This document shows, in pieces, positions 1 through 21,927 of a DNA stretch of 21,927 nucleotides. Made by a program: the position numbers and the translations under genes. How positions within the stretch are numbered: position 1 is the stretch's first letter; every line of letters begins with the position of its first letter. The notes under the pieces were generated by a model. The model was not told the origin of the DNA and did no database searches. It saw only the letters and a list, made by a program, of their open reading frames with translations. Origin of the DNA: a virus; IMG/VR virus record IMGVR_UViG_3300046373_000112, positions 1 to 21,927 of that record; one strand, given 5' to 3'.

Positions 1-176
1 CCTTTCCCACCGAAGAAAATCAAATGGATACCCAAGACAGCGGAACAGATACGCAAGGAGAAGGAAACCAAGCTTTGGAGCCGTTGGTGGGACAGCCTGA
101 AAGCGAAGTAATCACGTTGGAGTCGTTGAAAGCGGAAGTGGATGCAATTAAGTCACACTTGGGGTTGGTGGCGTAA
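1..176 (+). CDS. C-terminal end of an unidentified phage protein (partial)
   Basis: The window opens inside this gene. The frame starting at base 3 is open for 57 codons and ends in TAA at 174-176. The visible tail is acidic and low in complexity (many E, Q, D, G, T) and finishes with a short predicted amphipathic helix containing LESLKAEVDAIKSHLGL. No catalytic motif is visible, so no function is assigned. The stop overlaps the next start by one base (TAATG), so the two genes are probably translationally coupled. The open frame and the coupling support a real gene. Confidence 0.6.
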   Translation, partial: FPTEENQMDTQDSGTDTQGEGNQALEPLVGQPESEVITLESLKAEVDAIKSHLGLVA

Positions 177-412
177 TGGGTCAAACGTCCTTAACATACG
201 TTGACCAACGCCTTAGAGCAAGAATTAAAAAATCAGCATGGCTTAACTCTTGGTACCACAATATGGTCGGCAAACGTTTTGAGGTGGAACGCAATCCATC
301 AGGCATAAAGTTGATTGAATCAGAAGCGGTAAAGGTTCGTGAATTGCTTGGACATCCTAAAGATACAGCCTATTACATTAAAGAAAATGAATGTAGTGTA
401 ATTCGATTTTGA
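176..412 (+). CDS. Small hypothetical phage protein, 78 aa
   Basis: The ATG overlaps the upstream TAA as TAATG; there is no strong Shine-Dalgarno, which fits coupled translation. The protein is basic at the N-terminus. It then carries a central WYHNMVGKRFEVE stretch followed by a tyrosine-rich beta segment (YYIKENECSVI). A WY..xxGxxFEV core with a terminal YYI...C.V strand recurs in many small beta-barrel-like proteins of Bacillota phages whose role is unknown. That comparison is from memory, not from a search. No function is assigned. It sits in a run of small genes ahead of the late regulator. Confidence 0.6.
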   Translation: MGQTSLTYVDQRLRARIKKSAWLNSWYHNMVGKRFEVERNPSGIKLIESEAVKVRELLGHPKDTAYYIKENECSVIRF

Positions 413-491
413 CTGACCGAAGGGCGCCGCCCGACAGCAATACTTAGCCGAAGGCGGTAGCCGTACCAGGGTTTAGAGGGAGTGAAAGGGA
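413..491 (+). other. GC-rich intergenic spacer with repeated CCGAAGG
   Basis: This 79-base gap holds no ORF. It is noticeably more GC-rich than its surroundings. CCGAAGG occurs twice (417-423 and 448-454), and each copy sits beside a potential short hairpin (GGGC 422-425 with GCCC 429-432; GGC 454-457 area with GCC 460-462). A purine-rich run near 475-490 could be a weak ribosome binding site for the next gene. The function of the repeat is unknown. Confidence 0.3.
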
Positions 492-617
492 ATGAAATTC
501 ACAGAATGTGCAAAGGTAGGCCATAAAACAATCAAAGTACCAGGTGGAGTTCGTTGCATTAACTGTGATGCGTTTCGTACCGATGGTTGGGCAGCAAAGC
601 CAATTGTATGTGCATAA
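492..617 (+). CDS. Cys/His mini-protein, 41 aa, possible zinc knuckle
   Basis: ATG at 492 opens 41 codons ending in TAA at 615-617. A purine-rich region (GAGGGAGTGAAAGGG) precedes it at a usable distance. The peptide has C-x4-H near residues 6-11 and a later C-x2-C (residues 22-25), spaced like a small zinc-binding fold. It ends in WAAKPIVCA. It lies between two other small genes on the same strand, 25 bases before the next start. Small zinc-ribbon proteins of this kind are common in phage accessory regions. No specific role can be given. Confidence 0.55.
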   Translation: MKFTECAKVGHKTIKVPGGVRCINCDAFRTDGWAAKPIVCA

Positions 618-641
618 AATCCATTTGTAAGGAGGTATAAC

Positions 642-779
642 ATGATCTGCAATCTTTGCGAAGAAAAAGAAGCAAAGTACGTTATACGAAACATTCGCAA
701 TAACCATAAACTCAACGTTTGTACTTCATGCAGAGAAATGCTTGATAAATCAGACCCAAGTGAGGAGGTTAAGACATGA
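642..779 (+). CDS. Zinc-ribbon mini-protein, 45 aa (two CxxC)
   Basis: A textbook AAGGAGG ribosome site at about 629-635 precedes the ATG at 642. The protein has CNLC at residues 3-6 and CTSC at 27-30, about 20 residues apart. This is the classic zinc-ribbon layout, with a basic beta-strand-like stretch between (YVIRNIRNNHKLNV). The TGA at 777-779 overlaps the regulator start at 776 (ATGA), so it is probably co-translated with the ArpU-like regulator. It could be a small nucleic-acid or protein adaptor. Its functional link to the regulator is inferred from coupling only. Confidence 0.75.
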   Translation: MICNLCEEKEAKYVIRNIRNNHKLNVCTSCREMLDKSDPSEEVKT

Positions 780-1210
780 ACAACGATGAAGCCGTAGAAA
801 TACTAAAACGATTCCGAAGCTACGAATACGTAGCAATCAATTGCGGATTTATTAACGAGGAACGCATGCCAATGGTGATATCGGAACGATTCAAGTATCC
901 AAATCAATGGGACCGAAGCAGATACAACCGCATTGTAAACATTGTTCGCGGAGCTGTAGATCATGTTCTGAGTGACGAACAGCGATTAATCATCAACCGC
1001 AAGTATTTAGACCGTAACAAACTCACCTGTAAGCAGATAGCGGCCGTTATCAAGTGTGACCCTTCCACGGTATCCCGATGGCACACGGAAGCCATTAATC
1101 AGCTTGCAATCGCGCTAGGCGTGCTAGAGGACGGGGAAACAGAGTTAACTCCATTTGATCATATATTTGACCCAAATTGGTCATTTAAAGAGCCAAAAGA
1201 GACAGCTTAA
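776..1210 (+). CDS. ArpU/RinA-like late transcription regulator (sigma-70 region 4-like HTH)
   Basis: The 144-residue protein has a sigma-factor-like helix-turn-helix at about residues 66-111. DEQRLIINRKYL is followed by LTCKQIAAVIKCDPSTVSRW, the arrangement seen in ArpU, RinA and related late-gene activators of Bacillota phages. Such proteins typically switch on packaging and structural genes, and their genes usually lie just upstream of terS, as here. The length fits the family. It overlaps the preceding zinc-ribbon gene by 4 bases. The array of TGCA boxes behind the stop (1221-1244) is a natural candidate target, though that is inference. The acidic tail after residue 115 is less recognisable. 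Confidence 0.8.
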   Translation: MNNDEAVEILKRFRSYEYVAINCGFINEERMPMVISERFKYPNQWDRSRYNRIVNIVRGAVDHVLSDEQRLIINRKYLDRNKLTCKQIAAVIKCDPSTVSRWHTEAINQLAIALGVLEDGETELTPFDHIFDPNWSFKEPKETA

Positions 1211-1220
1211 GACAAAATCC

Positions 1221-1278
1221 TGCATTTTTCTGCACGCAAATGCAATAAAAAGAATGCTAGAATTGTATTATAGGGAAT
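1221..1278 (+). promoter_or_regulatory. Probable late promoter with three phased TGCA boxes
   Basis: TGCA occurs at 1221-1224, 1231-1234 and 1241-1244, exactly 10 bp apart, so all three face the same side of the helix. The outer two sit in a 7-bp inverted repeat (TGCATTT 1221-1227, AAATGCA 1238-1244). A -10-like TATTAT follows at 1266-1271, but a recognisable -35 is missing at the 17-bp position (CAATAA). This is what an activator-dependent promoter would look like, with the activator replacing the -35 contact. It lies 10 bp after the late-regulator stop codon. TTGACG at 1278 with a poor TAATTA after 16 bp is a weaker alternative. Confidence 0.5.
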
Positions 1279-1283
1279 TGACG

Positions 1284-1327
1284 CTGAGTGGATAATCGCT
1301 AATTAGTTGGCATTACAACTCACTCAG
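1284..1327 (+). repeat. Inverted repeat in the leader, CTGAGTG/CACTCAG
   Basis: Perfect 7-base arms at 1284-1290 and 1321-1327 enclose a 30-base loop that itself contains the palindrome CTAATTAG (1299-1306). If transcription starts near 1278, this stem would form at the very 5' end of the late mRNA. It could be an mRNA-protecting leader hairpin or a protein-binding site. No T-tract follows, so it is not a terminator. Confidence 0.4.
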
Positions 1328-1359
1328 TTTCCTTTAATAAATTGATGAGGATGATGAAG

Positions 1360-1593
1360 ATGGACTACACGCCAAAGGAAATAACGCAAGAAGAGATGTT
1401 AAGAGAACTTATCCGCCAAGAAATCGGAGAACACTTTCAAAAACAGGCAATGGTATCAAGCGAAAGTGATGCATTCTATCGACAACAAAGCTATATCGAA
1501 ACTCTAATAAGAGTGCAGAATGCAGACCATAACGTCCATAAGGAAATTGATGAAGCGCTTGAAAAGCTGAAAGAACTAACCTATCAAGGTTGA
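1360..1593 (+). CDS. Small hypothetical helical protein, 77 aa
   Basis: The reading frame is open from a TTG at 1342, but the ATG at 1360 is preferred because GATGAGG (1344-1350) lies 9 bases before it. ATGs at 1345, 1351 and 1354 in or near the site are worse placed. The protein is charged and almost entirely predicted helix (EEMLRELIRQEIGEHF, then HKEIDEALEKLKEL), with no cysteines or membrane segment. It is the first gene after the proposed late promoter. No family is recognised. Confidence 0.6.
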   Translation: MDYTPKEITQEEMLRELIRQEIGEHFQKQAMVSSESDAFYRQQSYIETLIRVQNADHNVHKEIDEALEKLKELTYQG

Positions 1594-1717
1594 TCATACA
1601 TACTAGGCTTACCTGGGGTGTATCCAACATAAAGCTTCTAGTAAGACCTATGCAATAGAGTCCGAAAATAATGTAGGACAAGCAGACGTGCCGTTACATA
1701 GGCAAAGGGCACACATC
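1594..1717 (+). other. Non-coding stretch with pairing potential, before a terminator
   Basis: There is no convincing ORF here. Several complementary segments can pair: CCTATG (1647-1652) with CATAGG (1697-1702), enclosing GTCC (1660-1663) with GGAC (1676-1679). A competing pair is GTGCC (1688-1692) with GGCAC (1708-1712). The stretch lies directly upstream of the hairpin terminator at 1718, so it may be a structured 3' UTR or a small RNA. No known RNA family was recognised by eye, and tRNA T-loop consensus is absent. Confidence 0.3.
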
Positions 1718-1745
1718 GACACCTTGACGGGTGTCTTTTTGTTTT
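1718..1745 (+). terminator. Intrinsic terminator
   Basis: GACACC (1718-1723) pairs with GGTGTC (1730-1735) across a 6-base loop and is followed directly by TTTTTGTTTT (1736-1745). A second short hairpin, GCATC-gca-GATGC (1746-1758), follows. It would end transcripts coming from the 1360-1593 gene, so the small genes after it need read-through or another promoter. Confidence 0.6.
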
Positions 1746-1802
1746 GCATCGCAGATGCCATCAATCGACAGAATAAACCTAACGAAGTGGAGGCCGAAGG
1801 GA

Positions 1803-1910
1803 ATGAAAACAATAGTTCAATCCTATGAATGCCCACACTGTAAACTAATATACACAGACTTCAACAGATTCAGATTCCATTTACATGAACATGGAGGAAA
1901 AATGAAATGA
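1803..1910 (+). CDS. Mini-protein with classical C2H2 zinc-finger spacing, 35 aa
   Basis: ATG at 1803 is preceded by GTGGAGG (1787-1793) and AAGGG closer in. The peptide has Cys10, Cys13, His26 and His30, i.e. C-x2-C-x12-H-x3-H. Tyr17 and Phe23 fall at the hydrophobic core positions of a classical C2H2 finger (C-x2-C-x3-aromatic-x5-hydrophobic-x2-H-x3-H). Classical fingers are rare in bacterial viruses, although Ros/MucR-type and some archaeal-virus examples exist. It overlaps the next ORF by 4 bases (ATGA). DNA or RNA binding is inferred only from the motif. Confidence 0.6.
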   Translation: MKTIVQSYECPHCKLIYTDFNRFRFHLHEHGGKMK

Positions 1911-2044
1911 GAATAGGCTTCCTAACGAAACTGAATAAAAGAACAAACAAACACAATAACTACAGGCACATCATACTTTACACAGGGAAATATGCGACAG
2001 ATCACATTAAAGTTAAATTGGCTATACCATTATTTATATTTTGA
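1907..2044 (+). CDS. Small basic hypothetical protein, 45 aa
   Basis: The ATG overlaps the stop of the zinc-finger ORF (ATGA). GGAGG at 1894-1898, inside the end of the upstream gene, is 8 bases before it. The peptide is basic in its first half (KLNKRTNKHNNYR) and ends in a hydrophobic run (LAIPLFIF). No family is recognised. The coupling and ribosome site suggest it is translated, but the sequence is too short to be sure. Confidence 0.45.
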   Translation: MRIGFLTKLNKRTNKHNNYRHIILYTGKYATDHIKVKLAIPLFIF

Positions 2045-2073
2045 GGATTGCGAGATAGTGGAGGGATGAAGAA

Positions 2074-2211
2074 ATGAAAGCAAAATGCGCAAACTGTAAC
2101 AATGAAATGAGCCAAGAACATTCGGGTAACTGGAAAGCTTACTGCATGAAAGACGAATGCAAGAAAGCTGCAATGGATGAGATGATGAAACCAAAGAAAA
2201 AACGTATGTGA
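2074..2211 (+). CDS. Zinc-ribbon-like mini-protein, 45 aa
   Basis: GTGGAGGG at 2058-2065 precedes the ATG at 2074. An in-frame alternative at 2066 stops after three codons, so 2074 is chosen. Cysteines at residues 5, 8, 24 and 29 (CANC, then C-x4-C) form a probable treble-clef or zinc-ribbon site. The C-terminus is strongly basic (KPKKKRM), which would suit nucleic-acid contact. No named family fits. It belongs to the run of small genes between the late regulator and the terminase. Confidence 0.65.
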   Translation: MKAKCANCNNEMSQEHSGNWKAYCMKDECKKAAMDEMMKPKKKRM

Positions 2212-2310
2212 ACATCTATAATCTAGACCTTCTAAACCTAGCACCCCTACTCTATTACTATTTTGATTACATCTTTTATTGCCTTAATTTATCCTATGGG
2301 AGTGAGACAG
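2212..2310 (+). other. Pyrimidine-rich intergenic spacer
   Basis: About 100 bases with no ORF and a marked excess of C and T on the plus strand, the reverse of the purine-rich coding bias around it. No convincing promoter or terminator is seen. A TTGATT at 2263 has no good -10 partner. Confidence 0.3.
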
Positions 2311-2403
2311 ATGATCGCTAAAGCCTGTTGCATCCTTTTATTCGTGATTCTCGTCGGTTTAGGTGCATATCAGAACTATTATGGGGAGGAAGATAATACG
2401 TAA
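2311..2403 (+). CDS. Tiny single-pass membrane peptide, 30 aa
   Basis: GGAGTGAG at about 2299-2306 lies close to the ATG at 2311, and the frame ends in TAA at 2401-2403. Residues 6-19 form one hydrophobic segment (CCILLFVILVGLGA), followed by an aromatic and acidic tail (YQNYYGEEDNT), so the tail probably sits on the opposite side of the membrane from a one-lysine N-terminus. Such peptides occur widely in phage accessory regions, but their roles are mostly unknown. Its position before the packaging genes gives no further clue. Confidence 0.45.
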   Translation: MIAKACCILLFVILVGLGAYQNYYGEEDNT

Positions 2404-2489
2404 CGTATCGAAATAGAGTTGAAAATGCCAATCGATCACCAGCCGGATAGATTGAAATGGTCGAAATTACGGGGTTTATACTTTTGAAA

Positions 2490-2518
2490 TTGAAAAATAG
2501 ATGAATTTACAATACATT
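2490..2518 (+). promoter_or_regulatory. Sigma-A-like promoter before the packaging genes
   Basis: TTGAAA (2490-2495) and TACATT (2513-2518) are separated by exactly 17 bp, in an AT-rich spacer, and lie 27 bp before the next start codon. A second weaker pair just upstream is TTGAAA 2452-2457 with TATACT 2477-2482 (19-bp spacing). Both are in the only sizeable gap before the packaging genes. Confidence 0.4.
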
Positions 2519-2544
2519 TTGTAACATTAGGGAGTTGATGAAAG

Positions 2545-2703
2545 ATGGAACATAGAGAATTGATGCAATCATTTGAAATCAGATACTTTGATGGAAAGAA
2601 TATGCTTAGTTGTACTTGTACCCATGATGTACTTCCCGAGGTATTGAGACAGTTAATTTATGATGGTAACCGCATTGAGCAAGTAAACAGTAAATGGATA
2701 TGA
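2545..2703 (+). CDS. Small hypothetical protein, 52 aa
   Basis: GGGAG at 2530-2534 precedes the ATG at 2545; an earlier ATG at 2538 is in a frame that closes at once. The protein looks like a beta-alpha-beta unit: a beta hairpin (FEIRYFDGKNMLSCTCT), a helix (DVLPEVLRQLIY), then NRIEQVNSKW. Its stop lies 11 bases before the small-terminase start. No family is recognised. It is the first gene of the packaging cluster. Confidence 0.6.
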   Translation: MEHRELMQSFEIRYFDGKNMLSCTCTHDVLPEVLRQLIYDGNRIEQVNSKWI

Positions 2704-2714
2704 GGTGATGAAAG

Positions 2715-3125
2715 ATGGCAGTAGGCAAGTATGACACTCATGTTAAACCGAAGCTACTGCTTATCGAAGCATGGTGTAGAAACGGTTTGACTGATAAAGA
2801 AATAGCGAAGAACCTAGGCATATCCGAAGACTCATTTTACACTTACAAGAAAGAACATGCTGAGTTTTCAGAGTCCTTAAAAAACGGTAAGGAAGTAATC
2901 GATACTCAAGTTGAAAATGCTTTGCTTAAAGCAGCACTTGGATATAACTTTGAAGAAGAAGCAATGGGTAAGATGGGAGTCGAGCGATTAATCAAGTATG
3001 CTCATCCCAACACAACAGCATTAATCTTTTGGCTGAAGAATCGTAACCCGAAAGATTGGCGAGATAAGCAGGATATTGAACACAGTGGTTCATTAGGCGT
3101 TACGATTGTTGATGATATCAAATGA
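2715..3125 (+). CDS. terS: Terminase small subunit
   Basis: This is the DNA-recognition subunit of the packaging motor. It would bind the pac or cos region of the phage DNA and recruit the large subunit. Residues about 12-48 form a helix-turn-helix (LTDKEIAKNLGISEDSFYTY) preceded by an AWCRNG helix, the usual N-terminal DNA-binding domain. Residues 50-110 are helical and would give the oligomerisation core (VENALLKAALGY). NPKDWRDKQDIEHSG near the C-terminus is a very typical TerS tail. The 136-residue length is normal. GAGGTGATGAAAG precedes the ATG. The TGA overlaps the large-subunit start by 4 bases, as is common for this pair. Confidence 0.85.
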   Translation: MAVGKYDTHVKPKLLLIEAWCRNGLTDKEIAKNLGISEDSFYTYKKEHAEFSESLKNGKEVIDTQVENALLKAALGYNFEEEAMGKMGVERLIKYAHPNTTALIFWLKNRNPKDWRDKQDIEHSGSLGVTIVDDIK

Positions 3126-4453
3126 CCAATTTATCACATATCGTTGCACCTTCGTTTTATAGCATTCACAAGGACATAAAAGAAGGCAAGCACACTCACT
3201 ATTGGTTACGAGGTGGTCGAGGTTCTACCAAGTCATCATTCACAGCCATTGAGATTATATTAGGCATTATGTCGGACCCGTTAGCCAATGCGGTTGTACT
3301 GCGCAAAGTTAAGGACACGCTGAAGGAATCCGTGTTCGAGCAACTATGTTGGGCAATCGATGAATTAGGCGTAGATGATTATTGGGAAGTACCCGAAGCA
3401 AAGCTTGTGATAACTTATAAGCCAACTGGTCAAGAGATCAGATTTCGTGGAGCTGACAAACCTAAGAAGATCAAGTCCATGAAGTTCAGCCGAGGATATG
3501 CAAAATATATTTGGTATGAGGAGTTAGATGAGTTTACAGGCATGGAAGAGATACGAATGATTAATCAGTCCTTAATGCGTGGTGGCAAGAAGTTCACCGT
3601 ATTCTATTCCTACAATCCTCCTAAGAGTGCTAACAGTTGGGTAAACACAGAAGTCCAACTCACAAGAGATGACAGACTAGCACATCACAGCACCTATTTA
3701 ACCGTGGATCCCGAATGGCTTGGCAATCAATTCATTGTGGAAGCTGAACACCTTAAGCTAGTCAAGCCATTATCCTATGAGCATGAATACCTGGGCGAAG
3801 TAGTGGGAACAGGTGGAGAAATCTTCGATAACGTTCAAACAAGGGTTATCAGTGACGCTGAGATCGAAGAGTTTGAAAATGTGCGTAGAGGTATGGACTT
3901 CGGTTATTCTAGCGACCCTCTCGTTTACAACGTTATGCACTATGACCGCAAGCACAAGAGATTGTACATTTACCACGAGCTCTACAAAGTCCGCTTATCT
4001 ACACATGCGGCTTATCAACATATATCGCAAGAAAATAAGAAGAATGAGTACATTAATGCAGACTCAGCAGAGCCTAGGACCATTAGCGAGTTATTACAGT
4101 ATGGCTTAAGGGTAGGTGGAGTCAAGAAAGGTCCTGACACTGTAGAGTATGGCATCAAGTTCCTGCAAGACTTGGAAGCTATCATCATAGACGATACACG
4201 GTGCCCAGAGACAGCGAGAGAGTTCCTAACCTATGAACTAGATAAGGATGCACACGGTAATTTCAAGGCAGGCTATCCCGACAAGAACAATCACAGTATC
4301 GATGCTGTCAGATATGGTATGAACGATGAGTGTATCGACTTCATGAACAAGAAGAAGATTGACAAGTTCCCCGATACGTCAATGGAATACCGCATACAGC
4401 AGAACATTAAGAAGCTGAGCAAGCCTAAAACGAAAGGAGTACAAATGGTGTGA
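3122..4453 (+). CDS. terL: Terminase large subunit (ATPase-nuclease)
   Basis: This motor protein pumps DNA through the portal and cuts the concatemer. Walker A is GGRGSTKS at residues 31-38 and Walker B is IWYEELDE at 130-137, the E after D being the likely catalytic glutamate region. The C-terminal RNase H-like nuclease shows MDFGYSSDP (Asp259), NADSAEP (Asp314) and HSIDAVRY (Asp394), the expected three metal-binding acidic positions. At 443 aa it matches PBSX/Terminase_3-type large subunits. It overlaps terS by 4 bases and reads straight into the next small gene. The domain order is complete with no missing motif. Confidence 0.93.
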   Translation: MTNLSHIVAPSFYSIHKDIKEGKHTHYWLRGGRGSTKSSFTAIEIILGIMSDPLANAVVLRKVKDTLKESVFEQLCWAIDELGVDDYWEVPEAKLVITYKPTGQEIRFRGADKPKKIKSMKFSRGYAKYIWYEELDEFTGMEEIRMINQSLMRGGKKFTVFYSYNPPKSANSWVNTEVQLTRDDRLAHHSTYLTVDPEWLGNQFIVEAEHLKLVKPLSYEHEYLGEVVGTGGEIFDNVQTRVISDAEIEEFENVRRGMDFGYSSDPLVYNVMHYDRKHKRLYIYHELYKVRLSTHAAYQHISQENKKNEYINADSAEPRTISELLQYGLRVGGVKKGPDTVEYGIKFLQDLEAIIIDDTRCPETAREFLTYELDKDAHGNFKAGYPDKNNHSIDAVRYGMNDECIDFMNKKKIDKFPDTSMEYRIQQNIKKLSKPKTKGVQMV

Positions 4454-4665
4454 AGCTAAAACATATGAATACAATATTTACCCGCAATGAAGCAGAGAAG
4501 GAAACTTTTTTTCATGCAATGGGTGAACAGGACGGCGTTAAATATGAAGCATATTGCATATTGAAAGACAGCGAGAAAATCCTGCTAAATGACGAGCAGA
4601 TTAATCAAACTGTTACATTCCGATTAACAAGCAGCATTCATGAGTTAGAAGGTGCAGAGGTATGA
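4450..4665 (+). CDS. Hypothetical protein, 71 aa (GTG start)
   Basis: The GTG at 4450 overlaps the terL stop (GTGA), and AAAGGAG at about 4433-4438 is 11 bases before it, so GTG is favoured over the ATG five codons later. The product is acidic, with an alternating beta pattern (VKYEAYCILKDS, then QTVTFRLTSS) suggestive of a small beta fold. No family is recognised. The gene sits inside the terminase-to-portal interval and overlaps the next gene by 4 bases, so all three small genes here are likely co-translated. Confidence 0.65.
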   Translation: MKLKHMNTIFTRNEAEKETFFHAMGEQDGVKYEAYCILKDSEKILLNDEQINQTVTFRLTSSIHELEGAEV

Positions 4666-4895
4666 CAGAAATAGGACTCATGATTATATGCGTATTTATT
4701 ACGCTATGCTGGCTATACACAATGGTCGATAAAGAGAAGCAAATTGAATCTGAACGCCAACAATGGGTTGTAGAACGTCAACACTTGCTAGACCGCATCC
4801 AAGCGCCATCATTCGACCACTTGAAGCAAGCTGAGGTAAGGATCATCAGAGCGCAAAAGGAAGAGAAGAAGGAACCACCAATCGAGTTAGTATAG
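4662..4895 (+). CDS. Single-pass membrane protein with coiled-coil tail, 77 aa
   Basis: The ATG overlaps the upstream stop (ATGA). Residues 4-21 are one transmembrane segment (IGLMIICVFITLCWLYTM). They are followed by a long charged helix rich in K, E, Q and R (residues 22-70) that probably forms a coiled coil on the cytoplasmic side. The topology resembles Rz-type spanins or FtsL/FtsB-like bitopic proteins, but the position between terminase and portal is not a lysis context. A role in anchoring packaging or assembly at the membrane is possible but unproven. Confidence 0.6.
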   Translation: MTEIGLMIICVFITLCWLYTMVDKEKQIESERQQWVVERQHLLDRIQAPSFDHLKQAEVRIIRAQKEEKKEPPIELV

Positions 4896-4904
4896 GAGGA
4901 TATT

Positions 4905-5189
4905 ATGAAACTATTCAGAGTTAGCATAGGACACACAGAACTATTCGCCGCAGGGATTGACACAGAGGACATATACAACCGCAGAGAGTCGCTAGACCAT
5001 ACCTTTGCTTATCTGCCTATTGTCATCGAAGAGGTCAAGGTAGAGGGATATGAGATCACGGTGACAGCCAATAACGGCATACCTAATGACCGCGAAGGAT
5101 TGAAAGCATGGCTTACAGCGCATAACATTGACTTCACTCCACAATGGGGCGAAGCAAAACTTAGAGAATTAGCCTTATCGGTCGCCTAG
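4905..5189 (+). CDS. Hypothetical protein with C-terminal HeH/LEM-like fold, 94 aa
   Basis: TAGGAGG at about 4893-4899, fused to the upstream stop codon, precedes the ATG at 4905. Residues 1-60 look like a beta-rich small domain. Residues about 62-92 (DREGLKAWLTAHNIDF, then EAKLRELAL) follow the helix-extended loop-helix pattern of HeH/LEM and SAP-like motifs. Those motifs bind DNA or cap other domains, and in phages they often end rho-like or head-completion proteins. Direct DNA contact near the packaging site is therefore conceivable, but this is inference. The 3' end of the gene forms part of a terminator hairpin. Confidence 0.65.
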   Translation: MKLFRVSIGHTELFAAGIDTEDIYNRRESLDHTFAYLPIVIEEVKVEGYEITVTANNGIPNDREGLKAWLTAHNIDFTPQWGEAKLRELALSVA

Positions 5190-5205
5190 TGCGGCTTTTT
5201 CTTTT
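5181..5205 (+). terminator. Intrinsic terminator or attenuator between packaging and head genes
   Basis: GTCGC (5181-5185) pairs with GCGGC (5191-5195), with one G-U pair and a 5-base loop, followed by TTTTTCTTTT (5196-5205). The stem overlaps the last codons and stop of the upstream gene. It is short, so partial read-through into the portal gene is likely. The portal ribosome site (AAAGGGG, 5207-5213) begins immediately after the T-tract. Confidence 0.55.
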
Positions 5206-5219
5206 GAAAGGGGTGAATC

Positions 5220-7571
5220 ATGGCGAAGGAACGAATCAACGCAAACACACAGATTGATAGCGATGTGTCGGACGTAGACCAAAAGATACAGGACTCTAAC
5301 GAATGGACGCATCGTAGGCAGATGGTCATTAACAACAACTATTACTTGGGCAACCAATGGATCACATGGGATGCTAACGCCCGTTCTGTTAGGGAAGCAC
5401 CACAGCAGCCGAACGAGGAACGCATTTCACATAATGTAATCAAGCCTCGTGTTATGACAAAGCTGTCAAAGCAGACCAAGAACCGACTTAAGTTCGATGT
5501 AGCACCGGACACCAATGATGACGAACGTATCGAAGCTGCCCAAGGTGCGACAAAGTATGTGCATTATTGGTGGGAAGAACAAGAAATGGATCTAAAGACG
5601 CGTAATATCTTTCTCAACAACAACGTCAAGGGATATTGTGCGCTTAAGATAGTGTTTGATACGGACCAGGGCGATGATATCACGCCTGACGATGATGAAA
5701 AAGAATCGCTTGGCATGGATAAGGAAGACGCTAAGCCAGTGAAAACAGGCAAGGTTACAGCTAGGGTATGCGATCCGCTCACCTTGTACATTGATCCCGC
5801 AGCTACAACAGATGATGAAATACGTTGGATCATCGAAGAGAAGCCTAAAGATGTGGATTACATTGAGCAAGAGTACGGCAAGGTGGTGCTGCCTGATCAA
5901 AACATATCCTATACGCAGAACTATGAAGCTAACTCCTACGGAGCCAGTCAGCAAGTCAAGTTGAATCAAAACATGGCTATGGTTCGTGAAATGTGGGTTG
6001 CACCTTGTAAGAAGCATCCCAAGGGATTGAAGGTTACATGCACGAGAAACGTCCTACTTGACCGTGATGATGATGCAGGAGAGATACCTTATATTATCTT
6101 TGGTGATATCCCAATTCCTTCTAGCGTGCGTTATGATGCGTTTATCAAGGATATGCTGCCGATTCAACGTAACCTTAACATTGCACTATCCATGTTCGCG
6201 ATCAACATGAAGCGAATGGGCAATAACATGTGGTTTATTCCCACGGGAAGCGGAGTAGATGAAGAAGAACTGACCAATGAGATAAGCGGATTTATCCACT
6301 ATAATGCTATGTCTGGGGCAGCACCTTCCAGACCCGAAGCGCCTGATATGCCTTCATTCTTTGACAGGTTGATTGAACACTATAACACGTTAATCGATGA
6401 TATGAGTGGCGCGAGGGAGATTTCAACGCAACGTTTGCCGCAAGGTTTGGATACAGCTTCTGGACTTGCACTTATGGTCGAGCAAGAGAATGAAAAGCTT
6501 GCCGTACCGATGAATAACTATGAGCAAGGTATGAAGAAATCACTCAATCGTGTGCTTAAGCTATTCAAAAAGCATTATACCGAGGAACGTTTAGGCCGCA
6601 TGGTGGGTGAGGACGGACAGATTGAAACCATCTCCTTTATGGGATCTGATTTAAACGGTGGCGAAGATATCCGCATAGTGCAGGGATCAAGCTTGCCTGA
6701 TATGAAGTCAGCACAGCAAGACCGCATCATGGGCATGTGGACAGCTAACATGATTGTGAATAAGCAAGGGATGCCTGATGCAGATCGAGCCATGAGAGCG
6801 CTAAGCTTAGGTGATTCAACGGTACTACTGGAACAAAATGAATTGGATGAAGACAAAGCCAAGATGGAGAATCACTTCTTTGGTGAAATGCTAAATAATC
6901 CTGATACCTTCAAACAATACAGTGAGTACATTCAAGCCAAACAAAAAGCTGATCAGATCAATCAAGCGATTCAGCAGCATGAACAAGCTTCTCAGATACA
7001 ACCTCACGAAATGCAACAGATCATGGAGCCGATGCCCAAAGCGCCGAAGGGTATACCATTGGTTCGCGACTTCCAAGATCATGCGGTACATATTTACAAT
7101 CATAACAACTTCCGAAAGAGTGACGGTTACGATGATTTACCCGATGAAATGCAACAATTAGTGGATGTACATGTGCGAGAACATGAACAAATGATGCAAG
7201 GTGCACCGAATCCAGAAGCACAGGCTATGCAACAGGAAAATGATCTGAAACAACAACAGTTACAGTTGCAGCAATCCAAGCAAGAGCAGGATGCACAATT
7301 AGCAGCAGCCAAGTTAGAAGCAGATAAAGAAAAAACGAAAGCGCAATTGGTTCATACAGCCGTTACAGCACAGGGTAACAATGACCATAAGCTTATGACT
7401 AGTGTTCTATTGGCTGAGCAATCGCATAAACACAACATGGAACACAGCCTTACTACAAGCGCTGTAGGACATGCACAAGGAAAGGAAACGTCATACATCA
7501 GTCATGGACAGCAGATGCAGAGGGATAAGCAGAATAACAAAGTAAAACAAAAGCGAGCTGGACGTAAGTAG
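5220..7571 (+). CDS. Portal protein, P22 gp1-like
   Basis: This is the dodecameric ring at one head vertex through which DNA enters and leaves. The product has 783 residues, close to the roughly 725 of P22 gp1 and much longer than siphovirus portals. The N-terminus (WTHRRQMVINNNYYLGNQW, then ISHNVIKPRVMTKLSKQTKNR) is the conserved opening of the P22-type portal family. The C-terminal third is extremely glutamine-rich and helical (about residues 570-715), which fits a barrel-like extension reaching into the head. It follows the terminases and precedes the scaffold, the standard order. AAAGGGGTG provides the ribosome site. The stop codon lies in the loop of a strong hairpin. Confidence 0.85.
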   Translation: MAKERINANTQIDSDVSDVDQKIQDSNEWTHRRQMVINNNYYLGNQWITWDANARSVREAPQQPNEERISHNVIKPRVMTKLSKQTKNRLKFDVAPDTNDDERIEAAQGATKYVHYWWEEQEMDLKTRNIFLNNNVKGYCALKIVFDTDQGDDITPDDDEKESLGMDKEDAKPVKTGKVTARVCDPLTLYIDPAATTDDEIRWIIEEKPKDVDYIEQEYGKVVLPDQNISYTQNYEANSYGASQQVKLNQNMAMVREMWVAPCKKHPKGLKVTCTRNVLLDRDDDAGEIPYIIFGDIPIPSSVRYDAFIKDMLPIQRNLNIALSMFAINMKRMGNNMWFIPTGSGVDEEELTNEISGFIHYNAMSGAAPSRPEAPDMPSFFDRLIEHYNTLIDDMSGAREISTQRLPQGLDTASGLALMVEQENEKLAVPMNNYEQGMKKSLNRVLKLFKKHYTEERLGRMVGEDGQIETISFMGSDLNGGEDIRIVQGSSLPDMKSAQQDRIMGMWTANMIVNKQGMPDADRAMRALSLGDSTVLLEQNELDEDKAKMENHFFGEMLNNPDTFKQYSEYIQAKQKADQINQAIQQHEQASQIQPHEMQQIMEPMPKAPKGIPLVRDFQDHAVHIYNHNNFRKSDGYDDLPDEMQQLVDVHVREHEQMMQGAPNPEAQAMQQENDLKQQQLQLQQSKQEQDAQLAAAKLEADKEKTKAQLVHTAVTAQGNNDHKLMTSVLLAEQSHKHNMEHSLTTSAVGHAQGKETSYISHGQQMQRDKQNNKVKQKRAGRK

Positions 7572-7585
7572 TAAGTCTTACGTCC
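7560..7585 (+). repeat. Strong hairpin spanning the portal stop codon
   Basis: GGACGTAAG (7560-7568) is the perfect reverse complement of CTTACGTCC (7577-7585), giving a 9-bp stem with an 8-base loop that contains the portal TAG (7569-7571). No T-tract follows, so it is not an ordinary terminator. A ribosome finishing the portal gene would open it. It could be an RNA processing, stability or coupling element that sets scaffold and coat output apart from portal. Confidence 0.6.
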
Positions 7586-7610
7586 TACAAATCTTCGGGC
7601 GTTGAATTTA

Positions 7611-7629
7611 ATCATGGCCGCCGCATGAT
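7611..7629 (+). repeat. Small inverted repeat just before the scaffold ribosome site
   Basis: ATCATG (7611-7616) and CATGAT (7624-7629) flank a 7-base GC-rich loop. The GGGAGGA ribosome site of the scaffold gene begins directly after the second arm. The stem would leave the site exposed; whether it is regulatory is unknown. Confidence 0.35.
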
Positions 7630-7643
7630 GGGAGGATTTACAA

Positions 7644-8420
7644 ATGAATAAATTTAGAATGTATCCCCTCTACGAGATAGACGGGGCTATTGGTGCTGAA
7701 TCAAGCATCGAACAGGTCGCACCTGATGAATCACAAGTTATTGAACCGGGCGTTGAAAAAGAGGTTGTCGCCGAACCTAATAACTTCGAAAAAGCATTTG
7801 CCAAGCGTTTAGCTGCCAAGGAAGCTGAATGGGAAGCAAAGAACAGCGAGAAGTACAAAGACTATGAAACAAATCAAAAGGCAGCACAGTTCCTACAGAA
7901 GCGTTACAACATCAGTGATGCCCAAGCGTTAAGAGAGCAAATTGAATTAGCCGACTTACAAGACAGAGCAGAGGAACAAAACATTACGCCTGAGATGCAA
8001 AGGCGTTTGGATGCACTCGAAGAAAAGGCCGCACTGGCCGATAAGTTCCAACAAGAGCAAGAACAGCAAAAACAGTATCAAACATTCCGCAGCAACTTGG
8101 ACAAGTTCGCATCCGAGAAGCAAGCCAGCGCCGATGAGCTACATCAGTACATGTTCGACAATCAATTTCCACCTGAGAAGATGGAACTAGCTTACAAGAC
8201 GATGCAAGCGGACAAGGTGCTTGAAGAAAAGGCAGCGTTTGAAGCCAACAAGGAACAATTCAAAAAGGACTCCGTTAAGGAGTATTTAGACAGCAAGAAA
8301 GCGCCGAAGGCAGAAGGAAAAGGTGCAGCAGGTACACTTGGACAAGGGCCGCCAGGATCATGGCAAGCCGCAGATGCCCGATTCAAGGCAAGAATCGAAG
8401 CGGCAAACAAACCAGTTTAG
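7644..8420 (+). CDS. Capsid scaffolding protein
   Basis: Scaffold proteins sit inside the procapsid, direct coat assembly and then leave. The evidence is position (between portal and coat), size (258 aa; P22 gp8 is about 303), and composition. It has a disordered acidic start (residues 15-45), then long charged helices rich in E, K, Q and A (about 46-210). After a flexible KAPKAEGKGAAGTLGQGPPG linker it ends in a basic amphipathic helix (WQAADARFKARIEAANK, 240-256), like the coat-binding C-terminal helix of known scaffolds. It has no cysteines. GGGAGGA precedes the ATG. The TAG stop is part of the next ribosome site (TAGGGAG). Confidence 0.8.
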   Translation: MNKFRMYPLYEIDGAIGAESSIEQVAPDESQVIEPGVEKEVVAEPNNFEKAFAKRLAAKEAEWEAKNSEKYKDYETNQKAAQFLQKRYNISDAQALREQIELADLQDRAEEQNITPEMQRRLDALEEKAALADKFQQEQEQQKQYQTFRSNLDKFASEKQASADELHQYMFDNQFPPEKMELAYKTMQADKVLEEKAAFEANKEQFKKDSVKEYLDSKKAPKAEGKGAAGTLGQGPPGSWQAADARFKARIEAANKPV

Positions 8421-8432
8421 GGAGATGAAAGC

Positions 8433-9614
8433 ATGGGAGCAACATTAACAACATTCGCAGACGCTTTAAAAACAGATTACTTGCCCGAGATTCAAGAACA
8501 GGTGAAACAATCGAATTACGTGTACAGCAAAATCAAAGCGAAAGCTGAGCAAATTGACGGAGACGGTAAGAACTTCTCCATCACGCATCACATGGGGCGT
8601 AACTCTGGCGTAGGCTCAGGCACAGAGGCAGGAACGCTACCAACCGCAGGAAACCAAGCTTACAAGGCTTCCACAGGTAATGTGGCGTACATTCATGGGC
8701 GATTACAAGTCACAAATGCCATGATTCAATCATCAAAGAACAATTCAACCTCTTACATCCGCGCTTTATCGTCTGAGGTTAAAGGCTTGACAACTGACCT
8801 TAAGCGGTACATCGCACGCGCAACGTTCGGTGATGGCACAGGTAAAATCGCACAATGCGGCGTATCAACAACAACAAACATTATTAATGTGGACTCAGCC
8901 CGTTCGTTTTCGATTGGACAGATTATCGATATCTGTTCTAATGTTCCTGCTGTTACCACTCCAGCAAGAACAATCACAGCGGTAAACATCCCAGGTAAAA
9001 CCATCACAATCAATGGTGCGGCTGTAACCACAGCTGTGACAGACTTTATCGTTCTCACAAATACGTTGAACACGGATCCTATGGGATTAGCTGGAATTAT
9101 CTCAGCTACAAGCACACTTCAAGGTTTGGCTCCTGCAACTTACCCGTGGTGGACTGCTGTAGACTTGAACAACGCAGGAACAAACCGCGCTATATCTGAC
9201 GCATTACTTCGCTTATTAGTAGATCAAATCGGAATGGTGTCCGATGAAGATGTGACATGGTTGATTACCACTCATGGCGTAAGGGCAGCGTATGAAGCGC
9301 TTCTGACCGTAAATAAAAGATATACCAACGTCATGGAGCTAGAGGGTGGTTACAAAGCACTAGACTTTGACGGAATGCCTTTGATGGTTGATCGTGATAT
9401 GGTGAATAACACCGTATGGGCAGGAAATTGGGAGGATCTTGGATTGTATTACACATCCGAGCTCAACTTCATGGAGGAAGATGGAAGTATGTTTAGTCGT
9501 GTGGCTAACCTTCCAGTCTATGAGGCGACCGCCTTTTGCTACGAAACAATGATTTGCCAAGCACGCAATGGATTCGGGAGACTAGCCGATATAACAATGG
9601 CAAGTGGATATTAA
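8433..9614 (+). CDS. Major capsid protein (HK97 fold expected)
   Basis: This is the 393-residue shell protein, immediately after the scaffold with TAGGGAGATGAAAGC as ribosome site. The opening ([20 protein letters not shown]) and the region around residues 42-100 ([20 protein letters not shown]) are typical of P22-coat-like or N4-gp56-like major capsid proteins. An all-beta segment at about residues 143-210 ([31 protein letters not shown]) reads as an inserted beta-barrel domain, comparable in role to the P22 I-domain. The C-terminus is hydrophobic and aromatic. A strong terminator follows directly, as expected for the most abundant product. Exact family assignment is uncertain. Confidence 0.85.
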
Positions 9615-9628
9615 GATTTTTAAATCAC

Positions 9629-9657
9629 GGGAGTCCTTCGGGGCTCCTTTATTTTTT
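9629..9657 (+). terminator. Strong intrinsic terminator after the capsid gene
   Basis: GGAGTCC (9630-9636) pairs with GGGCTCC (9641-9647) around a TTCG tetraloop, giving a C(UUCG)G-capped 7-bp stem, extended by one G-U pair and followed by TTTATTTTTT (9648-9657). It would end most capsid mRNA and lower expression of the downstream connector genes. The next ribosome site starts at 9658, directly after the T-tract. Confidence 0.85.
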
Positions 9658-9667
9658 GGAGGTTAAC

Positions 9668-10048
9668 ATGGAAAACAGACATTGGAAAAACGGGTATCAA
9701 ACCAACTTTATAAATGACTTATACAACGTTGAAAAACAATTGCAAGCCTATGATAAAGACATATACATCATGTTCAATCCTAAAGAAGGTTCATGGATGA
9801 TCATGGACGATATAATGAACACCGCTATCATGAAGATACCACAGCAAGGCTTTCAAACACTGGACAGCCGTGTTGTTAGCCATATAAAGCGAATACACAC
9901 CGCAACAGGTTTTAACGCTTCGTGGGAGATTCAGCAAGCCGATGAACGCAGGGAACGTGAAGAAGAACGCAAGCATGATGATTTAATCTACAACTTAGGC
10001 AAGGATACACAAAGAGAGGTTAGACATCTAGCTTATTATGGGAGCTGA
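9668..10048 (+). CDS. Conserved-type phage protein of the head-connector region, 126 aa
   Basis: The open frame extends back to 9536 inside the capsid gene, but the start is set at the ATG at 9668. GGAGGTTAAC precedes it, and the extension crosses the terminator hairpin. The product begins with an aromatic beta region (DIYIMFNPKEGSWMIMDD) and ends in a very charged helix (ADERREREEERKHDDLIY, about residues 93-110). A charged R/E helix like this occurs in uncharacterised proteins just downstream of capsid genes in several phages. A head-decoration or connector role is possible. It overlaps nothing and lies 4 bases before the adaptor gene. Confidence 0.7.
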   Translation: MENRHWKNGYQTNFINDLYNVEKQLQAYDKDIYIMFNPKEGSWMIMDDIMNTAIMKIPQQGFQTLDSRVVSHIKRIHTATGFNASWEIQQADERREREEERKHDDLIYNLGKDTQREVRHLAYYGS

Positions 10049-10052
10049 TTGA

Positions 10053-10664
10053 ATGGCAAACTTAGGGCAAATAAAAGATCAAATATTGCGATCAGTCAAC
10101 TATCAATATACCGATCAATTTCATATGCGCGACTTAATCAATGACGCTATAACAAACATGGTAGACGCAGGTAAATTGAAGAAGAAAACAACGATATCTG
10201 TTCTCAATGGGATAAATAGTTATGCATTGCCGACTGATTTTAAATCGCCAGGCACATTACAGGATGAAACAATGCCAAACGCAATATTGCCTTATGAATT
10301 GGTTGATATCAGTGAGAACCGTTTCGGATACGCGATTGAGTCAGGTTTCATCTATATCAAGCCTGTACCGACACAAGCCGTTACATTAACACATTACTAT
10401 TACAATTACCCTGTAGCTTTGGTTAATGATCTCGACATACCCGTTGAAATAGATGCTCAGTACCATAACGTCATTGGTCTATATGCTATTGCAATGATCA
10501 TTCCTATCATCAATAAAGACACGTCTACACGCTACGCTGTGATGGCGAACAACCTTGCCGATACAAGAGCTTGGCAAATGTGGCAGGATGGATTAAAAGG
10601 ATTTACAGATGCCAATACAAGGAAACACAAAAACATTCGCTCTAGAGATAAGGTGGTGTGGTAA
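10053..10664 (+). CDS. Head-tail adaptor protein (P22 gp4 / SU10 adaptor-like)
   Basis: This 203-residue protein lies at the place of the first ring below the portal. It opens with helices typical of podovirus adaptors (LGQIKDQILRSVNYQYTD, then MRDLINDAITNMVDAGKLKK). A beta-rich middle follows (INSYALPTDFKSPGTL, then GFIYIKPVPTQAVTLTHYYY), and then a helical end (HNVIGLYAIAMI). The pattern of two N-terminal helices plus 'sYaLPtDf' and 'i.P.p...v.l.Yyy' is a well-known adaptor signature. P22 gp4 is about 166 aa, so this one is slightly longer. The assignment rests on pattern plus gene order, not a search. The ribosome site is GGGAGCTGATTGA, weaker than its neighbours'. Confidence 0.7.
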   Translation: MANLGQIKDQILRSVNYQYTDQFHMRDLINDAITNMVDAGKLKKKTTISVLNGINSYALPTDFKSPGTLQDETMPNAILPYELVDISENRFGYAIESGFIYIKPVPTQAVTLTHYYYNYPVALVNDLDIPVEIDAQYHNVIGLYAIAMIIPIINKDTSTRYAVMANNLADTRAWQMWQDGLKGFTDANTRKHKNIRSRDKVVW

Positions 10665-11309
10665 GTGCCGAATATATACAATGCCGGACAGTTAGCAACC
10701 ATCATCCTTAAAGCTGCTGAAATGGATGTACCTGACTTAGGAGCAGACTCAACGACTCAAAATTCATACATCTATCAATTCCTGAATCTTGTCTTAATGA
10801 AGTACGCCCGTGTTGCCTATGTAGAAATGTTTTCTGATGCTATGAGTATTGCTGCCGATGGTTATGTGAAGTTCACAACAGGAAATATTCTAATCAATGA
10901 TATGTTCGAGCCTGAAAAGTTACTTGATATGGCTAACAACGAAGCTGAAATACAAAAACGGACAAGCTACTCAGCTCCACGTGGTTGGTGGAGAGGCGCA
11001 CAAAATCAAGATATACACGTTAGAGGGTTATTGGGAAGTTATAAGCTTGTTTACCTCAAATACCCAGCTAGAGTCACGATAGACACCGATACGATTGAGT
11101 TTCCACCCTCGGGCTACGACTTATTGGTTAAAGAAGTCGTTTCAATGATCAAATGGGCTAAAAACTCTTATGGTGGAAGTGACTATTTTGATGCTAAAGC
11201 CAAAGTATCCTTGGGTGAAGCAACACAAGGAGCAGTGTCAGCGAGGGGAACAGGTTCAAGCGGTCATAGTCCTAGTCCTAATGATACGCAGATAGGACGT
11301 GGTGGATAA
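10665..11309 (+). CDS. Second adaptor or head-completion-like virion protein (GTG start)
   Basis: GTG directly follows the upstream TAA, with AAGGTGG about 8 bases before it. The 214-residue product starts with helices (NAGQLATIILKAAEM, then YIYQFLNLVLMKYARVAYVEM). It has a beta core with LVYLKYPARVTIDTDTIEFPPSGYDLLVKEVVSMIKWA, like adaptor proteins, and ends in a disordered Ser/Gly tail. It may be a paralog of the preceding adaptor or a separate neck component. The tail ends GRGG because its last codons form the ribosome site of the hub gene, whose ATG overlaps the TAA by one base. The function is inferred mainly from position. Confidence 0.6.
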   Translation: MPNIYNAGQLATIILKAAEMDVPDLGADSTTQNSYIYQFLNLVLMKYARVAYVEMFSDAMSIAADGYVKFTTGNILINDMFEPEKLLDMANNEAEIQKRTSYSAPRGWWRGAQNQDIHVRGLLGSYKLVYLKYPARVTIDTDTIEFPPSGYDLLVKEVVSMIKWAKNSYGGSDYFDAKAKVSLGEATQGAVSARGTGSSGHSPSPNDTQIGRGG

Positions 11310-13549
11310 TGCACGTTGACCAAGAAAAACAAATCGAGTTACTTGTCGATGTTCAATTAGGACTTAACAACGCCGTACAGCCTACAGCTTTGCCTAAAGG
11401 CGCATATCTCGTAAAGAAAAACGCATACCAAAACAAAATTGGCTCGAATGCGAAAAGACCCGGTTCCGCACCTGTAACGTCTGTTGCCTTGGGGGCATTA
11501 ATCCAATATCTCACAGAGTACCGTTACCCTAATTCGGTTTCCTCAGGTGCAGCACCGACATTATCAGCCGTTGGAAACGCAACTTCAACCTTGCCGCCTG
11601 GAACTTACTATGTCAGGCGTACCTATGTAACTGATAATGGAGAAACCGATGCAAGCGCAGAAGCAAGTGTTGTCGTTCCACCACCTGTTGCGAATCCATC
11701 AGCGGCGCCAACACTCGCTACAGCGACAACAGGAGGGTTATTGCCTGCCGCTACTTATTATGTGGTCTATACATGGGTAAATGCCGTTGGAGAGACTTTA
11801 GTCAGTGCAGAAGCTAATATTGTCACTACAGGATCGACAAGCACCATTACCGTAACTATTCCTGCCTTACCAAGTGGTGCAACGAGTGCAAATATTTACA
11901 TATCTACAGCGACAGGAACAGAAACCAAGCAAGGCAGTACAGCAACCACAACGTACACACAAACGGCCGCATTAGTAGCGGGAGCAGCTAAACCTGTTGC
12001 AAACACCTGTATCGCAGCTAATTTACGCATTGTGAATCCTGCAATACCATTTCACGCTAATTCGATGAACCTATACATTTCAACATCTTCAAGTACCGAA
12101 ATATTACAGGCTAATACAACATCGTTGACTTATAACCAATCCACACCTTTGGGAGCAGGCACAGTTTACCCTACAGTGAACAAAACAGCATTCAGCGCTG
12201 AATTACTTGCCGCTAGCGGAACAACGCTCTACGCCTTCTACAATGGCGCTCTGAATGCGGCTACGATGACCGCGCCGCTTATATCATCTAACATTTTTAC
12301 TATGGCGTTTACAGACTTAAGTTTAGCCTCTATTCTCTTTATTACCGATGGCGGTTCTGTGAAGCAGTATAATGGTTCAACTGTAGCCAATATCACTCCT
12401 GCCGCGGACGATGCCAGTTCTGCGCCTGCTAATTACTTGGCAACACTTAATACACTTAAACCAATCTATTGTTGGGTGTTCAAGGGATTCATGTTTATCT
12501 CAACAGGTGATAGTAACGCATGGCATAGCAAATTAGGCAGATTCGATTACTTTCCAACGACATTCACAACAAGTTATGTCCGAAACAACGATTATCTCAC
12601 AGGTTGCGGTGTTCCATTTGGGGATGTTTGTCTATTGCCTATGCGTAGAGGTTGGGGCGTAACCACTTACAACTCATCAGTTTCAACCCTAATGATCGGG
12701 AATCAGTTTTTGAACACAATTAGCGGAAACGTTTCACCGAGAGCAATAGCGAAACTCACCTATCCCGATGGTTCGCAGACAGTCGCTTACCTCTCAGATG
12801 ATGGCTATTATGAAGTGTTTGACACAGGTTTCATCGACTCTAGCGGTTCAGGAACACGATCATTTGCTACCCGAGCATTGATGAAAAACAAAGTAGATTT
12901 CACATCCTACGGCTTCACCGCAGCAGAAATGCAAGCGGCAGAAGCTTACTTTGATTCTACGTTGAATTTGTATATCTCAACCATCAAAAGGGGTGCAATC
13001 AACTATGCATTTGTTTATGATGTGAGGTCGAAAGAGTGGGATCTGTGGGACAACATCCGAGCAGAGTCAACGATACGTTTCAACGGTATTCTCTACTATG
13101 CGGGATTAACAAAGCTTTTGCACAAGTACGATACATCTTTAGCAACCGATTATGACGACTTTGCACGAAGCACAGGGACTATTGTTATTTGGGATTGTTA
13201 TACGGATGTATTGGCTATCGAAGATAGCGGTTTTCAATCCTACCTAGACTATCTGTTAGTCAACGCTAAAAGCTTTCCAACAACTTCAACTATAGAAGTC
13301 AGCGTAGTAGGAACATCTAGTACCACGGTAGTAGCAAATGCCGTACAATCAACAATAGCTACTTGGGATTTAAGTTTGTGGGATTTCTGTACAATAATGA
13401 ATACTGATTTTACTAACTATGTCGGACCTCCACCAAAAATAAAATATAAGAAAAAATCTTTTTACTTTCAACTCAGATTCCGCAACGCAAATAACGAGCT
13501 TGTTGAGTTATATAAGTATAAGTTAATTTGTAGAACGTCGGGAGGTTAA
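11309..13549 (+). CDS. Tail hub / stabilisation protein (P22 gp10-like) with inserted Ig/Fn3-like modules
   Basis: In P22 the hub ring closes the tail and seats the needle. This 746-residue version starts like a gp10 family member (DVQLGLNNAVQPTALPKGAY, residues 14-33; RPGSAP). It later shows repeated propeller-like blades (FKGFMFISTGDS about 391-402, TVAYLSDDGYYEVF, YAFVYDVRSKEWDLWDNI 566-583, ILYYAGLTKLLHKYD). The usual hub is about 470 residues. The excess is residues 79-290, made of Thr/Ser-rich Ig- or Fn3-like half-modules: two copies of P-A-G-TYYV...GET..SAEA and two of YISTs..TE..Q...Y.Q. These could face outward and bind carbohydrate or the fiber. Its stop is embedded in the ribosome site of the fiber gene. 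Confidence 0.65.
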   Translation: MHVDQEKQIELLVDVQLGLNNAVQPTALPKGAYLVKKNAYQNKIGSNAKRPGSAPVTSVALGALIQYLTEYRYPNSVSSGAAPTLSAVGNATSTLPPGTYYVRRTYVTDNGETDASAEASVVVPPPVANPSAAPTLATATTGGLLPAATYYVVYTWVNAVGETLVSAEANIVTTGSTSTITVTIPALPSGATSANIYISTATGTETKQGSTATTTYTQTAALVAGAAKPVANTCIAANLRIVNPAIPFHANSMNLYISTSSSTEILQANTTSLTYNQSTPLGAGTVYPTVNKTAFSAELLAASGTTLYAFYNGALNAATMTAPLISSNIFTMAFTDLSLASILFITDGGSVKQYNGSTVANITPAADDASSAPANYLATLNTLKPIYCWVFKGFMFISTGDSNAWHSKLGRFDYFPTTFTTSYVRNNDYLTGCGVPFGDVCLLPMRRGWGVTTYNSSVSTLMIGNQFLNTISGNVSPRAIAKLTYPDGSQTVAYLSDDGYYEVFDTGFIDSSGSGTRSFATRALMKNKVDFTSYGFTAAEMQAAEAYFDSTLNLYISTIKRGAINYAFVYDVRSKEWDLWDNIRAESTIRFNGILYYAGLTKLLHKYDTSLATDYDDFARSTGTIVIWDCYTDVLAIEDSGFQSYLDYLLVNAKSFPTTSTIEVSVVGTSSTTVVANAVQSTIATWDLSLWDFCTIMNTDFTNYVGPPPKIKYKKKSFYFQLRFRNANNELVELYKYKLICRTSGG

Positions 13550-13551
13550 CA

Positions 13552-15990
13552 ATGCCAACTTTACCATCGGATAGAACTAAACTTGCATTAGCACAAAGTA
13601 ATCAAAACCCTTTGAACGTTTTAGGTTCTTCCCAGAATAAAAATGCACTAACAGAATCCTATGACACAATAGACCTTCTTTATAACTATGTTCTCTCTGT
13701 AGTCGCCGCATATACAACCGCAAGCGGAGCCGCAACCATTGGCACAAGTCCAATCATCGGACTCACTAAAACAAATGTCCAAGCGATGTTAGCGGAAATT
13801 GAAGCGCAAGTATTAGCCATTGTCGCGGGCGCAATACCTACAAATTCAATTACCACTACTATGATACAAGACTTAGCAATTACCGCAGGGAAAATAGCTA
13901 CAGGTGCAATTGGCGCAACTCAATTATCAGCAGGAATAAACGCACAAATTGCCAACATGCAAAATAACATCTACGAACTAGCACTGCAAAATTATTACGA
14001 TGGTAAACTTTCTCCTAAAAACGGTATGCAGTATGACGGGTTCAGCGATTCCACCAAAACAAACGCATTCGTCACCTTCATCACCGCAAACGTAGCCGCA
14101 GGAGCCGTAACCTGTACCGTAAATGACGCTTCACAACTCAATAACAACGAACAAATTGCAATCTATGACGGTACAAATTATGAGGAACGCATCATCACCA
14201 AATCAGGCAACGTCTTATCATGGACAGGCGGACTAACTAACGGGTATACAGCTAATATTACAAGTGTAGCTAGAACATCAAGTGTAATCGATACGACAAA
14301 TAAGTGGGCCAGAGTGGGTAATAAGTCATCACTTTTTACCGACACAGCGGTTAGCGTGGTTGCGGCAGCTTACGATACGAGTGGGAGCGGTGGACGGAAG
14401 ATTGCCTATCTTAGTAACGGTTGGTGGGTAGCGGCAGCAGTAAACGGGACAACACAAATCGTTTTCAACGTTTCGAAGGATAACGGGGCAACATGGTCAC
14501 AGCTTTGCTTTATTACTATAGCTGCCGCCCCAACGGGTGTAGCAATTGCAAATAGTGGAACCATAGTTTCTATGCTTACTACAACAGCCGCAGGTACGTC
14601 GGCATCATTCTATAAATTCGACGCATTGACTGTTACAAATGTCGCTCAAGCCGCTTTGTCTAGCCCTCTTTCTGGACAATCGTCGTTTGGTTCTGGTGCT
14701 TCTCTTACTATTGCCCCAAACGGAAATTTAACAGCAACAGTTAGTTCCGTAAACGCCACATATCCGAACAGCAAAAACATCATCTCGCAAAAATCGGTTG
14801 ATGGAGTTACTTGGACAAAGCAAGATGGTACGGCTGGCGTGGATCAACTTACATCTGACAATATAACTTCAACCAACAGCACCAATCCTTGTGTCGTAAT
14901 AAAAAGCAATGGCTATCCTTCGATCTCATACCAAGTGGCGTATAGCGGAGGATTCCAGATTGATATTTTTAATTATAGTGGGACTGCATGGTCGGCTAAA
15001 GTCGTTTATGATGTTGCAACATATTCACAAATTAATTCGTGCACTCTTGTAAAACAATATGGGTCTAATATCGGAAGGATCGTATGTCGTTGGCAAGGGC
15101 TTGATGCAACCGATGTGACTTACTATAACGAGAGATGGGCATACAGCGATGACGGTGGGGTTACTTGGACGGTCGTTGGTCAGATCACGTCAGGAAATAC
15201 TGTTGATCGTAAAAACGGAAGTTTATCGGAGGATACAAGTGGAAACGTGTTTAATACGTATCAAGATGGCACATCCGTTGTTTATCAAAGTTGCCCAAAT
15301 GGAACAACGACATTTGGATCATTAACTACGATGAACGCCACAGGGTCGAATCCATCATCTATTGAACGCTTAGGACTAGCGTTTACAGTACCTCCAACCG
15401 TTTACATGAGTGGCACAAGCGTACTGTTTAATGGAACGTATATAACATCAATACCCGTTAAAAAGACAGCCTACTACTCTAAACGTATCTCATACCCTGA
15501 TGCCAACAAGACAGCTAAACTATGGCTTACGCGCAATATTACCATATCCACAACGCCAAGTATTGCGATTGCCGCTAACGCAACATCGGCAACCTTAACG
15601 AGTGTAGCTAACCTTGCCATAGGTGATACAATCGACTTCTACAACCCAGCAAGTACAAACTACACCAGAGAGCGCAGGGCGATTACAGGTATTGCAGGTA
15701 ACGTTGTATCATGGGTCACAGGACTTACCAACGCTTATAGCACCACGAACACGGTAGCAAGAGTAGATGATATTCCAACATTGTTCATTGGATTATCCAC
15801 AGACATAGAAAGCTTTGCAGCCATGACCTATAGCCGCACAACCGTAAACACAGACGGAACGGTAGAGGATACCTACGATTATACTCAAGTTACCGCAGGA
15901 ACAGACGTTGTATTAAAGATTACACAGACACGTAATGATACAACTTTAGTGAACTATGTTAAAAAATACGGTATGGCATTAAGTGCATAG
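13552..15990 (+). CDS. Tail fiber or spike with sialidase-type Asp-box propeller
   Basis: This 812-residue protein probably binds the host surface. Residues 1-95 are a helical attachment region. Residues 96-126 hold the S-I-T-t-x-M/K-I repeat common in fiber shafts (TTTMIQDLAITAGKI, ATGAIGATQL). Residues about 260-630 form a beta-propeller-like region with Asp boxes SKDNGATW (308-315), SVDGVTW (415-421) and SDDGGVTW (532-539), as in sialidases. Copies of one beta module (about 172-241 and 669-737) flank the propeller. The full catalytic set of a sialidase (arginine triad, Tyr/Glu pair) was not identified, so binding is safer than hydrolysis. GGGAGGTTAAC is the ribosome site. Confidence 0.75.
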   Translation: MPTLPSDRTKLALAQSNQNPLNVLGSSQNKNALTESYDTIDLLYNYVLSVVAAYTTASGAATIGTSPIIGLTKTNVQAMLAEIEAQVLAIVAGAIPTNSITTTMIQDLAITAGKIATGAIGATQLSAGINAQIANMQNNIYELALQNYYDGKLSPKNGMQYDGFSDSTKTNAFVTFITANVAAGAVTCTVNDASQLNNNEQIAIYDGTNYEERIITKSGNVLSWTGGLTNGYTANITSVARTSSVIDTTNKWARVGNKSSLFTDTAVSVVAAAYDTSGSGGRKIAYLSNGWWVAAAVNGTTQIVFNVSKDNGATWSQLCFITIAAAPTGVAIANSGTIVSMLTTTAAGTSASFYKFDALTVTNVAQAALSSPLSGQSSFGSGASLTIAPNGNLTATVSSVNATYPNSKNIISQKSVDGVTWTKQDGTAGVDQLTSDNITSTNSTNPCVVIKSNGYPSISYQVAYSGGFQIDIFNYSGTAWSAKVVYDVATYSQINSCTLVKQYGSNIGRIVCRWQGLDATDVTYYNERWAYSDDGGVTWTVVGQITSGNTVDRKNGSLSEDTSGNVFNTYQDGTSVVYQSCPNGTTTFGSLTTMNATGSNPSSIERLGLAFTVPPTVYMSGTSVLFNGTYITSIPVKKTAYYSKRISYPDANKTAKLWLTRNITISTTPSIAIAANATSATLTSVANLAIGDTIDFYNPASTNYTRERRAITGIAGNVVSWVTGLTNAYSTTNTVARVDDIPTLFIGLSTDIESFAAMTYSRTTVNTDGTVEDTYDYTQVTAGTDVVLKITQTRNDTTLVNYVKKYGMALSA

Positions 15991-16001
15991 GAGGGGTTTA
16001 A

Positions 16002-16193
16002 ATGCCTGAGAAAATAGAATTGCCTAATGGCGCAGTCGCTTATGTTAAAACATCGAAAGAAAAATCGGTGGAGAACAATAAAAATGCGTTGAAAACGAAG
16101 CACAACGGGAAGAATCAGTCGAGCGATTTCAGCAAAGCGGACTTGGACGAATTGATTGTGAAGATGGCAAGGGATTTGGGGTATATAAACTAA
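16002..16193 (+). CDS. Small hypothetical protein, 63 aa
   Basis: TAGGAGGGG, fused to the fiber stop codon, precedes the ATG at 16002. The product opens with a beta hairpin (KIELPNGAVAYVKTSK), has a basic, Asn/Lys-rich linker and ends in a helix (KADLDELIVKMARDLGYI). It is the last gene before a strong terminator, so it belongs to the fiber transcription unit. A fiber chaperone or tail accessory role would fit the position, but nothing in the sequence proves it. Confidence 0.65.
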   Translation: MPEKIELPNGAVAYVKTSKEKSVENNKNALKTKHNGKNQSSDFSKADLDELIVKMARDLGYIN

Positions 16194-16228
16194 GTCCTCT
16201 TTATTGCAGATATAGTGATATATTACAC

Positions 16229-16260
16229 AAACTCTTCCAAATTGGAGGAGTTTTTATTTT
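16229..16260 (+). terminator. Strong intrinsic terminator after the fiber unit
   Basis: AAACTCTTCC (16229-16238) pairs with GGAGGAGTTT (16244-16253), 10 bp with one G-U pair and a 5-base loop, followed by TTATTTT. The next gene's ribosome site (AAGGAGGG) starts a few bases later. No clear promoter was seen between them, so the ejection genes probably depend on read-through. Confidence 0.85.
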
Positions 16261-16275
16261 ACAAGGAGGGATAGT

Positions 16276-17871
16276 ATGCCACCAATTTCAACACCCGCAC
16301 CATTATCAGCAGCAGAAGTACAAAAACAAATGGCAGCCAATAGCGCAGCTTGGAAAACAGCGACACCACAGATGCAGACACAGTTACATGATCAAAACTT
16401 AGGTTTAGCCAAGCAAACGGGGCAATCGTACAATGCAGCACAAGGTACATATTCTGCCCCAACAGTACCAACACCACAAACAGCATCGCCATCAGGTGGC
16501 TATTCTCCAAGTGGTGGCGGGATGTGGGGTGCAGCAGCGGGCGCGGCTAATATGGGTAAAACTGCAATGCCAGGTGCAGCAGCAGGGGCGATGGCTGGAA
16601 TGCCGTCAACTTCAACTAACGGCGTCACACCTCCTCCCATGCCTGCTGAGATCAAACAAGCGCCTGCGACTCCAATGCCTGCACCGTCAAACGGACTCTA
16701 TCAAGATCAATACGCTAGAAGTCGCGATGACATTGCATCACTCGCAAAAGCCAGGATTGATAAAATCCTACAGGCAGGCAGAACATCGGCACAAGGAGCG
16801 CTTACAGGGGCTAAGAATGCCTATGATTACAGCCAGCAAACGACCCAAGGAAACCGAGCTCTCTTACAGTTCGATAATAGCAATCGTGGCGACCAATTCG
16901 GCGGTTCGGCTAGAGAAGACAAATTCCGCTTAGACCGCCAGCAAGGTATTGAGGATACTGCTACAAATAATCAATACACTGCACAGGTTGGATTTATCAA
17001 TCAAAAGTTAGCCGACCTTGAGGCTGCTGCTCCAGGTGATGAACAAGCGATTATCGACCAATTACAGCAGATCGAACGAACTACGGGAATTAATGTAGCG
17101 CAGTTACAAATGCAGCAACAAGGACAGCAACAAACGCAAGCTAATGCAGACCGTACATTTAATTACAATACAGGGCAAGACAAAATCACAAACGAACGTA
17201 ATGCAACCAATGATTCATTTAAAAATAACTTAGATGTAGCAAAGTACAACTTAGATACCGCTAAATATGGCTTAGACGTTAAAAAGCAACACATTGACTT
17301 GGCGAACAAGTTAACGGAGTTATTCGGTGTTAAAGTTAACCCTACAGCAGATCCAATGCAGTCTTATGCCCAAGTTGCAGGATTATCAACTACAGCAGCA
17401 CAAAAGATTGCCCAAGATGCGAAGCAGTCTACCTTTGATAATGCAGTTAAACTGGCTTTAGCCAACAACACGATTACCCAAACGCAAGCAAATATTATGC
17501 ATCAAGCGCAACAAATTGGAATTAGCCAACAGAATGCAAATACTTCTGCTGCAAATTCAGGAAATACGGCGAGTAACAATCAACAAAATCAGTTAATGGC
17601 TGTATGGAAAGCGACTGGTAAAGCTCCTGCGGGCATTCCGAATGTGGCAGAAGGAACGCAGTATGCAACGGCAGCAGATGGCAAGCTATCAACCGCAGAA
17701 GGGTATTCCAGTTATACTGATGGAGTAGCTAAGTATGCTACGAATCAGAAAACAGGTACAAAAGATTTAAATAATCCAAACGATGTTGAAGCGGCTATTT
17801 TACAATCCAATTTACCTGAATCGGAAATGAAAAAGTTGTATACAAGGTATGGTCTAAAGTGGGGAGGTTAA
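16276..17871 (+). CDS. Ala/Gln-rich structural protein, likely DNA-ejection (internal virion) protein
   Basis: The 531-residue protein has a low-complexity Pro/Ala/Gly/Met front (about residues 1-145). Long polar helices rich in Gln, Asn, Asp and Ala follow (about 150-470). Four consecutive heptads at residues 318-345 (NLDVAKY, NLDTAKY, GLDVKKQ, HIDLANK) mark a regular amphipathic coiled coil. Its composition, its size and its place after hub and fiber match the ejection-protein slot of P22 (gp7, gp20, gp16), whose members are helical and poorly conserved. It probably travels inside the head with the following large protein. AAGGAGGG is the ribosome site. Its last codons (WGG) form the next gene's ribosome site. 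Confidence 0.6.
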   Translation: MPPISTPAPLSAAEVQKQMAANSAAWKTATPQMQTQLHDQNLGLAKQTGQSYNAAQGTYSAPTVPTPQTASPSGGYSPSGGGMWGAAAGAANMGKTAMPGAAAGAMAGMPSTSTNGVTPPPMPAEIKQAPATPMPAPSNGLYQDQYARSRDDIASLAKARIDKILQAGRTSAQGALTGAKNAYDYSQQTTQGNRALLQFDNSNRGDQFGGSAREDKFRLDRQQGIEDTATNNQYTAQVGFINQKLADLEAAAPGDEQAIIDQLQQIERTTGINVAQLQMQQQGQQQTQANADRTFNYNTGQDKITNERNATNDSFKNNLDVAKYNLDTAKYGLDVKKQHIDLANKLTELFGVKVNPTADPMQSYAQVAGLSTTAAQKIAQDAKQSTFDNAVKLALANNTITQTQANIMHQAQQIGISQQNANTSAANSGNTASNNQQNQLMAVWKATGKAPAGIPNVAEGTQYATAADGKLSTAEGYSSYTDGVAKYATNQKTGTKDLNNPNDVEAAILQSNLPESEMKKLYTRYGLKWGG

Positions 17872-17874
17872 TTC

Positions 17875-20800
17875 ATGGCTGAATCTTTTGTTGAACAAAG
17901 AAAAAGAGAACTAGGATTAACCTCTTCCTCTGGACCCACTGTCGCATCTACTAAAACAGCCACACAAACGAAAGTTGCAGATCCAAAGGAATCTGATTTC
18001 GTGACAAATCGTAAGATAGCACTTGGATTGATCCCTGACCCGAAAATAAAAGAAGGGAATAAACAAGCGGCTTCTTTTAAGCGGGCTGAACAGAATTTTA
18101 ATCCAATGGTTCAGGATTCCAATAAACCGCTTATGTTACCTTCAAAAAAATCGCCATTCCAAAGCCCTGATCAATCACCTTTGATGGAAAAAGCGAATCA
18201 ATTCGTTAAGGATAATCCAACTTGGAAAAGTGTGACGGAAAATCCAATCGTTCGCGGTGCAGAAGCAGGGTTAAAATGGGTACAAAAACCGTTTGAAGCC
18301 GCTAGCGTTATATTGGCCGATACCGTTGGACAAACAAAGAATCTATTGGGTAGTAAAAAAAGAGTAGGTTACGATGGCAAAGAATTCACTTCAACGCCTA
18401 GCCAATCGAGAGATTTAGGTAAAGATTTGAAAGGTATAATATCGCAAACAAACGAGAATGTATCGTCCGAAGTTTGGAAAAATACCATGCCTAATCTGAA
18501 CAAGTTGCCTGGAACTGGTACTAATGTAACCGACATTATCGACTTTGGGGCGCAGTCCATTTCTCCAACTAAGTTTTTAGCACCTCTTAAGGCGGTTCGC
18601 GGATTAAAAGCGGCAGAAGATGCTAAACTAGCGAGTCAAGCAATGAAAGCGGAAAACGTTGCCGATTATTCAAATGTTTCTTTAACAAAAAATAATAAAC
18701 CAATAAATATCCCTGAGCCAGCCCAAGCCATGAAACAAGGATGGTTTTCTAACCTATTTGGTGACCAAGGAATCGGTATATCAGCAGTCAAGGATACAAA
18801 ACGAATCAGCAAAGACCCCTTGACTACGGAAGGACAGATAGTAACAAACAGCATTAAAAATGATGCTCAGGGCATAAAAGATTCTATTGCCGCAAAGGCC
18901 CGTGAAGTCTATCAAAACCATGTGGACCAGTTATCACCATTAAAAACCATAAGCAATAAAACGTATGATTCAGCTATGGATTCTGCTAGATCAAACAACA
19001 TTGCGAATACCATAGTACACGATAAATTCGTTACTCCCGAGGGAAATGTAGTCGGTCAAGGGTTGGGTGAGATATTTAAAAAGGTTGCACGCGGGACGGA
19101 TAGTCAGTTTATCGATTACCTGACTCTAAGGCATTCTGTCACAAGAATGGAACGCGGAGAACAGGTTTATGCTGACAGTTTAAATATGACTCCTGCAAAA
19201 GCGCAGGAACGTTTAAGTGTGCTTGAACAAAGGTATCCAGGATTCAAGGATATCGCTAAGGAATGGGACGGATTTAACAACAATGTGTTGCAGCATTATG
19301 GGGTGAATGAAGGGTTAATATCAGAAAATGCCTTCAATGCATTGCGTGAAAAAAACCCTAACTACTCACCAATGAATAGACAATTTTCTCGTTCTGAAAA
19401 ACCTGGACGTAGCTTCATTGCTAAGACAACAAGCTCTTCTTTTTCAGGACAAAAGGCACCGATAAAAGAAGTAAGCAAGGTCGGTTCAGCTCGTAACATC
19501 GTGGACCCGCGTAAGAGTACGATTGAAAACGTTGGGGCATGGGTTAACGCATCGATGCGCAATAGAACGATGCAATCCATGGTGGATGCAATTAAAGTCA
19601 ATCCTGAGTCATTTGCGGGTGTTGCGGAGATTGTGCAAAAGCCGAAAGGTGGAGTAGACCTTAATAAAGTTCTTATTGATGGTGGTGCGGACGATTTCGT
19701 AGAGACATTGAATCAAGATTTCTCTAGTCTATTTAAGAAATCCAATGTTGATGGTGAAAATGTTGTTCGCGCCATGGTCAAAGGTGAGCCTGTTTACATT
19801 AAAGTCCATGATCCTGAAATTGTAAAAACACTAATCGGCATGGGGCCGCAAGCGTCAAATATTCTGATAGATGCAATGAGCGCGTTCAGTAATGCAACAA
19901 AGCGCGGTGCAACAGGACTATTGTCCCCTGTGTTCGCTGTAAAAGGTGCAACAATGGATTTGGTACAGTCAGCCATTCAAGCTAAAAACCCTGCCAAACA
20001 AGCCGCTTACACGGTATACGCTATATTTAGTGGGATTGGCGATAAGCTCAATATTCCAGGTCTAAAGAATATGGCAGAAGAGTTTAGAAGAACAGGCGGC
20101 GAATATTCGGCAATATTGAAGGGTGATCGTAAATTAAACAAAAGTGTTTCTGATTTAAAGAGAAATCCTATCTTGTCACCTCAATCAATCGCAAAAGGCG
20201 CATGGAATACTGTGAGTTCTCCTTTTAAAGTGTTAGGAGAGATTGGTAATATTGCAGAAAACGCACCAAGAATAGCCGCCAGTAAGCTTGAATTAAACCG
20301 TTTAGGTGGTCAAAGGACACCTGACAACGTCCGACAAGCAATGAGTGCAGGGCGTGAAGCAACGGTAAACTTTTCGCGTAAAGGTGCATTTTCTCGCGAT
20401 ATCGAAGCTTTTGTTCCCTATAATAATGCAGCAATACAAGGGAGTTATCGTATTATTAAGGGTTTAAAAGAAAATCCAGTTCGAACGGCGGGAGCAATTG
20501 GCACACTAGCAGTGCTGCCAAAACTTTATGAGTATGCACAATTTCATGACGATCCCGATTATCAAAATTTACCTGCTCGGGAGCGAATGAGGTTCTTAAT
20601 CGTTAATAAAAACGCAGATGGATCGTTCACTAAGATTCCGATGGACCCAGCTTATAATTCCATTGGTGAAATGACCATTGAAGCTTTACGTCACTTCAAA
20701 GATAATGACCCTACAGCCTTTAAAGATTCTGTAGACGCCTTGGCTAACGCTTGGACACCTCCTTTCGTAACGGGATTAGCACAAGGAATCACGCAAGGAA

Positions 20801-21462
20801 CAGGCGTTATGGGATCATTAGAAGGAGCAGCCAATGCAACGGTTGGGGCGCCCGCTATTGCTGCATTTGCAAATAAAAGTTTTACAGGTGCGCCAATTGA
20901 ATCTGCTGCGGTCACAGATCGTTCTCCAAGGTATAGATATGATGAAAAAACATCGAGTATAGCAAAGAAAATAGGCGAAGTGACAGCCAAAATATTCGGA
21001 GAAGGTTTTTCGCCTATGAAAGCAGATTACATCATGCGCGCCTATGGTGGTGATCCAGCAAGGTTGTTGTTGCCTTTAACCTCAGATGTAGGTCCTGGAA
21101 ATGTTAGAAACACGTTATTAAAAAATTTCATTGTGGATCCTGCGTTTACGAATACATTAACCAATGATTTTTACAGAGCCAAGGAGAAGTTGTCTCAAGC
21201 TTTCAGGGACAGTGAAGAAGTGGCCGCTCCACTTCCAAAATGGTTTGATCAAGGTTTGTATAAAAGGGTTACATCGAATGCGGCAGGATCTATATCAAAG
21301 CAACTGAGTATATTATCAGCAGATAAAAAGGATATAGTGATGAATAAATCGTTGAAATCGACTGAAAAGGCTTCGAAGTTACGCAAGGTTCAAGAAGAAA
21401 TTAATAAAATATACTTGGATATTAATTCCGAATTGACGAATTCAGGCGTACCAATGAATTAA
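17875..21462 (+). CDS. Very large ejection/internal virion protein with LPD38-like region, 1195 aa
   Basis: The N-terminus carries a duplicated motif FVxxRKxxLGL (residues 5-15 and 42-52) in a disordered stretch. A helical middle contains NPNYSPMNR (494-502), preceded by helices (YGVNEGLISENAFNALREK). Large polyvalent and internal virion proteins of many phages show this motif. Residues about 830-970 (EAFVPYNNAAIQGSYRI from 844, then NPVRTAGAIGTLAVLP) resemble the Large Polyvalent protein-associated Domain 38, with a hydrophobic segment that may enter the membrane. No transglycosylase or polymerase motif was found. It is proposed as the main protein ejected ahead of or with the DNA. GGGGAGGTTAATTC precedes the ATG. 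Confidence 0.65.
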   Translation: MAESFVEQRKRELGLTSSSGPTVASTKTATQTKVADPKESDFVTNRKIALGLIPDPKIKEGNKQAASFKRAEQNFNPMVQDSNKPLMLPSKKSPFQSPDQSPLMEKANQFVKDNPTWKSVTENPIVRGAEAGLKWVQKPFEAASVILADTVGQTKNLLGSKKRVGYDGKEFTSTPSQSRDLGKDLKGIISQTNENVSSEVWKNTMPNLNKLPGTGTNVTDIIDFGAQSISPTKFLAPLKAVRGLKAAEDAKLASQAMKAENVADYSNVSLTKNNKPINIPEPAQAMKQGWFSNLFGDQGIGISAVKDTKRISKDPLTTEGQIVTNSIKNDAQGIKDSIAAKAREVYQNHVDQLSPLKTISNKTYDSAMDSARSNNIANTIVHDKFVTPEGNVVGQGLGEIFKKVARGTDSQFIDYLTLRHSVTRMERGEQVYADSLNMTPAKAQERLSVLEQRYPGFKDIAKEWDGFNNNVLQHYGVNEGLISENAFNALREKNPNYSPMNRQFSRSEKPGRSFIAKTTSSSFSGQKAPIKEVSKVGSARNIVDPRKSTIENVGAWVNASMRNRTMQSMVDAIKVNPESFAGVAEIVQKPKGGVDLNKVLIDGGADDFVETLNQDFSSLFKKSNVDGENVVRAMVKGEPVYIKVHDPEIVKTLIGMGPQASNILIDAMSAFSNATKRGATGLLSPVFAVKGATMDLVQSAIQAKNPAKQAAYTVYAIFSGIGDKLNIPGLKNMAEEFRRTGGEYSAILKGDRKLNKSVSDLKRNPILSPQSIAKGAWNTVSSPFKVLGEIGNIAENAPRIAASKLELNRLGGQRTPDNVRQAMSAGREATVNFSRKGAFSRDIEAFVPYNNAAIQGSYRIIKGLKENPVRTAGAIGTLAVLPKLYEYAQFHDDPDYQNLPARERMRFLIVNKNADGSFTKIPMDPAYNSIGEMTIEALRHFKDNDPTAFKDSVDALANAWTPPFVTGLAQGITQGTGVMGSLEGAANATVGAPAIAAFANKSFTGAPIESAAVTDRSPRYRYDEKTSSIAKKIGEVTAKIFGEGFSPMKADYIMRAYGGDPARLLLPLTSDVGPGNVRNTLLKNFIVDPAFTNTLTNDFYRAKEKLSQAFRDSEEVAAPLPKWFDQGLYKRVTSNAAGSISKQLSILSADKKDIVMNKSLKSTEKASKLRKVQEEINKIYLDINSELTNSGVPMN

Positions 21463-21466
21463 TTAA

Positions 21467-21477
21467 TATGGTAAAAT
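21467..21477 (+). promoter_or_regulatory. Extended -10 promoter for the holin-like gene
   Basis: TATGGTAAAAT matches the TRTGnTAtAAT extended -10 used by Bacillus-type sigma-A RNA polymerase. It lies in the 44-bp gap before the holin-like gene. The -35 region (near 21449) is poor, which extended -10 promoters tolerate. It may give this gene independent expression. Confidence 0.4.
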
Positions 21478-21506
21478 TCCATTATTAGTGTACTCAGAGG
21501 TGATAT

Positions 21507-21743
21507 ATGGATTTTCTGACGTCAAACTGGTTTATGTGGGTTGTGATTGTTTTTCTTTTTCTCGGCTATATTTCCTGGCAAATAGAAGCATTGTCAGAAA
21601 GCGGACTAGAGTGGGACGATGTTTGGCAATTACTGAAAAAGGTTGCTGGATTCATCTTTACAATGATCTTTATGCCTTTATTGATTATATTCGGTTTATT
21701 TAATGAAAAGAAAGCTGAAAAAAAGAAAGACTCTCATAACTGA
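21507..21743 (+). CDS. Two-helix membrane protein, possible holin, 78 aa
   Basis: AGAGGTG (21496-21502) precedes the ATG at 21507. Two hydrophobic segments, about residues 8-26 (WFMWVVIVFLFLGYISW) and 46-64 (VAGFIFTMIFMPLLIIFGLF), flank an acidic loop (EALSESGLEWDD). The C-terminus is strongly basic (EKKAEKKKDSHN). That is class II holin-like size and layout, with a basic tail in the cytoplasm. It is the last gene of the late strand, where lysis genes often start, but no endolysin lies in the window. It could equally be an uncharacterised membrane protein. A longer-frame alternative from 21488 lacks a ribosome site and was not chosen. Confidence 0.65.
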   Translation: MDFLTSNWFMWVVIVFLFLGYISWQIEALSESGLEWDDVWQLLKKVAGFIFTMIFMPLLIIFGLFNEKKAEKKKDSHN

Positions 21744-21767
21744 GGGTCTTTTGTTTTGCCAGTCCAT
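21696..21767 (-). CDS. Possible 23-aa hydrophobic peptide antisense to the holin-like gene end
   Basis: On the minus strand, TTTGGAGGTGTGAT provides a near-ideal ribosome site 6 bases before ATG. The peptide has a polar start (MDWQNKRPSVMR) and a hydrophobic end (VFLFFSFLFIK) reminiscent of tiny membrane toxins. It lies across the terminator and the last third of the holin-like gene. It may be chance: the hydrophobic run is simply the complement of the A-rich Lys/Glu codons opposite. Confidence 0.2.
   Translation of the reverse strand: MDWQNKRPSVMRVFLFFSFLFIK
21726..21757 (+). terminator. Strong intrinsic terminator closing the late strand
   Basis: AGACTCTCA (21728-21736) pairs with TGAGGGTCT (21741-21749), 9 bp with one G-U pair and a TAAC loop, followed by TTTGTTTT. 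The upstream AAAA allows some function on the opposite strand as well. The stem overlaps the last codons and stop of the holin-like gene. Confidence 0.85.
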
Positions 21768-21801
21768 ATCACACCTCCAAAGGTATATTATTGCAAGTAT
21801 T

Positions 21802-21810
21802 TTTATATCA
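21802..21810 (-). promoter_or_regulatory. Minus-strand extended -10 element
   Basis: Read on the minus strand this is TGATATAAA, a TGn plus TATAAA extended -10 with a weak TTATTA 17 bp upstream. It points toward a minus-strand GGAGGTG ribosome site (RC of about 21772-21778) and an ATG at 21767. That is the only obvious product in range, a 23-codon ORF (21696-21767). Confidence 0.3.
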
Positions 21811-21819
21811 TGTTATGCT

Positions 21820-21853
21820 TATAATAATAAGGGAGCAGCCGCAAACTACTCCC
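21820..21853 (-). terminator. Minus-strand intrinsic terminator
   Basis: Read on the minus strand, GGGAGTAG and CTGCTCCC (21831-21853, one mismatch) form a stem with a 7-base loop, followed by TTATTATTAT. This is the mirror of the late-strand terminators and implies a minus-strand gene entering from the right. The same bases on the plus strand lack a T-tract. Confidence 0.5.
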
Positions 21854-21927
21854 CGTGTACAAACTTGGATGAGTATCCCTCCATGATGGTAGACAAAACC
21901 CACGATGCGAAATAACCCACTAGGCGG
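21846..21927 (-). CDS. C-terminal end of a convergent gene (partial, unidentified)
   Basis: The minus-strand frame beginning at 21926 is open for 26 codons and stops at TAG (21846-21848), inside the stem of the minus-strand terminator. It ends MEGYSSKFVHGE. The visible segment (YFASWVLSTIMEGY) has ordinary protein composition but is too short to identify. The coincidence of stop and terminator is the main argument for a real gene; the plus strand offers no well-supported gene here. Confidence 0.35.
   Translation of the reverse strand, partial: RLVGYFASWVLSTIMEGYSSKFVHGE

What the first reader, a model, noticed from the sequence alone, without database searches (positions are those of the whole stretch)
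1221..1278. Three TGCA boxes at exact 10-bp spacing before a -35-less promoter
TGCA at 1221, 1231 and 1241 lies 10 bp after the late-regulator stop, with TATTAT at 1266 and no good -35. Helical phasing suggests a cooperative binding site, and the placement suggests the ArpU-like protein binds next to its own gene to switch on late transcription. I know of no described operator with this layout for the family.
Basis: partly seen in the sequence, partly recalled or inferred. Interest (0 to 1): 0.6.

Follow-up and report, generated by a model that had tools for sequence, protein, structure and literature searches.

The report
Phased activator boxes before late promoter
Right after the gene for a small DNA-binding protein, this phage carries three identical 4-letter boxes spaced one DNA turn apart in front of a weak promoter, and dozens of related prophages show the same arrangement with boxes that change in step with the protein's DNA-reading helix, so it is very probably the switch for late genes, of a kind already known.

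Summary
In detail: TGCA at 1221, 1231 and 1241, starting 10 bp after the stop of a 144-aa HTH protein, then TATTAT at 1266 and no -35. Alone it is modestly significant. No close homologue of the protein was found, but relatives sharing its HTH (E 1.4e-8, HTH only) were. In 60 non-redundant regulators, three-unit repeats around the stop codon peak sharply at period 10 (40 of 60, plus 6 at period 11); control ORF ends give 9% at period 10. Several classes carry TGCA itself. Modal box-to-(-10) spacing matches the window (25 bp). Box sequence tracks the recognition helix after the rest of the protein is controlled for (partial Mantel p 0.0005). So the protein very probably binds the boxes and activates the late promoter. 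The claim that no such operator is known is wrong: TP901-1 Alt and phi13 Ltr have direct-repeat operators, and A118 and phi11 show the same layout. This is a new member of a known kind. Unexpected extra: relatives carry an intrinsic terminator just after the promoter, and the window has one at 1718, before terS; antitermination is possible but untested.

The parts
776..1210 (+). 144-aa late-regulator-like protein with C-terminal HTH (DPSTVSRWHT recognition helix)
   Evidence: ORF; phrog_36 transcriptional regulator 1.3e-9; HMM of 48 relatives built without it hits only this window ORF, E 1.4e-8, residues 58-111
1221..1224 (+). box 1, TGCA
   Evidence: -45 from the start of the -10
1231..1234 (+). 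box 2, TGCA
   Evidence: -35 from the start of the -10
1241..1244 (+). box 3, TGCA
   Evidence: -25 from the start of the -10
1266..1271 (+). probable -10 (TATTAT), no -35; predicted start about 1278
   Evidence: 25 bp from the last box, the modal register of relatives
1255..1263 (+). competing extended -10, TGCTAGAAT, start about 1270
   Evidence: sequence; 17 bp from the last box, near the second register of 18-20 bp seen in some relatives
1284..1327 (+). leader hairpin followed by TTTCCTTT
   Evidence: MFE -13.2 kcal/mol; z-score -1.8 for 1278-1360; similar distance from the stop as terminator hairpins of relatives
1342..1593 (+). small ORF of up to 83 aa, first gene after the promoter, function unknown
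   Evidence: no family match above cut-off
1718..1745 (+). intrinsic-terminator-like stem-loop plus T tract, between promoter and terS
   Evidence: only one found; shuffles mean 2.0
2715..3125 (+). terminase small subunit, start of the packaging genes
   Evidence: phrog_309, 2.4e-55
3122..4453 (+). terminase large subunit
   Evidence: Terminase_3, 2.4e-36

Best explanation
The three TGCA boxes are the operator of the phage's late promoter. The 144-aa protein encoded just upstream binds them as direct repeats, probably one HTH per box, so that 10-bp spacing puts neighbouring molecules on the same face of the helix. The last box ends where a -35 hexamer would lie, so the bound protein replaces the missing -35 contact and recruits or holds RNA polymerase at TATTAT (1266). 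This switches on the packaging and head genes from about 1278. Shown by sequence: box positions, spacing, absent -35, conservation of the layout, helix-box covariation. Inferred: binding, cooperativity, polymerase recruitment, start site, and readthrough of the terminator at 1718.
For: Relatives of phi1605 and others have boxes at exactly 10-bp steps at the regulator's stop, then a -10. Boxes relative to the -10: window -45/-35/-25; TGTCC class -45/-35/-25; L079 TGCA -54/-45/-35/-25; AGCA class -44/-34/-24. Best period is 10 in 40 of 60 and 11 in 6 of 60 non-redundant loci; control ORF ends 8.7%; high period-10 score in 32 of 60 regulators vs 2.1% of 381 controls. Box similarity follows recognition-helix similarity with the rest of the protein controlled (partial Mantel r 0.35, p 0.0005); the reverse is not significant (p 0.16). 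Window protein is homologous in the HTH. Published analogues: Alt and phi13 Ltr.
Against: No close homologue of this regulator was found, so the window's boxes could not be tested for conservation in near relatives. Homology covers about 54 HTH residues only. Period 10 in the window alone is weak (p 0.04). A second -10 (1255-1263) fits nearly as well. Two relatives (L092, L117) and several Clostridia loci use a shorter register. An intrinsic terminator at 1718 separates the promoter from terS. The 85% redundancy cut does not remove all shared ancestry.
Confidence: 0.75

Rival explanations
1. Promoter-loaded antitermination: the regulator binds the boxes and modifies RNA polymerase at the promoter so that it reads through intrinsic terminators downstream, as lambda Q and AlpA do, rather than (or besides) activating initiation.
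For: Terminator-like hairpins lie 40-260 bp after the regulator's stop in 39 of 59 loci vs 13 of 286 controls, and in 16 of 24 vs 2 of 31 when both have non-coding DNA after the stop. The window has a hairpin at 1284-1327 in the matching place and a terminator at 1718-1735 before terS. [quoted passage not shown]
Against: AlpA and Q sites lie between -10 and -35, whereas these boxes lie further upstream. The window's first hairpin has a broken T tract. The terminators may simply end the early transcript. phi13 Ltr data are reported as activation.
Confidence: 0.15
2. Negative autoregulation: the boxes are an operator at which the protein represses, or ends, its own early transcription.
For: Boxes abut the regulator gene and in some relatives overlap its last codons. 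TGCATTT-N10-AAATGCA is also an inverted repeat, as a dimeric repressor would use.
Against: Boxes are followed by a -10 pointing into the late genes. In relatives the boxes are non-palindromic direct repeats (TGTCC, AGCAC), so the palindrome follows largely from TGCA being self-complementary.
Confidence: 0.05
3. A host or other phage protein binds the boxes, or the triple is a chance pattern in AT-rich intergenic DNA.
For: Window-only statistics are modest.
Against: Helix-box covariation and the shared layout and register in relatives.
Confidence: 0.05

Closest known systems
Lactococcus phage TP901-1 Alt and its late promoter
   Same: Small regulator, direct repeats after its stop codon, TATTAT with no clear -35; late gene activation.
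   Different: 11-bp step with CACGAAA boxes; published as four imperfect repeats at -76 to -32; no sequence similarity shown to the window protein.
Staphylococcus phage phi13 Ltr and P23
   Same: Regulator gene next to the late promoter; repeats required for activation.
   Different: 18-bp repeats inside the end of the gene; best periods 9/18, not 10.
phi11 RinA and Listeria A118 gp66 (by position probably LlgA)
   Same: Two TGGCA(G/C) boxes 11 bp apart straight after the stop, -10 27 bp from the last box.
   Different: Two clear boxes and 11-bp step. Window is below the RinA family cut-off.
Erysipelothrix phage phi1605 regulator and relatives in IMG/VR and Clostridia prophages
   Same: Same HTH with RWH motif, 10-bp step, TGCA core in several classes, 25-bp register in most classes.
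   Different: About 22% identity overall; boxes usually TGCAAC, and the third box is degenerate in the TGCAAC class.
AlpA / lambda Q antiterminators
   Same: Site in the promoter plus a terminator shortly downstream.
   Different: Site lies between -10 and -35; no homology tested or claimed.

Membership tests
Direct-repeat late activators (Ltr/Alt/RinA kind) | Small (about 130-145 aa) regulator gene at the end of early genes, directly before its promoter and the packaging genes | tested here: met
   144 aa, then promoter, terS, terL, portal on one strand
Direct-repeat late activators (Ltr/Alt/RinA kind) | Direct repeats upstream of a -10 in the target promoter | tested here: met
   Three boxes at 10-bp steps, TATTAT 25 bp from the last
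Direct-repeat late activators (Ltr/Alt/RinA kind) | Regulator binds the repeats and is required for late transcription | not testable with these tools
   Indirect support only: helix-box covariation
ArpU family (TIGR01637) | Score above the curated cut-off | tested here: not met
   18.2 vs 43.1 bits
RinA family (TIGR01636) | Score above the curated cut-off | tested here: not met
   23.4 vs 31.9 bits
phi1605-type RWH regulators | HTH homology with the R-x-H motif | tested here: met
   E 1.4e-8 for residues 58-111, RWH present
phi1605-type RWH regulators | Shared N-terminal region | tested here: inconclusive
   Alignment outside the HTH is unconvincing
phi1605-type RWH regulators | Boxes at 10-bp steps after the stop | tested here: met
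Q/AlpA-type antiterminator | Binding site between -10 and -35 | tested here: not met
   Boxes at -45 to -22 from the start of the -10
Q/AlpA-type antiterminator | Intrinsic terminator between promoter and target genes | tested here: met
   1718-1735; weaker hairpin 1284-1327

The most novel reading that the evidence does not exclude
Phased-box late regulators of low-GC Gram-positive phages act, at least partly, as promoter-loaded antiterminators: promoter and terminator are coupled in the leader as at lambda pR'-tR', and box arrays load the factor. The box sequences also follow a readable helix-to-box code across the superfamily.
Probability: 0.15. Interest if true: 0.75.

Novelty: new member of a known kind. 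Interest (0 to 1): 0.45.

Why it matters
It identifies the probable late switch of an otherwise unplaced phage. It also shows that operators of this regulator superfamily can be read from sequence alone: 10- or 11-bp phased boxes at the regulator's stop codon, with box letters that track the recognition helix. That gives testable operator predictions for many unstudied prophages. The recurrent leader terminator raises a concrete question of activation versus antitermination.

Tried and rejected
Close homologues of the 144-aa protein: none in viral contigs, genome contigs or phages; at E up to 10 only weak hits, one of which (phi1605, E 0.06) proved useful. Major head protein scan: no loci in viral contigs. 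Phages sharing TerS: no homologous regulator upstream. Search of 299 Clostridia-type genomes with the window protein: mostly sigma factors. Rfam: nothing. tRNAs: none. Two-mismatch TGCA search: not enriched. I first took the 25-bp register as exclusive; one search shows a second register of 18-20 bp, so TAGAAT at 1258 is not excluded. The key papers of Quiles-Puchalt 2013, Brondsted 2001 and Pedersen 2006 could not be read (the first is not held; the others were not looked up); their content is taken from PMC13123087.

Full report
What was checked. The window is a 21,927-base IMG/VR record. TGCA lies at 1221, 1231 and 1241, 10 bp after the stop (1208-1210) of a 144-aa ORF, with TATTAT at 1266 and no hexamer near -35 better than 2 of 6. 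Exact triples turned up in 1 of 300 shuffles of the whole window, and any 4-mer tripled at 10-bp steps in 0.3% of shuffles of the 75 bp after the stop. With two mismatches allowed there is no enrichment, and by a broader score the region alone reaches only p 0.04 at period 10.

The protein. It matches phrog_36 (transcriptional regulator, 1.3e-9) and generic sigma-70-type HTH models. It falls well under the ArpU and RinA cut-offs. Pattern scans of viral and bacterial collections and tblastn of phages gave no close homologue. A weak hit, Erysipelothrix phage phi1605, shares the C-terminal motif TVxRWHxxAIN, and an alignment with it opened the wider family. A profile of 48 relatives built without the window protein finds only that ORF among the window's ORFs, E 1.4e-8, over residues 58-111. 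Homology is therefore shown for the HTH, not the N-terminus.

Conservation of the layout. In the phi1605-type loci the DNA straight after the regulator's stop carries boxes at exactly 10-bp steps, then a -10 such as TATAATCAG. One class has the triple TGCA itself (L056: TTTGCAACAC x2, TTTGCAACAT). Anchored on the -10, boxes start at -45/-35/-25 in the window, in the TGTCC class and in the four-box locus L079 (also -54), at -44/-34/-24 for the AGCA core, and at -54/-45/-35 in the TGCAAC class, whose nearest box is degenerate. Exceptions are L092 and L117. Further Clostridia loci also have 10-bp boxes, often overlapping the last codons of the regulator, for example ATGTCAGTAA repeats in L203 and AAAAGCRACT repeats in L207; their distance to the -10 falls into two groups, about 25 and 18-20 bp. 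A -10-like hexamer at a fixed position is expected in about 1.5% of shuffles, so the window's 25 bp is supportive, but the extended -10 TGCTAGAAT (1255-1263) remains a competitor.

Statistics. In 60 regulators under 85% identity, the best three-unit period from 8 to 22 is 10 in 40 and 11 in 6. Among 381 control ORF ends from the same loci period 10 wins in 8.7%, and a period-10 score of 11.5 or more is found in 2.1% against 32 of 60 regulators. A few of the 60 are probably not family members, which weakens rather than creates the signal.

Who reads the boxes. Box letters change with the recognition helix: DRTTVYRWHN with TGCAAC, DKSTVRRWHG with AGCAC/AGCAG, DSRTVRRWHG with TGTCC, DRSTVFRIHG with GCGAC, DPRTVFRLHG with TGTCAG. 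In 33 loci, helix similarity predicts box similarity after controlling for the rest of the protein (partial Mantel r 0.35, p 0.0005), while the rest of the protein does not after controlling for the helix (p 0.16). This is the best evidence that the neighbouring regulator binds the boxes. Shared ancestry is only partly controlled.

Mechanism. The last box ends where a -35 hexamer would begin, and no -35 exists, so the simplest reading is an activator array on one face of the helix that supplies the missing contact. Direct orientation is inferred from relatives, whose boxes are mostly not palindromes; the inverted-repeat look of TGCATTT-N10-AAATGCA follows largely from TGCA being self-complementary. 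Binding, cooperativity and start site are inferred.

A complication. In the window an intrinsic terminator at 1718-1735 lies between this promoter and terS at 2715, and a hairpin with a broken T tract lies at 1284-1327. In relatives a strong terminator-like hairpin follows the promoter in 39 of 59 loci against 13 of 286 control ORF ends, and in 16 of 24 against 2 of 31 with matched non-coding downstream DNA. This recalls promoter-terminator pairs of lambda Q and AlpA (PMC7969949). It may also just be the end of the early transcript. The site lies further upstream than Q or AlpA sites, so I keep this as a rival at 0.15.

Comparison with the known. PMC13123087 reports that TP901-1 Alt binds four imperfect direct repeats at -76 to -32, that phi13 Ltr needs its repeats, and that earlier work generally found four imperfect repeats for Ltr proteins. 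Sequence after Alt, phi11 RinA and A118 gp66 shows 11-bp-spaced boxes. What I did not find described in the papers searched is the 10-bp subclass and the helix-box covariation; the original operator papers were not read.

Noticed in passing
L014-L103, L194-L223 (about +50 to +180 after regulator stop): Intrinsic-terminator-like hairpins (AGCCTTGTGGG...CCCACAGGGCTTTTCTTATGCCC) recur just downstream of the late promoter in most relatives, 39 of 59 vs 13 of 286 controls.
   Followed up: partly
window 1594-1745: Structured non-coding stretch before the terminator (z-score -1.8), no Rfam match; role unknown.
   Followed up: partly
window 5220-9614: P22-like portal (PF16510) together with a major head protein of phrog_14242 whose nearest phage records infect Actinobacteria (Microbacterium, Arthrobacter), about 27-31% identity.
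   Followed up: no
L203, L205, L207, L223 at the regulator stop codon: Operator boxes run into the regulator's last codons and include its stop codon, so coding and operator sequence overlap.
   Followed up: partly
L117 after stop: Perfect TGAGCAGAAA repeats at 10-bp step, but -10 nearer than in most relatives.
   Followed up: no
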